From: Granulosicoccus sp.
GTDB taxonomy: Bacteria; Pseudomonadota; Gammaproteobacteria; Granulosicoccales; Granulosicoccaceae
Reading direction: 5' to 3'
NCBI GenBank assembly: GCA_020627685.1
Contig: JAHDGK010000017.1
Span: 1-64,000, forward strand
Length of the DNA stretch: 64,000 bases
The position numbers and the translations under genes were made by a program. Positions 1 through 64,000 of this stretch are shown here, piece after piece. How positions within the stretch are numbered: position 1 is the stretch's first letter; every line of letters begins with the position of its first letter. The notes beneath the pieces are model-generated. The model was not told the DNA's origin, ran no database searches, and saw only the letters and a list, made by a program, of their open reading frames with translations.

Positions 1-67
1 GCCCGCGATTTCGCGTGCTCCGGCCAGATGGGAGCGAGGTTTAGGTGTTGTGGGGTTCTGGGATAAT

Positions 68-143
<76 letters not shown>

Positions 144-156
144 TTATCGGACGCGA

Positions 157-185
157 AGGATAAGCCCTGACCGGGGGAGTGTCAA
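157..185 (-). promoter_or_regulatory. sigma-70 promoter of tRNA-Ala
   Basis: On the minus strand there is a perfect -35 TTGACA (180-185), a 17-bp spacer and the -10 TATCCT (157-162). The start of the mature tRNA lies 13 nt after the -10. The stretch just after the -10 begins TCGCGTCC, a GC-rich discriminator of the sort found on stringently controlled stable-RNA promoters. The promoter is directly visible; the stringent control is inferred. Confidence 0.85.
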
Positions 186-332
186 GCCTCCCCCCGAAAT
201 TGGACGGTGTCCTGGCACGACCTCTGCCCAGCCGCGGAACCTGAGCTATCCGTATGGGTCAGATTCTGCAGAATCGATACTGTACCGCGCTAAGCTTACG
301 CACCTACCCGCCACTCAGATAGAGAACAGAAA

Positions 333-689
333 ATGTACATCCCCATGGGCACCATCGTTACCGTCTGCATGTTTCTCGCGGTCATTTTCTCTATCCGCAT
401 ACCCAAAGGGGGGCTCTACGGCGCATGTCCAGTCTGGCTATTGAAAATTGTGGGCGTACTAGTAGGCGTGGCAGGTTTTTGGAATGTATTCTGGTACGCG
501 ATACAACACCTCACAGAGTTCTGGGGACTCATGGCTTTGGGCTCCGGGGCACTGATGATTCTTTTGAGTGTGCAACTCACAGTACCGCGAGCTAAGGATC
601 TCTCAGCGCTAAATACTGTTCGCCCGTTTGCCGTTGTTGCCCTGCTTGGTTTCGCGCTCTACTACGCTAAAACCATCCACAGCTTGTAA
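333..689 (+). CDS. small hypothetical inner-membrane protein
   Basis: This 118-residue protein has four likely hydrophobic membrane segments, at about residues 5-20, 34-55, 62-84 and 97-113. A short basic loop (IRIPKGG) follows the first segment. I recognise no family motif, and there are no cysteines or conserved catalytic signatures. It is convergent with gloB, with only 4 bases between the stop codons, so it is not in an operon with a recognisable partner. The start has only a weak purine-rich stretch (GAGAAC) upstream. The open frame and its membrane-like composition make a real gene likely, but the function is unknown. Confidence 0.6.
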   Translation: MYIPMGTIVTVCMFLAVIFSIRIPKGGLYGACPVWLLKIVGVLVGVAGFWNVFWYAIQHLTEFWGLMALGSGALMILLSVQLTVPRAKDLSALNTVRPFAVVALLGFALYYAKTIHSL

Positions 690-693
690 CAGG

Positions 694-1464
694 CTAATAC
701 TGATTTCGACGCTCTCGAAGTTCAGCAAAAATAGCAACCTCATCAGCACCGCTCATCGACAAAGACGCGGCTAACTCCGGATTGTCTGTTCTCAAGAAAG
801 GATTAGTCTGGCGCTCCAAACCCAGTAAGGAAGGGACCGTTGCTTTGCCGTCTTTACGAAGTGACGTGACTTCAGCGGCGCGGGTTTTCAAGGCACTGTT
901 GTCAGGGTCGACATCTAATGCGAAGCGCGCATTGGTCGCCGTGTATTCGTGGGCACAATAAACCATCGTGTTATCTGGCAATGCTTTAAGTTTATTAATA
1001 CTGTTGAGCATCATGGCCGCATCACCTTCAAACAACCGACCACACCCCATTGAAAACAAGGTATCGCCTGTGAATACCAGGTTGTCCTCAGCGAAATAGA
1101 AATTCATCATGTCTGTGGTATGACCCGGTGTGTGTAATACCTTCACCGTTCGATTTGCAAATTCAAACTCACTGTTATCGCTTACGTGTTGGTCAATACC
1201 GGCAATGGGGGCTGATAGGGCTTCCGGACCAATAACCGTACAGCCGGTGGAATTTTTAATGTCCATAAGGCCCGCAGTGTGATCACCATGATGATGAGTA
1301 ATTAACAGATGGCTTAACGTCCACCCTTGTGTATCCAGTGCGGATAACGCTGATAGCGCATCACCGGCATCGATGCAAGCGGTCTGACCTGAGTCTTTAT
1401 CGTGTACCAGCACACCGTAGTTGTCAGAACCATAAGGGAATTGAACACATTCTAAAGCTGCCAT
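694..1464 (-). CDS. gloB: hydroxyacylglutathione hydrolase (glyoxalase II)
   Basis: Metallo-beta-lactamase-fold enzyme of 256 residues, the usual length for GloB. It hydrolyses S-lactoylglutathione to lactate and glutathione in the cytoplasm, the second step of methylglyoxal detoxification. The dinuclear-metal signature THHHGDH is at residues 56-62. Further family ligands follow in HTPGHT and FTGDTLF, and a glutathione-binding CAHEYT segment lies further on. A Shine-Dalgarno AGAGG lies 6 nt before the ATG. A glutathione-linked reductase is encoded nearby (3727-4710), but on the other strand, so the two are not co-transcribed. Confidence 0.95.
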   Translation of the reverse strand: MAALECVQFPYGSDNYGVLVHDKDSGQTACIDAGDALSALSALDTQGWTLSHLLITHHHGDHTAGLMDIKNSTGCTVIGPEALSAPIAGIDQHVSDNSEFEFANRTVKVLHTPGHTTDMMNFYFAEDNLVFTGDTLFSMGCGRLFEGDAAMMLNSINKLKALPDNTMVYCAHEYTATNARFALDVDPDNSALKTRAAEVTSLRKDGKATVPSLLGLERQTNPFLRTDNPELAASLSMSGADEVAIFAELRERRNQY

Positions 1465-1484
1465 AGAAACCTCTTAATTAGTAC

Positions 1485-2288
1485 TTAATTATATGCCTTG
1501 TCAGTCATGGCATGAATTTCATCATAAACACCTGCACAGGCGGTGATTACCCGACCCCCTTTGGCCAGCATAGTATCCATGTCATAGGCTTCATATTGCC
1601 CGCCGGCCTCTTCTATTAAGAGTAAAGCTGCAATGCAATCCCAGGCATTCATATGTGGTTCAACAAACCCTATGAGTCGCCCTGCTGCCACGTAAGCTAG
1701 GTCCAAAGCACCCGAGCCACTGCGTCTGAAGAGACCATCGGCGTTTAGAAGCGCCGTGAGTAAATTGACTGTGCTATCGGCGGGTACTCGTGTGCTGTGT
1801 CCGAGTCCTAATGTGCCCTGATCGATTGCTGTCACCGGACTGCATTGAATAGCCTTACCGTTTAACCTTGCGCCTTGCCCTTTAACAGCGGTAAAAGTTT
1901 CACCGGCAATGGGGTCACAGATTGCAGCGCTGACGGTTTGCCCATCCAACACACAAGCCAATACCACACACCAGCCCGGCGTACCGGTTACAAAATTACT
2001 AGTACCGTCTATGGGGTCGATAACCCAAGTGTAGCCGCTTGTACCAACAACATTGCCGTGCTCTTCGCCGACAATGCCATCGTTCGGAAACGCCTGACTC
2101 AGTTCAGCTCTAATTTGATCTTCCACCGATTTATCCGCATTGGACACCCAATCTTGAAGTCCTTTCACCTCGATGTTAAGCGCATCTTTATCTTTAAAAA
2201 GAGACCAGGCTTTTTCAGCCGCCTGTTCAACAATTTGCACAGACGCCGTGTGGCGCGCTTGAAGTTCACTTGCTAAGTCGCTAGTCAT
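1485..2288 (-). CDS. inositol-monophosphatase-family phosphatase
   Basis: This 267-residue Mg-dependent phosphatase of the IMPase/FBPase superfamily shows the expected motifs. GEEHG carries the first metal-binding acid, DPIDGTSNFV is motif II, and AWDCIAALLLIEEAGG is the C-terminal motif. The frame is open further upstream to 2438, but I chose the ATG at 2288: it removes the overlap with the YtoQ gene ending at 2323 and gives an N-terminus of ordinary length. The substrate may be inositol phosphate, a sugar phosphate or PAP; the sequence does not decide between them. The gene lies 34 bp downstream of the YtoQ gene and probably shares its transcript. Confidence 0.88.
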   Translation of the reverse strand: MTSDLASELQARHTASVQIVEQAAEKAWSLFKDKDALNIEVKGLQDWVSNADKSVEDQIRAELSQAFPNDGIVGEEHGNVVGTSGYTWVIDPIDGTSNFVTGTPGWCVVLACVLDGQTVSAAICDPIAGETFTAVKGQGARLNGKAIQCSPVTAIDQGTLGLGHSTRVPADSTVNLLTALLNADGLFRRSGSGALDLAYVAAGRLIGFVEPHMNAWDCIAALLLIEEAGGQYEAYDMDTMLAKGGRVITACAGVYDEIHAMTDKAYN

Positions 2289-2322
2289 GTCAGTTTCCAA
2301 TTGCTCAACTATTGGGGCAACT

Positions 2323-2811
2323 CTATCCTTCAGAGTCGATGGCTGCGGCACAACCCGCTGCATCGGGTGTACCGCTAACATAGCGAAGCACTTCCACCAC
2401 CTGCTCTGGTGTCTGTGCCCAGCCAAGCGCTGATGCATCCACCTCTTTCAACGGGTGGATAATGTCTTCATCGTGCAAAGTAATGTAAGGCTTTCCCAGA
2501 GCGGCACAGTAACCCGCATCGAAGGCTGCGTTCCATTGTTTGTACTGACTACCGAAGCGAATAACGGCCACATCGCAGTTTTGAATTTGTGTGCGTGTTC
2601 TAATGAGATTGACCTTTGAGGACTGATGGTCACGCCAAAAGCCTGATTCTGCCTGCCCCAATATGTCGCCAGCCGCATCACTCGCACCATGATTGGTGAT
2701 GGCCGAATAAAACTGTAGTGGCAAGCCAGCAGCCTCAGATGCCTGCATAATACGTTCACGCCAATCGGTGTGTATTTCACCGGATAAGTAAACCGACCAA
2801 ACCTTAAGCAT
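2323..2811 (-). CDS. ytoQ: YtoQ family protein
   Basis: This 162-residue cytoplasmic protein matches the YtoQ family: N-terminal VYLSGEIHTDWR, then FYSAITNHGASD, then a Rossmann-like tail with CDVAVIRFG and WNAAFDAGYCAALGKP. The fold resembles nucleoside 2-deoxyribosyltransferase-like proteins, and the central DVAVIRFG / GYCAALGKP layout supports that. No reaction is established for the family. It is followed 34 bp later by the IMPase-family gene in the same direction. The product name is a family assignment, not a function. Confidence 0.85.
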   Translation of the reverse strand: MLKVWSVYLSGEIHTDWRERIMQASEAAGLPLQFYSAITNHGASDAAGDILGQAESGFWRDHQSSKVNLIRTRTQIQNCDVAVIRFGSQYKQWNAAFDAGYCAALGKPYITLHDEDIIHPLKEVDASALGWAQTPEQVVEVLRYVSGTPDAAGCAAAIDSEG

Positions 2812-2892
2812 GCCTTGTTGTCTCCTATATTTTGCGGGCCAGAAAGAGTAGACCTCTGATACCCAACCTATCTTGCCCCAGCTAACGAAAAC

Positions 2893-3663
2893 ATGCTTGA
2901 GTCCCTACAAAATCTTCTGCAATTAACGCAAACCGAAATAGTCATTACGTTTGCGGTCGTGTTTATCGCAGGTATTGTTAGAGGATTTTCAGGATTTGCC
3001 TTATCGGCGTTAGTCATGGCAGGTCTTGCGCTGATTATCCCACCCTCGGGTTTGTTTGCAATCTGTTTGATACTCGAAGCATGTGCCGGACTTCTCATGA
3101 TCAAAGGCGGTTTTCAAAACGCCGATATGAGAATCGCCTGGGGTCTAGCCCTTGGCGGCATGTTGGGAACCCCCATAGGACTTTACGTAACAGCCTCAGT
3201 CCCAGCCGACATTTCCAGAATGCTGGCTCTTCTACTGATACTAGGCCTGGCCGTACTACAACTTTTTAAGAAAAGCCCTGCCTTCTTAGCAACGACTCCG
3301 GGGTTATGTATTTCAGGATTAGTAACCGGGTTCGCTACAGGTATAGCGAGCGTAGGCGGGATGGTTGTCGCTCTTTATGTGCTCGCTCAGAATGCTCCGG
3401 CTGCACGTATGCGTGCAACCTTGGTTGTCTACTTGTTTCTTAATTTGTTTGCGTGGACTGGATGGCTGCTACTCGGTGGCTTTATGGATCAACTGGCCAT
3501 AACTCGCGCGCTTGCACTCGCACCCGTTGCGCTCGTCGGCATTTTTCTTGGCACCCTCTTATTCAGACCCTCTCTGGAAACATTTTATAAACGCTTCTGC
3601 CTTGTCCTATTAATGGGTCTGGCAGCACAAGGGCTTATTCGCTTGGTACCAAACTTCTGGTAA
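2893..3663 (+). CDS. TSUP (TauE/SafE) family permease
   Basis: This 256-residue integral membrane protein has about eight hydrophobic helices in the two-repeat arrangement of the TSUP family. The repeat-type glycine motifs are visible: GIVRGFSGFALS near residue 30 and GFATGIASVGGMV near residue 150. Family members move sulfite, sulfonates or other organosulfur anions across the inner membrane; the substrate here cannot be read from sequence. It is divergent from ytoQ (82-bp gap) and 63 bp upstream of a glutathione-dependent reductase, so a shared transcript with the latter is possible. Confidence 0.88.
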   Translation: MLESLQNLLQLTQTEIVITFAVVFIAGIVRGFSGFALSALVMAGLALIIPPSGLFAICLILEACAGLLMIKGGFQNADMRIAWGLALGGMLGTPIGLYVTASVPADISRMLALLLILGLAVLQLFKKSPAFLATTPGLCISGLVTGFATGIASVGGMVVALYVLAQNAPAARMRATLVVYLFLNLFAWTGWLLLGGFMDQLAITRALALAPVALVGIFLGTLLFRPSLETFYKRFCLVLLMGLAAQGLIRLVPNFW

Positions 3664-3726
3664 CCAGCAGAGTCGTATAATCCACACAAAGCTAAAGACT
3701 CTTCAACATTCGGGAAAATCGTAGTT

Positions 3727-4710
3727 ATGGGTTTACTCATTGATGGAACGTGGCAAGACAAATGGTACGACACCAGTTCTACTGGTGGCCATTTCAAACG
3801 TACAGAAGCTGTTTTCCGACATTGGATTACCGTGGATGGTTCTGCAGGACCTACAGGTGATGCCGGCTTTAAGGCAGAGGCAGGCAGATACCATCTCTTC
3901 GCCAGCTATGCCTGCCCTTGGGTACACCGTGTTCTGATCTTTCGAGCGCTGAAAGGGCTTGAATCCATGATCGATGTGTCTTTTGTCCACTGGTATATGG
4001 CAGAGAACGGCTGGTCGTTTCAGCCTGACGACGACGGGGTTGTCGGCGACAAGCTGTTTGGTAACGACTTGATGTATCAGGTGTATCTGCAGGCCGATAG
4101 CAATTTTACCGGCAGAGTCACCGTACCGGTTTTGTGGGACAAACAGAACGGCACCATTGTCTCAAACGAATCGTCGGAAATTATTCGTATGCTCAATTCT
4201 GCATTCGATGATATCGGTGCATTACCCGGCGACTACTACCCGGAGGAACACAGAGCTGAGATAGATGCCATCAATGATCGTATTTACCACTCGCTTAACA
4301 ATGGAGTGTACAAATCAGGCTTTGCAACCACGCAAGATGCCTATAACGAGGCGGTTTCTCCACTATTCGACACCATGGAGTGGCTTGAAGACAGTTTGGC
4401 TGCTAAAAGATTTCTTTGTGGCTCGCAACCGACCGAAGCCGATTGGCGGTTACTACCTACCCTGCTTCGCTTCGATCCTGTCTACTACGGTCACTTTAAA
4501 TGCAACTTAAAACGGCTGGTTGATTATCCCAACTTGTGGGCATACACACGCGACTTGTATCAATGGCCGGGTATAAAAAGCACCTGCAACTTTGAGCACG
4601 CGAAAAGACATTATTTGGAAAGCCACGATACGATCAATCCGCATCGCATCGTACCGATAGGCCCACAAATTAACTTCGACGAGCCACACGACAGGGCAAA
4701 ACTTGGGTGA
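3727..4710 (+). CDS. yqjG: glutathionyl-hydroquinone reductase (Xi-class GST)
   Basis: This 327-residue enzyme matches the Xi-class glutathione transferases (YqjG/PcpF), which use glutathione to reduce glutathionyl-hydroquinones. The defining CPW motif with the nucleophilic cysteine is at residues 63-65, in the context YACPWVHR. The GSH-binding segment IVSNESSEIIRM follows, and the family C-terminal segment FDPVYYGHFKCN is present. Length and motif order are typical. The protein is cytoplasmic. It converges on gltX with a 24-bp gap that holds no obvious terminator hairpin. The physiological quinone substrate is unknown. Confidence 0.93.
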   Translation: MGLLIDGTWQDKWYDTSSTGGHFKRTEAVFRHWITVDGSAGPTGDAGFKAEAGRYHLFASYACPWVHRVLIFRALKGLESMIDVSFVHWYMAENGWSFQPDDDGVVGDKLFGNDLMYQVYLQADSNFTGRVTVPVLWDKQNGTIVSNESSEIIRMLNSAFDDIGALPGDYYPEEHRAEIDAINDRIYHSLNNGVYKSGFATTQDAYNEAVSPLFDTMEWLEDSLAAKRFLCGSQPTEADWRLLPTLLRFDPVYYGHFKCNLKRLVDYPNLWAYTRDLYQWPGIKSTCNFEHAKRHYLESHDTINPHRIVPIGPQINFDEPHDRAKLG

Positions 4711-4734
4711 CCCGCTTTTAGGCCACCCACGAAT

Positions 4735-6144
4735 TTACGTTTCAGCGTTTTGACAAACGTCGATAGCCGCTTTAAGACGTTGAAGTACATCGTCTTTATC
4801 GATCAGTGCCAAGGTGTCAGCGACCGACGGTGATTGTGTTCCGCCAGTAATAGCTAGTCGAAGTGGTTGGCCTAATTTTCCAAAGCCAATGCTCAACGAT
4901 TCTGCTGTCGCGTCCAGCACACCTTGAATACTTTCTGCAGTCCAATCGGTATCCGCGGTTAAACCTGTCGAGGCTGTTTGCAGAATGGCTGCGGTTGCCT
5001 GCTTGAATTGTTTCTTTTGCGCTTTTTCATCGTACGTTGTCGGAGCGTGATAGAAGTAGCGCGTGGCCTGCGCCAGCTCTACTAAATTCTTGGCACGGTC
5101 GCGCAACAGATTTGCAACAGCAGGTAACGCTGCCCCACTGTCGGTATTGATGTTCAGATCTTGTAGGTAGGGCTGCAAGGCAGTCGCCAGCCTTTCAGCG
5201 TCTGCAGTTTGCAAATACTGTTGACTAACCCACTCCAGTTTCTTGTTATCAAACACAGACCCGGAACGGTTAACTGCCTCAAGCGTGAATAAATCGCGCA
5301 TCTCATCAGCGGTGAAAAGCTCTTGGTCTTGATGGGACCAGCCTAGTCTTACAAGATAATTCAACAACGCCTCTGGCAGATAGCCATCGGCTTGGTATTG
5401 CATCACACTCACCGCACCGTGACGCTTTGACATGCGCTTGCCGTCTTCACCCAATATCATCGGCAAGTGGGCATAGACCGGACGAGCCGCACCTAATGCC
5501 TCAAGAATATTGATTTGGCGAGGGGTATTGTTGATATGGTCGTCACCACGGATCACATGTGTGATCTCCATGTCCATGTCGTCAACCACCACAGTCAGGT
5601 TGTAGGTTGGTGTGCCATCGGATCGCATAATCACTAAGTCGTCTAGCTCAGCGTTATCAATGACGATAGGACCTTTAACAGCATCATCGATAGTCACTTT
5701 GCCTTCAAGCGGATTACGAAAGCGCACAACGGGTTTCACACCCTCGGGCGGGGTATCGGTTCTGTCACGCCAGAATCCGTTGTATCGAGGTTTCTCTTTA
5801 CGCGCTGTCGCCTCTTCACGCATGGCGTCCAGTTCTTCCGGTGTGCAATAACAGTGATAAGCGTGGCCGTTGTCCATTAGTTGCTGAACGACTTCGCGAT
5901 AACGGTCAAAACGCTGAGTCTGATAGAACGGCCCTTCGTCGTAATCCAGACCCAACCAGTCCATGCCCTGTAGAATCGCCTGAACGGACTCATCGGTTGA
6001 GCGCTCGCGATCGGTGTCTTCAATACGAAGGACAAACTCGCCACCGTGCTTACGGGCGAACAAATAGCAAAAAAGTGCCGTTCGGGCACCGCCGATATGC
6101 AGGTAGCCGGTGGGGCTCGGCGCGAATCGGGTACGAACCTTCAT
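4735..6144 (-). CDS. gltX: glutamate--tRNA ligase
   Basis: Class I aminoacyl-tRNA synthetase of 469 residues, the normal GluRS length. The HIGH-type signature is HIGG at residues 16-19 and the KMSKS-type loop is KRMSKRHG at 236-243. The protein charges tRNA-Glu in the cytoplasm. The C-terminal anticodon-binding helices follow, without a second copy of the catalytic domain. C98 and C100 of the zinc site seen in some GluRS enzymes are present, but the second pair is not obvious. It is transcribed divergently from the PP2C phosphatase gene. Confidence 0.97.
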
Positions 6145-6291
6145 GATTCAACTTCTAGCGTGTGAGTTAACAGCTGGGCAGTGTAGCAGAGGCCCCGGGT
6201 AATTTAGCCGCACCGCTATGTGTACAAGAACACAACTGTCTTTACCGCCAGCAAGGGTATACTGCCCCCCTGGATACATTTTATAAGGCCA

Positions 6292-7074
6292 ATGCAAGCA
6301 AAGACCCAGCCCCCTACTGCGAAGGATTCCGCAGAACCTAATACCGTTTCAGAGTCTGACAGCAAATCCAGATGGTTCTCATGCGCAGCTTCCGAGCTGG
6401 GGCACGTCAGAAAAATAAATGAAGATTCGTTTCTCGATGCCCGGGAACAATCTCTATGGGTGGTAGCCGATGGCATGGGTGGACACAGCAGGGGCGATAG
6501 AGCGAGTCAATGTGTCATTGAACACACCCATGAATTCAAGGCACTGGGTACCGCAAAAGAAAGCTTAACGGATATTCTGAAACGACTCGGGTCCGCAAAT
6601 GAAGCCTGCCGAGAAGCCAGTGGCGGTCAAGTAATGGGGAGCACGGTGGCAGCGTTGTATTTACATGAACCTCATGCCTACATCCTATGGGCGGGTGATA
6701 GCCGCGTGTATCGACAACGCGATGGTGAGTGCAGCCAGATTACTGACGATCATAGCCTCGTACAAGAGCTCTACCGCTTAGGTGAACTCACAGCCGATGA
6801 GGCTGAGAATCACCCTTCATCTAACGTCATTACTCGCGCGATAGGAGTAGCGGATCAAATCGATATTCAGGTTCGCCAAGTGGATCTGAACGCCGGTGAT
6901 CGATTCCTTCTGTGCAGCGATGGTTTATTTAAAGACGTAAAACCTGATGAAGTCGCTGCAAACCTGGCACTACCCTCTCCTCGTCAAGCACTGGACGAAC
7001 TAGTCACACTCGCGTTGAGACGAGGTGGAACAGACAACGTCACTGGTATCGTGGTGCAGGTAGCTCAGGGTTAG
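6292..7074 (+). CDS. PP2C-family serine/threonine protein phosphatase
   Basis: This 260-residue protein dephosphorylates Ser/Thr using two metal ions. Motifs appear in PP2C order: NED at 43-45, ADGMGGH at 59-65, WAGDSRVYR, CSDGLFKD and GGTDNVTGIVV near the C-terminus. I chose the ATG at 6292, with ATAAGG just upstream; a longer frame from 6220 would add a poorly conserved leader. A possible -10 TATACT lies around 6258. No cognate Ser/Thr kinase gene is nearby, and no type VI secretion genes of the kind such phosphatases sometimes accompany, so its target is unknown. Confidence 0.9.
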   Translation: MQAKTQPPTAKDSAEPNTVSESDSKSRWFSCAASELGHVRKINEDSFLDAREQSLWVVADGMGGHSRGDRASQCVIEHTHEFKALGTAKESLTDILKRLGSANEACREASGGQVMGSTVAALYLHEPHAYILWAGDSRVYRQRDGECSQITDDHSLVQELYRLGELTADEAENHPSSNVITRAIGVADQIDIQVRQVDLNAGDRFLLCSDGLFKDVKPDEVAANLALPSPRQALDELVTLALRRGGTDNVTGIVVQVAQG

Positions 7075-7159
7075 TACACCCCAAGAGTGTTAAAAATCGT
7101 TGCCTCGCCCACCCTCCTAAAAGAGCATGGACGAGACACTTTCACACGGTATTTTTCGC

Positions 7160-9769
7160 TTAGTGCACAACCGCAAGATTAGGCGTGGACTCCTCGTTAG
7201 TGAAAACCAACTTGCCCTCTTTAACATCCACAAATACCTTGTCACCCGAGGCAAACTTTCCACCCAGAATGAGCTGCGCCAACGGATTTTCAATTTGCTG
7301 CTGAATCTCTCGTTTAAGAGGCCTTGCACCGTACACAGGATCAAAGCCCGCCTCACCGATGAGATCAAGCGCTGCATCCGTTATAACCAGTTCCAGTTGA
7401 CGAGCGGCTAAGCGTTTAGCCAAATGCTCAATCTGAATGCCCGCAATCATACGGATGTTCTCGCTGGACAAGGGTTTAAACACAACAGACTCATCAACCC
7501 GATTAATAAACTCAGGCCGGAAGTGCTGCCCGACAATTTCCATGACCGAGGTTTTCATTTGGCTGTAGTTATCGGAACCTGCCAACTCCTGAATAACGTG
7601 ACTACCCAAATTGGACGTCATGACGATGACCGTGTTTCTAAAATCAACCGTACGGCCTTGCCCGTCCGTCAATCTGCCATCGTCCAACACCTGCAGGAGA
7701 ATATTGAACACATCAGCGTGTGCCTTTTCAACTTCATCTAATAAGATGACGGAGTATGGCTTGCGTCTAACGGCCTCTGTCAGGTACCCGCCTTCTTCAT
7801 ATCCGACATAACCCGGAGGCGCACCTATCAATCGCGCAACTGAGTGTTTTTCCATAAATTCAGACATATCGATTCGGACCATGGCATCGTCCGCATCAAA
7901 CATGAAATCGGCTAAGGACTTGGTAAGCTCTGTTTTACCAACACCGGTTGGCCCTAAAAATAAGAAGGAGCCAATAGGACGATTGGGATCGGAAAGCCCG
8001 GCACGCGAACGTCTAATGGCATCAGAGACAGCTTCCACGGCTTCCATTTGCCCAACGACTCGCTTGGACAAATCTTGCTCCATGCGAAGCAACTTCTCTT
8101 TCTCGCCTTCCATCATTTTGGATACAGGAATTCCCGTCCACTTGGCGACAACCTCGGCAATCTCATCAGCAGTAACGTTCGTTCTGAGCAAGGACATTTC
8201 CTGATCATTGGTTGATTCCAATGCTTGCTCTAAGGATTTTTCCAAAGCCGGAATTTGCCCATACTGCAACTCTGACATGCGACCAAGATCGCCTGCCCTG
8301 CGCGCAGTTTCCAGATCAAGGCGCACGCGCTCCAACTCTTCTTTAATGCCCGCTGCATTTTGAACGGTGGCTTTCTCTGCATTCCAGATTTCTTCTAAGT
8401 CCGCGAACTCACGCTCCAATGCCGTAATATCTTCATCGAGTGTTGCTAGACGCTTAATTGAGGCATCATCCGTTTCTTTGGCCAAGGCTTCACGTTCAAT
8501 TTTTAACTGAATGAGCCGGCGCTCCAAACGATCCAACTCTTCAGGTTTGGAATCGATTTCCATTCGGATATGAGAAGCAGCCTCATCAATTAAATCGATA
8601 GCCTTATCTGGCAGCTGTCGATCGCTGATGTAGCGATGAGACAAGGTAGCGGCCGCGACAATAGCCGGGTCGGTAATGTCTACACCATGATGGACTTCGT
8701 AGCGTTCCTTTAAACCCCGTAGTATCGCAATCGTGTCTTCCACTGAAGGTTCATCGACAATGATCTTTTGGAAGCGTCGCTCTAAAGCGGCATCTTTCTC
8801 GACGTACTGACGATACTCATCTAGTGTGGTTGCGCCTATGCAGTGCAATTCACCGCGGGCTAATGCGGGCTTGAGCATATTACCGGCATCCATTGCGCCG
8901 TCTGCTTTACCTGCACCTACCATGGTATGAATCTCATCTATGAAGAGAATAACCTGGCCTTCCTGCTTGCTGAGATCACTCAACACAGACTTTAGACGTT
9001 CTTCGAATTCACCTCTAAACTTGGCACCCGCGATCAACGCACCCATGTCCAAAGACAAAACGCGTTTGTGCTTAATACCATCTGGGACTTCCCCGTCCAC
9101 AATCCTTTGCGCCAAGCCTTCTACCAATGCGGTTTTACCGACACCAGGTTCGCCAATGATGACCGGATTGTTTTTCGTTCGTCGTTGCAAGACCTGAATA
9201 GCACGACGGATCTCATCGTCACGCCCGATAACGGGGTCAATCTTGCCTTGTTCAGCACGCTCGGTTAAATCGATCGTGTACTTTTCCAAGGCTTTGCGAT
9301 TGTCTTCGGCGTTAGGGTCATTGACCGGTCCGCCATGGACTTCTTCAATGGTTTTTTTAATGGCCTCAGAATTTGCCCCGTGACTCATGAGCATTTCTGC
9401 CAAGGAGTTTTTCTTTTCTTCAATACTGGCAACGACAAATAGCTCTGACGAGATGTACTGATCGCCACGGAACTGAGCCGCCTTATCAGTAAGATTCAAC
9501 AGACGACCCAGCTCGTTAGATACGTGCAGCTGCCCGCCACTACCCTCGACTTTGGCTAGTCGGTCGATGTATTTATCCAGCGCAGTTCTAAGACCATTAA
9601 CATTAACACCAGATTGAGCCAACAAAGGCCGCACACCACTGCCATCCTGATCGAGCATTGCGATCATCAGGTGGGCAGGCTCGATAAACTGATGATCTCG
9701 CCCTACTGCCAGGGACTGAGCATCTTGTAAGGCCAGCTGGAACTTGCTGGTCAGTTTGTCCATTCTCAT
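7160..9769 (-). CDS. clpB: ATP-dependent disaggregase ClpB
   Basis: This 869-residue Hsp100 chaperone has the full ClpB layout. The N-terminal Clp_N repeats come first, then AAA+ module 1 with Walker [10 protein letters not shown] long charged middle domain (about residues 400-525, coiled coil) separates it from AAA+ module 2 with Walker A GPTGVGKT and the pore motif GYVGYEEGG. It has no ClpP-binding loop and works with DnaK/J/GrpE to solubilise aggregates. The ATG at 9769 is supported by GAGGAG 6 nt upstream. A small perfect palindrome lies in its leader (9796-9815). I saw no clear sigma-32 promoter, although heat induction is usual for this gene. Confidence 0.97.
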
Positions 9770-9795
9770 CGGATTCTCCTCAAGACAATCACATA

Positions 9796-9815
9796 ACTTT
9801 AGATACCTCTAAAGT
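9796..9815. repeat. perfect 8-bp inverted repeat in the clpB leader
   Basis: ACTTTAGA (9796-9803), spacer TACC, TCTAAAGT (9808-9815). It sits 27 bp upstream of the clpB start codon, between clpB and pgeF. It could be an operator or an RNA hairpin in the leader. An 8-bp palindrome of this kind is expected several times by chance in 64 kb, so only its position makes it notable. Confidence 0.5.
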
Positions 9816-9846
9816 AGTGCTACAGCCTGCCAATTCAACTATAGAC

Positions 9847-10644
9847 TCACGCGTTACTTATCCATGCAACAGTCGCCATTCTTCCGCTTTTTACACCGTC
9901 TCGTCGGTGAGAATGGAACCAATTGGCTTGAGAATACGTGCAGTAGTCCCCACCTGTCACGGTTACGCTTCGTTCGGAGTTTAGCTCTGCACGAGCCAAG
10001 CCATATAGATCGGCTAGGTACTTTCCGTCTTTGTCTGTTTTGACGAATTCTGATTCCAGCTTTGCATCTCGTTCAATAAAGCTATTCAGGACATCCTCAC
10101 CGACCTCAAATGCGCTAGGACCTATTGCTGGCCCTAACCAGGCGTGTACGTCCATATCCTGCGCGAATGTCGACAAGGCGTTTTGCAAAATACCACCTGC
10201 CAAACCTCGCCAGCCGGCATGCACCACGGCGATTTGTGTTCCGTCAATATCGCTCAATACAACCGGTAAACAATCAGCTGTAAGGACCGCTGCAACCGTG
10301 TCTGTACGAGTCGTCCAGACGCCATCCGCACTGGGTGCAATCTGTGCTGAGTCCGGCTCGTGTTCAAGCTTGATAACATCACTACTGTGAGTCTGGTTAA
10401 GCCAACGAGGTGATTCTGGTAATGCAAACGAGTCGATCAGACGGGCTCTGTTTTGCCGCACATGCTCCGGGTTATCGTTTACGTGAAGCCCAAGGTTCAA
10501 GGAATCAAACGGTGCCTGGCTAACGCCACCTAATCGAGTCGTAGATAAGACGGTGACTCGCGAGGATACCGCCCAATCCGGGACAATACTGGTTATGGAT
10601 GCAAACTCGTTTGAACAGGAAACTTCATCGGGTTCACCGTTCAT
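9847..10644 (-). CDS. pgeF: peptidoglycan editing factor / multicopper-type purine nucleosidase (YfiH family)
   Basis: This 265-residue protein of the YfiH/PgeF (formerly laccase-domain) family shows the metal and active-site motifs: TQTHS-like NQTHSSDV, ADCLPVV and VHAGWRGLAGG. Family members have purine-nucleoside phosphorylase/deaminase activity and have been linked to correct peptidoglycan stem-peptide composition. The ATG at 10644 overlaps the rluD stop by 11 bp. A longer frame to 10749 would run deep into rluD and carries a tryptophan- and histidine-rich leader unlike the family, so I rejected it. The rluD-pgeF pairing is common in gammaproteobacteria and implies co-transcription. Confidence 0.92.
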   Translation of the reverse strand: MNGEPDEVSCSNEFASITSIVPDWAVSSRVTVLSTTRLGGVSQAPFDSLNLGLHVNDNPEHVRQNRARLIDSFALPESPRWLNQTHSSDVIKLEHEPDSAQIAPSADGVWTTRTDTVAAVLTADCLPVVLSDIDGTQIAVVHAGWRGLAGGILQNALSTFAQDMDVHAWLGPAIGPSAFEVGEDVLNSFIERDAKLESEFVKTDKDGKYLADLYGLARAELNSERSVTVTGGDYCTYSQANWFHSHRRDGVKSGRMATVAWISNA

Positions 10645-11692
10645 TGTTGGCCTCATCGCGCAGTGCCTGTTCGGCCACAACACGCAGTGCATCGCATAGT
10701 GCCACCATGTCATCCGGAAGTTCAGCATCAAACGCAATCCATTCCTCACTCCCCGGATGAATAAGTTCTAAACGGTGAGCATGTAATGCCTGACGAGAAA
10801 AATTGGCTACCGCCGGAACGTTCGCAACTTGCCTGGGCAATACCGCCAAACGACGCCCATAAACAGGGTCGCCGATTAATGCGTGCCCTATGTGTGTCAT
10901 GTGCACACGGATTTGATGGGTTCTTCCCGTCTCAAGCTTTACAGATACACGGGCACAACCCAGAAACCTTTCTTCACACTCAAAATGGGTAATCGCCTCT
11001 TTCCCCTTTTCATTAACAGCCATGCGCTTGCGATCTCTGGGATGCCTGCCAATTGGTTCATTGACACAGCCGTTTATGGGCACATCGCCCACGACAACAG
11101 CGGTATAACGCCTACCCATTTCTCGCGCTTGTAGCTGTCGAACTAAGTGTGTGTGCGCTTCGAGTGTTTTCGCAACAACGCACAAACCTGATGTCTCTTT
11201 ATCTAAACGGTGAACGATACCTGCGCGAGGAACCGAATAAAGTGACTCATTATGATGAAGTAAACCGTTGAGCAAGGTCCCATGACGATTCCCGGGTGCG
11301 GGGTGCATGACCAAGCCAGGAGGCTTATTAATGATGATGATGTGTTCATCCTCAAAAACGATGGGCAGCTCGATGGCTTCTGGTACAACGCTGGACAACG
11401 GATTGCCTTCCGCATCGGCCAGGGTTTCTGCTAACAAATCGGGGGGAAGCTGAAGGCTCAGATACTCGCCTCCCAGCACTTTGTCTTTTTTTCTGCCTAT
11501 CTGTCCGTTGATGGTCAGGTAACCATCCGCTAACCAACTTTGAAGCCGACCCCGTGAATAGCTGGGGAATAACAAGGCTGCAACCGCGTCCAGTCGCTTG
11601 CCTGCCCATTCCGGTTGGACCTGAAGCTGCGGCTGCTCATCGGCACTGGGGATTCCGTCATCAGAACCCGGGTTGCTCGTATCGGCGGTAAT
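10634..11692 (-). CDS. rluD: 23S rRNA pseudouridine(1911/1915/1917) synthase RluD, likely AUU start
   Basis: RluA-family pseudouridine synthase. An N-terminal S4 RNA-binding domain (QPEWAGKRLDAV, then SRGRLQSWLADG) precedes the catalytic domain with HRLDKETSGL, whose Asp is the nucleophile. The S4 domain begins upstream of the first TTG (11575). The frame is open back to a stop at 11756-11758, but no in-frame ATG, GTG or TTG occurs between them. An AGGAG at 11701-11705 lies 8 nt before an in-frame ATT at 11690-11692, giving a 352-residue protein. I therefore place the start at AUU; this is an inference. pgeF follows with an 11-bp overlap. Confidence 0.85.
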   Translation of the reverse strand: MTADTSNPGSDDGIPSADEQPQLQVQPEWAGKRLDAVAALLFPSYSRGRLQSWLADGYLTINGQIGRKKDKVLGGEYLSLQLPPDLLAETLADAEGNPLSSVVPEAIELPIVFEDEHIIIINKPPGLVMHPAPGNRHGTLLNGLLHHNESLYSVPRAGIVHRLDKETSGLCVVAKTLEAHTHLVRQLQAREMGRRYTAVVVGDVPINGCVNEPIGRHPRDRKRMAVNEKGKEAITHFECEERFLGCARVSVKLETGRTHQIRVHMTHIGHALIGDPVYGRRLAVLPRQVANVPAVANFSRQALHAHRLELIHPGSEEWIAFDAELPDDMVALCDALRVVAEQALRDEANNER

Positions 11693-11773
11693 AGGAATAA
11701 CTCCTGCGAAGTGTTGTTCGATCGTAAGGGCGTTGGGAGGTCCGTTATCCGCCAGCTACGCTATACTTTTCTT

Positions 11774-12553
11774 ATGATACTCAAGTTCTTGCGAATACTT
11801 ACGCTCAGTGCTGCGGCAATCGGCATTTCAGGCGGTTTTTTAGTCGGATGCGCATCCAACCAGGCAGCCCCCGTGGGTGCCGGTACTGCTGAGCAACTGT
11901 ACAACTCAGCCAAGCGATCTCTCAATCAGGGTGATTTCTTAAGCGCCATAAGCATCTTTGAGGTGTTAGGTGCCAGATATCCCTTTGGGAGTTACACGCA
12001 GCAGGCCCAGCTTGATGTGGCCTACGCCTATCTGAAGCAGGACGAGTTTGATAGCGCCATCAACGCAGCTGATCGCTTTATCAAGCTCTACCCCACCAGC
12101 GAGAACATCGATTACGCCTACTACATCAAGGGTGTAAGTCACTTTTCCCGTGGCGGATCAGCGATGGAGAGAATCTTTCCACGAGATATGGCGAAAGTGA
12201 ATCAAAAGTGGCTGAGTTCGTCATTCGCAGAGTTCGACACGCTGGTTCGTCGTTTCCCCACCAGCAAATACGCCCCCGACTCCCTTGAAAGGATGGCCTA
12301 CCTGCGAAACGAGATGGCTCGTCATGAGCTCATTACCGCCGAATTTTATTTTCAACGCGGCGCGATGGTCGCCGTCGTTAACCGAGTGAACTACCTTTTG
12401 GAGCATTTCGACGGCTCGGCTCACGTGCCGGACGCGCTGGCTCTGATGGCGGACGCATATGCATCTTTGGGACAGGCAGACCGTCAGGCAGACACATTAC
12501 GCGTGTTGCGAGCGACTGATCCGAAACATCCGGCTGTGGTTAAAAAAGGCTGA
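11774..12553 (+). CDS. bamD: outer-membrane assembly lipoprotein BamD
   Basis: This 259-residue lipoprotein is part of the BAM complex, which folds outer-membrane beta-barrel proteins. A signal peptide (residues 1-25) ends in the lipobox LVGC. Tetratricopeptide repeats follow (AEQLYNSAKRSLNQGDF, YAYLKQDEFDSAI, RRFPTSKYAPDSL). Length fits BamD. The ATG at 11774 has no Shine-Dalgarno. A TATACT hexamer ends 6 bp before it, so the mRNA may be leaderless. The gene is divergent from rluD with an 81-bp gap. A terminator hairpin follows it. Confidence 0.95.
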   Translation: MILKFLRILTLSAAAIGISGGFLVGCASNQAAPVGAGTAEQLYNSAKRSLNQGDFLSAISIFEVLGARYPFGSYTQQAQLDVAYAYLKQDEFDSAINAADRFIKLYPTSENIDYAYYIKGVSHFSRGGSAMERIFPRDMAKVNQKWLSSSFAEFDTLVRRFPTSKYAPDSLERMAYLRNEMARHELITAEFYFQRGAMVAVVNRVNYLLEHFDGSAHVPDALALMADAYASLGQADRQADTLRVLRATDPKHPAVVKKG

Positions 12554-12562
12554 AAAGCCTCA

Positions 12563-12588
12563 AACTATTGATTTAAATAGTTATTTTT
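12563..12588 (+). terminator. rho-independent terminator after bamD
   Basis: A 7-bp stem AACTATT (12563-12569) / AATAGTT (12576-12582) with a 6-nt loop is followed by ATTTTT. A second small stem, AGGCT-GAAA-AGCCT (about 12547-12560), overlaps the bamD stop codon. The stem is AT-rich, so its strength is uncertain. Confidence 0.55.
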
Positions 12589-12674
12589 ACCTTTTTCAGC
12601 AGTGAAAAGAGCTTGAAGGCCCCGAATTAGGCGTCAGTTAAACCGCCATTCCATGGTCTGAATTTTGCGTTTGC

Positions 12675-14318
12675 TTGGGTATCGTTGCAGACCCGCAGTA
12701 CACCGTGAATCAAACACCAGCCCCGACCCGCGTCATACCCAGCATTACTGCGACGCATACGCCGGATTGGCCTGCCCTCAGGCTATTTAACCAGTATCGT
12801 CTGATACTGCTGCTGGCGCTGGCTGCAATTTACTACCTGGCAGACGATCAACGCACGCTGGGCAGCCGCAATGCCATGGTGTTTGAAATCATGCACCTCG
12901 CCTATGTGGTCGTGACTCTCGGCTTTATCTATCTGATTCGTATACAAATTCCGAGTGTCACCACGCAATTCTACGTTCAGAATTACCTCGACATCCTGCT
13001 AATTAGCGGGTTGATGTACACCAGTGGTGGCGTACAAAGCGGCTTAGGTCCGCTGCTTCTTATTAATTTAGCTTTACTGAGCCAGCTGGCCAGTGTTCGT
13101 CATTCATTACTATTTGCTGCCATTGCCAGCATGATAGTCATAGGAGAGGAACTGCTCGCCAGACTAATCGTCGGCCCGGCGGGTGTGAATTTCGAGGCAA
13201 CTGCTGTGCTGGGCATCTTGCTGTTTGCAACGGCCTGGATTATGAGCGTGCCGGTGCGCAGACTCATGAGCCGACAACTCGTCAACTCTTCCCGCTCTCG
13301 CGTAGTGCTGGATGTCGAAGAAATCGCACACCTTAATGAGGAGATCATCCGCGAATTGGATTCCGGCGTTGTCGTCGTCGACAGCAATAACAATATTCAA
13401 CTGATAAACGATACGGCGCGTTCGCTGTTGTCAGCAGAATTCACCGCCATGCCGGTGCACCTGCGAAAAATCTGCCCCGAACTACTGGTTAGTTTGCGCA
13501 GTTCAGAGCGCTCTCCAACACAGGAGACACGGCCGTTTGATATTGCGGCTACCGGACAAAGCCTACTTCCTCAATTTATCGCCCTGTCAAACGGAGGCGT
13601 TCTCATCAAGCTTGATGACCACGCCCATATACGCAAGCAATTTCAACAGTTGAAGATGGCATCCTTGGGTCGCCTGTCAGCCAGTATCGCTCACGAAATC
13701 AGAAATCCTTTGGGTGCTATCTCACACGCCGTACAACTGATGCAGGAATCTCCAACGATTGATAGCAAAGATGCAGAGCTGTTATTAATTGCAAAAAGAC
13801 ACACTCATCGAATCAATCGCATCATTGAAGATGTTCTTCAATTATCCAATCGGCAGAAACTGAAACATGAGGTGGTGCCGGTTGATCAAATCATTCAGGA
13901 CTTTGCCACACGGTTTGTCGAAGAACAGGACATAAGCGTTGAACACTTAAACGTCAGAACAACCCCATCACTAGCGATGGTAGACCCAGGGCATCTGGAC
14001 CAGGTTCTTTGGAATTTATGCACAAACGCGCGAATCCATAATCAAAGCGATTCATTGTCGATCACACTGAGCTGCTGGCAGTCCGAAAGAGGCACCACCG
14101 TGATAGATGTTATGGACGATGGTAAGGGCATATCGGATATGGATATTGAAAATCTCTTTGACCCGTTTTATTCAACGCATCATGCGGGAACAGGTTTAGG
14201 GCTTTTCATTATTAGAGAACTGTGTGATCTCAACAAAGCCAAGATCGAGTGTTTGCCGAGCACCAGTGGTGCTCATTTCCGCGTAACACTCGCCTCAGCT
14301 CAAGACATGGCGGCCTAG
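12675..14318 (+). CDS. pilS: sensor histidine kinase PilS
   Basis: Membrane sensor kinase that phosphorylates PilR to control pilin transcription. Starting at 12675 it has 547 residues. About six membrane helices lie between residues 41 and 195, followed by a PAS-like segment (about 215-315) and a HisKA H box with H340 in IAHEIRNPLG. The ATPase boxes are LWNLCTNARIHN, DVMDDGKGI and GTGLGLFI. The start is uncertain: 12675 is a TTG without a good Shine-Dalgarno, and a GTG near 12702 is an alternative. pilR begins 2 bp after its stop, so the two are translationally close and surely co-transcribed. Confidence 0.93.
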   Translation: MGIVADPQYTVNQTPAPTRVIPSITATHTPDWPALRLFNQYRLILLLALAAIYYLADDQRTLGSRNAMVFEIMHLAYVVVTLGFIYLIRIQIPSVTTQFYVQNYLDILLISGLMYTSGGVQSGLGPLLLINLALLSQLASVRHSLLFAAIASMIVIGEELLARLIVGPAGVNFEATAVLGILLFATAWIMSVPVRRLMSRQLVNSSRSRVVLDVEEIAHLNEEIIRELDSGVVVVDSNNNIQLINDTARSLLSAEFTAMPVHLRKICPELLVSLRSSERSPTQETRPFDIAATGQSLLPQFIALSNGGVLIKLDDHAHIRKQFQQLKMASLGRLSASIAHEIRNPLGAISHAVQLMQESPTIDSKDAELLLIAKRHTHRINRIIEDVLQLSNRQKLKHEVVPVDQIIQDFATRFVEEQDISVEHLNVRTTPSLAMVDPGHLDQVLWNLCTNARIHNQSDSLSITLSCWQSERGTTVIDVMDDGKGISDMDIENLFDPFYSTHHAGTGLGLFIIRELCDLNKAKIECLPSTSGAHFRVTLASAQDMAA

Positions 14319-14320
14319 TG

Positions 14321-15862
14321 ATGACCCACAAGGCACTTATCATCGATGACGAGGCTGATATCCGCGAGCTTGTGGCTATGTCACTTGATCGTATTGGTTT
14401 CGATACACACACGGCTGCCAACCTAGAAGAGGCACGGCACCTACTAGACACGTATGATTTTGATGTTTGCTTGACCGATATGCGTCTTCCGGACGGAAAC
14501 GGTGTGGAGTTCGTTAAATACATACAAAGCGTAAAGCCACAGATGCCGGTGGCAGTTATAACAGCCCATGGAAACATGGATACCGCGATAGTCGCCATGA
14601 AGAACGGCGCATTCGATTTCGTATCAAAGCCCATCGATTTGACTCAGCTAAGGCAACTGGTGTTGCAAGCGGTGGCAACAGGCAAGCTACCGAGTGACAG
14701 CACCTCCTCTAGCAACGATGCAACATTTGAAAACAACAGTGTCCCTCTTACTTCGCCGTTGGATTCACCCACAGGTGATAAGCAACGTGAAGAGATGCAC
14801 AGACATACTGAAAGCGACTCGGAAACCAGTAACTCATTAGAGTCTTTATCGGGTAGAACGATAGCTGGCAAACAAACAGGTTTGGAGGTTGGCGGCGAGT
14901 CGCTAATTGGTCAATCAGAGCCGATGCGCGAACTCAGGAAGATGATCGCAAAGGTTGCGCGAACAAACGCACCCGTTTGGATAACCGGTGAATCTGGCAC
15001 GGGTAAAGAGCTTATTGCCCGTCTAATACACAGAAATAGTTCGCGGGCTGAGAAACCGTTTATAGCAGTGAACTGCGGTGCGATCCCTTCAGAGCTTATG
15101 GAAAGCGAGATGTTTGGGCATCGTAAAGGCAGTTTTACCGGTGCGCATGCCGACCATGACGGCTTGTTTAAACGCGCAGAAGGAGGAACACTGTTTCTTG
15201 ATGAAGTTGCCGAACTACCGCTAAGCATGCAGGTTAAATTGCTGCGAGTGATTCAAGAACGTTCTGTACGTCGAGTTGGGGATAGTGATGAGATGCCAGT
15301 TGACGTTCGTATACTCAGTGCAAGCCATAAAGACTTAAATGCTGAAGTTAACCTAGGAAAATTCAGGCACGATCTTTACTATCGATTAAACGTTATTTGC
15401 GTAAAGTCTCCTAGCCTTCGCGAAAGACCCACAGACATCGTACTCATAGCCAGACATGTCCTTAACAATATTCAGAAGAATGAACCTTTAAAAACTTCTG
15501 TCACTCTCTCCCCTGAGGCAGAAGAAGCGCTGACCCACTATTTCTTTCCGGGTAACGTACGTGAACTTGAAAATATTCTGGAGAGGGCCATCGCACTATC
15601 AGATACATCCAGTATAAAATTGGATGATTTAAACTTAACAGAAACGGATAACTACCCGTCAGGAAATATCCATAACATTCAACCTCAGTCAAGCACAGGA
15701 ATAAATGACGAACCGTTGGATGAACGCAATAGAATTGAACAGGTATTAAACCAAACCCGATGGAACCGAAAAGCGGCTGCGGAAATCTTAGGCCTTAGCT
15801 ATAGACAACTACGTTACCGATTACAGCAGTATGGAATTGACGAGAAACATACTGGCACCTAG
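14321..15862 (+). CDS. pilR: sigma-54-dependent response regulator PilR
   Basis: NtrC-type activator of 513 residues. It has a receiver domain with D53 as the phospho-acceptor and K103. The AAA+ domain has Walker A GESGTGKE at 223-230 and the sigma-54 contact loop GSFTGA at 270-275. A C-terminal Fis-type helix-turn-helix (NRKAAAEILGLSYRQLRYRL) binds upstream DNA. The ATG at 14321 is 2 bp after the pilS stop. A Ser/Thr/Asn-rich linker of about 75 residues (121-195) between receiver and AAA+ domains looks longer than usual. Its likely targets are the TGTCA-type sites and sigma-54 promoter upstream of pilA, starting about 150 bp after this gene. Confidence 0.95.
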   Translation: MTHKALIIDDEADIRELVAMSLDRIGFDTHTAANLEEARHLLDTYDFDVCLTDMRLPDGNGVEFVKYIQSVKPQMPVAVITAHGNMDTAIVAMKNGAFDFVSKPIDLTQLRQLVLQAVATGKLPSDSTSSSNDATFENNSVPLTSPLDSPTGDKQREEMHRHTESDSETSNSLESLSGRTIAGKQTGLEVGGESLIGQSEPMRELRKMIAKVARTNAPVWITGESGTGKELIARLIHRNSSRAEKPFIAVNCGAIPSELMESEMFGHRKGSFTGAHADHDGLFKRAEGGTLFLDEVAELPLSMQVKLLRVIQERSVRRVGDSDEMPVDVRILSASHKDLNAEVNLGKFRHDLYYRLNVICVKSPSLRERPTDIVLIARHVLNNIQKNEPLKTSVTLSPEAEEALTHYFFPGNVRELENILERAIALSDTSSIKLDDLNLTETDNYPSGNIHNIQPQSSTGINDEPLDERNRIEQVLNQTRWNRKAAAEILGLSYRQLRYRLQQYGIDEKHTGT

Positions 15863-15935
15863 AAGTATCCTCTCAGACAGCCTATTTAGACGTTTGAAAA
15901 AATCGAATAGGTAATACGCATAACTATCTAGGTGC
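15855..15935. repeat. nested inverted repeats spanning the pilR stop codon
   Basis: GCACCTAG (15855-15862, including the pilR TAG stop) is exactly complementary to CTAGGTGC (15928-15935). Inside it CCTATT (15881-15886) pairs with AATAGG (15906-15911). The outer arm is followed by an A-run rather than a T-run, so this is not a classical terminator for pilR. It may be a 3' stability structure or chance. Confidence 0.35.
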
Positions 15936-16010
15936 GAAAAAAAATAAATTGCTGAAATAGCAACAAATAATGAGCCCCTTTCGCTAGCTACCTCACACTT
16001 TATCCGAGAG

Positions 16011-16046
16011 TGACATAGCGATTGTCACTTAGTGACATTTGTGACA
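16011..16046 (+). promoter_or_regulatory. putative PilR upstream activating sites (four TGTCA/TGACA elements)
   Basis: Four copies of one pentamer or its complement lie in 36 bp: TGACA 16011-16015, TGTCA 16023-16027, TGACA 16033-16037 and TGACA 16042-16046. Several extend to GTGACA or TGTCAC. They sit about 100-135 bp upstream of the -24 element of the pilA sigma-54 promoter, the distance expected of enhancer sites. PilR of Pseudomonas is known to bind TGTC-containing repeats. Binding here is inferred. Confidence 0.65.
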
Positions 16047-16145
16047 ATGAATTTCGAGAATTACTTCAAACACAACCTTAAGCGCGAAACGGTTAACTGA
16101 CTGTTTTCGCTGAAATTATCGCCATATTGGCAGACTTTTTAAAGC

Positions 16146-16161
16146 TGGCATAGCTTCTGCA
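16146..16161 (+). promoter_or_regulatory. sigma-54 promoter of pilA
   Basis: The 16-mer TGGCATAGCTTCTGCA matches the -24/-12 consensus TGGCAC-G-N4-TTGCA. The invariant GG and GC are separated by exactly 10 bp. The predicted start site is near 16172, giving a leader of roughly 100 nt before pilA. pilR, the expected activator, ends 284 bp upstream. Confidence 0.85.
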
Positions 16162-16274
16162 CTTAACCAATTGTCCGCAGTGACGATACATCTCTCGTAG
16201 GTTGTCATCACGCTGATCTACAAACGTCTTACACGCTGATAATTATACAATTACATTTTCCGGAGATAGACCAA

Positions 16275-16694
16275 ATGGTTAAGGTTCAAAAAGGTTTTAC
16301 ACTCATCGAATTAATGATCGTTATCGCGATCATCGGTATTCTGGCAGCAGTAGCTGTACCTCAGTACTCTCAGTACACTAAGCGCGCTCGCTTTGCTGAA
16401 GTTGTAACAGCAGCAGCTCCTATCAAAACGGGTGTTGAAGTATGTGTTCAAGCTAACTCTAGCCTAGGCGAGTGTGACACTTGGGCAGAAATCGGTGTAC
16501 AGCAGGCTTCAGTACAAGTTGGTGACGATGTACAGTCAGCTGCTATCGCTGCAAACGCTCGCATCACTATGACTGCGGTAACAGATCTGAACAGCGCTAC
16601 ATACATCCTGACTCCAACGTACAACAACAACCTGAACACTTTGACTTGGGCTGTTTCTGGTTCTTGCCAGGCCGCTGCTACTAAATACTGCTAA
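16275..16694 (+). CDS. pilA: type IV major pilin PilA
   Basis: This 139-residue type IVa prepilin has a 7-residue basic leader ending in Gly, cleaved before Phe by PilD. The mature N-terminus is [17 protein letters not shown], with the invariant Glu5 and a long hydrophobic assembly helix. Two cysteines in the last third (SGSC and KYC) would close the C-terminal disulfide loop. CGGAG lies 10-14 nt before the ATG. The gene is preceded by a sigma-54 promoter and followed by a strong terminator, so it can be expressed as a single-gene transcript at high level. Confidence 0.96.
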
Positions 16695-16765
16695 TAGTAT
16701 TTTAATTGCCTAGCAGCTGAGTTTGAAATAATTATCTAACTCAAAAGTGCAAAGGCAACATAAGA

Positions 16766-16797
16766 CCGGAGAGCCAATTTGGGCTCTTCGGTTTTTT
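16766..16797 (+). terminator. rho-independent terminator after pilA
   Basis: CCGGAGAGCC (16766-16775) pairs with GGGCTCTTCGG (16781-16791) around a short AATTT loop, with one G-T pair. A run of T residues follows (16792-16797). It lies between pilA and the second pilin gene, so most pilA transcripts should stop here. Confidence 0.85.
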
Positions 16798-16826
16798 CCG
16801 TTTTGGATGCTGAGAGGTCTCTTAAG

Positions 16827-17255
16827 GTGACAAGAGAAAAAGGCTTTACCCTCCTTGAGCTTATGATAGTCATGGCAATCATCGGGGTATTAGCAGGTAT
16901 TTCTGCACAGATGGTTGGTACCTATACAAAACGCTCGAAATTCTCAGAAATCGTTCTTGCCGCAGTTCCTGTCAAACGGGCAATCGAAAACTGCATAACC
17001 GTTAATTTCAATACAAGCAGTTGCGATACTTGGAGTGAAATAGGAATAACCCAAGCGCAAATAACGACTGCATCTGATTTGATTGATTCAGTGACGATAG
17101 CAAATGGCAGTGCCATCCTGACCTTTGTCGGGCACCCAGTTGAACTTAACAGTGCCACGTACATTCTCACGCCCAACTTCAACAACAATACCAACCTACT
17201 TTCCTGGACTTATACAGGAACTTGTAAAACCAACGCTGCAACCCGTTACTGCTAA
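16827..17255 (+). CDS. second type IV pilin, paralogue of pilA
   Basis: This 142-residue prepilin has the leader (f)MTREKG, then FTLLELMIVMAIIGVLAG with Glu5. The C-terminal part parallels PilA closely: both carry [10 protein letters not shown], an N-rich turn and a terminal cysteine pair (here TGTC and RYC). The GTG start at 16827 is preceded by AGAGG at 9 nt, and it gives a leader of the proper length for PilD. The longer frame from 16779 would run through the terminator stem. It probably arose by tandem duplication. It could be a minor or alternative pilin expressed by read-through. Confidence 0.88.
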   Translation: MTREKGFTLLELMIVMAIIGVLAGISAQMVGTYTKRSKFSEIVLAAVPVKRAIENCITVNFNTSSCDTWSEIGITQAQITTASDLIDSVTIANGSAILTFVGHPVELNSATYILTPNFNNNTNLLSWTYTGTCKTNAATRYC

Positions 17256-17404
17256 ACAGCGGGCTTAACCCCTAAGATCGTAACAGTAATTACTTGATCG
17301 GAATTCTCGCTTGCCTGGTGAGTCAATCCCTGCTCCCATAGGGATTCGCAATACGTTTCATTGCTAAAGTACCCTCTCTATCTGCCGATCACAATAAAGA
17401 CTTT

Positions 17405-17424
17405 TAAGCCCATTTGGGCCTTAG
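17405..17424 (+). terminator. weak hairpin between the second pilin and pilB
   Basis: TAAGCCC-ATTT-GGGCCTTA forms a GC-containing stem with one bulged base, about 22 bp before the pilB start. The downstream sequence is GTGTTTCTTG, not a clean T-run. It may be a weak terminator or a leader hairpin that limits pilB expression relative to the pilins. The remainder of the 17256-17445 gap shows no other clear element. Confidence 0.35.
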
Positions 17425-17445
17425 TGTTTCTTGTGAGACTCACAT

Positions 17446-19146
17446 ATGACGAATCATCCATCACTTTCGGGCATCGCGCGGCAGCTTGTTAACCAAGAGC
17501 TGGTCGACGAGACAACAGCCAAGGAAGCGTTAGCAACTGCGAATGATACTGGCACCGAGTTTATCTCTGCTCTGATCAGCACAGGGTCTGTGGATGCTAA
17601 AGCCGTTGCTCAATACGTTGCATCAGACTTCGGCCTTTCATGTTTCGACCTAGACTCCTTGTCGTTACACAGCGTACCGAAAGACTACTTGAGCGAAGAA
17701 CTACTCAGTACACAAAACGCTGTTCCTATAGCCAAGCGAGGCTCTCGCCTGTTTCTGGCTATCTCAGATCCAACAAACTCTGAGCCACTGGATAAATACA
17801 AGTTTTCATCTGGACTGAGCGTCGAAGCCGTTATCGTCGAAGAAGACAAGCTAGCAGCCTTTCGAACCAAAGTTCAGGAACAAAGAGATTCTATAGGTGA
17901 AGATCTGGGCGCGTCTTTCGATCTGGAAGTCGATGAAACTGGTGAAGATGATGACTCGGCAGCGATCATACCGGATGAAGACGATACACCGATTGTCCGA
18001 TTCGTTAACAAAATCCTTCTTGATGCCATCAAACGCGGGGCGTCGGATATACATGTCGAGCCATACGAGAAAATATTTCGAATACGATTTCGTATAGATG
18101 GAGTTCTTGAAGAGGTGACCCACCCTCCCAAAAACATGGCAGGCAGAATTACCGCTCGTATTAAAGTTATGTCCCGCATGGACATTTCAGAAAGACGCGT
18201 ACCGCAAGATGGTCGTATAAAACTAAAAGTGTCGAAGACTCAAGCAATTGACTTTCGTGTAAACACCTGCCCGACACTATTCGGTGAAAAGACGGTACTG
18301 CGAATACTTGATCCTAGTAGTGCACAGTTAGGCATCGATGCTCTGGGTTATGAACCAGAACAGAAAAAGCTGTACCTCGATGCGCTTGCCAACCCATACG
18401 GTATGATTCTGGTGACAGGACCAACCGGTAGTGGTAAGACAGTATCGTTGTACACAGGTCTTAATATACTGAACGAACCCGATACCAACATTTCCACAGC
18501 AGAAGATCCTGCGGAAATTAACTTGGCTGGTATCAATCAGGTTAACGTTAATCCCAAAGCCGGTCTGACCTTCGCTGAAGCACTTAAATCATTTCTAAGA
18601 CAAGATCCGGATGTCATCATGGTTGGTGAGATACGTGATTTGGAAACAGCCAGCATCGCTGTAAAAGCGGCGCAAACCGGTCACATGGTTATGTCGACCT
18701 TGCACACGAACGACGCACCACAAACCCTCTCGCGCTTGATTAATATGGGTGTTCCTCCATTTAACATCGCAACAGCGGTTTCGTTGATTATTGCTCAGCG
18801 ACTCGGCCGACGACTCTGCAGCTCTTGTAAGGAAATCGATACCGACATCCCTCGCGAAGTACTGATTGACGAAGGCTTTGAAGAAGATGAAGTCGATAGT
18901 CTTGAGATCTACAAAGCGGTTGGCTGCGATAAATGCAACCGTGGCTATAAGGGTCGTGTAGGAATCTATCAGGTAATGAAGATTTCTGAAGAAATCGGAA
19001 AAATCATTATGGCCGGTGGTAACGCCATTGAAATCGCCGCTCAAGCCAAAGCAGAGAAAATCCCTGATCTTCGCGAATCTGCTTTGAAAAAGGTAGCTCA
19101 AGGGGTGATGAGTCTCGAAGAAGCCAACCGAGTGACCAAGGACTAA
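17446..19146 (+). CDS. pilB: type IV pilus extension ATPase PilB
   Basis: Hexameric cytoplasmic motor of 566 residues that drives pilin polymerisation. An N-terminal GspE/MshE-N-like domain (about 1-140) precedes the secretion-ATPase core with Walker A GPTGSGKT at 325-332. An Asp box (STAEDPAE), Walker B (DVIMVGEIRD) and His box (STLHTNDAP) follow. The zinc-binding tetracysteine is split as CSSC and CDKC in the C-terminal third, which supports PilB rather than the retraction ATPase PilT. pilC starts 3 bp after its stop. Confidence 0.96.
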   Translation: MTNHPSLSGIARQLVNQELVDETTAKEALATANDTGTEFISALISTGSVDAKAVAQYVASDFGLSCFDLDSLSLHSVPKDYLSEELLSTQNAVPIAKRGSRLFLAISDPTNSEPLDKYKFSSGLSVEAVIVEEDKLAAFRTKVQEQRDSIGEDLGASFDLEVDETGEDDDSAAIIPDEDDTPIVRFVNKILLDAIKRGASDIHVEPYEKIFRIRFRIDGVLEEVTHPPKNMAGRITARIKVMSRMDISERRVPQDGRIKLKVSKTQAIDFRVNTCPTLFGEKTVLRILDPSSAQLGIDALGYEPEQKKLYLDALANPYGMILVTGPTGSGKTVSLYTGLNILNEPDTNISTAEDPAEINLAGINQVNVNPKAGLTFAEALKSFLRQDPDVIMVGEIRDLETASIAVKAAQTGHMVMSTLHTNDAPQTLSRLINMGVPPFNIATAVSLIIAQRLGRRLCSSCKEIDTDIPREVLIDEGFEEDEVDSLEIYKAVGCDKCNRGYKGRVGIYQVMKISEEIGKIIMAGGNAIEIAAQAKAEKIPDLRESALKKVAQGVMSLEEANRVTKD

Positions 19147-19149
19147 ACA

Positions 19150-20370
19150 ATGGCAAAAGCTGCAACAAAAACCGCCGCCATTCTGTACGAGTGGGAAGGG
19201 AAAACTTCGGCAGGCGCCAAACAAAAAGGGTTGATTTCTAGCCCGAACGCTGACCTTGTTAAAGCAAAGCTTAGACGTCAGGGCATCATCCCGACAAAGG
19301 TTCGCAAAAAGCCTCGCGAATTCGGTGGCAAGCAGAAAATCGAAGCCGCTGATATTGCCATCTTTGCTCGCCAGCTAACCACGATGATGGGTGCCGGTGT
19401 ACCCATGGTGCAGTCTTTTGAAATTGTTGCCAACGGCATGGAAAATAAATCCATGCGTGAAATGGTCAATGGTATCAAGGCAGAGGTGGAATCTGGAAGT
19501 AACTTAACGAACGCACTTCGCCAGTATCCCGATCAATTTGACGAACTGTTTTGCAGCCTAACAGAAGCTGGCGAGCAATCAGGTACGTTAGAGACACTGC
19601 TGGGTGAAATAGCAACTTATAAAGAGAAATCAGAATCGCTTAAAAAGAAAATCAAGAAAGCCATGTTCTACCCAGTGGCAGTTTTGATTATCGCGTTGAT
19701 CGTAACTGCCATTCTATTGGTATTCGTGGTTCCGCAATTCGAAGCGTTGTTCTCCGGCATGGGCGGCGACCTTCCTGCGTTTACTAAGATGATTGTTAGT
19801 GCATCAGAGTTCATGCAAGAGTGGTGGTACATTCTATTCATTGGAATAGGTCTGACAGTCTGGGTTTTCGCGCAAACGAAAAAACGATCCAAACCGTTTA
19901 GAGAGGCTCTGGACAGGATGGCGCTTAAAGCCCCTGTGTTCGGTGATATCGCAATTAAAGCGGCAACCGCTCGATTTTCAAGAACGTTGGCAACCATGTC
20001 TAAAGCCGGCGTTCCCTTGGTAGAGGCCATGGAATCAGTAGCAGGTGTTGCTGGCAACAGTGTCTTTGAGAAAGCCATTCTGGCGATGAAAGAAGAAGCG
20101 GCAACCGGTCAACGCCTGACAGTGTCCATTCAGAACTCCGGCTTGTTTTCCAACATGGTTGTGCAAATGGTCTCCATTGGTGAAGAATCAGGTTCAATCG
20201 ATGACATGCTTGGAAAAGTTGCTGACTACTATGAAGAAGAAGTGGACAACGCCGTTGATGCAATGACCTCCCTCATGGAACCGATGATCATGGCCTTCCT
20301 GGGTGTTGTCATTGGTGGCTTGGTTGTTGGCATGTACCTGCCTATCTTCAAAATGGGCGATGCGTTCTAA
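19150..20370 (+). CDS. pilC: type IV pilus inner-membrane platform protein PilC
   Basis: This 406-residue polytopic protein of the GspF/PilC family anchors the pilus machine in the inner membrane and contacts PilB. Two homologous GspF domains are visible. The first contains FARQLTTMMGAGVP and later a hydrophobic stretch (FYPVAVLIIALIVTAILLVFV). The second contains FSRTLATMSKAGVP, then the terminal membrane helix. Length is standard. The start follows pilB by 3 bp, indicating tight coupling. A stable hairpin follows the stop codon. Confidence 0.95.
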   Translation: MAKAATKTAAILYEWEGKTSAGAKQKGLISSPNADLVKAKLRRQGIIPTKVRKKPREFGGKQKIEAADIAIFARQLTTMMGAGVPMVQSFEIVANGMENKSMREMVNGIKAEVESGSNLTNALRQYPDQFDELFCSLTEAGEQSGTLETLLGEIATYKEKSESLKKKIKKAMFYPVAVLIIALIVTAILLVFVVPQFEALFSGMGGDLPAFTKMIVSASEFMQEWWYILFIGIGLTVWVFAQTKKRSKPFREALDRMALKAPVFGDIAIKAATARFSRTLATMSKAGVPLVEAMESVAGVAGNSVFEKAILAMKEEAATGQRLTVSIQNSGLFSNMVVQMVSIGEESGSIDDMLGKVADYYEEEVDNAVDAMTSLMEPMIMAFLGVVIGGLVVGMYLPIFKMGDAF

Positions 20371-20404
20371 GTAACGCGTACATCCTCCCTAAATTACACC
20401 CCAA

Positions 20405-20431
20405 GTCAGCGAGCGCTTTGCGCTTGCTGAC
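20405..20431 (+). terminator. stable hairpin between pilC and pilD
   Basis: GTCAGCGAGCG (20405-20415), loop CTTTG, CGCTTGCTGAC (20421-20431): an 11-bp stem with one G-T pair. There is no T-run after it (TATTGCATCC), so it is more likely an RNA-processing or stability element, or a partial terminator, than a full intrinsic terminator. Confidence 0.5.
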
Positions 20432-20452
20432 TATTGCATCCATACTCTTATC

Positions 20453-21382
20453 ATGTCGATACTAGACCTGATCTCGCAGAACGCGGCCTACTTCTACGGC
20501 TTAGTTGCCATCTTCAGCTTATTGGTTGGTAGCTTCTTGAATGTTGTCATTCATCGCCTGCCCATCATGATGGAGCGCGCCTGGCGTGAGGGCCTTGAAG
20601 AGTTCAACGGTCTTAACGAACCTCCGAACCTGTCGAATGCCGAGACTGATCCATCGGATGGTGAAATCTCTCACGTTGAAAATACCGAAGAGCCGGATGT
20701 GTTCAATCTGGCTGTACCCCGGTCACGCTGCCCGTCGTGCAATCACGAAATAACTGCCCTGCAAAATATTCCGATCATCAGTTATCTGATGCTTGGTGGA
20801 AAATGCGGCAACTGTAAAGCACCCATATCAGCTCGCTACCCTATCGTGGAGTTCGTCACGATGGTGCTCTCCTTAGTGGTCGCCTGGCAGTTCGGGCCGA
20901 CACCTCAAGCATTGTTGGGAATCGTAGCTACCTGGTTTCTGATCTCAATGACCATGATCGATTTTGATCATCAACTGCTACCCGACACGCTAACACTACC
21001 CCTAATGTGGATTGGATTGCTGGCGGCATTAATGCCCGTGTTCGCAGATCTTCAATCTTCTGTTATTGGTGCTGCGGCTGGATACATGGTGCTTTGGTCT
21101 GTCTACCAACTGTTTAAACTTGTTACCGGCAAAGAAGGTATGGGCTACGGTGACTTTAAACTTCTGGCAGCCCTAGGTGCAATCTTAGGTTGGCAGGCGT
21201 TACCGATGATCATACTGCTATCGTCACTTGTCGGAGCAATTCTGGGAATTGCTATCATCAGTATGACCGGACGCGATAAAAACATTCCCATGCCGTTCGG
21301 CCCGTTTCTGGCCACCGCAGGTTGGATCGCGATGCTTTGGGGTGAGACGATGACTAACTGGTATTATGGCCTTTTAAGCTAA
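20453..21382 (+). CDS. pilD: prepilin peptidase / N-methyltransferase PilD
   Basis: This 309-residue bifunctional inner-membrane enzyme cleaves the prepilin leader after Gly and methylates the new N-terminal Phe. The cytoplasmic tetracysteine motif is complete (C93, C96, C118, C121). The two catalytic aspartates are in MIDFDHQLLPD (D170) and GMGYGDFK (D234). Several membrane helices follow. The acidic insertion at about residues 49-85 is within the usual range for this loop. It would process both pilins encoded upstream. coaE starts 13 bp after it. Confidence 0.96.
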   Translation: MSILDLISQNAAYFYGLVAIFSLLVGSFLNVVIHRLPIMMERAWREGLEEFNGLNEPPNLSNAETDPSDGEISHVENTEEPDVFNLAVPRSRCPSCNHEITALQNIPIISYLMLGGKCGNCKAPISARYPIVEFVTMVLSLVVAWQFGPTPQALLGIVATWFLISMTMIDFDHQLLPDTLTLPLMWIGLLAALMPVFADLQSSVIGAAAGYMVLWSVYQLFKLVTGKEGMGYGDFKLLAALGAILGWQALPMIILLSSLVGAILGIAIISMTGRDKNIPMPFGPFLATAGWIAMLWGETMTNWYYGLLS

Positions 21383-21395
21383 ACGGAACTCTACC

Positions 21396-22001
21396 GTGCT
21401 GCTAGTAGGTCTAACCGGCGGGATAGCCAGTGGCAAAACACTGGTTTCAGATTATTTCAAATCACTGGGCGTACCGGTTCTCGATGCAGATGTCCTTGCC
21501 CGCGAAGTTGTCGAACCCGGCTCAAAGGGTCTCAACGCCCTAACCCGATATTTCACAACAGCCATACTGACACCAAAAGGTGAGCTGGATCGCGCAGCCC
21601 TCCGGCGTATAGTCTTTGCGAACCCATCCGACCGGGAATTTCTAGACAAAACACTGCACCCTCTCATCCGCGAATTATCAGATGAGAAAATACAAAAGGC
21701 CCGCCACGACAATCACGCCTACCTCATTTACGCAGTTCCTCTTCTTATTGAGACCGGTCAACAAGACCGATTCGATCGTATTGTGGCGGTGGATGTACCC
21801 AGAGAAACCCAACTATTGCGACTACTAAAGCGTGATGATTCAAACGAGGCTGAAGCCAATGCAATTCTGGATGCACAAGCCAGCCGCGAAGATCGTTTAG
21901 CGATTGCTGACAACGTTATCGACAATACGGGGTCTGTTGAGGATACCTACAAACAGATTAACGAGCTGCACGCAGCATTGCTGTCTGAGGCCAAACGCTA
22001 A
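21396..22001 (+). CDS. coaE: dephospho-CoA kinase
   Basis: This 201-residue P-loop kinase catalyses the last step of coenzyme A synthesis, phosphorylating dephospho-CoA. The Walker A loop GGIASGKT is at residues 8-15. The family motifs LDADVLAREVV and HPLIRE follow, as does the lid region with QASREDRLAIADNVIDN. The start is a GTG with GGAA upstream. The pilD-coaE order is conserved in many gammaproteobacteria even though the functions are unrelated. It converges on mutT with a 16-bp gap. Confidence 0.96.
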   Translation: MLLVGLTGGIASGKTLVSDYFKSLGVPVLDADVLAREVVEPGSKGLNALTRYFTTAILTPKGELDRAALRRIVFANPSDREFLDKTLHPLIRELSDEKIQKARHDNHAYLIYAVPLLIETGQQDRFDRIVAVDVPRETQLLRLLKRDDSNEAEANAILDAQASREDRLAIADNVIDNTGSVEDTYKQINELHAALLSEAKR

Positions 22002-22017
22002 AGCTCGAGAAATACCG

Positions 22018-22410
22018 CTAACCGGCAATTAGTGTATCGACGATGGTCTGATTTGCATCGGGAAATTTCAATTCACCGAGCTTTGTAAGTTCTAGCCACT
22101 GTAGCTGCTGGCCTTCTTTTCCGCTGGGCCTACCTTCAAAACTTGTCACGTCCCAGAAATGCAGCCGCACTCGTTTATCAGGATAACTGTGTTCAATAAT
22201 GGTTCGGGGGTTAGCCTCTGTTACGACAATCCCTACTTCTTCAAGAAGCTCACGCGCAAGTGCATCCGCTAAACCTTCCCCTGCTTCAATTTTTCCACCG
22301 GGAAATTCCCAACGATCTCCCTGATGCTGTTCCGGTTTTCGTAATGCGAGAAGTACATGTGTTCTAGCCGGGTTAAAAATTACGCCGGCAGCAACTTCAA
22401 CCTCTTTCAT
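22018..22410 (-). CDS. mutT: 8-oxo-dGTP diphosphatase MutT (Nudix)
   Basis: This 130-residue Nudix hydrolase prevents mutagenic incorporation of 8-oxo-dGTP by cleaving it to the monophosphate. The full Nudix box GX5EX7REXXEEXG is visible as GKIEAGE...RELLEEVG. WEFPGGK precedes it, the typical MutT entry. It is encoded directly after argJ: its ATG starts on the base after the argJ stop, so the unit secA-argJ-mutT is probably one transcript, as in pseudomonads. Confidence 0.94.
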   Translation of the reverse strand: MKEVEVAAGVIFNPARTHVLLALRKPEQHQGDRWEFPGGKIEAGEGLADALARELLEEVGIVVTEANPRTIIEHSYPDKRVRLHFWDVTSFEGRPSGKEGQQLQWLELTKLGELKFPDANQTIVDTLIAG

Positions 22411-23643
22411 CTAGGATCGATAATCAGCATTAATGCTGACGTAATCGTGGGATAAATCACTGGTGTAAATCGATGCAGCGGCATCTCCACGTGCAAGGTC
22501 TACGGTGACTTCAATCTCATCTGCAGCCATGACAGCGGCACCACGCTCTTCGGTATAACCCGGCGCAATTCCGGCTTTCTCAAAGGCGACAACATCGCCC
22601 AAGCTCACTGTGATCAAAGAGGCATCGAGAGACTCTACACCCGCTTTGCCAATTGCCATGAGCAGCCGTCCTACATTGGCATCGCTGGCAAACATTGCGG
22701 TTTTAACTAGCGGTGAATTGGCGATGGCATAGCCAACACTTTTACATTCATCGATGGTTTTTCCACCGTTAACGTTTACCGTGATGAATTTAGTAGCGCC
22801 CTCTGCATCTCGTATGATGGCTTGTGCTAAGTCCAGGCAGACTTGAATAAGCGCTGATTTAAACTCACCCCACTGCGCATGTGCAGGACTCATTGATTCA
22901 CCTTGAGCGGTTGCGCTCAGCACTAGTGAATCATTGGTCGATGTGTCACTGTCAACGGTGATTGAGTTAAATGACACGTCGACTGCATCGAGCAATAGCT
23001 GGTCTAAATCGGCTTTGGATATGCTTGCATCGGTAAACACATAACTGAGCATGGTAGCCATGTTCGGCTGAATCATGCCGGCACCTTTTGCCATACCGGT
23101 TATGGTGATTAGCGAATCGTTACCGGTAATTTGTCTTGAAGTGATCTTAGGCTGAGTGTCGGTGGTCATGATGCCTTGTGCCGCATCTTGCCAGTGCTCA
23201 TCGGATGTGCAGTCGTGTTCGCCTAATAGCGATGCACCCTTGGCAATGCCCGCTTTCATAACATCATCGGGAAGCAGCTGGCCGATAACACCCGTTGAAA
23301 AAGGCAACACTGAATGTGTTGGTACTTGAAGATGTTCTGCTACCGTCTCACAGTGTCCAAGGGCCATATTCAAACCCGGCTCACCAGTACCCGCATTAGC
23401 ATTGCCAGAATTAATTAACAGCGCTCTTACCGAGCCTGCGTTTTCATTCAGATGGTTTCTACACACAATCACGGGAGCCGCAGCAAATGCACTTTGCGTA
23501 AACACCGCCGATGTCGTCGCTGACTCTGCAAGCTTTGCCAACACTAAATCGGCACTACCGTCTTTTTTTACACCCGCACTGAGCGTAACCAGCTCGACCC
23601 CTGCAACTGGAATTGCCGGGGAAAGATCTAGATTGACAGGCAT
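22411..23643 (-). CDS. argJ: bifunctional ornithine acetyltransferase / N-acetylglutamate synthase
   Basis: This 410-residue Ntn-type enzyme of the cyclic arginine pathway transfers acetyl from N-acetylornithine to glutamate. The autocleavage site is in KGAGMIQPNMATML, where the Thr after Ala becomes the nucleophile of the beta chain. The substrate-loop motif SFNSITVDSDTSTND is present. Length fits ArgJ. Whether it can also use acetyl-CoA cannot be decided from sequence. It abuts secA upstream and mutT downstream with no spacer at either side. Confidence 0.96.
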   Translation of the reverse strand: MPVNLDLSPAIPVAGVELVTLSAGVKKDGSADLVLAKLAESATTSAVFTQSAFAAAPVIVCRNHLNENAGSVRALLINSGNANAGTGEPGLNMALGHCETVAEHLQVPTHSVLPFSTGVIGQLLPDDVMKAGIAKGASLLGEHDCTSDEHWQDAAQGIMTTDTQPKITSRQITGNDSLITITGMAKGAGMIQPNMATMLSYVFTDASISKADLDQLLLDAVDVSFNSITVDSDTSTNDSLVLSATAQGESMSPAHAQWGEFKSALIQVCLDLAQAIIRDAEGATKFITVNVNGGKTIDECKSVGYAIANSPLVKTAMFASDANVGRLLMAIGKAGVESLDASLITVSLGDVVAFEKAGIAPGYTEERGAAVMAADEIEVTVDLARGDAAASIYTSDLSHDYVSINADYRS

Positions 23644-26439
23644 TTAATTCAGCTTTCCGTGGCAAGCTTTAAATTTCTTACCAGAACCACACGGACAAGG
23701 TTCATTACGACCGACCTTCGGCATGTCGCGACGAATTGGTTGAGAAGGAGCTTGCTGACGGGCAGCGCCTCGGGCCGCCGCAGCGGCGGCAACAGCCGCA
23801 TCGCCAGAGCCTGCCTCTGCTGGTGCATCGTCCGATAGAGCACTGGTAACTTCCTTATGCTCATAGCTGACTTCAGCCGCTTGCTGCTGGGCAGCCTGTG
23901 CTTCAGCTTGCGCTTTGGCTTCTTCTACTTGATCTGCACTTCTCACTTGAACTTTACTCAGCACACCGACAACCTGCGCTTTGTACTCGCCCAACATGGT
24001 CGTGAATAACTCGAAAGCCTCGCGCTTGTATTCTTGCTTTGGATTCTTCTGAGCATAGCCGCGTAAGCCGACGCTCTGGCGAAGGTAATCCATACCGGCC
24101 AGGTGTTCCTTCCAGCTTTCATCCAGTGCTTGTAACGCCACATAGCGTTCAAAATTCCGTAACCCCTCTGCCCCTGCAGCCGCCTCTTTTTCATCGTAGG
24201 CCACTTTCAGTTCATCAAGAATACGAGCCGAGATGTCTTCTTCAGGCAGGTTGGGAGATTCTTCCAACCACGCTTTAACATCAAATTCCTGATTGGTTAA
24301 GGTTCTGAGTTCGCTTTGCAAGCCTTCCAAATCCCACGCCTCTTCAAGGGAACCTTGAGGAATATGTTGATCGATGATTCCCGGCACGACGTCTTCACGC
24401 AGGTCATCAATGATGTCACGCATGTCATCGGTTTCCATCAGCTCGTTACGCTGCTCATAAACCACCTTGCGCTGATCGTTGGCAACATCATCGTACTCAA
24501 GCAGGTTTTTACGCATGTCGAAGTTATGACCTTCCACTTTGCGCTGCGCATTTTCAATGGCTTTAGTCACCCAGGGATGCTCAATGGCCTCACCTTCTTC
24601 CATACCCAGCTTTTGCATTAATCCGCTAACACGATCACTGGCAAATATACGCATTAAGCTGTCTTCTAGAGACAGATAGAAACGCGTTGAACCCGCATCA
24701 CCCTGACGTCCTGCACGTCCTCTTAACTGGTTGTCTATACGGCGAGACTCATGACGCTCTGTGCCGATAATGTGTAAGCCACCCGAGTTGAGTACACCGT
24801 CATGGCGGGTTTGCCAATCGGCCTTGAGTGCAACTACCCGCGGGTCGTCATCCGGGACTTCAGCGCCGTCAACTTGCAGCGCTGATAACTCAGCTTCCAG
24901 ACTCCCCCCCAACACGATATCGGTTCCTCGACCGGCCATGTTGGTCGCGATAGTGACAGCGCCAGGCTGGCCTGCGTTTTCAATAATGTTTGCTTCACGC
25001 TCATGCTGTTTCGCATTCAACACTTCGTGCGCAATACCTTTCTTTTTCAGTAAGCCTGATAGGTATTCTGATGTTTCGATGGATGTTGTACCGACGAGAA
25101 CAGGTTGCTGACGCGTGGAACAATCTTCGATGTCCTCAATGATGGCATCGTATTTTTCAGTTTGCGTCAGGAAGACAAGGTCGGCTTTGTCATCACGAAT
25201 CATTGCACGATGCGTGGGTATGACAACAACGTCCAGCCCATAGATGGACTTGAATTCAAACGCTTCCGTATCGGCCGTACCGGTCATACCGGCCAATTTT
25301 TCATACAGCCTGAAGTAATTTTGAAACGTAATTGAGGCCAGCGTTTGATTCTCACGCTGAATCGTAACGCCTTCTTTGGCCTCAACTGCCTGATGCAAAC
25401 CTTCCGACCAGCGTCGTCCAGGCATTGTTCTACCGGTGAACTCGTCTACGATAACGATTTCATCGTTAGCCGCAATGTAGTCGATGTCTTTTTGGAAAAG
25501 CGTATGGGCACGCAAGGCAGCATTCAGATGATGAAGCACTGCGATATTCGAAGAGTCGTACAAGCTTCCGTGTTCTGCCAGAATTCCATGCTCAATCAGA
25601 ATATCTTCAACGTTTTCCATACCCTGTTCGGTTAGGTGGACCTGCTTGCCTTTCTCGTCGATTGAATAGTCACCTTCACCGTCTTCTTCTTCCTGACGAG
25701 TAAGCTTGGGCACAACCGCGTTAAGCTTTGTGTAAAGCTCGCTATCACCATCGGCCGGACCGGAAATAATGAGTGGTGTTCGGGCCTCATCGATAAGAAT
25801 GGAATCAACCTCATCAATGATGGCGAAATTCAGACCACGCTGAACGCGCTGATCGGGGCTATGCGCCATGTTGTCGCGAAGATAATCGAAACCGAATTCG
25901 TTGTTGGTGCCATAAGTAATGTCACAGGCGTATGCTGCTCGGCGATCGTCTGTTGGCAAGCCGCCAACGATGACACCTACGGTCATACCCAGAAAGCCGT
26001 ATAGCTTTGACATCCACTCAGCATCGCGCTGGGCCAGGTAGTCGTTCACCGTGATAACGTGAACACCTTTACCGCTTAAGGCATTGAGGTACACAGCGGC
26101 CGTCGCAACGAGGGTCTTACCCTCCCCTGTACGCATCTCAGCAATCTTGCCGTCGTTGAGTACCATACCGCCGATAAGCTGCACATCGAAGTGGCGCATA
26201 TTCATGGCACGTTTGCCCGCTTCACGGGCCACCGCAAACGCCTCAGGCAGCAGTGATTCGAGGGTTGCACCACCACTGATGCGTTCGCGAAATTCGGAAG
26301 TTTTGGCGGCCAGCTCCTGATCGGACAGAGACTGAAGTCCAGTCTCCATAGCGTTGATCGCATCAACGTCTTTACTCAGACGTTTCACAATGCGGTCGTT
26401 GCTACTGCCGATAATTTTCTTGACCAGATTAGCTAGCAT
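23644..26439 (-). CDS. secA: preprotein translocase motor SecA
   Basis: This 931-residue ATPase drives export through SecYEG. NBD1 has the Walker A-like MRTGEGKT, Walker B is in the DEVD segment ([15 protein letters not shown]), and NBD2 has MAGRGTDI. The C-terminal tail ends in the SecB-binding zinc motif [14 protein letters not shown], after an Ala/Gln-rich linker. The gene order lpxC, dciA, secA, argJ matches pseudomonads. There is no secM-like signal-peptide leader upstream; two hairpins lie in the leader instead. Confidence 0.97.
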
Positions 26440-26732
26440 GAATACAGACCTTAATGGCAGCCCGAGCTGCGGTTAATCATCGACTTTAAAAAAGCCGATT
26501 AAAATTCGTGAGTGCTGTCGAACAGCACATCTCCCTTATTATGGCATTTAACCCGCGTTACATCGCAGCTTCTGCCAACGAAGGACCTACTGTCAGACCC
26601 TAAAATTGGCAGCTTTACGCCCTCACCCGGTAAAATAATCGTTTGCGTGCCTGAATTGACGCAAGATGGGGGTGACCTGCTACTTTGCAAGACAGAATTT
26701 TCTGCCGGAAAAAACGCTGACACATACCGCAC
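26440..26732. promoter_or_regulatory. secA-dciA divergent intergenic region with hairpins
   Basis: This 293-bp region must hold the divergent promoters. A perfect 7-bp inverted repeat, GTGCTGT-CGA-ACAGCAC, lies at 26512-26528. An imperfect dyad, ATCGACTT/AAGCCGAT, lies at about 26479-26500, 40-60 bp upstream of secA. Either could form leader hairpins in the secA mRNA. I could not pick a convincing sigma-70 promoter on either strand. Confidence 0.4.
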
Positions 26733-27188
26733 ATGAAATCATTTGACACCTTGATCACTGCGCAAGCGCGCACGGCGATTAAGGAAAATAACCATATAAA
26801 ACAAGTAATTTCACAGATTGTGCCAGCTACAAGCGTCGCTCACATTGAATTCTGCCGTGTGGAAGGCGGCCGCCTGAGAGTGACCGTTGATAACGCCGCC
26901 TGGATAGCAAAACTACGTTTTGGCGAGCGTCAGCTGGTGCGGGCACTCAGAGCGGAGAATTTCGATGTCCATACCGTTAGCTGGCACGTATCACCCGCTG
27001 AAAAACCGGTGCCGCGGGTCACGCGTCGAGCCGCAAATCCACTGACGAAAAAGTCTGCTGAGGCGCTCACGGCACTTGCCGCCGCAGATCAATCGGCAAC
27101 AGAAAAAGGCTCTAGGGAGCCGATGAGTGAATCGGGCGAAAAACTGCGCCTCGAACTCCTGAAACTCGCCGCCAAACTCAAGCAGTGA
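26733..27188 (+). CDS. DciA-like DUF721 protein
   Basis: This 151-residue protein has an N-terminal DUF721/DciA-type domain (about 1-90): a helical start, then the two-strand core with RVEGGRLRVTVDNAAWIAKLRF and RQLVRALRAENF. A low-complexity Ala/Lys/Glu-rich tail follows. DciA proteins help load the replicative helicase DnaB in bacteria that lack DnaC. The position between lpxC and secA on the opposite strand is the same as that of the DUF721 gene in Pseudomonas. The family call is good; the helicase-loading role is inferred from the family. Confidence 0.8.
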   Translation: MKSFDTLITAQARTAIKENNHIKQVISQIVPATSVAHIEFCRVEGGRLRVTVDNAAWIAKLRFGERQLVRALRAENFDVHTVSWHVSPAEKPVPRVTRRAANPLTKKSAEALTALAAADQSATEKGSREPMSESGEKLRLELLKLAAKLKQ

Positions 27189-27196
27189 GTCCTTAA

Positions 27197-28120
27197 CTAG
27201 CCAGTCGCTTCTGCAGGCTGCACGTAGGAGATGGGCGATGCTTCTCTGTCACTACCTTCGAAGACAACTTCTTCCCAACTGTTAGGTTGGTTTAGGAGCT
27301 CGCGCACCAACAAATTATTGAGCTGGTGCCCTGATTTATAGCCGTCAAAGGAACCGATGACGCTTCTACCTAGCAGGTAGAGATCGCCGATTGCATCGAG
27401 AATTTTGTGACGAACGAATTCGTCTTTGTATCGCAATCCGTCTTCGTTGAGTACGCGGTATTCGTCAATGACGATAGCGTTGTCCATGCTTCCACCCAGG
27501 ACGAGGTCACGCCTGCGCAATTCTTCGATGTCTTTCATGAAGCCGAAGGTACGGGCACGGCTAATTTCGCGCACAAATGACGTCGTTGAAAAATCAACCT
27601 CGGCCGTTTTTGTGTCGTTGCGAAAAACCGGATGCTTGAAATCGATGGTGAATTTGACCTTGAAGCCATTGAACGGCTCAAATTTGGCCCATTTGTCATC
27701 GACTTGGACTTCAATCGGCTTTTTGATGCGTATGAATCGCTTGGCAGCTCCCTGTTCGAGAATGCCGGCAGATTGAACGAGGAATACAAACGGCGCTGCA
27801 CTGCCGTCCATGATAGGCACTTCTTCTGCACTGACATCAACAAAGCAGTTGTCGATACCCAATCCGGCCAGAGCGGCCATCAGGTGCTCGATGGTTGAAA
27901 CACGAACTCCCGCTTCGTTGTACAAAGAGGTGGCGAGTTCTGTGTTTCTGACACCTAGCGCATCATTGGGAATGACAGCGACGGGGCTGATATCTGTGCG
28001 ACGGAACACAATGCCGGCATTAATCGGTGCCGGGCTCAATGTCAGGTAGATTTTTTTACCCGTGTGCAGGCCTACGCCCGTTGCACGAATTGAGTTTTTT
28101 AATGTTCTTTGTCGTATCAC
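27197..28120 (-). CDS. lpxC: UDP-3-O-acyl-N-acetylglucosamine deacetylase
   Basis: This 307-residue zinc amidase carries out the first committed step of lipid A synthesis. Zinc and catalytic motifs are visible: [16 protein letters not shown] and [13 protein letters not shown] set the start at the GTG at 28120, which gives (f)MIRQRTLKN, the classic LpxC N-terminus. It is supported by AGGA 7 nt upstream, and a frame extending to 28183 is not needed. It is the last gene of the dcw region. A hairpin separates it from ftsZ, and it converges on dciA with an 8-bp gap. Confidence 0.95.
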
Positions 28121-28288
28121 AATAAAATCCTGCTGCAACCGGGAAAGCTTGCCTGTACCTGTATATAGCAGTTCTGACCACAATTTCAGTGGTCACATTC
28201 GACTATTTTAGAAACTGGCAAAAAATCGCAACCCCGAATTGACACGCTCACTTAGCGTCAGCACATCAGGCGAAATTAAGTTGAGTCT

Positions 28289-28312
28289 GGAGGTGCCAAC
28301 TCTGGCACCTCC
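28289..28312 (-). terminator. 10-bp perfect hairpin between ftsZ and lpxC
   Basis: GGAGGTGCCA (28289-28298), 4-nt loop, TGGCACCTCC (28303-28312). The stem extends imperfectly outward through GTTG/CAAC. On the minus strand it is followed by AGACTCAACTTAATTT rather than a T-run. It could be a partial terminator that lowers lpxC read-through, or an mRNA stabiliser at the ftsZ 3' end. The rest of the 28121-28381 gap shows no other clear element. Confidence 0.55.
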
Positions 28313-28381
28313 GACCAACTCGGGGATTTTACTAAATTATACGACTCCCTGCCTTAACCTTTAGCAGGTGTAATGCACGTT

Positions 28382-29623
28382 CTAGTCAGCTTGTCTGCGT
28401 AAAAAAGCAGGAATATCAAGGTATTCCACATCATGACCGTCAGTCGTAGGACCTGTTCCTGCAGAAGCGCCTCTTGCGCTCTTACGAACCACCGACGGCT
28501 TATCATAATTGGCATAAGGTGATGCAGCTGGAGCAGCTGGTCTGCCGCCTGCCGTATCAGCACCGCGACCACCATGCTGACCGTACGGAGAACCACCACC
28601 GGCTCCCGCAGCAACAGCACGCGTTTGTACAGCTGTCTGAACTGAACGCAACTGATGTGATTGCTGCTGGTGACCCAGACCGGTTGCCACAACCGTGACT
28701 CGCAACTCACCTTCAAGCGCTTCATCGATAGCGGTACCGACAACCACCGTGGCATCGTCTGCTGCGAATGCACGAACAACGTTACCAACTTCTTCGAATT
28801 CACCGATAGCCATATCAAGGCCAGCTGTGATGTTGACGAGAATACCGCGAGCACCCGCCAAGTCGATATCTTCAAGCAGCGGACTGGAGATTGCCATTTC
28901 AGCAGCTTCAGTTGCACGCTCATCACCGCGTCCAACGCCAGAACCCATCATTGCCAGACCCATTTCACTCATGACGGTGCGAACATCGGCAAAGTCAACG
29001 TTGATCAGGCCAGGGTTTGTGATGAGTTCTGCGATACCTTGAACAGCACCACGAAGAACATCGTTTGCAGCTTTGAAGGCATCCAACAAGCTGATGTTCT
29101 TACCCAGAACTGACAGTAGCTTTTCATTAGGGATAGTGATGAGTGAATCAACATGACCCCGTAGCTCTTCGATACCGGCTTCAGCAGTACGCATACGCTT
29201 GTTGCCTTCGAAAGGGAAAGGCTTTGTTACAACAGCAACAGTCAGCACGCCCATTTCACGAGCGATCTGAGCAACAACAGGAATTGCACCTGTACCTGTA
29301 CCACCGCCCATGCCGGCAGTGATGAACAACATGTCAGTACCTTCGATCAGGTCCTGGATGCGATCACGATCTTCCATCGCCGCTTGGCGACCAATTTCTG
29401 GGTTAGCACCAGCGCCCAGACCTTTAGTAATGCTTTGTCCAATATGCAGCACAGTTTGCGCGTGCATGTTTTTTAGGGCTTGAGCATCTGTGTTTGCACA
29501 AATGAAATCAACGCCTTCGATACCTGACGCGACCATGTGCTGTACAGCGTTACTTCCGCCGCCGCCGACACCGACTAATTTGATGACGGGTGAATCATTG
29601 ATTGAGTCAACGAGTTCAAACAT
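28382..29623 (-). CDS. ftsZ: cell division GTPase FtsZ
   Basis: This 413-residue tubulin homologue forms the Z ring. The GTP-binding signature is in GVGGGGSNAV near the N-terminus and GMGGGTGTGA in the tubulin loop. After the globular core (to about residue 315) comes a Gly/Ala/Gln-rich unstructured linker. The conserved C-terminal peptide YLDIPAFLRRQ binds FtsA and other partners. It lies 87 bp downstream of ftsA, a gap large enough for a dedicated promoter, which is usual for this gene. Confidence 0.98.
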   Translation of the reverse strand: MFELVDSINDSPVIKLVGVGGGGSNAVQHMVASGIEGVDFICANTDAQALKNMHAQTVLHIGQSITKGLGAGANPEIGRQAAMEDRDRIQDLIEGTDMLFITAGMGGGTGTGAIPVVAQIAREMGVLTVAVVTKPFPFEGNKRMRTAEAGIEELRGHVDSLITIPNEKLLSVLGKNISLLDAFKAANDVLRGAVQGIAELITNPGLINVDFADVRTVMSEMGLAMMGSGVGRGDERATEAAEMAISSPLLEDIDLAGARGILVNITAGLDMAIGEFEEVGNVVRAFAADDATVVVGTAIDEALEGELRVTVVATGLGHQQQSHQLRSVQTAVQTRAVAAGAGGGSPYGQHGGRGADTAGGRPAAPAASPYANYDKPSVVRKSARGASAGTGPTTDGHDVEYLDIPAFLRRQAD

Positions 29624-29710
29624 TATGTGTTTCTCCTAATCTAGTTACTTGAGTCGTACGTTCTCTATGCGATCGGTATCTTGTTGCACCGTTTTCGCTC
29701 CCGGGTTTAC

Positions 29711-30943
29711 TTAAAAATTCTTTCTGATCCACTCAGTCATCATGGTCAACAAGCCTTTTTTAGAGCGTGTGTCGACCGGCTCACTGCGTGGGTTACTACG
29801 ACTTCGCTGTCCGTAGAGCAGCAATCCAACACCTGTGGCATGAATTGGGTTTTTAGCCATCTCTGACAATCCATTTACATGCTGTGGTACTCCTAACCTA
29901 ACTGGCATATGAAAAATCTCCTCGGCCAGTTCCACCACGCCTTCCATTTTTGAAGTACCGCCGGTTAAAACAACCCCGGCCGCACAGGCGTCTTCAAATC
30001 CGCTGCGTCTTAGTTCTCCCTGAACCAATCCAAGCAACTCTTCGTATCGCGGCTCTACGACTTCCGCGAGTGTTTGTCTTGCCAGACGACGCGCATTTCT
30101 ATCGCCAACGCCTGGTACCTCTATCATGTCGTCCGGGCTTGCCAGCTGGCGAAGCGCACAGGCGTACTTAACTTTTATTTCCTCGGCAAATTGCGTAGGT
30201 GTTCTGAACGCGACTGCGATGTCATTAGTCACTTGATCGCCTGCAATGGGAATAACAGCGGTGTGTCTAATTGCGCCTTCAGTAAACACAGCGATGTCAG
30301 TTGTGCCACCACCCATGTCCACCAACAAAACACCTAAATCTCTTTCATCATCGGTTAAAACTGAATGGCTGGAAGCAAGTTGTTCGAGGATGACATCTTC
30401 TACTTCAAGGTTACAACGTTGTATGCACTTGGCTATGTTTTGTGCAGCACTTATTGAACCTGTAACAAGATGTACTTTCGCCTCTAATCTTACACCAGAC
30501 ATGCCTACTGGTTGGTGTATTCCATCCTGACTATCGATAATAAATTCTTGTGGCAACACATGAAGAATTCTTTGATCAGCAGGTATAGCGACTGCCTTAG
30601 CAGCATCAACAACACGATCAACATCATCTTGCTCAACTTCTGAATTTTTTATTGCAACAATACCGTGCGAGTTGAGACTTTTTATATGAGAACCGGCAAT
30701 ACCTGCGAACACAGAACGTATCTGTACATCCGCCATTTGTTCGGCTTCTTCTATAGCTTTACTAATCGCATGCACTGTTGCATCAATGTTGATAACAACA
30801 CCTTTCTTCAAACCTTGAGAAGGATGCGTACCCAATGCAAGCAACTCGAGTTCACCGTCTTCATCTACCTCGGCGACGAGCGCGACAATCTTCGACGTAC
30901 CAATGTCGAGACCGACTACCATTTGTTTTTCTGGTGTAGACAC
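29711..30943 (-). CDS. ftsA: cell division protein FtsA
   Basis: This 410-residue actin-like ATPase tethers FtsZ to the membrane. VGLDIGTSKI at the N-terminus and the phosphate-2 motif LLVDMGGGTTDIAVF are present. SHIKSLNSHGIVAIKN belongs to the 1C subdomain. The extreme C-terminus (LTMMTEWIRKNF) is an amphipathic helix that inserts into the membrane. It follows ftsQ by 16 bp and is the first dcw gene in this run not overlapped by its upstream neighbour. Confidence 0.97.
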   Translation of the reverse strand: MSTPEKQMVVGLDIGTSKIVALVAEVDEDGELELLALGTHPSQGLKKGVVINIDATVHAISKAIEEAEQMADVQIRSVFAGIAGSHIKSLNSHGIVAIKNSEVEQDDVDRVVDAAKAVAIPADQRILHVLPQEFIIDSQDGIHQPVGMSGVRLEAKVHLVTGSISAAQNIAKCIQRCNLEVEDVILEQLASSHSVLTDDERDLGVLLVDMGGGTTDIAVFTEGAIRHTAVIPIAGDQVTNDIAVAFRTPTQFAEEIKVKYACALRQLASPDDMIEVPGVGDRNARRLARQTLAEVVEPRYEELLGLVQGELRRSGFEDACAAGVVLTGGTSKMEGVVELAEEIFHMPVRLGVPQHVNGLSEMAKNPIHATGVGLLLYGQRSRSNPRSEPVDTRSKKGLLTMMTEWIRKNF

Positions 30944-30959
30944 CGTTAGGATCCCTTTC

Positions 30960-31838
30960 TCATTGCACTAACCCCTGCCCTGATTGCGACGGCTGGAGTC
31001 CCAGCTGCTGCGCAATATCTCTTCTTCCGTACCCACCGAGCGCAAATCCGTTGCTATAGCGCATGTCAAACGTTGTTGGACCACGCGAGCTTTCGTTATC
31101 AATTGACGTCGAAGCGCTTCCAGCCAATCGATCGTAGACATCTAGAAAACGGTTCAGACGAAGGTCTCTTTTTTCATAACCGAGCTTGACTGTGACTTGC
31201 TCTGACAATTCCAGAGTCTGAGAACCCCGGCTGTCCTCATTGAGCACGCCGATAGTTAGGCCAACGCGTGCCAATCGCGCCTCGTAGTCTCTGAAAGTGT
31301 CCAGCAATACGCCATGACGACCCGGTGCACCCGAGATCAGCGGCAGCGTGCTGAATACCTCGCTCCATTGGGCATATCGAGGGTTGTCCAACTGCAATTG
31401 AGGTGGCGTGAACAGTTCCAATCGCTTACTGATCAAACTGTCGTCATTCCATCGAGCCGTGGGTTCGTGTTCTTCAACACGAACCTCAATGCGCGACGGC
31501 CAAACACGACTAACTCTGGCATGAGCTACCCAGGGAAGCTCATCGACCGCACGTCTTACGCTGTCAATATCTAAGCTGTAAAAACCAGCGCCTGTAAATT
31601 CTTGTACCACCGCAATTAGCGCATCGCGGTCTTCGTAATCGACGGTACCCAGGATATCCACATTAGTTACCGGGAATCGATCCGGGTCTTGTGCCAGTCG
31701 AGATCCGAAAACACTCAACGCCACCAACAGTATCAAACCGATTGCGCCAATACTCCAACGCGTGGTCAGCGATACTCGTGGTGCTGCCAATGGCAACACT
31801 GGGCCGCTTCCCAACAGTTGCTCGGCAGGAGTGCTCAT
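30960..31838 (-). CDS. ftsQ: cell division protein FtsQ
   Basis: This 292-residue bitopic divisome protein has an N-terminal cytoplasmic stretch, one membrane helix (about residues 32-51), then a periplasmic POTRA domain (FPVTNVDILGTVDYEDRDALIAVV) and the beta domain. FtsQ links FtsL/FtsB to the ring. The ATG at 31838 overlaps the ddl stop by 4 bp (ATGA), so I prefer it to an upstream frame reaching 31886. The POTRA and beta regions are divergent, as is usual. Confidence 0.93.
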   Translation of the reverse strand: MSTPAEQLLGSGPVLPLAAPRVSLTTRWSIGAIGLILLVALSVFGSRLAQDPDRFPVTNVDILGTVDYEDRDALIAVVQEFTGAGFYSLDIDSVRRAVDELPWVAHARVSRVWPSRIEVRVEEHEPTARWNDDSLISKRLELFTPPQLQLDNPRYAQWSEVFSTLPLISGAPGRHGVLLDTFRDYEARLARVGLTIGVLNEDSRGSQTLELSEQVTVKLGYEKRDLRLNRFLDVYDRLAGSASTSIDNESSRGPTTFDMRYSNGFALGGYGRRDIAQQLGLQPSQSGQGLVQ

Positions 31839-32794
31839 GCGGCTAGCTCCTCTGCACTTAATGTATCGGACAGAATCTGCATGCACACTGTTTCGAAATC
31901 TACGCCTGCTTGTCTAGCTGCAATCGGAACAAGACTATGACTGGTCATGCCCGGCGCGGTGTTGCATTCAATAAAATGCGGCTCACCCGATGCATCTAGC
32001 ATGAAATCTATTCTGGCCCAGGTGCGACAATCCATGGCGGCGAAAACCTGTAGCGCCATAGAATTAATTTTATTAATGGTTGCAGCAGGAAGATCTACTG
32101 GACATTGATAAGTCGTGTCCTCTGCAAAATACTTGGCTTCGTAGTCATAGAAACCACTCGCCGGTTCCATGCTGACCAATGGCAGAACCGTGTTGCCTAT
32201 CACCGTTGCGGCAAGCTCAAGCCCGGTCATTTTTTGCTCAACGAGAACGGGGCCGTATCGACGCGCCTCATTAAAAGCCTGAGAGAGTTTTTCACCGTCA
32301 TCAAGTATGGACACACCAATACTCGATCCTTCCGTGGTTGGCTTGACTACCAGAGGATAACCAATGGCCGCAGCCGCAGATTTTGCCTCCTCAAGGTTGA
32401 ACACTAACTCGGCTTTGGGAGTTGCTACTCCCGAAAGTGATGCCAACGCTTTTGCCCGCCATTTGTCCATACAAAGCGCGGAGCCTAAAACACCAGTACC
32501 GGTATATGGGATACCCGCCAACTCCAGAGCACCTTGAAGCGTTCCATCTTCACCGCCTCGTCCATGCAATATAAGAAACGCGCGATCAAAACCACCTTCG
32601 ATCAATACGTTGGCAATATCACGACCAGCGTCCATGGCGTGAGCATCGACGCCCGCTGAGGTGAGCGAATCGAAAACCTGTTGTCCGCTCATGAGCGAGA
32701 CTTCCCGCTCAGCAGACCATCCGCCCATGACCACAGCCACCTTGCCGAAGCATTGCGGCTTAAAGCTGCGCAAGGTAAACAAAGACTCATTCAT
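31835..32794 (-). CDS. ddl: D-alanine--D-alanine ligase
   Basis: This 319-residue ATP-grasp enzyme makes the D-Ala-D-Ala dipeptide of the peptidoglycan stem. [15 protein letters not shown] (substrate-binding start), [26 protein letters not shown] and [14 protein letters not shown] are in the family order. It corresponds to DdlB, the isozyme encoded within the dcw cluster. It overlaps murC by 8 bp and ftsQ by 4 bp, so translation is probably coupled on both sides. Confidence 0.96.
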
Positions 32795-34256
32795 TGTGAG
32801 CCTCCACTGCCACCAAACGGCTTTTTGGAAAATGCTCGGGCAACGTCAACGCAAGCCCGCCTACTGTGCCGGCTCCCAGTGTGAGTACGATGTCACCATC
32901 TTCGATGATGCGAGCAAGCGCCTCTGGTGAATCATTGATATCTTCTACAAAGATCGGTTCAACAGCCCCGCGATTACGAATAGCCCGCGCCAGAGCACGA
33001 CCATCCGCGCCGGTAATATGCTCTTCGCCAGCGGCGTACACTTCACTGAGTAACAGAACGTCCGTTAAAGACAAGGCTTCAGCAAAGTCTTCGAACAAAT
33101 CACGGGTTCGGGTGTACCGGTGCGGCTGAAAAATAACAACCATACGACGGTCAGGCCATCCGCCCCGAATGGCTTTGAGCGTTGCGGCAACTTCAGTTGG
33201 GTGATGACCATAGTCATCCAGCAACTCTGCTGTACCACCGTCAAAGTAAAGCTGGCCATGTGACTGAGCTCGACGACCCACACCTGCAAAACGAGACAAG
33301 GCCCGCTTACTGGCTTTGACAGGTACGCCAAGTTCCAAGGCGACCGTAATGGCCGCCAGCGCATTAAGCACATTGTGTCGGCCGGGCATGTTCAACGCGA
33401 TATCACGAATCTCACTACTGACATCGCCACCATCATCGATACGCACATCGAAGTACATGCGCAATCCTTCTTGACGGACATTGAGCGCTTGAACATCTGC
33501 TGCGTCGTCGAATCCATAAGTCCGCACGGGCCTTCCGACTCTTGGCAATACATCCCGAATATTTTCATCGTCTATGCACACAATCGCCAAACCGTAAAAC
33601 GGCAGGTGCATAAGAAAATCGACGAAGGTCTGTTTTAATTTTTCAAAATCACCGTCATACGTTGATAAGTGATCCGCATCGATGTTGGTCACGATAGACA
33701 TAACGGGCTGCAAATAGAGGAAAGAGGCATCGCTTTCGTCGGCCTCTGCTACCAACCATTCAGACTGTCCCAAATAGGCATTCGTTGAAGAACTGTTTAG
33801 CCTGCCACCAATGACGTAAGTGGGGTCCATACCCCCTTCGGTTAGTAAGCTGGCAACCAGACTGGTAGTCGTTGTTTTTCCATGCGTCCCTGCCACTGCT
33901 ATGCCCTGTTGAAAGCGCATGAGCTCTGCCAGCATTTCTGCACGACGGACAACGGGGATACGCATCTCTCTTGCGCGTACTAACTCAGGGTTGTCTTCTG
34001 GCACCGCTGTGGATATGACGACGACATCTGCATCTTCAACGTGTTCGGCGGCGTGTCCGCGTTTAACCACAATGCCCAGACTTTCCAGACGCTTCGTGAG
34101 TGCATTGCTACCGAGATCTGAACCACTGACCCTGAAGCCCAAGTGATGCATGACTTCGGCAATACCACCCATACCGACACCACCGATGCCAATGAAGTGC
34201 ATTGCCCGCACGCGTCGCATCTGTCCTTTCACAACCGGCGAAATATCAACAACCAT
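32787..34256 (-). CDS. murC: UDP-N-acetylmuramate--L-alanine ligase
   Basis: This 489-residue cytoplasmic Mur ligase adds the first stem residue, L-Ala. The N-terminal UDP-binding [18 protein letters not shown] is typical of MurC. The ATP loop [11 protein letters not shown] and the Asp/His motif [10 protein letters not shown] follow in order. It starts on the last base of the murG stop codon (1-bp overlap) and overlaps ddl by 8 bp. The murB gene, needed to make its substrate, is not in this window. Confidence 0.97.
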
Positions 34257-35329
34257 TAGCTGGATACCTCTATTAGTGCATCTGCCACCACCGCAGCAGC
34301 GGAAGGCATGAAACAGCTTTTGGCCGCCTGACTCATTTTGTTCAGCAACGATCTATCATTTAGTAACGGTTGAATTGCCTGAGCCAGAGACGCAGGAGTA
34401 AGTTGATCCTGAGGTAACAAAACAGCAGCCCCCACATTGGATAAATGCTGCGCATTTTTTGTCTGGTGGTCATCGACTGCAAACGGAAATGGCACTAGCA
34501 CACTAGGCATTCCCAACGCGCTTAACTCAGTGACGGTCATAGCCCCACTTCGACAAATAACGAGATCAGCCTGCTCATAGGCCCCTGCCATATCGTCAAT
34601 GAAATCGGAAACTTCGCAGACCGCCTTTGAAGCATTGGCATAACGACCACGAACCGCATCACCGTCTTGCATACCCGCTTGATGTCGGACGTGGACAACT
34701 TCGTCCAGCTCGGCAATCGCTAGCGGCACTATCTCGTTGAGCGCGCGCGCACCACGACTGCCACCCACAATCAAAATATTTAACGGTGCAACGCTTTCAT
34801 GCTGCTTTGATGCACGTGATGCTAGTTGCGCAATTCGGGTACTGACTGGATTGCCGACAACCTGCTCTCCCGTTTTATCGCCAAAGGCACCCGGGAAGGC
34901 AGAAAAAACACGACTAGCTAATCCGCTCAAGCAACGGTTTGTCATACCGGCAACCGCATTTTGCTCATGCAGCACAAGAGGCTTTCTTAGCAGCAAAGCC
35001 GCAATACCAACAGGTCCCGATACAAAGCCGCCCATACCCAACACCGCACGAGGCTTCAGCGAGTACACAAGCCGGAGACTTTGAAAGCACGAGCGCAACA
35101 ATTTAAACGGACCCACAAGCGTTTGCAGAATGTTTTTCCCACGCAAGCCGGCAACGGAGATCCATCGAATATCGATACCCGCGGCAGGCACAAGACGCGC
35201 CTCCAAACCGGATGTTGTACCCAACCAGACAACCGGGATATCCCGCTCGCGAAGCTCATCAACAACCGCAAGCGCTGGAATAACGTGCCCGCCAGTACCG
35301 CCAGCTGCTATCACGACAGGTTGCATCAT
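34256..35329 (-). CDS. murG: lipid II synthase MurG
   Basis: This 357-residue GT-B glycosyltransferase at the cytoplasmic membrane face adds GlcNAc from UDP-GlcNAc to lipid I, forming lipid II. The N-terminal glycine loop [10 protein letters not shown] and the second loop [11 protein letters not shown] are present. The C-terminal nucleotide-binding segment [20 protein letters not shown] lies close to [14 protein letters not shown]. Length is standard. It overlaps ftsW by 4 bp and murC by 1 bp. Confidence 0.97.
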
Positions 35330-36552
35330 GCAGCACCTCCCGTAGATTTACTTTCGCGTGCATGCAATGCCAGATGAGCGTTCTGACGAAGCTCCCATTC
35401 AACCCGAAGTAATAAACTGAAAGTGATGGCAAATACGACCGCACTACTACCGCCATAACTCATCAATGGCAACGTGATTCCCTTAGTAGGAAGAATGCCC
35501 AGATTCACGCCCATGTTGATAAAGGATTGCAGACCAATCCAAGAGCCAATTCCCAGCGCTATGAATCCGGCAAATCGATTACCTTGCTCATCAGCAATTT
35601 TTGCTAATCGAAAGCAGCGCCAAACGATAAAGCAATACAAAAATATTAAGAACAATGCCCCGAGCATGCCTAATTCTTCGCACAGCACGGCAAACAGAAA
35701 ATCGGTGTGTGCCTCAGGCAAATAGAACAGCTTTTGCACACTGTTGCCAAACCCTGTACCGGTTAAGCCACCGCTTCCAATCGCGATCAACGACTGAGTT
35801 AACTGAAAGCCTGCACCAAACGGGTCTTCAAACGGGTCAAGAAAACTGGAGAAGCGTCTTAGTCGATAGCTAGATGTCATTACCAGTGCAGTACCTACGG
35901 TACCGAGCACTGCCACCATCGCCAGGAACTGACTGAATCGAACCCCCGCCACTAACAACATGATGATGGCCGTTGCGACAATAACAACAGCAGCCCCAAA
36001 ATCGGGCTCTAGCAGTAACAACCCGCCAGCCACACAGATCAAGACAAGCGGCCTGATGAATCCGCCGAACGTGGTTTGTACTAGATAACCGCGGCGCACC
36101 AAGTAGCCGGCTAAGTACACGATGACGAAAAGCTTCACCGTCTCTGAAACCTGAATGGTAAATGCACCGACATCGATCCAACGGCGACTACCGTTCACTT
36201 CCTTACCAATACCCGGAATAAGTACCAACGTCAGAAACACCAGTGAGGTAATAATCAGGTGCGGCCCGTATTTTTCCCACACAGCCAATGGCAAGCGAAA
36301 AATTAGAACACCAAAAACGCAACCAATGCTCAAGAAGATCAGCTGTCGCGTTAAGAAATGGAATGGGTTGTTATAGTTCTCCGCAGCAAACGCCATCGAC
36401 GCCGAACCAATCATGGCTGCGCCAAACAACCCAAGCGTTAAAATAGAGATGAGCAAAGCGTGATCAGAAAATTTCTGACCAGACAACGGATTGGCCACTT
36501 GTACCGATACCGGCGTGCTACTGGAAGCCACTCTGGAGACTAAGGTGCTCAT
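35326..36552 (-). CDS. ftsW: septal peptidoglycan polymerase FtsW
   Basis: This 408-residue SEDS-family protein with about ten membrane helices polymerises lipid II at the septum together with FtsI. Family signatures include NGSRRWIDVG, the loop with LLLEPDFGAAVVI (catalytic Asp in EPDFG), and GLPTKGITLPLMSYGGSS in the form ILPTKGITLPLMSYGGSS. FtsI is encoded upstream in the same operon. It overlaps murD and murG by 4 bp each. Confidence 0.96.
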   Translation of the reverse strand: MSTLVSRVASSSTPVSVQVANPLSGQKFSDHALLISILTLGLFGAAMIGSASMAFAAENYNNPFHFLTRQLIFLSIGCVFGVLIFRLPLAVWEKYGPHLIITSLVFLTLVLIPGIGKEVNGSRRWIDVGAFTIQVSETVKLFVIVYLAGYLVRRGYLVQTTFGGFIRPLVLICVAGGLLLLEPDFGAAVVIVATAIIMLLVAGVRFSQFLAMVAVLGTVGTALVMTSSYRLRRFSSFLDPFEDPFGAGFQLTQSLIAIGSGGLTGTGFGNSVQKLFYLPEAHTDFLFAVLCEELGMLGALFLIFLYCFIVWRCFRLAKIADEQGNRFAGFIALGIGSWIGLQSFINMGVNLGILPTKGITLPLMSYGGSSAVVFAITFSLLLRVEWELRQNAHLALHARESKSTGGAA

Positions 36553-37895
36553 GCAGCCAGCACCTCCTCAACCGTGGCAGCAAACTGCTCTCCACGATCT
36601 TCAAAATTGCGAAACATATCGAAGCTTGAACACGCTGGCGATAACAACACGACGTCGCCATCTTTCGCATGCTGGTGAGCCGCTTCAACAGCGCTCCTAA
36701 GCTCCTCAGCCATAATGATCGTTGTGGAGCCTTCCAGCTGATTGCGGATTTGCGCACGATCCCGACCAATGAGTATGAGTAACTTGACGCGCTGCTCGAC
36801 AAGCTGTCGCAAAGCGCTGAAATCAGCCCCTTTTGAAATACCACCGGCAATTAAAATAACCGATCCGGGCATAGCTTGAATGGCCTTACTGCACGCATCA
36901 ATATTGGTCCCTTTGGAATCGTTGTACCAACGCACACCTTTAGACTCACCAATGTATTCACTTCTGTGAGGTAATCCGGCGAAACCGACAAGGCCTTTTT
37001 TAAGTGCTGTAAAAGGCACTTGCAATGGCTCTATAAGCGCAAGAACAGCCAAGGCATTAGCGGCATTGTGATCACCTGGCACCGATAGCTCGCTCTGATC
37101 AAGAAACGCAAAATTCTCATCACACAACCATGTTTGGTCGTTTTTAATTACCCGGTGCCAACGACTGTTTTGATCTGACTGGGTTGATAAGGTGAATTTT
37201 TCGCAGACACCCTCAATGGATTCATCATCTTGAGGCCACGTACGAGGATCATCCTGATTGACAACGCAGTACTCAGCATCTTTCAATAGTGATCGCTTTA
37301 CGGCTGCGTAGTGCTCAATATCATCGTAACGATCCAGATGATCATCGCTAACATTCAACACGGCAGCTGCCAGAGGCTTCAACGAACGTGTTGATTCAAG
37401 CTGGTAGCTTGAAAGCTCCAACACATAAACATCCGCAGATTCGCCAAGACTATCTAAGGCTGGTAAACCAATATTTCCGCATGCTATTGCGTTGATTCCG
37501 GCCCCTTGTAGTGTGTGTGCAATCCAGGAAACCACTGTGCTCTTGCCATTAGAACCCGTAACCGCAATCACCGGTGCTTCGACAACCCCGGCAAAGAGTT
37601 CTATGTCTCCAATGACATCAACACCTGCGGCAATCGCCTCCTTGATTGACGTCAGCGATCGGGGTACGCCCGGACTAAGGACTAAAACATCGAAAGTCTT
37701 AAACAGATCAGCACTGAACTGTGTGTGAAATTCACACGACAAATTAGCCGTATGGGTGTCAGCAGTTTGCTGATCACATTCATCCGCTACTTCAAAAGTC
37801 ACATCGTGCAATTGAAGAAAACGCGCAACAGAGGCACCTGTTGAGCCAAAGCCAACAATAAGCACACGCTTTGTTGTCAATGTACGCGGATGCAT
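36549..37895 (-). CDS. murD: UDP-N-acetylmuramoylalanine--D-glutamate ligase
   Basis: This 448-residue Mur ligase adds D-Glu as the second stem residue. Visible motifs are VLIVGFGSTGASVARFL at the N-terminus, the ATP loop GSNGKSTVVSW and NDSKGTN in the C-terminal half. I set the start at the ATG at 37895, which shares a base with the mraY stop (TAATG). A frame extending to 37952 would run into mraY with no support. Residues include the usual C-terminal SPACSSFDMFRNFEDRG. Confidence 0.96.
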   Translation of the reverse strand: MHPRTLTTKRVLIVGFGSTGASVARFLQLHDVTFEVADECDQQTADTHTANLSCEFHTQFSADLFKTFDVLVLSPGVPRSLTSIKEAIAAGVDVIGDIELFAGVVEAPVIAVTGSNGKSTVVSWIAHTLQGAGINAIACGNIGLPALDSLGESADVYVLELSSYQLESTRSLKPLAAAVLNVSDDHLDRYDDIEHYAAVKRSLLKDAEYCVVNQDDPRTWPQDDESIEGVCEKFTLSTQSDQNSRWHRVIKNDQTWLCDENFAFLDQSELSVPGDHNAANALAVLALIEPLQVPFTALKKGLVGFAGLPHRSEYIGESKGVRWYNDSKGTNIDACSKAIQAMPGSVILIAGGISKGADFSALRQLVEQRVKLLILIGRDRAQIRNQLEGSTTIIMAEELRSAVEAAHQHAKDGDVVLLSPACSSFDMFRNFEDRGEQFAATVEEVLAA

Positions 37896-38977
37896 TAGCG
37901 GATCTTCAGGGTCGACAGACCCACCAAAACAAGGATGACGGTGATAATCCAAAACCGCACGATGATGCGTGGCTCAGGCCAACCTTTGAGTTCGAAGTGA
38001 TGATGGATGGGCGCCATCCGAAAAATTCGCTTACCCGTCATCTTGTATGAGCCAACCTGCAGAATGACTGAAACAGCTTCTAACACGAAAATACCGCCCA
38101 TAATGAACAGGACGAATTCCTGTCGCACCATGATGGCTACAACGCCTAAAGAGGCACCGATACTCAAAGCACCGACATCACCCATAAATACTTGCGCCGG
38201 ATACGTGTTGAACCATAAAAAGCCCAAACCCGCACCGACCAGTGCACTACAAAATACGGTGAGTTCACCTGCACCTTTTATATTCGGTATACCCAGATAA
38301 CCGGCAAAAATGGCGTGTCCGGCTAGATACGCAATAAGCCCTAATCCTGCAGCCACCATGACCGAAGGCAAAATGGCAAGACCATCAAGACCGTCAGTTA
38401 AGTTCACGGCATTGCTGCTACCGACGATAACCAAAAACGCAAAGGGAATGAACACCCAACCTAAGTAAATACCCGCTTCCTTGAAAAAAGGAATTAGAAG
38501 TTCAAGCTCTGCTCTTTCGGTTGCGGTGTTATACAAAATGGCCACAGCCGCCAAGGCTATGAGAGTTTGCCAAAGCAGTTTTTCGCGAGCCGTTAAGCCG
38601 ACAGAATTTGAAAGCACCACCTTGCGGTAATCGTCGACCCAACCGATAGCGCCAAACCCTACGCACACAAACAGCACGATCCAAACCTGACGTACAGCAA
38701 GATCAGACCAAATAAGTGTACTCAGAGCGACAGCCACAATGATCATCGCCCCACCCATAGTCGGTGTACCCGCTTTTACCAGGTGAGACTGTGGACCGTC
38801 ACTGCGCACAGACTGCCCAATCTTTGCCTCGGTAAGCCATCGGATAAGCAAGGGGCCGAACACGAGACAAATTAACAGCGCCGTTAGTGCCGAGAATATT
38901 GCGCGTACCGTGATGTATCGGACAACATCAAAACCCGGATCAACCACAGACAGCCACTCACCGATTAGAAGCATCAT
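37895..38977 (-). CDS. mraY: phospho-N-acetylmuramoyl-pentapeptide transferase MraY
   Basis: This 360-residue polytopic enzyme transfers phospho-MurNAc-pentapeptide to undecaprenyl phosphate, making lipid I. Signature segments are [10 protein letters not shown] with the following loop, DDYRKV (catalytic Asp pair), [13 protein letters not shown] and the C-terminal [11 protein letters not shown]. About ten membrane helices are predicted. The start overlaps murF by 4 bp. Confidence 0.97.
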
Positions 38978-40464
38978 AAAGTATGCTCCCGGGTTGCGAC
39001 GCGCCGTGACTTAGGCACAGGCATTAACGCTTTTACGACTCTTTCCATCCTGGAACTTCTTGATCCTTTTATAAGAACGGTGACACCTTCGTTTAACAGT
39101 GGCTTCAGTTCGGCAACCAACGATTCTTGATCGACAAAGTGACCACCCTCAGTGGAGTTTGTCTTTCCCGATTCGGCATCCGATTTTTTACTCAATGCGG
39201 CGCCTGCCTGGTTAACGGCTGCCGACACTGATTTAGTTTTACTCTCAGCTTTCTTAAGCTTGGATACCTGCGCACTCTTAAACGATTTGAACGCATGCGA
39301 GGCGAGCGGTCCGGTTGTCCAAAGACCATCGATACCATTTTGCTTAGCGTAAGCACCAACACGTGCATGCAAGGTTTCTGCGTCTGAACCCAGTTCGCCC
39401 ATATCCCCAAGCACCATATAGCGAACACCATCAAATCGTGACAACACGTTGATTGCTTGTTTTGCTGAATCAGGATTGGCGTTGTAACTATCATCGATAA
39501 GCGTGGCACCTTGAACACCAGGCTTCTTCTCTAAACGTCCGGGTATTGAGCGGACACTTTCCAGTCCTCGGACAATGTTGACAGCCTGAACATCTAAACA
39601 CTGCACTGCAGCGACAGCTGCCAAGGCGTTCATTCCATTGTGATCACCACTGAGCTGAAAGCGTGGTGAAAGCGTTGTACCCAGAGTCTCAATATTCAAT
39701 CCAGCGCCCGGAACACCTTGCACATCGCAGCCCGACTTCACTCCGAATTCACGCTTGTTGCAATGTGAGGCGGCATCGCGCATAAAATCCGCGAATGCAT
39801 CATCGGCATTAATCACGGCGTAGCCATCCTTGCTTAAGCCTGCATATATTTCAGACTTTGCGCGGGCAATTCCTTCTGTGCTACCAAAGCCTTCAAGGTG
39901 TGCTGACCCTACGTTGTTAACCAGTGCAACGTCAGGCTTTGCTATTTGTACAAGTCGGGCAATTTCACCGGCGTGATTCGCACCCATTTCCACCACAGCG
40001 TACAAATGCTCTGAACGCATCCCCAGCAATGTCAACGGCACACCGATTTCGTTATTCAAATTCCCTTTCGTCGACAACACAGGGCCCAACTGACGAAGAA
40101 TGGCAGTGATGATCTCTTTCACGCTGGTTTTTCCATTACTGCCCGTTATGGCAATAGTGGGTATATCAAAGCGCTGCGCCCACCATGTGGCTAGGCGACC
40201 CAATGCAACCACTGTGTCTTCTACAACCAATTGGGGCAGATCTGTATCTACCCTCTCGTGCACGAGAAGAGCTGCTGCACCTGCCTCTTTCGCAGCAGAT
40301 ACAAATTCATGACCGTTAAATGTCTCGCCATGAATGGCGACGTACAAGTTACCCGGTGCAAGCGTGCGCGTATCGATGCTGACACCGTTTACCTGAGCGT
40401 CATTTCCACGTAAGTCGGCTTGTAACGCAGATGCACAGTCCGCAATTGAAAAACTCATGCTCAT
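38974..40464 (-). CDS. murF: UDP-MurNAc-tripeptide--D-alanyl-D-alanine ligase, with C-domain insertion
   Basis: This Mur ligase adds the D-Ala-D-Ala dipeptide made by Ddl. The ATP loop [10 protein letters not shown], the Lys-containing [10 protein letters not shown] and the C-terminal KGSRSSRME show the family. At 496 residues it is longer than the usual 450 or so. The excess is a Lys/Ser/Ala-rich insertion of about 44 residues (roughly 396-439, 39148-39279), between the segment [11 protein letters not shown] and the conserved [12 protein letters not shown], plus a short basic C-terminal tail. The frame stays open throughout, so this is an insertion rather than a frameshift. Confidence 0.95.
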
Positions 40465-42002
40465 GACGCCACCTCAAGTGCCGCCAGAACTTCTTCACGA
40501 TCGCTAAACGGGTAGCGCGTGTTACCAATAATTTGATAGTCCTCGTGCCCTTTTCCGGCAACCAGTACTAAGTCGTTAGGTTGAGCTTGAGACACGGCAT
40601 GCCGAATCGCTTCAGAGCGGTTAGCCAGCACCATGACGTCTTCTGGCTTTTCAAAGCCTTTCATGGCAGCCGCAATAATATCTTCAGATGCTTCGGTGCG
40701 CGGATTATCGTCTGTTAACACAATGTAGTCAGCCTGCTCGGCAGCTCGTGCCATTGGCGCACGCTTACCCGGATCACGATCTCCACCGCATCCGAAAACC
40801 ACCCAGAGACTGCCACGGCAATGGACTCGAACAGACTCAATAGCAACACTTAAAGCTTGAGGTGTGTGAGAGAAATCAACGACAACAGTTGGAGATCCTT
40901 GTCCACCAAATCGCTCCATTCGCCCCTCTACCGGCTTAACAACAGAGAGGCCATGACGCGCCTCATTGGCAGCGACACCACAGGCACGAAGACTGGCATA
41001 GCAAGCCAGTAAATTATCTACGTTGAACTGACCTAGCAGTGAGGTACTGACATGTGCAGATTGATCTCCCTCAGACAAGGTAAAAGACAAGCCCGTGTCA
41101 TCCGCTGTGACATCACACGCAGACAAACTAAGCACGTCGTCACGCTCAAGAGAACTTGACTCGATATCCGTACCGAGACGCTCGGCTCTGTAGGCAATTT
41201 TCCGAGCAGAAGACGGTTTGCCAGCTAAAAGCTCTCGACCTAATGAGTCAGCGCCATTAAGCACCATCGTCGATAAATCAGGCCATGAAAACAAAGAGGC
41301 TTTAGAGGCTTTGTAGTGCTCAACAGTCTTGTGATAGTCCAGATGATCACGACCAAAGTTTGTCAGCACAGCAACATCGATAGAGAGATCTTTCAAGCGC
41401 TGTTCAGCCAGCCCATGAGAAGATGCCTCTAACGCAACAAGCTCTGCACCTTCGCGTTGAAGACTGGCTAGCATGCGTCGCAAACTGACGACATCAGGGG
41501 TTGTGAGCTCAGTGCTATCCAACTGATCTCCCAGGCCCCAACCCAGCGTGCCGATATAGCCGCAACGCTTTCCAACTGCATCGAACGCTTGAGCGATAAA
41601 GCGGCAGACAGAGGTCTTTCCATCCGTACCTGTAACCGCGATGACGGTCATTGAGCGATCAGGGTAGCCGTAAAAACGCGCTGCGATGTCAGCACATCGT
41701 GATGCAAGATCGTCTACCGCCACGACCGGCACACCGCTACTGCGAATCGATTGAATAACATCAGCAAATGAATCTACATCGTCGCTTGCAATCACCACAG
41801 CAGCAGCGCCCGCATCCACAGCCGCTTGAGCGTAACGCATACCATGAGTCACCGCGCCATCAACAGCTAGGTATAGATCTCCGCGTTCAATCAAACGGCT
41901 ATCGAGACTGACACCGCCAACACGAGTATCAGGCAATGACTCGCTTACCCAATCGCTTAGCAATGCGTTCAGCGTCCAGCTTGTTGATTCAAGGCGGCTC
42001 AC
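40461..42002 (-). CDS. murE: UDP-MurNAc-dipeptide--meso-diaminopimelate ligase
   Basis: This 513-residue Mur ligase adds the third residue of the stem peptide. The ATP loop GTDGKTSVCRF is present. The DDNPRTE motif marks specificity for meso-diaminopimelate rather than lysine, consistent with a Gram-negative. The UDP-binding N-terminal domain precedes it (GVSLDSRLIERGDLYLAVDG). It overlaps ftsI and murF by 4 bp each, so all three are likely translationally coupled. Confidence 0.97.
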   Translation of the reverse strand: MSRLESTSWTLNALLSDWVSESLPDTRVGGVSLDSRLIERGDLYLAVDGAVTHGMRYAQAAVDAGAAAVVIASDDVDSFADVIQSIRSSGVPVVAVDDLASRCADIAARFYGYPDRSMTVIAVTGTDGKTSVCRFIAQAFDAVGKRCGYIGTLGWGLGDQLDSTELTTPDVVSLRRMLASLQREGAELVALEASSHGLAEQRLKDLSIDVAVLTNFGRDHLDYHKTVEHYKASKASLFSWPDLSTMVLNGADSLGRELLAGKPSSARKIAYRAERLGTDIESSSLERDDVLSLSACDVTADDTGLSFTLSEGDQSAHVSTSLLGQFNVDNLLACYASLRACGVAANEARHGLSVVKPVEGRMERFGGQGSPTVVVDFSHTPQALSVAIESVRVHCRGSLWVVFGCGGDRDPGKRAPMARAAEQADYIVLTDDNPRTEASEDIIAAAMKGFEKPEDVMVLANRSEAIRHAVSQAQPNDLVLVAGKGHEDYQIIGNTRYPFSDREEVLAALEVAS

Positions 42003-43756
42003 GAGTTGTCACCTTCGTCGTGCATCATTGGAATAGTGACTTCAGCACGCCTGTCATCGACAGCGTCCGGTTCGATTCCACCCAAACGCAATGCCTGTGA
42101 CATAACCTCGGCAAAAACAGGGGCTGCAACAACACCACCGAAGTGCTGTCCAGCTTTGGGATCTTTAACGACAACGGCTATAGCGAGCCGTGGATCTGAT
42201 GCAGGTGCGAAGCCTGCAAACACGGCAATGTAACGATTTTCCGCATAACCGCCTTCTTGCGATCGATGCGATGTACCGGTTTTACCCGCTACGCGATACC
42301 CCGGTACCTGTGCACGCTTACCAGTGCCTTTGCTCACGACTGATTCAAGCATGGCCTGAACCTCGCGCGCGATGTCTTTATCTATAACTCGCCGGCCTGC
42401 GGGTGCCTCATCCAACGCAAGGTAAGAGACAGGTGGCATCACACCATCATTGGCAAGTGTTGCGTAGGCACGCACCAACTGCACTGCAGATACGGATATG
42501 CCATATCCGTAGGAGATAGTCGCCTGCTCCGTGTGATTCCATACGGTAGGGTGATTGAAAAAACCCGCGACTTCGCCGGGGAATTCCGTACCTGGCGGCG
42601 TGCCGAAACCGAAAGAGTCGAATACAGACCACATCTGTTCTTCCTCTAACTGGCTGGCAATTTTACTGATACCGACGTTGCTTGACTTGGTCACAATACC
42701 GCGCAAATCCAACCAGCCGTGATCTTTCCCATCGTCAGTTATTTCATAACGACCAATGGTGTAACGACCCGGTGATGTAAAGACGATGTCTTCCGGTGTG
42801 AAGTTACCTGACTCCAACGCAGCTGCAATCGTGAACGGCTTCATTGTCGAACCGGGCTCAAACACATCAGTCACGGCTCGATTACGTTGTCGGCCACCGG
42901 TACGATCTGACGTATCGTTCGGGTTATAGGTCGGGTAATTCACCATGGCCATGATTTCACCCGTACGAGTGTCCATGACCACAACCGAACCGGATTCAGC
43001 TTCGCTATCGGTGACTGCCTTCTCTAAAGAACGACTCGCGAAATATTGCAATTGCCGATCAATACTTAAGCGCAAGTCCTGACCAGGAATAGCAGGCTTA
43101 ACGACATCCATACCTGTAATTTCACGGCCTGTTCTGTCACGCGTTACACGACGCAATCCGGACTCACCCGCAAGATAATTTTCGTAGGCCATCTCAAGAC
43201 CTTCGCGCCCCTTATCATCGATGCCGGTAAAGCCGACAACATGAGCCGCTGCACTTCCACTAGGGTAGTAACGTCGATACTCCTGAAGCACTTTTACCGA
43301 ATCAACACCCAATGCCAAAACCGAATCCACCGTCTCAGGAAGCACATGACGCTTGATATAAATGAATTCTTTTTTGCGCTCATGCGCACTGTCGACACGG
43401 TTAATAAGCTTGTCTGCATCAATACCTAATGCAGCAGCAACACCACGCAACGCTTTGCGATCTTCAAACAAATTCTTCGGCACACCCCAAAGTGACGGGA
43501 TAGGTGTACTGATCGCTAACGGATCGCCAGCCCTGTCCAGCAAATCTCCTCGATTAGCCGGAATCGGAACTGTTCTGAGCTGACGAGCTTTGCCCTCACT
43601 GACGTAGAAGTCGCGTTCCACAACTTGCAATTGAGCCGTGCGAACAACCAAGGCCATAGCCATGGTGAAAAAACAAAACATGACCAACCCGCGTCGCCGC
43701 GACCAGTTGGAAAGCTCTGCTCCTTTTGCCGGAGCTTTTTTTATTGGCGCTCTCAT
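41999..43756 (-). CDS. ftsI: septal transpeptidase FtsI (PBP3)
   Basis: This 585-residue class B penicillin-binding protein cross-links septal peptidoglycan. A short cytoplasmic basic region and one membrane helix (about residues 24-43) are followed by the pedestal. The transpeptidase domain has the three active-site motifs in order: STMK (in EPGSTMKPF), SSN (TKSSNVGI) and KTGT (VAGKTGTSHR). It works with FtsW, encoded five genes downstream. The start overlaps ftsL by 4 bp. Confidence 0.97.
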   Translation of the reverse strand: MRAPIKKAPAKGAELSNWSRRRGLVMFCFFTMAMALVVRTAQLQVVERDFYVSEGKARQLRTVPIPANRGDLLDRAGDPLAISTPIPSLWGVPKNLFEDRKALRGVAAALGIDADKLINRVDSAHERKKEFIYIKRHVLPETVDSVLALGVDSVKVLQEYRRYYPSGSAAAHVVGFTGIDDKGREGLEMAYENYLAGESGLRRVTRDRTGREITGMDVVKPAIPGQDLRLSIDRQLQYFASRSLEKAVTDSEAESGSVVVMDTRTGEIMAMVNYPTYNPNDTSDRTGGRQRNRAVTDVFEPGSTMKPFTIAAALESGNFTPEDIVFTSPGRYTIGRYEITDDGKDHGWLDLRGIVTKSSNVGISKIASQLEEEQMWSVFDSFGFGTPPGTEFPGEVAGFFNHPTVWNHTEQATISYGYGISVSAVQLVRAYATLANDGVMPPVSYLALDEAPAGRRVIDKDIAREVQAMLESVVSKGTGKRAQVPGYRVAGKTGTSHRSQEGGYAENRYIAVFAGFAPASDPRLAIAVVVKDPKAGQHFGGVVAAPVFAEVMSQALRLGGIEPDAVDDRRAEVTIPMMHDEGDNS

Positions 43757-44022
43757 CGGACAATCATCACTGAGCCGTCCAGGCCCGGATAAACCATTCC
43801 CAATCGCTCACGCGCTATACGCTCAACCAAACCATGCTCTGAGAATGTGCTCTCTTCGATTTGTAACTGACTCCACTGCACATCCAGCGCGTCGATGGTG
43901 CGCTGATTACGACTGAGCTCAACATAGGCTTGTCGGCTAAGATGCTTTGAATAAGCCACAGCGATGGCCGAACAAAAACATAACGCGGCAACCAATACAG
44001 ACATAACAGCGTAACGAGTCAT
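43753..44022 (-). CDS. ftsL: cell division protein FtsL
   Basis: This 89-residue bitopic protein has a membrane helix at about residues 5-26, then a periplasmic coiled coil (RQAYVELSRNQRTIDALDVQWSQLQ in short heptads) and a conserved-looking ARERLGM segment near the C-terminus. FtsL forms the FtsQLB complex that activates FtsWI. Primary sequence conservation is low in this family, so the call also rests on its place between rsmH and ftsI. It overlaps both by 4 bp. Confidence 0.93.
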   Translation of the reverse strand: MTRYAVMSVLVAALCFCSAIAVAYSKHLSRQAYVELSRNQRTIDALDVQWSQLQIEESTFSEHGLVERIARERLGMVYPGLDGSVMIVR

Positions 44023-44969
44023 AACACTCGCTCCGCAACGCGAAGTACCGCGCTTCTTGCGCGCGGATTTCGCTCAAGCTCTTCAGCACTTGCCTTGATG
44101 GGCTTACTCACCACTTTCCAAGGGTGCGCTTCAAGCGCTGGCTGAGGCAAGTGCCTAGGAATTTTCGGATCAGGAATAGGCTGTCGCAACGCTCTCTTAA
44201 CCAAACGATCTTCCAGCGAGTGAAAACTAATCACGGCAAGACGTCCACCCACCTTAAGAGCAGTCGCAGCCACTTCAAGAGCGTGGCTTACAGCCTCAAG
44301 TTCACCGTTTATTTTGATTCGTATAGCCTGAAAGCTTCGTGTTGCAGGATGATGATGACGCTCCCAACGCGGGTGCGCGGCTTTGACAATTTCGGCCAGT
44401 TGAGCAGTACGAAGGAGAGGCTTTTCGGCGCGCGCAGCAACGATTGCTCCCGCAATTCGCTTGGCGTATCGCTCTTCACCAAAGTCCCTTAACACCTGCA
44501 CCAACTCACCCTCACTCACCCCCGCCAGCCATTGCGCGGCTGATAGCCCGCTGCCCGGATCCATGCGCATATCCAACTCCCCGTCTCGCGAGAAACCGAA
44601 GCCTCGCTCTGCGACATCAAGCTGAGGTGACGACACACCCAGATCCATTAGCAACCCGTCTACATCCCCAAACCACTGCCGCTCTTCAAGCACTTGCGCC
44701 ATGTCAGCGAAATTTGCCTGGTGAATCGAAAATCTCGACTCACCTGAAAAACGTGCAGAAGCATCTGCAATTGCCTCCGGATCTCTGTCCAGAGCCAACA
44801 ACTGTCCAGCTTCTCCGAGCTGTGACAGCAAAAATCCACTATGACCACCACGACCGTAGGTCGCGTCTACATACTTACCGTCAGCGCTAAGTGACAATGC
44901 GTCGACGGCCTCGTGCATCAAAACTGACACATGACTGGGCGCCTTTGATGCGTCCAAGTCAGGCTTCAA
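44019..44969 (-). CDS. rsmH: 16S rRNA (cytosine-1402-N4)-methyltransferase
   Basis: This 316-residue SAM-dependent methyltransferase modifies C1402 of 16S rRNA, next to the decoding centre. The motifs include SVLMHEAVDAL at the start, DATYGRGGHS (SAM loop), LLMDLGVSSPQLD and ISFHSLEDRLVK near the end. It partners functionally with RsmI, which methylates the 2'-O of the same nucleotide and is encoded about 2 kb away (47001-47858). It overlaps mraZ and ftsL by 4 bp. Confidence 0.96.
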   Translation of the reverse strand: MKPDLDASKAPSHVSVLMHEAVDALSLSADGKYVDATYGRGGHSGFLLSQLGEAGQLLALDRDPEAIADASARFSGESRFSIHQANFADMAQVLEERQWFGDVDGLLMDLGVSSPQLDVAERGFGFSRDGELDMRMDPGSGLSAAQWLAGVSEGELVQVLRDFGEERYAKRIAGAIVAARAEKPLLRTAQLAEIVKAAHPRWERHHHPATRSFQAIRIKINGELEAVSHALEVAATALKVGGRLAVISFHSLEDRLVKRALRQPIPDPKIPRHLPQPALEAHPWKVVSKPIKASAEELERNPRARSAVLRVAERVL

Positions 44970-45427
44970 AACGATATGTTCTGCAGTTCAACCGGCATAT
45001 CAGCCGGATCCATATCCGCTACTTCTTGCTTCCACTTTTCAGACTCGATTTCCCAAGTCCGCTCGTCCCACAGCTCGAACTTCTTCCCTTGACCGATCAG
45101 CACACCTTTGCGATCCAACGCTGCGTACTCACGCAATTCAGCAGGGAGCAGCATGCGTCCGTTGCTATCAAGATCGATATCCGTCGCATAGCCGATAAAC
45201 AGCCGCTGAATAGCTCTGGTTGCTCGCGTCGAATTCGGCAATTCGTTCAGTTTCTTTTCAACTTCTTCCCAAACCGGCTTTGGGTACACCAGCAAACAGC
45301 GACTCGGATCAGCGGTCACAACCAGCTCGTGAACACCGTTTTCTTCAAGGCGATCTCGATGGTTCTTGGGCATTGCCAAACGTCCTTTGGCATCTATGCT
45401 CAATTTTGTTATGCCCCGGAACCGCAT
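44966..45427 (-). CDS. mraZ: transcriptional regulator MraZ
   Basis: This 153-residue protein has two AbrB/SpoVT-type DNA-binding motifs: IDAKGRLAMPKNHRD in the first half and LDSNGRMLLPAELREYA in the second. MraZ forms a ring that binds TGGG-type repeats and represses its own dcw promoter in E. coli. It is the first gene of the cluster and starts 43 bp after the predicted transcription start. The ATG at 45427 has no clear Shine-Dalgarno. Confidence 0.96.
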   Translation of the reverse strand: MRFRGITKLSIDAKGRLAMPKNHRDRLEENGVHELVVTADPSRCLLVYPKPVWEEVEKKLNELPNSTRATRAIQRLFIGYATDIDLDSNGRMLLPAELREYAALDRKGVLIGQGKKFELWDERTWEIESEKWKQEVADMDPADMPVELQNISF

Positions 45428-45440
45428 AATTCGCTAAAAA

Positions 45441-45449
45441 TTATCCACA
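45441..45449. promoter_or_regulatory. perfect DnaA box (TTATCCACA) in the mraZ leader
   Basis: TTATCCACA at 45441-45449 matches the DnaA box consensus exactly. It lies between the predicted mraZ start site and its ATG. A one-mismatch relative, TAATCCACA, lies further upstream (about 45518-45526). A 9-mer is expected about once per two windows by chance, so regulation by DnaA is a hypothesis. Confidence 0.5.
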
Positions 45450-45476
45450 ATTTGCCACTCAAGGGCACTGGCGCCC

Positions 45477-45505
45477 ACTATACGACCCCAATAACAAAAG
45501 TTCAA
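45477..45505 (-). promoter_or_regulatory. sigma-70 promoter of the dcw operon (Pmra)
   Basis: On the minus strand the -35 is TTGAAC (45500-45505), the spacer is exactly 17 bp, and the -10 is TATAGT (45477-45482). Two MraZ-type boxes flank the -10: TGGGG (45486-45490) just upstream and TGGGC (45473-45477) at its downstream edge. Their starts are 13 bp apart. The predicted start site is near 45470, giving a 43-nt leader. Confidence 0.75.
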
Positions 45506-45528
45506 TAAAAAGAGAGCTAATCCACAAA

Positions 45529-45561
45529 ATTTTCCTAACAAAGACAAGCATTTAGGAAAAT
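45529..45561. repeat. 10-bp perfect dyad upstream of Pmra
   Basis: ATTTTCCTAA (45529-45538), 13-bp spacer, TTAGGAAAAT (45552-45561). The half-site centres are 23 bp apart, about two helical turns. The dyad lies roughly 60-90 bp upstream of the predicted mraZ start site, a position suited to an activator or a co-repressor. The remaining part of the 45428-45841 gap (45562-45841) shows no further clear element. Confidence 0.5.
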
Positions 45562-45841
45562 CCCACAGCCTCATTACAATCAATGACTTACGTGGTGTTT
45601 GGTAGAAACAAGATGAGAAAATCAGCGGAAGCTAACCGTTTTTACACACTTAACCGGCTAACCGCGCATAAAAAATAGAATTTCTGACACTTGAGGCGGC
45701 AATTCCCGATGACTGGATGGCTCAATCACTTGAAACCGGTTACTTACCCGCGCAGGCACGAATCAAGCGAATTACCTGTTCAGAAACACCTGCAATATGC
45801 CGCCTACTGATTAGGGACATAAAATCAGGTTTGGTCGGAAA

Positions 45842-46588
45842 ATGAAGCAACTGGATATGAGCTGCGTGAGTCGGTGGGTAGCAGGTAACAACCAGCTCCA
45901 GCACCCAGCATCTGTCGGCATCACCTGCCCAGAATGTTCAATGAAGGGGGCGTTCACGACAAAACGACGCTCATATGACGAACACCGGGACACGCTGTCC
46001 TGCTCTGCCGTCTGCCCTTCCTGCAGCACTCAGGTTCACCTATGGATCGTTGATGCCGTGGGAACGTCCAAGCACATTGAGAAAGAAGACCCCAAGATGT
46101 TCATGATGCCCGGGGCAAAAGATGCAGTGGATCTATCTGATTTACCTGACAATGTGCCGCCCAAGGTTGCTCAATACTGTGCGTCGACAATGGACGTGTA
46201 CAGCAGCGGTAATCTGACCGCGACTACCGTGCTTGCACAGTCTGCGCTGGAGTCAATATTTGATGACTTTCTGCCCGTGGGCAACAGCCGCACAACGCTG
46301 CCAAAACTTATTCAAGACTCCATCGGCGGCATGGACCTGGACGCACCACTTAACGAAATCGCAAACTCTTTCCGACCGGAGGGCACACTGGACAGTTTAT
46401 TTTCCAGCAGCCAGCACACCAGTAAGGAATCAGCCGATGCAATGATGGCCTTGCTCGATAAGCTGATTAACTACTTGTACGTCATGCCCGGCGAATTCGC
46501 CAAACTTCAGGAAGAATTTACGGAATTGAATCGCACCACTAACCTTGCGCGCAAAGGCCTGGACGACGGTCGACGAGACGCGGCCTAA
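45842..46588 (+). CDS. zinc-ribbon protein with DUF4145-like C-terminal domain
   Basis: This 248-residue cytoplasmic protein has an N-terminal treble-cysteine region: CPEC at about 29-32 and CPSC at about 58-61, spaced for one zinc. The helical C-terminal half resembles DUF4145 (YCASTMDVYSSGNLTATTVLAQSALES, then a long helix to AKLQEEF). DUF4145 is often found on defence or restriction proteins, but no partner of that kind is nearby. The first ATG has no strong Shine-Dalgarno. It lies between the mraZ promoter and rnpB, with no obvious operon. Function unknown. Confidence 0.7.
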   Translation: MKQLDMSCVSRWVAGNNQLQHPASVGITCPECSMKGAFTTKRRSYDEHRDTLSCSAVCPSCSTQVHLWIVDAVGTSKHIEKEDPKMFMMPGAKDAVDLSDLPDNVPPKVAQYCASTMDVYSSGNLTATTVLAQSALESIFDDFLPVGNSRTTLPKLIQDSIGGMDLDAPLNEIANSFRPEGTLDSLFSSSQHTSKESADAMMALLDKLINYLYVMPGEFAKLQEEFTELNRTTNLARKGLDDGRRDAA

Positions 46589-46607
46589 GGGTTAGCGATA
46601 ATAAGGT

Positions 46608-46988
<381 letters not shown>

Positions 46989-47000
46989 GCGCGGATGATA

Positions 47001-47858
47001 TCACTGTCGCTGAAGCTCAAGTGCGCGATCGTAGGCTGTTTTTCGCTTCACCCCGCACAACTCTGCTGCGCAGCGGGCAACAGTTTTCACCGGCAGATGT
47101 TGCAGCAGCACTGACAAGGTTTTATCCAGATCGACCGTCGGCAGCTGGTTGGATTGCTCTCCATCAAGCGTGGCTAAGCCGCCAATGACCAGCACGAACT
47201 CACCCTTTTGCTGATTAGTATCGACTTTAACCGACTCCAGCACATCATCCACCGAACCGCACAGCAGCGTCTCAAAACGCTTTGTCAGCTCACGCGCTAA
47301 TGTCATAGGCCGCTCACCACCGATGACTGAGGCGATATCCGTCAGGCTGTCGACAATTCGATGAGGAGATTCGTAGATAACTAAGGTGTTGGGTAACTTG
47401 GCAATCGGTTTTAGCCATGTTTGCCTTGCAGCGCTTTTTGTCGGTGGAAATCCCACAAACAGGAATCGATCGGTGGGCAACCCACTGACGCTTAACGCTG
47501 CTGTAACAGCACAGGCACCCGGCACAGGCGACACCCGCACCCCAGCCTCATGACAGGCATGCACCAATCGATATCCGGGATCACTGATAAGCGGTGTGCC
47601 GGCATCGGTTATGAGCGCTGCCGATGCTCCGCTTTGCAGGTGTTCGATTACCATTGAGATACGGGACTCTTCATTATGCTCATGGAGTGTCCAAGTACGC
47701 GTATCAATGCCATGATGTCTCAGCAGCGGTAAACTATGGCGAGTATCCTCTGCGTAGATCCGGTCGACATGCCGCAACACGTCGATTGCTCTTGCCGAGA
47801 GATCGTCCCGGTTCCCGATAGGGGTAGCAACAATGTACAGAGTGCGTTCAGAGAACAT
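47001..47858 (-). CDS. rsmI: 16S rRNA (cytidine-1402-2'-O)-methyltransferase
   Basis: This 285-residue SAM-dependent methyltransferase has the tetrapyrrole-methylase fold. VATPIGNRDDLSARA, EDTRHS, ITDAGTPLISDPGYRLV and PGACAVTAALSVSGLPTDRFLF are in order. It methylates the ribose of C1402, the same nucleotide that RsmH modifies. The ATG at 47858 has GAGGAA 6 nt upstream, so I prefer it to a longer frame reaching 47948. Its start codon overlaps the divergent lpoA start by 2 bp. rnpB follows 12 bp after its stop. Confidence 0.96.
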   Translation of the reverse strand: MFSERTLYIVATPIGNRDDLSARAIDVLRHVDRIYAEDTRHSLPLLRHHGIDTRTWTLHEHNEESRISMVIEHLQSGASAALITDAGTPLISDPGYRLVHACHEAGVRVSPVPGACAVTAALSVSGLPTDRFLFVGFPPTKSAARQTWLKPIAKLPNTLVIYESPHRIVDSLTDIASVIGGERPMTLARELTKRFETLLCGSVDDVLESVKVDTNQQKGEFVLVIGGLATLDGEQSNQLPTVDLDKTLSVLLQHLPVKTVARCAAELCGVKRKTAYDRALELQRQ

Positions 47859-49857
47859 GAATTTCCTCAAAGGCCGAAAAGCAGACCTCGATGCCGTTGG
47901 TGGCGCTCTCAGCGCTGCGCGAACGCATGTAAAACTATTGATGATCACACTGAGCGTGTGTTTGCTCTCAGCGTGTGTGACTCCAAACTCAAGCCTTCCA
48001 CCGCTTGCAGAAAACCCGATGCACGCAAGGGTAACAGACCCTGCCGCGCGAAAGCAGCTGCAACTGGGAAACCCGATCGGTGCCGCAGAAATCTACACCC
48101 AGAAGGCAAATAGAGCCGAAAATGCGGAAGTTCGTCAGGACTACACGCTACTGGCAGCAGAGATCTTGTTTGATCGATCCCTTTACTCGGAAGGCCAACA
48201 ACGAATCGACAGCTTGCCGGAAGATCTTGCCACGCTGGCCCTCAGCCAGCGTCGAGATATTCTGCTAGCCAAGAGTTTTAATTTTGACCGCGAACCAGAG
48301 CAAGCGCTTGAAATTCTTCCCGACCCGAACACGGTTGAAAGCGCCTTTCATCGGGCACGACTCTATGAGGCACAAGCCCAAGCGTATTCAATACTTCAAG
48401 ATCCGGATAGTGAGCTAATTGCCAGAATTGAGCTGGAACAAAACATCAATGACCCAGCCATCATTCAACAAGGACACGAGCAAATCTGGAATCTTTTAAC
48501 CACTCAGCCTTTATCCAACTTACGCACTATGACAACCAATGTCAGAGGCGATGTGTATCAAGGATGGATAGAGCTTGCTCTGACTCACGCAGCTTCCGGT
48601 GTGCAAGGCGACAAGCGCCGCTCCGGCATGCGGGACTGGCAACAGCGGTTTCCTAACCACCCTGCCAACCCGGAGTTTGTCGCCTCACTGTATATGCCTT
48701 CAGGATTTGATAGCAATCAAAACCTTGATACACCCATTAATCAGATAGCGGTGCTATTGCCCTTGTCTGGAAGCAACACCGCAGCGGTTGCTGCCGCAAT
48801 TCGTGATGGGCTCATCGCTGCGCACGATCATGCCAAGAGCCAGTTACAAGCACCGACATTGCGCTTTTATGACGTCGGTGAAAATGCAGGCTATGCAAGA
48901 ACTGCCTACGCCACGGCTATCAATGATGGCGCTGGCGCTGTCATCGGACCACTGCGCAAAAACGCTGTTGCAGCCATAGCCTCTCAACGCGATATTCCGG
49001 TTCCCACTCTCACCCTCAATACCATTCAGGGATCGGGCATTTCCGCAGGCACATCAAACATTATTCAGTTCGGGCTTGCACCAGAGGACGAAGCACGCAG
49101 CGCCGCTGCAAGAGCTGCTGGATTAAACCTCAACAACGCCGTTATTTTGCAAAGCGACGACTCCAGAGGCGAACGTGAAGGACGCGCTTTTCAAGACACG
49201 ATGTTTCTGTACGGTGGCAACGTTGCACACATAGCAGTACTGCCCAAAGACGAGTACGACTACTCTAAACAAATAAAAGAGGCCTTGGGTATTGATAAGA
49301 GTGATGAGCGGTTTAAAACACTCAGCCGCACCATTGGCGAGAAGCTGTTTTTCGAACCCTCAATTCGCAACGATATCGATGTGATCTTCCTGGCAGTCAC
49401 ATCAGAACAAGCACGCTCAGTACGCCCGCAGTTGGACTTCTTTCACGCTAGAGCCATTACGCGCTTAGGAACCTCCAGGGTTGCATCACTCGACGATGAT
49501 CCTAAAAACAACAAAGATCTAAACACTATCTACTACCCTGACGCACCTTGGGTTCTCAGAAAGTCTTTACAGAATGACCCAGTTAGAAAAAGCATTCTGG
49601 CAACGTTTCCTTCCGCAGAGGGTGCCTATGCGAAACTGTATGCCTTGGGAGCCGATGCCTATCAATTGGTTACCAACTTAAATGAGCTCAGCCAGGGACA
49701 ACGATTGCAAGGCTATACGGGTGGCCTCGAGCTGACGCAAGACGGCCGCATCCAAAGGCATCTGGATTGGGCTCAATATGTTGATGGCGTAAGTGAAAAC
49801 GTAAAAAGTGTTGAGGCGCCTTCCCTACCCTCAATTACATCATCTTCCATAAACTGA
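47857..49857 (+). CDS. lpoA: penicillin-binding protein activator LpoA (YraM family)
   Basis: This outer-membrane lipoprotein stimulates the class A synthase PBP1A. The ATG at 47857 gives 666 residues. The n-region is long and basic, followed by a hydrophobic stretch and the lipobox LLSAC. A TPR-like helical N-domain (about 70-250) precedes a periplasmic-binding-protein-like C-domain (IAVLLPLSG, GAVIGPLRKNAVAAIA, TLNTIQG). An internal ATG (47941) is possible but leaves no positive n-region. It stands divergent from rsmI with overlapping start codons and is followed 72 bp later by yraN, the usual rsmI-lpoA-yraN order. Confidence 0.93.
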   Translation: MNFLKGRKADLDAVGGALSAARTHVKLLMITLSVCLLSACVTPNSSLPPLAENPMHARVTDPAARKQLQLGNPIGAAEIYTQKANRAENAEVRQDYTLLAAEILFDRSLYSEGQQRIDSLPEDLATLALSQRRDILLAKSFNFDREPEQALEILPDPNTVESAFHRARLYEAQAQAYSILQDPDSELIARIELEQNINDPAIIQQGHEQIWNLLTTQPLSNLRTMTTNVRGDVYQGWIELALTHAASGVQGDKRRSGMRDWQQRFPNHPANPEFVASLYMPSGFDSNQNLDTPINQIAVLLPLSGSNTAAVAAAIRDGLIAAHDHAKSQLQAPTLRFYDVGENAGYARTAYATAINDGAGAVIGPLRKNAVAAIASQRDIPVPTLTLNTIQGSGISAGTSNIIQFGLAPEDEARSAAARAAGLNLNNAVILQSDDSRGEREGRAFQDTMFLYGGNVAHIAVLPKDEYDYSKQIKEALGIDKSDERFKTLSRTIGEKLFFEPSIRNDIDVIFLAVTSEQARSVRPQLDFFHARAITRLGTSRVASLDDDPKNNKDLNTIYYPDAPWVLRKSLQNDPVRKSILATFPSAEGAYAKLYALGADAYQLVTNLNELSQGQRLQGYTGGLELTQDGRIQRHLDWAQYVDGVSENVKSVEAPSLPSITSSSIN

Positions 49858-49929
49858 TCATTGACGTGTAAGTTCCGCTAACTACACAGCGGATAACGCT
49901 TTGAACAGTGGCAGGCAAGGAGGCCTTCC

Positions 49930-50319
49930 ATGCAAAAGAGAAAAACAGGTGATCGAGCGGAAAAACTCGCCTTAAGTTGGCTCGAGTCGAAGGGCTATCA
50001 ACTTATCCAAAGCAATTATGCAAGACGCGTTGGCGAGATAGACTTAATTGTTCGGCACCCGGACAACTCAACCATTGTTTTTGTGGAAGTCCGTTATCGA
50101 TCTTCCGAGCAGTACGGCGGAGCCTTATTTAGCGTTAATCATGCTAAGCAAAGACGATTAGTGAGAACCGCAAACAGTTGGTTGCAGAGACACGCATCAG
50201 AGCACACTCACGCACGAATAGATGTCATGGCCCTGCGGCCGGCAACCTGCAACACGCACCGGTCAGCGCTATGGCAAAACCATGAGATTGACTGGATTAA
50301 AAACGCGGTAGAGGAGTAA
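49930..50319 (+). CDS. yraN: YraN family (UPF0102) endonuclease-like protein
   Basis: This 129-residue protein has the PD-(D/E)XK nuclease-like core. GEIDLIV supplies the acidic pair. The VEVRY segment carries the second acid with Arg in place of the usual Lys, which is common in this family. A strong Shine-Dalgarno AAGGAGG precedes the ATG. It is part of the conserved rsmI-lpoA-yraN block and converges on sspB, with 5 bp between the stops. The cellular role is not established. Confidence 0.9.
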   Translation: MQKRKTGDRAEKLALSWLESKGYQLIQSNYARRVGEIDLIVRHPDNSTIVFVEVRYRSSEQYGGALFSVNHAKQRRLVRTANSWLQRHASEHTHARIDVMALRPATCNTHRSALWQNHEIDWIKNAVEE

Positions 50320-50324
50320 ACGCT

Positions 50325-50750
50325 TTACTTAACGATCTTTAAGTTCGGTCGCTTAGTTTCAGGCGGCGCTTTGGGTCCATCACCTGACTCAGGAGATTTG
50401 ATGGTTGATCCTGGTCCCGGACCTGGATCTGGCGGCGTATCATCCTGATCGCCAAACATCATGCCCTGCCCGTTCTCACGCGCATAGATAGCCAGAACAC
50501 TGATAACAGGCACATGAACATCCATGGCAGTTCCGCTGAACCTTGCGTTAAACGTGACCGCTTCGTTCCCTAACACCAAGCTGTGTGTGGCTTCCGGACT
50601 GATGTTGAGAATGATTCGACCATTCTCAACGAAGGCTCGTGGCACCTCTACAACATCCAGAGAGGTATCCACCAACATATAAGGTGTATAGCCGTTGTCT
50701 ACGATCCATTCGTACAACGCTCTGATTAAGTAAGGTCTACTGGAAGTCAT
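50325..50750 (-). CDS. sspB: ClpXP adaptor SspB
   Basis: This 141-residue protein delivers ssrA-tagged proteins to ClpXP. The folded domain (about residues 1-105) contains the family segments PYLIRALYEWIVDNG and HSLVLGNEAVTFNARFSG. A Pro/Gly-rich flexible linker (about 108-133) follows. The last residues, RPNLKIVK, form the XB motif that binds the ClpX N-domain. It overlaps sspA by 4 bp, so the two are co-translated. Confidence 0.96.
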   Translation of the reverse strand: MTSSRPYLIRALYEWIVDNGYTPYMLVDTSLDVVEVPRAFVENGRIILNISPEATHSLVLGNEAVTFNARFSGTAMDVHVPVISVLAIYARENGQGMMFGDQDDTPPDPGPGPGSTIKSPESGDGPKAPPETKRPNLKIVK

Positions 50751-51385
50751 TGAGCCATTTCCCTTTCGATTCCACTTAAGCTCGCCTGAAAACCGGGTCT
50801 TGCAAACATCCGTTTTGCGTAATGCTTAACAGGTGAAGCAATTTCAGGTAATAAGATGCCATAGGTCGGCAGACGCCACAACAATGGCGCGAGTGTAGCA
50901 TCCAACACAGAATAATCATCGCTGAAAAAATACGGCATCGCTGCAAACACGTCTGATGCCTCTGTTAACGATTCAGCTAACTGTCGTGTCGCATCCTGTT
51001 TAGACAGCGTTTGCCCGCAAGCATCGGGCCGTAGCGCATACCATTCAGATTCAATCCTGTGCAGAGTCAGGCGCACTCTTGCCCGCGATACGGGATCCAT
51101 CGGCATGAGTGGCGGATGAGGATATCTTTCGTCCAGATAGTCGATGATGACGCGTGCGTCGTACAACACAAGATCACGATCAACCAACGTTGGGAGCTGT
51201 CCCTGAGGGTTGGCTGCCAGCAAGTCAGCATTTGCCGTGTCGTCATCGACGGTAACAATGGCCGCCTGGACGCCTTTTTCCGACAACGCCAGCCTTACCC
51301 GATGACAAGCAATACAGTCGCTTTTTGAGTAAAGCACGATCGTGGATCGCCGATTTCCGATCTCTGCCACTCGCGGCCCATCCAC
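50747..51385 (-). CDS. sspA: stringent starvation protein A (RNA-polymerase-associated)
   Basis: This 212-residue GST-fold protein of the SspA family associates with RNA polymerase and affects stress transcription. SDCIACHRVRLALSEKG occupies the thioredoxin-like N-domain; Cys is present, but the GSH-binding residues are those of SspA rather than active GSTs. PTLVDRDLVLYDARVIIDYLDERYPHP is the conserved core. The start is a GTG at 51385 with AGGAG 9 nt upstream. An out-of-frame ATG at 51381 overlaps it. The gene lies directly downstream of the petC terminator. Confidence 0.93.
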   Translation of the reverse strand: MDGPRVAEIGNRRSTIVLYSKSDCIACHRVRLALSEKGVQAAIVTVDDDTANADLLAANPQGQLPTLVDRDLVLYDARVIIDYLDERYPHPPLMPMDPVSRARVRLTLHRIESEWYALRPDACGQTLSKQDATRQLAESLTEASDVFAAMPYFFSDDYSVLDATLAPLLWRLPTYGILLPEIASPVKHYAKRMFARPGFQASLSGIEREMAQ

Positions 51386-51398
51386 TAAAGCGTGCTCC

Positions 51399-51432
51399 TA
51401 AAAATAAAGCGGGCCATATGGAAATGGCCCGC
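51399..51432 (-). terminator. rho-independent terminator of the petABC operon
   Basis: On the minus strand GCGGGCCAT (51424-51432) pairs with ATGGCCCGC (51409-51417) around a 6-nt loop, then TTTATTTTTA follows. The T-run runs directly into the AGGAG Shine-Dalgarno of sspA. The stem is strong (9 bp, GC-rich). Confidence 0.85.
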
Positions 51433-51504
51433 AATGATTACTATCTCAACACCCCGCATGGGGACGACTCTATTAAACAATGAGCCTCTGAGCTTAAATT
51501 GGTT

Positions 51505-52344
51505 TTAAACGACGTCTTTCCAATATTCCTTCTTCAGCGCATAGGTTAGACCCAGCAACAAGAATAAGAAAAGCATGACCCACATACCAATGCGATGTCG
51601 TGTTTGCTTGATTGGATCGGCCATATACGCCATGAAATTGGTGATATCGGCAACATAGTCGGCGTACTCATCAGCCGACATGGTTCCTGGTGTTTCGATG
51701 GCCAAAGACTCTATAGGTGTTACCCCATTGGCCTCTTCACCGAGCACCGGTACCTGCCAGCCTTGCAAATCACCCAAGACATGCGGCATCGCTGTGCCAG
51801 GGTAGACGAGGTTGTTAACACCCGTTGTTGTCTTCTCAGGATCCAGGTAGTAAGACTTTAAGTAGGTATAGATCCAATCAACCCCACGCGAGCGAGCGGT
51901 CAACGCTAAATTCGGAGGCACAACGCCAAACGCTTGTTTTCCGTATTCAGTGGACATGGTGTTTGTCATGAGCGCACCCACTTTCGTAGGTTCGCCCGCT
52001 GCATCAGTCGTGAAAATCAGGTTAGCCCTGACGTCATCTTCGCTGAGACCCAAGTCTTGAGCCATACGACTATAACGCTGGTACCCAGCTGAATGGCAGC
52101 CCATGCAGTGGTTAACAAATGCCTGTGCACCACGCTGCAATGACTTTTGATTGCCCTGATCAATTATCGGAGACTCCAATGCCACCGACGAACCAGCCGC
52201 TTTCGCAGAATTGACAAACAGCATTGACGCTACAACTACCAAGGTAGCCGTTACCAGAAGAACAAAGCGTTTGTTCTCGTTTTGTGTTGCCCGTTTAGCC
52301 ACTGCTTTCACTTTCAGCGGGACGGCACGATTATTCCTGTTCAA
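51505..52344 (-). CDS. petC: ubiquinol-cytochrome c reductase, cytochrome c1 subunit
   Basis: This 279-residue subunit of complex III has an N-terminal membrane helix or signal anchor (about 27-45). The haem c motif CMGCH is at residues 80-84. A C-terminal membrane helix (MWVMLFLFLLLGLTYAL) anchors the domain in the inner membrane, facing the periplasm. It carries electrons from the Rieske protein to soluble cytochrome c. It overlaps petB by 4 bp and is the last gene of petABC before a strong terminator. Confidence 0.96.
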   Translation of the reverse strand: MNRNNRAVPLKVKAVAKRATQNENKRFVLLVTATLVVVASMLFVNSAKAAGSSVALESPIIDQGNQKSLQRGAQAFVNHCMGCHSAGYQRYSRMAQDLGLSEDDVRANLIFTTDAAGEPTKVGALMTNTMSTEYGKQAFGVVPPNLALTARSRGVDWIYTYLKSYYLDPEKTTTGVNNLVYPGTAMPHVLGDLQGWQVPVLGEEANGVTPIESLAIETPGTMSADEYADYVADITNFMAYMADPIKQTRHRIGMWVMLFLFLLLGLTYALKKEYWKDVV

Positions 52345-53579
52345 TGTGTGACCCTCTCAGGCAACGGTTTGGTCGATTCGGTTTTACTGACAAAGTAGAG
52401 ACCAACAAAGAAACCAAAGTAGATGAGTGAACAGATTCGCGCAACGATCGTACCCACTGGAGTTGGAACCTGCATTCCGAGATAGCCCAGGATGATGAAG
52501 GCAACAACGAAACTGAACAACAACACTTTGTACGCTAGTGAACGATAGCGGATAGATCGAACCGGGTTGCGGTCAATCCACGGCAGGAAGAACAATACGA
52601 CAATTGCTCCACCCATTGCCATTACACCACCTAGCTTGTCAGGTACCGCTCTGAGTATTGCGTAGAACGGCGTGAAGTACCAAACCGGGGCAATGTGATC
52701 AGGCGTTTTCAGAGGATCAGCCGGGATAAAGTTAGCGTGCTCTAAGAAATAACCGCCCATCTCCGGCGCAAAAAATACAATGGCGAAGAAGATGATAAGG
52801 AAGACGACCGCGCCCATTAGATCCTTGACCGTGTAGTACGGGTGGAATGGAATGCCGTCCTTAGGAATGCCGTCAGCATTCTTGTTTTTCTTGATTTCAA
52901 TACCATCGGGGTTGTTGGAACCGACTTCATGCAGTGCCAGTATGTGAGCAACGACCAAGAACAGCAGTACCAATGGAACCGCGATGACGTGTAACGCGAA
53001 GAAGCGATTCAGCGTGGCGTCGGAGACGATGTAATCGCCCTTCAGCCAGAGTGTCAGTGCGTCGCCGATACCAAAAGGAATAGCACCGAACAAGGAAATG
53101 ATTACCTGAGCACCCCAGTAACTCATTTGTCCCCAAGGCAGGAGGTAGCCCATGAAGGCTTCTGCCATTAAGACGACATAGATGAGCATGCCGAAGATCC
53201 ACAGCAATTCGCGCGGCTTTTTATAAGAGCCGTACATGAGAGCGCGGAACATATGCAGATAGACCACCACAAAGAACATCGAGGCCCCTGTGGAGTGCAT
53301 GTAGCGGATGAGCCAGCCGAAGTTGACGTCACGCATGATGTATTCGACCGAGGTGAACGCCAGGTTGCCGTCAGGCTTGTAGTTCATGGTTAGGAAGATA
53401 CCAGTCACGATCTGGATGATCAGGACCAGAATGGCTAAACCACCGAAGTAGTACCAGAAGTTGAAGTTTTTGGGCGCGTAGTACTTGGTGATGTGCTCAT
53501 CAAGCATTTTTGTGAGCGGAAATCGCTCATCAATCCAGCCCATCAAGCCATTGCCGGAATTATCTGGTTTCGCACTCAT
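52341..53579 (-). CDS. petB: ubiquinol-cytochrome c reductase, cytochrome b subunit
   Basis: This 412-residue integral membrane subunit has eight or nine helices. It binds two b haems and both quinone sites. Typical segments are WIRYMHSTGAS-like WLIRYMHSTGAS, a His-containing HVIAVPLVLLFLVVAHILALHEVGSNNP, and the Qo-site PEWY-type motif in the form PVWYFTPFYAILRAVP. PVWY replaces the classic PEWY, the commonest variant in proteobacteria being PEWY, so this is worth noting. It is flanked by petA and petC with 4-bp overlaps. Confidence 0.96.
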   Translation of the reverse strand: MSAKPDNSGNGLMGWIDERFPLTKMLDEHITKYYAPKNFNFWYYFGGLAILVLIIQIVTGIFLTMNYKPDGNLAFTSVEYIMRDVNFGWLIRYMHSTGASMFFVVVYLHMFRALMYGSYKKPRELLWIFGMLIYVVLMAEAFMGYLLPWGQMSYWGAQVIISLFGAIPFGIGDALTLWLKGDYIVSDATLNRFFALHVIAVPLVLLFLVVAHILALHEVGSNNPDGIEIKKNKNADGIPKDGIPFHPYYTVKDLMGAVVFLIIFFAIVFFAPEMGGYFLEHANFIPADPLKTPDHIAPVWYFTPFYAILRAVPDKLGGVMAMGGAIVVLFFLPWIDRNPVRSIRYRSLAYKVLLFSFVVAFIILGYLGMQVPTPVGTIVARICSLIYFGFFVGLYFVSKTESTKPLPERVTH

Positions 53580-54259
53580 GCCGCTACTCCTGAGTCTTCC
53601 CCGACAATAATAGTGGCATCGTCGATATACCGATACGGAGGAATTTCGAGGTTAGTTGGTGCTGGAACCCCGGAATACACCCGGCCTGCCATATCGAATT
53701 TTGAACCGTGACATGGGCAGAAAAATCCACCATCCCATTGATCGCCTAGATCAGGTGGTGCGATTTCCGGCCGGTAGGTTGGCGAGCAACCCAGGTGAGT
53801 ACACAGACCGACTACAACCAGATACTCAGGCTTGATAGAACGAACCGGATTCTGTGTATAAGTGGGCTGCTGCTCTTCCAGAGAATCTGGATCGGACAGC
53901 TTTGCCGTCTCAGTGGCTAAACGCCCCAATGTTTCTTCGGTGCGGTTCACAATCCAGACAGGCTTTCCGCGCCACTCAACAGTGATCATCTGGCCTGGAG
54001 TCAACTTGCTGATGTCCGCCTCTACAGGTGCGCCTGCCGCTTTGGCTCGCGCACTAGGCGACATGGAACCCAGCATGGGCAGTACTAATGCCGCACCACC
54101 GAGTCCACCCACCGCAGCCGCACTGCGAACAAGCAGCCGACGACGTTTCGGGTCTGCCACGGTCTCGACTATGGATGACTCCAAAGCCTCAGGATTACTT
54201 TTAGAAGACGCGTCACCCGAGCCCTGCTCGTTGGAGGCCTTCTGGTTTCTCGCACTCAT
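53576..54259 (-). CDS. petA: ubiquinol-cytochrome c reductase, Rieske iron-sulfur subunit
   Basis: This 227-residue Rieske protein has the two [2Fe-2S] ligand boxes CTHLGC (C153, H155) and CPCHG (C181, H184). C158 and C183 are placed for the disulfide. An RRR-containing N-terminal membrane anchor (KRRRLLVRSAAAVGG) resembles a Tat signal, consistent with export of the folded cluster. The ATG at 54259 has GGAG 6 nt upstream; a longer frame to 54403 has no such support. First gene of petABC. Confidence 0.96.
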   Translation of the reverse strand: MSARNQKASNEQGSGDASSKSNPEALESSIVETVADPKRRRLLVRSAAAVGGLGGAALVLPMLGSMSPSARAKAAGAPVEADISKLTPGQMITVEWRGKPVWIVNRTEETLGRLATETAKLSDPDSLEEQQPTYTQNPVRSIKPEYLVVVGLCTHLGCSPTYRPEIAPPDLGDQWDGGFFCPCHGSKFDMAGRVYSGVPAPTNLEIPPYRYIDDATIIVGEDSGVAA

Positions 54260-54578
54260 GCGAATTCTCCAGATAAAACGAATTTGGATCTGCCAATGTC
54301 CGACGACGACACTGGTGTACGTTGTTTTGTAGCGGGTTCGATGGCTAAGAACAGCAAGTTGCACACCACCAGCAACCCCTAATTTTATCACAAGGATGCA
54401 CAATTGCTTGACTGTTGAGGCAAAGGTTCAATGAGAAAAGCGAATAACCTGTAAGTCTTTGCTCAGTCCGCCCACGTAGCGCCTCTCCAAAGCAGAAAAA
54501 ACGCATAACAGCTACCATGAGCTAACGTCAAAACGCCTAAGCCACACAGAAAACACGCTCCGCCAGCTCGATAAACTC
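54260..54578. promoter_or_regulatory. petA-degS divergent intergenic region
   Basis: This 319-bp region separates the petABC and degS starts. On the minus strand TAAAAT (54382-54387), preceded by TG, forms a plausible extended -10 for petA, but the matching -35 is poor. I see no convincing promoter for degS. No hairpin or repeat stands out. Confidence 0.4.
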
Positions 54579-55763
54579 ATGATCAGGTTACTTTTTTTCA
54601 TTGTGTGCACAGTAATTGGCGCATCAGGTGGCTGGTGGCTATCCACAGGCGGTGGCCCGCTTGCCAACCTCAGCAACACCCTGGGGCCTCTCTACGAGGC
54701 GCCCACAGCGCTGGACACTGAGACGTCAGCTCCCGGTCAGCCGCTCGAACCAGCCAACTCCAACCAGCCTTTTTCAGACACTTCCTATACGTCAAACAGA
54801 AGCCCGGTGGTTTTGAGTTACCACGACGGCATCATGAAAGTAGCCCCGTCAGTGGTTAGTTTGTACGCCAAAGCCGACTCCGACACACAGGCAACGAGTC
54901 AGGGCTCCGGGGTTATTGTTGACGCCAACGGCATTATTCTGACCAATTTTCACCTGGTCGAAGGACTTAGCCTTATTACCGTCGTGCTCAGCGATGGTCG
55001 AAGTTATTCCGGCGAACTTATAGGCAGCGATCAGGAAACAGACCTCGCGGTGGTCAAAATAGCGGCCAACAATTTGCCGTATATGCGACTGGATGAAGCA
55101 GCCCCGCTTCGTGTTGGTGACGTTGTACTAGCCATCGGCAACCCTTTTGGTGTCGGCCAAACGGTTACACAGGGCATCGTTAGCGCGACACGACGCCGGG
55201 TCGCAGGTGGCACTGTCTGGCAAAATTTCATTCAAATAGATGCGGCAATCAACCCCGGCAACTCCGGTGGCGCACTCATAAATCCACAGGGACAACTCGT
55301 TGGCGTCAACACCGCCGTATTCCGGGGTGATTCAGGAGCCATTGGCATCGGATTCTCTATTCCTGCCGACCTGCTCGCCCAGGTTGTGCCGCAGATCATC
55401 GAGAACGGTTCTGTAGCCCGGGGCTGGTTAGGCATTGGCGTGGACGACATCACCATGTTTCCGGTACTGCGACGACTGGAAATGCAAGGCGCTGTGATCA
55501 CCGCGGTATTAGAAGGCAGTCCGGCTAGCAACGGCGGCTTACGACCTATGGATATCGTGGTAAGACTCGGGGAGCAGCCTATTGTTAATGCCACACAACT
55601 GCTGCTTCAGGTATCCGCCCTACCGCCCGGGGCTACCGTCAAACTAAGCATTATTCGTAGCCAGCCTAACGCCCTGACCGACTCCACGCAGCTAATAGAA
55701 TTTGAAGCACTGGATTTGAAGATGAGATTGGGTATCAGACCCCAACTCAATTCAGCCGGCTAG
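54579..55763 (+). CDS. degS: DegS-type periplasmic serine protease
   Basis: This 394-residue protease of the DegS/AlgW type is anchored by one N-terminal membrane helix. The catalytic triad is H125 (LTNFHLVEG), D155 (ETDLAVVKI) and S229 (NPGNSGGAL). A single PDZ domain follows at about residues 285-375 (RGWLGIGVDD, ITAVLEGSPAS). One PDZ, a membrane anchor and no signal cleavage favour DegS over DegP. DegS senses misfolded outer-membrane proteins and cuts the anti-sigma-E factor. The gene is divergent from petA, and converges on the metalloprotease gene with a 5-bp gap. Confidence 0.9.
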   Translation: MIRLLFFIVCTVIGASGGWWLSTGGGPLANLSNTLGPLYEAPTALDTETSAPGQPLEPANSNQPFSDTSYTSNRSPVVLSYHDGIMKVAPSVVSLYAKADSDTQATSQGSGVIVDANGIILTNFHLVEGLSLITVVLSDGRSYSGELIGSDQETDLAVVKIAANNLPYMRLDEAAPLRVGDVVLAIGNPFGVGQTVTQGIVSATRRRVAGGTVWQNFIQIDAAINPGNSGGALINPQGQLVGVNTAVFRGDSGAIGIGFSIPADLLAQVVPQIIENGSVARGWLGIGVDDITMFPVLRRLEMQGAVITAVLEGSPASNGGLRPMDIVVRLGEQPIVNATQLLLQVSALPPGATVKLSIIRSQPNALTDSTQLIEFEALDLKMRLGIRPQLNSAG

Positions 55764-55768
55764 TTGAG

Positions 55769-58009
55769 CTAGACAGGTTGCGGGCGCGAGCGCCGGCTTC
55801 GCAGAAGAATTCCAAAAGCGCCCAGCACTAACCATACTGAACCCAAAGCACCTGAGGATTTCGCCGCACTTGGCGAACCACTTACCGTGCCGTCACTTGT
55901 GGACGGCGCTACAGAACTCACCGGCGATTGTCCGCCGCTAATCAAGTGCTGCGAGGATGATCCGCCTTCCACCAGAACAGTGGCAAGATTATCGGAGGAG
56001 CGCAGCTCCAAAAGTCCAATCGGCGACAGCTGCCCTGAGACCGGTGCATCACTGTTCTGAAAAGCTTCATTCACCGTGAGTGACAGGGTTCGTTGGCTGG
56101 CAGGTTGTATTGTGTCGATAAAACACATAGCACTTGTGGGCGTTTGCACCCGGCACCCGGCAGGCCATTCCACCTGATCAGGACTACTGGTTTCGATTTC
56201 CAGCTGCGCATCAAGCGTTAACGATGCATCCGGATTGACGATGTCGAAATTTACGACTGTGCCGGTTGACGATGCATTAAGCGACAAGTCAACGCTATTA
56301 ATCAGGCACTGCTTACCATGCGACTGCAAAATACTGTCCTGACTACAGGACGTGAATTCAGGTTCAGTTCGACTGGAAATATTCGGCCACATTAAAGACT
56401 TCGAATTAGTACCACACTCGGTGTCAGTATCATGCTGTGCTCCCAGCGAATGCCCTAACTCATGAGTCAGCAGTACATCGCCAAATCGAGACGGTGTTGT
56501 TACTCCAACATCATAGCCATCGACACGGCAAGCCGTATCAATCCATGCCAAACCTAAAGTGACATCCGATCGCGGATTGCCTGTAAAGAGATAAGTCAGC
56601 GCACTATTTCCGAATAGCGTTTTGTACTGTAATCGGTAGTCTCTGAACGAGCGCAGGATAGTTTCCAGTGTCACGCGCCCCAAGTTCATAGGGTCATCGG
56701 CGTCCTCAAGCGTCACCGCTTCATCTAGTACCAATGCCAAACCGAACTGTCGGTAGATTCCGTCTGCCACGTTCATATTATTCAGTGCCTCTATCAAACC
56801 GGCTCCGGCGTAATAGCGGTTGTACTGACTATCGACAACGATGGAAACGGGTACTGCGCGAACATCGGTATGGACCGTTCGCGAGCGAGATTGAACAGAC
56901 TCTTGAAACTCAGGGGGTGGCGCAATCAACGCATCAATACCTTGTACATTGTCTGCAAGATCAGAAGACACCGTTCGCGTACTGTCGCCACTGCGCGCGC
57001 GAGGCTGATAGTAATCCAAGGTACCGATTAAGTTATCGGGCCTGACCTGATGCTGCTTACCGTTCATATAAACCGCACCACTGATGGCGCTTTGCTGCAA
57101 TACAACACGCACCCAGCTGTCGTCGACACCGTCAACAACACCATCGTAGACACCCACAGACGGTGGTAACTGGTTTGACAGTTTTCCATCAAGCCACTGC
57201 GTTTCACGGGTCAACGGACTTGGCACTAGCAACAGTTGTAAATCAATGCCATCAACATTGACGGACACGCGAAGCTTACCGTCCGATTGCTTCTGGCGTG
57301 AGCCCAACCGACTTGCGTTGGTTATGCGCTCTTCAACAATAGCCAGACGCCTATCGGCCCGATCAAACCAATAGCGAGAAAGCACGGTGCCTTTGGGCCA
57401 ACGGAATTCTAGAGGCAAATTTAAGGCTGTGTGCCTGTCACGCAAATCCATCAGCAGTGTTCTTGCTGCACTGGTGTTGCCCAGCTGTTCCAACGCAATG
57501 GCTTCCAGATACTGAGCTGAATCTGTATAGGCAGAATCAGGGAATCGCTCTTCCAACGTGCGCAATGATATTCGCGCTTTTTCGAAATCATAGCGATCCA
57601 TAACCTGTAAATAGGCCATGATGTACAAGGCATCGTCCGTCAGCGTGCCAGCCGGATCAGCCGATGCGATAGTTCCCAAAGACACCAGGGCCGCATCCAT
57701 ATTGCCGTTGTCCCGCAGCGTTAGCGCTGATAGAAAAACACGCAACGACTCTCCCGCGTCAGCAGACTCCTGCAGAACCGCTATGCGAGTTTGTACACCG
57801 GCTATTTTCGTGTAGTTGGGGAAACGAATTTGCACTTGCCTAAGCGTTGCAAGTGCCTGCGAATAGCGCTGACCCTCAATTTGCGAAAGAGCACGAGAAT
57901 ACAATCCGTCGGCAACGAACTCTCCCTCTGCTCGAGACTGCGCATTTACAACTGTCGCAAGCAGAGCGCAAGCAACAAAGCACACTGCACGTAACAACGA
58001 AGCATTCAC
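55769..58009 (-). CDS. reprolysin-like (M12B-type) zinc metalloprotease with TPR-like N-region and C-terminal sorting tail
   Basis: This 746-residue protein has a signal peptide (1-25), then helical repeats of TPR type (about 30-190, such as YSQALATLRQVQIRFPNYTK). A beta-rich segment resembling an M12B propeptide follows (about 245-330). The protease domain is at about 385-570, with the zinc motif HELGHSLGAQHD (H516, E517, H520, H526) and a Met-turn Met at 540. After another beta-rich region, the last 33 residues have a small-residue hinge, one hydrophobic helix and a basic end (LLRSRRSRP), like GlyGly-CTERM tails cut by rhombosortase. Cysteines are several and may form disulfides. The substrate is unknown. 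Confidence 0.85.
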   Translation of the reverse strand: MNASLLRAVCFVACALLATVVNAQSRAEGEFVADGLYSRALSQIEGQRYSQALATLRQVQIRFPNYTKIAGVQTRIAVLQESADAGESLRVFLSALTLRDNGNMDAALVSLGTIASADPAGTLTDDALYIMAYLQVMDRYDFEKARISLRTLEERFPDSAYTDSAQYLEAIALEQLGNTSAARTLLMDLRDRHTALNLPLEFRWPKGTVLSRYWFDRADRRLAIVEERITNASRLGSRQKQSDGKLRVSVNVDGIDLQLLLVPSPLTRETQWLDGKLSNQLPPSVGVYDGVVDGVDDSWVRVVLQQSAISGAVYMNGKQHQVRPDNLIGTLDYYQPRARSGDSTRTVSSDLADNVQGIDALIAPPPEFQESVQSRSRTVHTDVRAVPVSIVVDSQYNRYYAGAGLIEALNNMNVADGIYRQFGLALVLDEAVTLEDADDPMNLGRVTLETILRSFRDYRLQYKTLFGNSALTYLFTGNPRSDVTLGLAWIDTACRVDGYDVGVTTPSRFGDVLLTHELGHSLGAQHDTDTECGTNSKSLMWPNISSRTEPEFTSCSQDSILQSHGKQCLINSVDLSLNASSTGTVVNFDIVNPDASLTLDAQLEIETSSPDQVEWPAGCRVQTPTSAMCFIDTIQPASQRTLSLTVNEAFQNSDAPVSGQLSPIGLLELRSSDNLATVLVEGGSSSQHLISGGQSPVSSVAPSTSDGTVSGSPSAAKSSGALGSVWLVLGAFGILLRSRRSRPQPV

Positions 58010-58026
58010 GGTTTGTTACTCCGCCT

Positions 58027-58686
58027 CTATTGCTTGTTGATTCGTCGTGTTTTGCTATCGTCCTTTGCCGGAAAAGACTCGTTCTTAGCTCGCGCTGCCC
58101 TATCGAAATAGGTGAGTACGTTGTGGCAATCTTTTAATGCCTGGCGAACTTCCTTGTCATCGGGGCTTGGCTGATCATCTAATCCGTCCATGACTTTCGT
58201 CAGCTCACGAGCTTCACTGATTTTGCCATGCACTTGATCCAAGGCACGATTCAATGCAACACATAGCTCGTTAAATTCAAGGCTATCGCCTGTTCGTAAA
58301 CGAACTTCCAGATTGCCATCACCAATTTCGTTGAGTGCACGCTTGATAGCCAGGATAGGATTGCCCAACTTGCGCAGCACATATATAGCAATGCTGCCAG
58401 TCACGATAGCATTGATAACTAACATGACCACTAACCAAGACCCAAGTACGCTAGTCATCGAAGGAATAGCATCGCCTAGCCCACCCATGTCTTCGGAGGC
58501 GAACAACAAAGGGGCATTACCGGCTACTAACTTTCCTAGGAATGTGTAATAGAAAACACCCAATACGATGGTCGACTGAACGATGAAAAACGCAGTCATC
58601 CACATGATTCTACGTATCATGCGAAATTGAAACGCTTTATCACCATACAGTGATTTTGGAAAAGTAGCGTCTGATGAACGCGCCAT
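58027..58686 (-). CDS. HAMP-domain membrane protein without an output domain
   Basis: This 219-residue protein has two membrane helices (about residues 27-53 and 82-108) around a roughly 30-residue periplasmic loop. A HAMP domain follows the second helix (GNPILAIKRALNEIGDGNLEVRLRTGDSLEFNELCVALN). After that there is only a short helical tail with charged residues. No kinase, cyclase or chemotaxis domain is present. The ATG at 58686 has AGGGGAT just upstream; a frame to 58734 is longer but has no such support. The metalloprotease gene follows 17 bp later, so the pair is probably one transcript. Possibly a sensor or scaffold for the protease. Confidence 0.75.
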   Translation of the reverse strand: MARSSDATFPKSLYGDKAFQFRMIRRIMWMTAFFIVQSTIVLGVFYYTFLGKLVAGNAPLLFASEDMGGLGDAIPSMTSVLGSWLVVMLVINAIVTGSIAIYVLRKLGNPILAIKRALNEIGDGNLEVRLRTGDSLEFNELCVALNRALDQVHGKISEARELTKVMDGLDDQPSPDDKEVRQALKDCHNVLTYFDRAARAKNESFPAKDDSKTRRINKQ

Positions 58687-58846
58687 GGTGATCCCCTGCT
58701 GAATACTCGAGACATCGCGAGCGATACGGGGCAAATCGGCGTTATTAACTATTTCTTGACAGGTTCAACACTATTGGGTGGCACTTTCGCGATCCACGCA
58801 CAGTACATGCGTGGACCACTTAACAAAAATTGAGGCTTACCTAACC

Positions 58847-59902
58847 TCAACCACCGCGCCGAGCTTTCACAGCTTCGGCCAGCTGCTCTAGCATGGGAAC
58901 AGTGTCATCCCAGGCGATGCACGCATCCGTAACACTTTGGCCGCGAACCAAGGGCTTATTGCTCGGATTTTGATTGCCTTCTACCAGGTTACTTTCGATC
59001 ATGACTCCCATGATGCGATTGTCGCCATCTTGCAGCTGAGCACAGATATCACGACAAACATACTTTTGACGACGGTGAAGCTTACGGGAGTTTGCATGAC
59101 TGCAATCAATCATGACTCGCTCAGGCAGGCCGGCTTTAACCAACAGTGCGCAAGCGTCATCGACACTGGCAGCATCATAGTTGGTGTGGGACTTTCCGCC
59201 TCGCAGGATGACATGACAATCGTCATTTCCTGATGTTTGGAAGATGGCAGAGTTTCCTTCTTTAGTGACTGATAAGAAGTTGTGAGAGCCTCGCGCAGCG
59301 CCAATCGCATCAACCGCTATTTGAACGCTACCCGCTGTGCCATTCTTGAACCCGACAGGACACGACAAACCAGATGCCAATTCACGATGCCCCTGACTTT
59401 CTGTGGTTCGCGCACCTATTGCACCCCAGCCGACGAAATCTGCAATGTACTGTGGGCTGATCAAATCCAGATACTCAACTCCGGCCGGAATACCTTTACC
59501 GTTGATATCTGAAAGTAGTCGTCTGGCGATTTCCAAGCCTTCGTTTATTTGAAACGTGTTGTCCATTGTTGGATCGTTGATCAAGCCTTTCCAACCAACC
59601 GTCGTACGTGGCTTCTCAAAATACACTCGCATAACGATGCAAAGCTCTTCTTTTAGAGAAGGTGCAAGCGCTGCTAGTTTATCCGCATATTCCAGAGCCG
59701 CTTCCGGGTCATGAATAGAACAAGGGCCTACTATCACAACCAGACGATCGTCCCGGCCTTGTAGTATTTCTCTTACATCGTTTCTGCAATTAGTGACTGT
59801 TTGTGCGGCTTCTTCACTCACCGGCACCAACGAAATTAGCTCGTCGGGAGAACGCAGCTCACGGGTTCCAGTAATGCGCAGATCATCCGTATTGGTTGTC
59901 AT
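58847..59902 (-). CDS. aroG: 3-deoxy-7-phosphoheptulonate synthase (DAHP synthase, class I)
   Basis: This 351-residue enzyme of the AroF/G/H family condenses PEP and erythrose 4-phosphate, the entry to aromatic amino acid synthesis. The motifs VIVGPCSIHDPEAAL, MRVYFEKPRTTVGWKG, GARTTESQGHRE and IDCSHANSRK (metal ligands included) are present. Feedback specificity (Phe, Tyr or Trp) is not readable with confidence, so the gene symbol is approximate. It lies 21 bp downstream of hisG in the same direction, where many relatives have hisD. Confidence 0.9.
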   Translation of the reverse strand: MTTNTDDLRITGTRELRSPDELISLVPVSEEAAQTVTNCRNDVREILQGRDDRLVVIVGPCSIHDPEAALEYADKLAALAPSLKEELCIVMRVYFEKPRTTVGWKGLINDPTMDNTFQINEGLEIARRLLSDINGKGIPAGVEYLDLISPQYIADFVGWGAIGARTTESQGHRELASGLSCPVGFKNGTAGSVQIAVDAIGAARGSHNFLSVTKEGNSAIFQTSGNDDCHVILRGGKSHTNYDAASVDDACALLVKAGLPERVMIDCSHANSRKLHRRQKYVCRDICAQLQDGDNRIMGVMIESNLVEGNQNPSNKPLVRGQSVTDACIAWDDTVPMLEQLAEAVKARRGG

Positions 59903-59923
59903 GGAAATCTTTGTACTCTTCTA

Positions 59924-61845
<1,922 letters not shown>

Positions 61846-61995
61846 TTATGAACTGGATGTCGAGATGAAAACCCGGCAGGCAGATTCCGATGGATTGACT
61901 ATGTCATCCTAGCGGGTGAACTTGCTCGGCACTGCGTCCATACAGACGCCGCGAGTTGTAACATCTCAAAAATTAATCAGCCCGCGTGCGGGAGA

Positions 61996-62301
61996 TTATA
62001 TCAGGCCGTCAACCTGGCAAACGCCTGCAAGCTGACGAAGGCTGTTTGGAATCTGATTAAAAGTGACAGAATGATTTTCCGAGCGCGCTATTGCCAGCCA
62101 CTCGATCATGAGCGCGAGCCCGACGCTATTGCTGTCAGAGACAGCTGACATATCGATGGTCAGCTGCGGATGGTCTTTAATATGGGCGGATACGGCTTTA
62201 AGCGCCTCACCGGCCGTAACGAAATTCAGCGTGCCGCCAACGTGGCACACGCCGTTTTTCAATTCGGTAGTCGCAACACCATTGGCACCGGTCTGGCTCA
62301 T
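61996..62301 (-). CDS. mlaB: STAS-domain protein MlaB
   Basis: This 101-residue cytoplasmic STAS-fold protein belongs to the Mla phospholipid transporter. It binds the MlaF ATPase and stabilises the MlaFEDB complex. The core LTIDMSAVSDSNSVGLALMIEWL carries the conserved SDSNSVG loop of the family. It overlaps mlaC by 4 bp, and murA follows after 156 bp. The 61840-61995 gap shows no clear element. Confidence 0.88.
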   Translation of the reverse strand: MSQTGANGVATTELKNGVCHVGGTLNFVTAGEALKAVSAHIKDHPQLTIDMSAVSDSNSVGLALMIEWLAIARSENHSVTFNQIPNSLRQLAGVCQVDGLI

Positions 62302-62912
62302 GATTTACTGTTACGCTCCTTCAGCGTCTCTATCAAGCCTGCGATTCCGCCTTTGTCTATTTCATTGGTGAAAGCCGAGCGATAGCTAGTAACCAAGCTA
62401 ATGCTGTTCACTTCAATGTCATAGATAGACCAACCATCTTTTTCTCGAAGCTTGTAGATGACAGGAACATCGCTTCCCGCAGACTGCGTGAAGGTTGAGC
62501 GCACTACAGCTCGATCTTCTCGATCTTCAGGTCTGAAAGGTTCGAAATTTATGCTCTCCCCGCTGTACTCGGCCAGTGCACCGGTGTACGTATTGAGCAA
62601 CAAGGTTTTGAACTCGACAACGAGTTCAGTCTTCTGACCCGCATCGGCTTTTCGCCAGAACTTGCCAACCGCGAGCTTCGTCATGGTGTTGAAATCGAGA
62701 TTGGGAACAATCAATTCATCTACCCGGCCCTGCAAAAATTCAGGATCCGATTTGATTTTTTCCTTCTCGTTTTTGAGCACGTCCAGCATGGAGGTGATCG
62801 AATCGACTACCAAGGTCTGCGCCGGGTGATCTTCTGCGCGCAATTGATAGCTTGAAAAGCTCAGTGCAATGGCGGCTAGCACCATCATTAATTTTTTATA
62901 CATCATATGCAT
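62298..62912 (-). CDS. mlaC: periplasmic phospholipid-binding protein MlaC
   Basis: This 204-residue periplasmic shuttle carries phospholipid between the outer-membrane MlaA complex and the inner-membrane MlaFEDB. An N-terminal signal peptide (cleavage likely near residue 26, after LRA) is followed by the Tol_Tol_Ttg2 domain, with LNFDTMTKLAVGKFWRKA-like and VIYKLREKDGWSIYDIEVNSISLV segments. The first, third or fourth Met may be the start, as all give a signal peptide. It follows mlaD by 79 bp and overlaps mlaB by 4 bp. Confidence 0.93.
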   Translation of the reverse strand: MHMMYKKLMMVLAAIALSFSSYQLRAEDHPAQTLVVDSITSMLDVLKNEKEKIKSDPEFLQGRVDELIVPNLDFNTMTKLAVGKFWRKADAGQKTELVVEFKTLLLNTYTGALAEYSGESINFEPFRPEDREDRAVVRSTFTQSAGSDVPVIYKLREKDGWSIYDIEVNSISLVTSYRSAFTNEIDKGGIAGLIETLKERNSKS

Positions 62913-62991
62913 CTCTTATATCTTTTAGCGATCCAGATGCGGCATTATTTCGCATTGGATATATCTATATTCGTCCACCGAGCCTGGATCA

Positions 62992-63453
62992 TTAGCTTCC
63001 ACCAGAGCGGCTGAACAGAACCTGACCAATCAAGCGTTCCAGAACAATGGCTGACTGGGTCAGTGTTATTTCGTCGTCATTTTGCAGAAAATCTTCCTCA
63101 GCACCCGGATCTAAGCCAATGTACTGCTCTCCAAGTAACCCGGAGGTATAGATACTGGCCGTGGTATCCAAAGGAAAAGAATTAAACGTATTCTGAATTT
63201 TTAGAGTCACTATGGCCTCAAAGTTCTCGGGGTCGTAGACAATTTGCGTAACCTCTCCCACTCTGACGCCACTGGCTGAGACTCGTGCCCGTTCTTTCAG
63301 CCCCCCGATGTTCTCGAATTTGGCAACAACCGTGTAGCCCTCTGTACTGGTAAGGCTAGTCAAGTTGCTTACCTTCATGGCCAGTACAAACATTGCCAGA
63401 AAGAAAAGCAACATGAAAAAGCCAACCAGAATTTCAGTCGTTCGTGAATTCAT
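62992..63453 (-). CDS. mlaD: MCE-domain protein MlaD
   Basis: This 153-residue single-pass protein has one membrane helix (about residues 8-27), followed by an MCE domain (YTVVAKFENIGGLKERARVSASGVRVGEV, then GLLGEQYIGLDPG). MlaD forms a hexameric ring that conducts phospholipid through its centre in the periplasm. Length is normal. It lies 20 bp downstream of mlaE. Confidence 0.95.
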   Translation of the reverse strand: MNSRTTEILVGFFMLLFFLAMFVLAMKVSNLTSLTSTEGYTVVAKFENIGGLKERARVSASGVRVGEVTQIVYDPENFEAIVTLKIQNTFNSFPLDTTASIYTSGLLGEQYIGLDPGAEEDFLQNDDEITLTQSAIVLERLIGQVLFSRSGGS

Positions 63454-63473
63454 TAGTGTTCCCAGACCTTGTC

Positions 63474-64000
63474 TTAAAACATGACTGCGGTTAATAGAAA
63501 ATCGAGGCCCAGAATAGCCAACGACGAATAAACCACGGTACGTGTTGTTGCACTACTGACCCCTTCGGACGTCGGTATACAGTCGGCTCCTTCAAATATG
63601 GAAATCCAACTCACGACAAACCCGAAAACGAGTCCTTTTATTAGACCGTTGCATACATCGTGCGTAAAACTGACCGAGCTTTGCATTTGCGACCAATAAG
63701 CGTTGGCGTCGACGCCAAGAACCTCGACACCCACCAGGTGCCCACCCATAACGCCCACCGCACTAAACATGGCTGCCAACATGGGCAATGCAATGAACCC
63801 GGCCAGAAAACGGGGCGCAAATACCCGCTTGAAAGGATCGACGGCCATCATCTCCAATCCGGATAGCTGCTCAGTCGCCTTCATGAGGCCGATTTCTGCG
63901 GTCATTGCAGAACCTGCCCGACCCGCAAACAACAATCCGGTGACCACCGGACCGAGTTCCCTAACAAGCGTCAGCGCGACTAAGGTGCCAATACGTTCTT
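63474..64000 (-). CDS. mlaE: permease MlaE, 5' end beyond the window
   Basis: The frame is open to the window edge and gives the last 175 or so residues of the inner-membrane permease MlaE (YrbE family). The segments [40 protein letters not shown] and [22 protein letters not shown] are typical. Several membrane helices are visible. The N-terminus lies outside; the ATPase gene mlaF would be expected beyond the edge, upstream on this strand. MlaE dimers with MlaF, MlaD and MlaB form the complete transporter. Confidence 0.94.

What the first reader, a model, noticed from the sequence alone, without database searches (positions are those of the whole stretch)
55769..58009. M12B-type metalloprotease with TPR-like N-region and a sorting tail
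The reprolysin-type HELGHSLGAQHD zinc site, a propeptide-like segment, an N-terminal repeat domain and a GlyGly-CTERM-like tail are combined in one protein. The tail predicts processing by a rhombosortase and surface attachment or release via type II secretion. Bacterial proteases of this layout are little described. It could target host or prey proteins.
Basis: partly seen in the sequence, partly recalled or inferred. Interest (0 to 1): 0.55.

Follow-up and report, generated by a model that had tools for sequence, protein, structure and literature searches.

The report
ADAM-like bacterial protease with HAMP partner
A marine bacterium carries a secreted zinc protease of the ADAM / snake-venom type with an extra repeat domain and a membrane-sorting tail, and the gene just before it encodes a small membrane signalling-type protein that, in related bacteria, is found next to genes with this same repeat domain, which suggests an undescribed membrane partner for secreted enzymes.

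Summary
The ORF encodes a signal peptide, a TPR domain (about 33-222), a prodomain, an M12B/reprolysin catalytic domain (384-572), an Ig-like region and a C-terminal tail. The genome has a rhombosortase and type II secretion genes. The tail has the three-part GlyGly-CTERM architecture but does not reach the TIGR03501 cut-off, and a genus-specific tail model did not separate it well from shuffles; relatives in two other families do pass. The prodomain matches the ADAM17 prodomain by profile (E 0.0011), yet all 43 aligned orthologues lack the cysteine-switch Cys that six TPR-less relatives keep. In 48 genomes of the order, 69 of 74 homologues of it sit directly upstream of a gene with this same TPR domain (28 TPR-M12B, 41 TPR-only); the other five lie at contig ends. 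The pair persists in other families, and in another class the TPR is fused to a different domain. I read it as a surface-sorted ADAM-type zymogen whose TPR domain docks on an inner-membrane HAMP partner. Sorting is supported by context; docking is inferred. Nothing supports a host or prey target.

The parts
55769..58009 (-). TPR-M12B metalloprotease gene, 746 aa, GTG start
   Evidence: SD-like GGCGGAG upstream
57941..58009 (-). signal peptide, residues 1-23 (by eye; cleavage near VNA|QS)
   Evidence: sequence; no signal-peptide program was run
57344..57913 (-). TPR domain, residues 33-222 (YbgF/BamD-like)
   Evidence: PF13174 1e-10; TIGR02795 and TIGR03302 match 43 of 43 members, in P0001 below their cut-offs; profile match to CpoB 6g5s E 0.0033
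56915..57298 (-). ADAM-type prodomain, residues 238-365; no Cys; D359 in 42 of 43
   Evidence: profile A4 vs ADAM17 propeptide 8snm_A E 0.0011; counts
56294..56860 (-). M12B/reprolysin catalytic domain, residues 384-572
   Evidence: PF01421 1.3e-13; acutolysin-C 1qua 9.8e-11
56429..56464 (-). zinc site HELGHSLGAQHD, residues 516-527
   Evidence: all six key residues 43 of 43
55940..56287 (-). Ig-like / DUF11-like region, residues 575-690 with invariant C619 and C629
   Evidence: DUF11 in 9 of 43 members; C619 and C629 43 of 43
55772..55870 (-). C-terminal sorting-type tail, residues 714-746: small/Gly motif, hydrophobic stretch, Arg-rich end
   Evidence: tripartite rule met; TIGR03501 not met
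58027..58686 (-). partner gene: two-TM protein with HAMP domain (conserved start MARSSD at 58686; longest ORF starts 58734), 17 bases upstream of the protease gene
   Evidence: PF00672 9.8e-7, 29.5 bits vs 25; alignment A3; pairing

Best explanation
The gene makes a secreted zinc endoprotease zymogen of the ADAM/reprolysin type. It would enter the periplasm by Sec, stay anchored in the inner membrane by its C-terminal tail, be cut and passed on by rhombosortase, and be delivered by type II secretion to the cell surface. Latency would rest on an ADAM-type prodomain that has no cysteine switch. While still at the inner membrane, its N-terminal TPR domain docks on the short conserved periplasmic loop of the HAMP protein encoded just upstream, which holds the zymogen, times its release, or reports its presence to the cytoplasm. 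Shown here: domains, conservation, presence of rhombosortase and T2SS, and the HAMP-TPR gene pairing. Inferred: processing, localisation, physical docking, and direction of control. Substrate unknown; self or community envelope/matrix proteins are as likely as host proteins.
For: Catalytic fold and residues. ADAM17 prodomain match: E 0.0072 (whole-length profile) and 0.0011 (prodomain profile); five of the six chains listed at E <= 10 are ADAM17. Sorting: rhombosortase in this genome and in 47 of 48 genomes of the order; in a class sample 13 of 14 genomes with an M12B relative also have rhombosortase, against 127 of 369 overall (Fisher p 6e-6, or 3e-4 without the own family); in G091 and G191 the TPR-less M12B gene and the rhombosortase gene are divergent neighbours (coordinates). 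T2SS: GspD 610 bits, GspE 698.6 bits, both over cut-off, plus GspC and GspF. Partner: 69 of 74 HAMP homologues directly upstream of a TPR gene; the other 5 at contig ends. In the class sample HAMP homologues were found in 6 of 369 genomes, all six with TPR-M12B. In f52 the pair persists while other neighbours differ. f61 has a diverged HAMP-family gene upstream (A3 9.2e-12). Three of four f207 genomes pair the HAMP gene with the TPR fused to another domain.
Against: The tail fails TIGR03501 and a genus tail model gave only 2.1 bits, reached by 174 of 2000 shuffles and 13 of 392 control C-termini. One genome with the protease (G029, 94% complete) shows no rhombosortase. 19 of 47 TPR-M12B hits in the order have no HAMP gene upstream: every g5 one plus G001, G002, and G023 at a contig end, so the partner is not indispensable. 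Structure models were too poor to test anything (mean pLDDT 47.9 and 36.9). The f61 upstream protein does not reach the Pfam HAMP model.
Confidence: 0.5

Rival explanations
1. The tail is only a C-terminal membrane anchor: the protease stays in the inner membrane facing the periplasm and is not processed by rhombosortase or secreted.
For: Tail under the TIGR03501 cut-off and weak with a genus model; GlyGly-CTERM matched in 2 of 43 orthologues; partner is itself an inner-membrane-type protein.
Against: Tripartite tail in 31 of 43 orthologues by rule, against 16 of 495 control C-termini, 9 of which are themselves GlyGly-type or M12B-family proteins; f61 and f145 relatives pass the model; association with rhombosortase and two adjacent gene cases.
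Confidence: 0.25
2. The HAMP protein is a dedicated secretion chaperone for the protease, as CpaB is for CpaA in Acinetobacter.
For: Membrane-associated chaperones for T2SS substrates, and CpaA as an adamalysin-like T2SS substrate, are in the titles and abstracts listed; that CpaB is the chaperone of CpaA is recalled.
Against: The same HAMP family pairs more often with TPR-only genes (41 of 69) and, in f207, with a TPR fused to another domain, so what it recognises is the TPR, not a protease; its bulk is cytoplasmic HAMP and coiled region rather than periplasmic (topology by eye).
Confidence: 0.2
3. The two genes are neighbours for expression reasons only and the proteins do not meet; the TPR domain binds something else, such as envelope or peptidoglycan-synthesis proteins as CpoB does.
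For: TPR is closest to YbgF/CpoB and BamD; g5 genomes keep TPR-M12B without the HAMP neighbour.
Against: Pairing follows the TPR through different fusion partners and across families and a class, which is hard to get from shared expression alone; the one genome without HAMP (G047) also has no TPR hit.
Confidence: 0.25

Closest known systems
Adamalysin/reprolysin family M12B (ADAM17, snake-venom metalloproteases)
   Same: zinc site, Met-turn, Cys pattern of the catalytic domain, and a prodomain related to that of ADAM17
   Different: no cysteine switch, no disintegrin or EGF region found; N-terminal TPR domain and bacterial sorting tail instead
GlyGly-CTERM / rhombosortase substrates (VesB of Vibrio cholerae)
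   Same: signal peptide, propeptide, catalytic domain, Ig-like domain, linker, tripartite tail; rhombosortase and T2SS in the genome
   Different: different protease class; tail weaker than the model; no TPR domain or HAMP partner seen for VesB in the passages read of PMC6219818 and PMC13393428
CpaA of Acinetobacter (adamalysin-like T2SS substrate with membrane chaperone CpaB)
   Same: bacterial adamalysin-like protease secreted by T2SS (titles and abstracts) with a neighbouring membrane protein (recalled)
   Different: NF033511 10.1 bits vs cut-off 750; no GlyGly-type tail or TPR recalled for CpaA
SVAGG family GlyGly-CTERM proteins (NF038115)
   Same: weak match over the zinc region, 36 of 43 orthologues at E <= 10
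   Different: 18.7 bits against a cut-off of 150
YbgF/CpoB and BamD TPR proteins
   Same: TPR type
   Different: below the cut-offs of those models; fused to a protease

Membership tests
Peptidase family M12B (reprolysin) | Pfam PF01421 over gathering score | tested here: met
   51.9 bits vs 20.8
Peptidase family M12B (reprolysin) | HExxHxxGxxHD zinc site and Met-turn | tested here: met
   43 of 43 orthologues
Peptidase family M12B (reprolysin) | proteolytic activity | not testable with these tools
   needs purified protein
ADAM | ADAM-type prodomain | tested here: met
   ADAM17 propeptide E 0.0011 over 57 profile columns; PF01562 (number recalled) is not among the listed Pfam matches
ADAM | cysteine switch in the prodomain | tested here: not met
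   0 Cys in residues 238-383 in 43 of 43
ADAM | disintegrin and Cys-rich domains | tested here: not met
   no such family among the matches up to E 10
GlyGly-CTERM protein | TIGR03501 over cut-off | tested here: not met
   not among the 12 matches in this genome nor listed for P0001
GlyGly-CTERM protein | Gly motif without Cys, hydrophobic stretch, basic end, at the very C-terminus | tested here: met
   rule after PMC3237569 (passages)
GlyGly-CTERM protein | similarity to the tails of this genome's own GlyGly-CTERM proteins | tested here: inconclusive
   2.1 bits; 174 of 2000 shuffles and 13 of 392 controls as high
GlyGly-CTERM protein | rhombosortase in the same genome | tested here: met
   148.7 bits vs 84
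GlyGly-CTERM protein | T2SS in the same genome | tested here: met
   GspC, D, E, F
SVAGG family | NF038115 over cut-off | tested here: not met
   18.7 vs 150
CpaA | NF033511 over cut-off | tested here: not met
   10.1 vs 750
Fragilysin | TIGR03935 over cut-off | tested here: not met
   13.2 vs 190.7

The most novel reading that the evidence does not exclude
A small HAMP membrane protein plus a TPR domain form a general envelope module, not tied to the protease: the TPR domain plugs a secreted effector (ADAM-type protease, Ig-like lipoprotein, a glycosidase-like protein in another class) onto an inner-membrane HAMP protein that passes a signal across the membrane or gates release of the enzyme. 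In the protease version, TPR-HAMP docking would have taken over latency or timing from the missing cysteine switch.
Probability: 0.3. Interest if true: 0.72.

Novelty: new variant of a known kind. Interest (0 to 1): 0.5.

Why it matters
It gives a bacterial relative of ADAM17 with a recognisable prodomain but no cysteine switch, next to relatives that keep a Cys, so how latency changed can be tested directly. It also exposes a conserved gene pair, HAMP protein plus TPR protein, whose effector domain is swapped between lineages; if the two proteins bind, that would be a membrane partner for rhombosortase/T2SS cargo, a step of that pathway about which little is known.

Tried and rejected
Structure: AlphaFold on a four-row alignment (window plus L048-L050) gave mean pLDDT 47.9 and, for prodomain plus catalytic domain, 36.9. 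I used them for no claim.

Aspartate switch: D359 is D in 42 of 43 orthologues, but the aligned TPR-less paralogues and the f52 and f61 proteins show no clear counterpart, so I leave it as a lead.

Furin-like cleavage: an R-x-x-R/K or dibasic stretch before the catalytic domain is in 20 of 43; not conserved enough to claim.

Viral relatives: a scan of viral contigs with A1 found none. ADAM17 match of the L121 prodomain slice alone: no ADAM hit at E <= 1, although the whole L121 protein matches ADAM17 (9o54_A) from residue 71 to 263 at 3.4e-5, no single stretch passing on its own. So the cysteine-switch comparison rests on position and an invariant Cys in 6 of 6, not on a tested alignment to ADAM17.

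Genus tail model: not discriminating, told above. Literature: searches for rhombosortase, M12B with GlyGly-CTERM, Granulosicoccus with metalloprotease, HAMP with TPR and metalloprotease, adamalysin and bacterial prodomain, HAMP with TPR gene pair gave no listing whose title or abstract start describes this layout or pair; the library lacks most subscription papers. PMC9238374 (kelp microbiome MAGs) was searched for protease, peptidase and rhombosortase: none.

Full report
The protein. The ORF at 55769-58009 on the minus strand is open as described and encodes 746 residues from a GTG start. Pfam finds Reprolysin (PF01421, 51.9 bits, cut-off 20.8) and TPR_6 (41.9 bits, cut-off 26.3). The best solved relatives are snake-venom metalloproteases such as acutolysin-C (9.8e-11). 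In 43 aligned orthologues the zinc-site residues H516, E517, H520, G523, H526, D527, the Met-turn M540 and the cysteines C494, C532, C555, C568 never vary. The window lies in a 4.93 Mb genome; the nearest named records found are Granulosicoccus and Granulosicoccaceae MAGs.

The prodomain. Residues 238-383 carry no Pfam name. A profile of 34 orthologous slices matched the ADAM17 propeptide (8snm_A, E 0.0011); of six chains listed up to E 10, five are ADAM17 and one is a cytochrome P450 at 0.3. None of 43 orthologues has a Cys between 238 and 383, so the ADAM cysteine switch is absent. Six TPR-less relatives from other families (L115, L116, L121, L122, L123, L124) share one invariant Cys in the same region (C182 of L121), some in a CG or CGV context. 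The two TPR-less relatives from the own family that I aligned (C105 of this genome and one from G020) have none there.

The tail. It has a small-residue/Gly motif, a hydrophobic stretch and an arginine-rich end. By a rule written after the definition in PMC3237569 (passages), 31 of 43 orthologues have such a tail, against 16 of 495 control C-termini, 9 of which belong to M12B relatives or a known GlyGly-CTERM protein. Of the 12 orthologues that fail, two are cut by contig ends (L058, L064) and several others carry a D, E, K or R inside the hydrophobic stretch. TIGR03501 was not reached by this protein and matched 2 of 43 orthologues at E <= 10. A model of eight tails from this genome gave the window tail 2.1 bits, which 174 of 2000 shuffles and 13 of 392 controls reached; 23 of 42 orthologues scored at or above the 99th percentile of controls. 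Relatives L119 (a TPR-M12B of family f61, 19.2 bits) and L116 (15.7 bits) pass the 15.5-bit cut-off.

Sorting and secretion genes. The genome has one rhombosortase over the cut-off, nine proteins over the GlyGly-CTERM cut-off, GspD and GspE over their cut-offs, and GspC and GspF by Pfam. Rhombosortase was over the cut-off in 47 of 48 genomes of the order; the miss is G029, which does have the protease. In 369 genomes of the class, 14 had an A1 match and 127 a rhombosortase; 13 of the 14 had both (Fisher 6.1e-6; 3.3e-4 without the own family). Genomes are not independent, so these p-values are optimistic. In G091 and G191 the M12B gene and the rhombosortase gene are divergent neighbours (coordinates). 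PMC3237569 reports such adjacency where a genome has a single GlyGly-CTERM gene (passages); I did not count those genes in G091 and G191. How VesB is processed is taken from passages of PMC6219818 and PMC13393428.

The partner. The gene 17 bases upstream (58027-58686) encodes a protein with two hydrophobic stretches and a HAMP domain (PF00672 29.5 bits, cut-off 25) and no output domain among its Pfam matches. Its N-terminus, loop and HAMP region are conserved in 33 aligned sequences. In 48 genomes of the order, 74 homologues were found in 47 genomes. Of these, 69 lie on the same strand within 1.5 kb upstream of a hit to the P0001 TPR domain: 28 before TPR-M12B genes and 41 before TPR-only genes. 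The five others (G001, G002, G023, G031, G034) lie at contig ends; for G002 and G034 about 0.5 kb of contig remains downstream, so these are untested rather than confirmed. The genome without the HAMP gene, G047 (100% complete), also lacks the TPR hit and keeps a TPR-less M12B gene. Conversely 19 of 47 TPR-M12B hits lack an upstream HAMP gene: the g5 ones, G001, G002 and, at a contig end, G023.

Beyond the family. In the class sample HAMP homologues occurred in 6 of 369 genomes, all six with TPR-M12B; in the three f52 genomes the pair is adjacent while the other genes around it differ. In f61 the upstream 193-aa gene is a diverged member (A3 E 9.2e-12). In 398 genomes of the phylum, A1 matched this genome and four of family f207, the latter in the TPR part only; three of the four have the HAMP gene directly upstream, and the protein continues with a stretch that I read by eye as glycosidase-like, without a Pfam match. 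The same TPR is fused to a sulfatase in g5 genomes (PF00884; two of the four long TPR-only proteins scanned), there without a HAMP neighbour. In this genome the second HAMP gene precedes a TPR protein with a HYDIN/VesB-type Ig domain match (24.2 bits, just under its 25.5 cut-off).

Reading. The catalytic type and fold family are secure. Surface sorting by rhombosortase and T2SS is likely from context but not shown by the tail model. That the HAMP protein works with the TPR domain is the best explanation of a pairing that follows the TPR through different fusion partners; the contact and the direction of control are inference. Nothing here bears on substrates, and the idea of host or prey targets has no support.

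Noticed in passing
L148:717-2822 (G009), L150:2123-4249 (G015): In g5 genomes the same TPR domain is fused to an arylsulfatase-type domain (PF00884, 9.8e-51 and 6e-56), without a HAMP gene upstream.
   Followed up: partly
L162:556-3201, L163:2485-5013, L164:2470-4998 (family f207): TPR fused to a long unnamed stretch that looks glycosidase-like by eye, with the HAMP gene directly upstream; no Pfam match beyond TPR.
   Followed up: partly
G091:C1:1002060-1004009 and G191:C53:5104-7493: TPR-less M12B gene next to and divergent from the rhombosortase gene.
   Followed up: partly
L115, L116, L121, L122, L123, L124: One invariant Cys in the prodomain of TPR-less M12B relatives, cysteine-switch-like, absent from the TPR lineage.
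   Followed up: partly
G000:C107:3865-5506 (L111): Second HAMP-TPR pair of this genome: HAMP gene followed by a TPR protein with a HYDIN/VesB-type Ig match and a lipobox-like start (by eye).
   Followed up: partly
window 54579-55763 (+): Trypsin-PDZ (DegS/DegP-type) protease gene, convergent with the M12B gene, conserved beside it in the genus.
   Followed up: no
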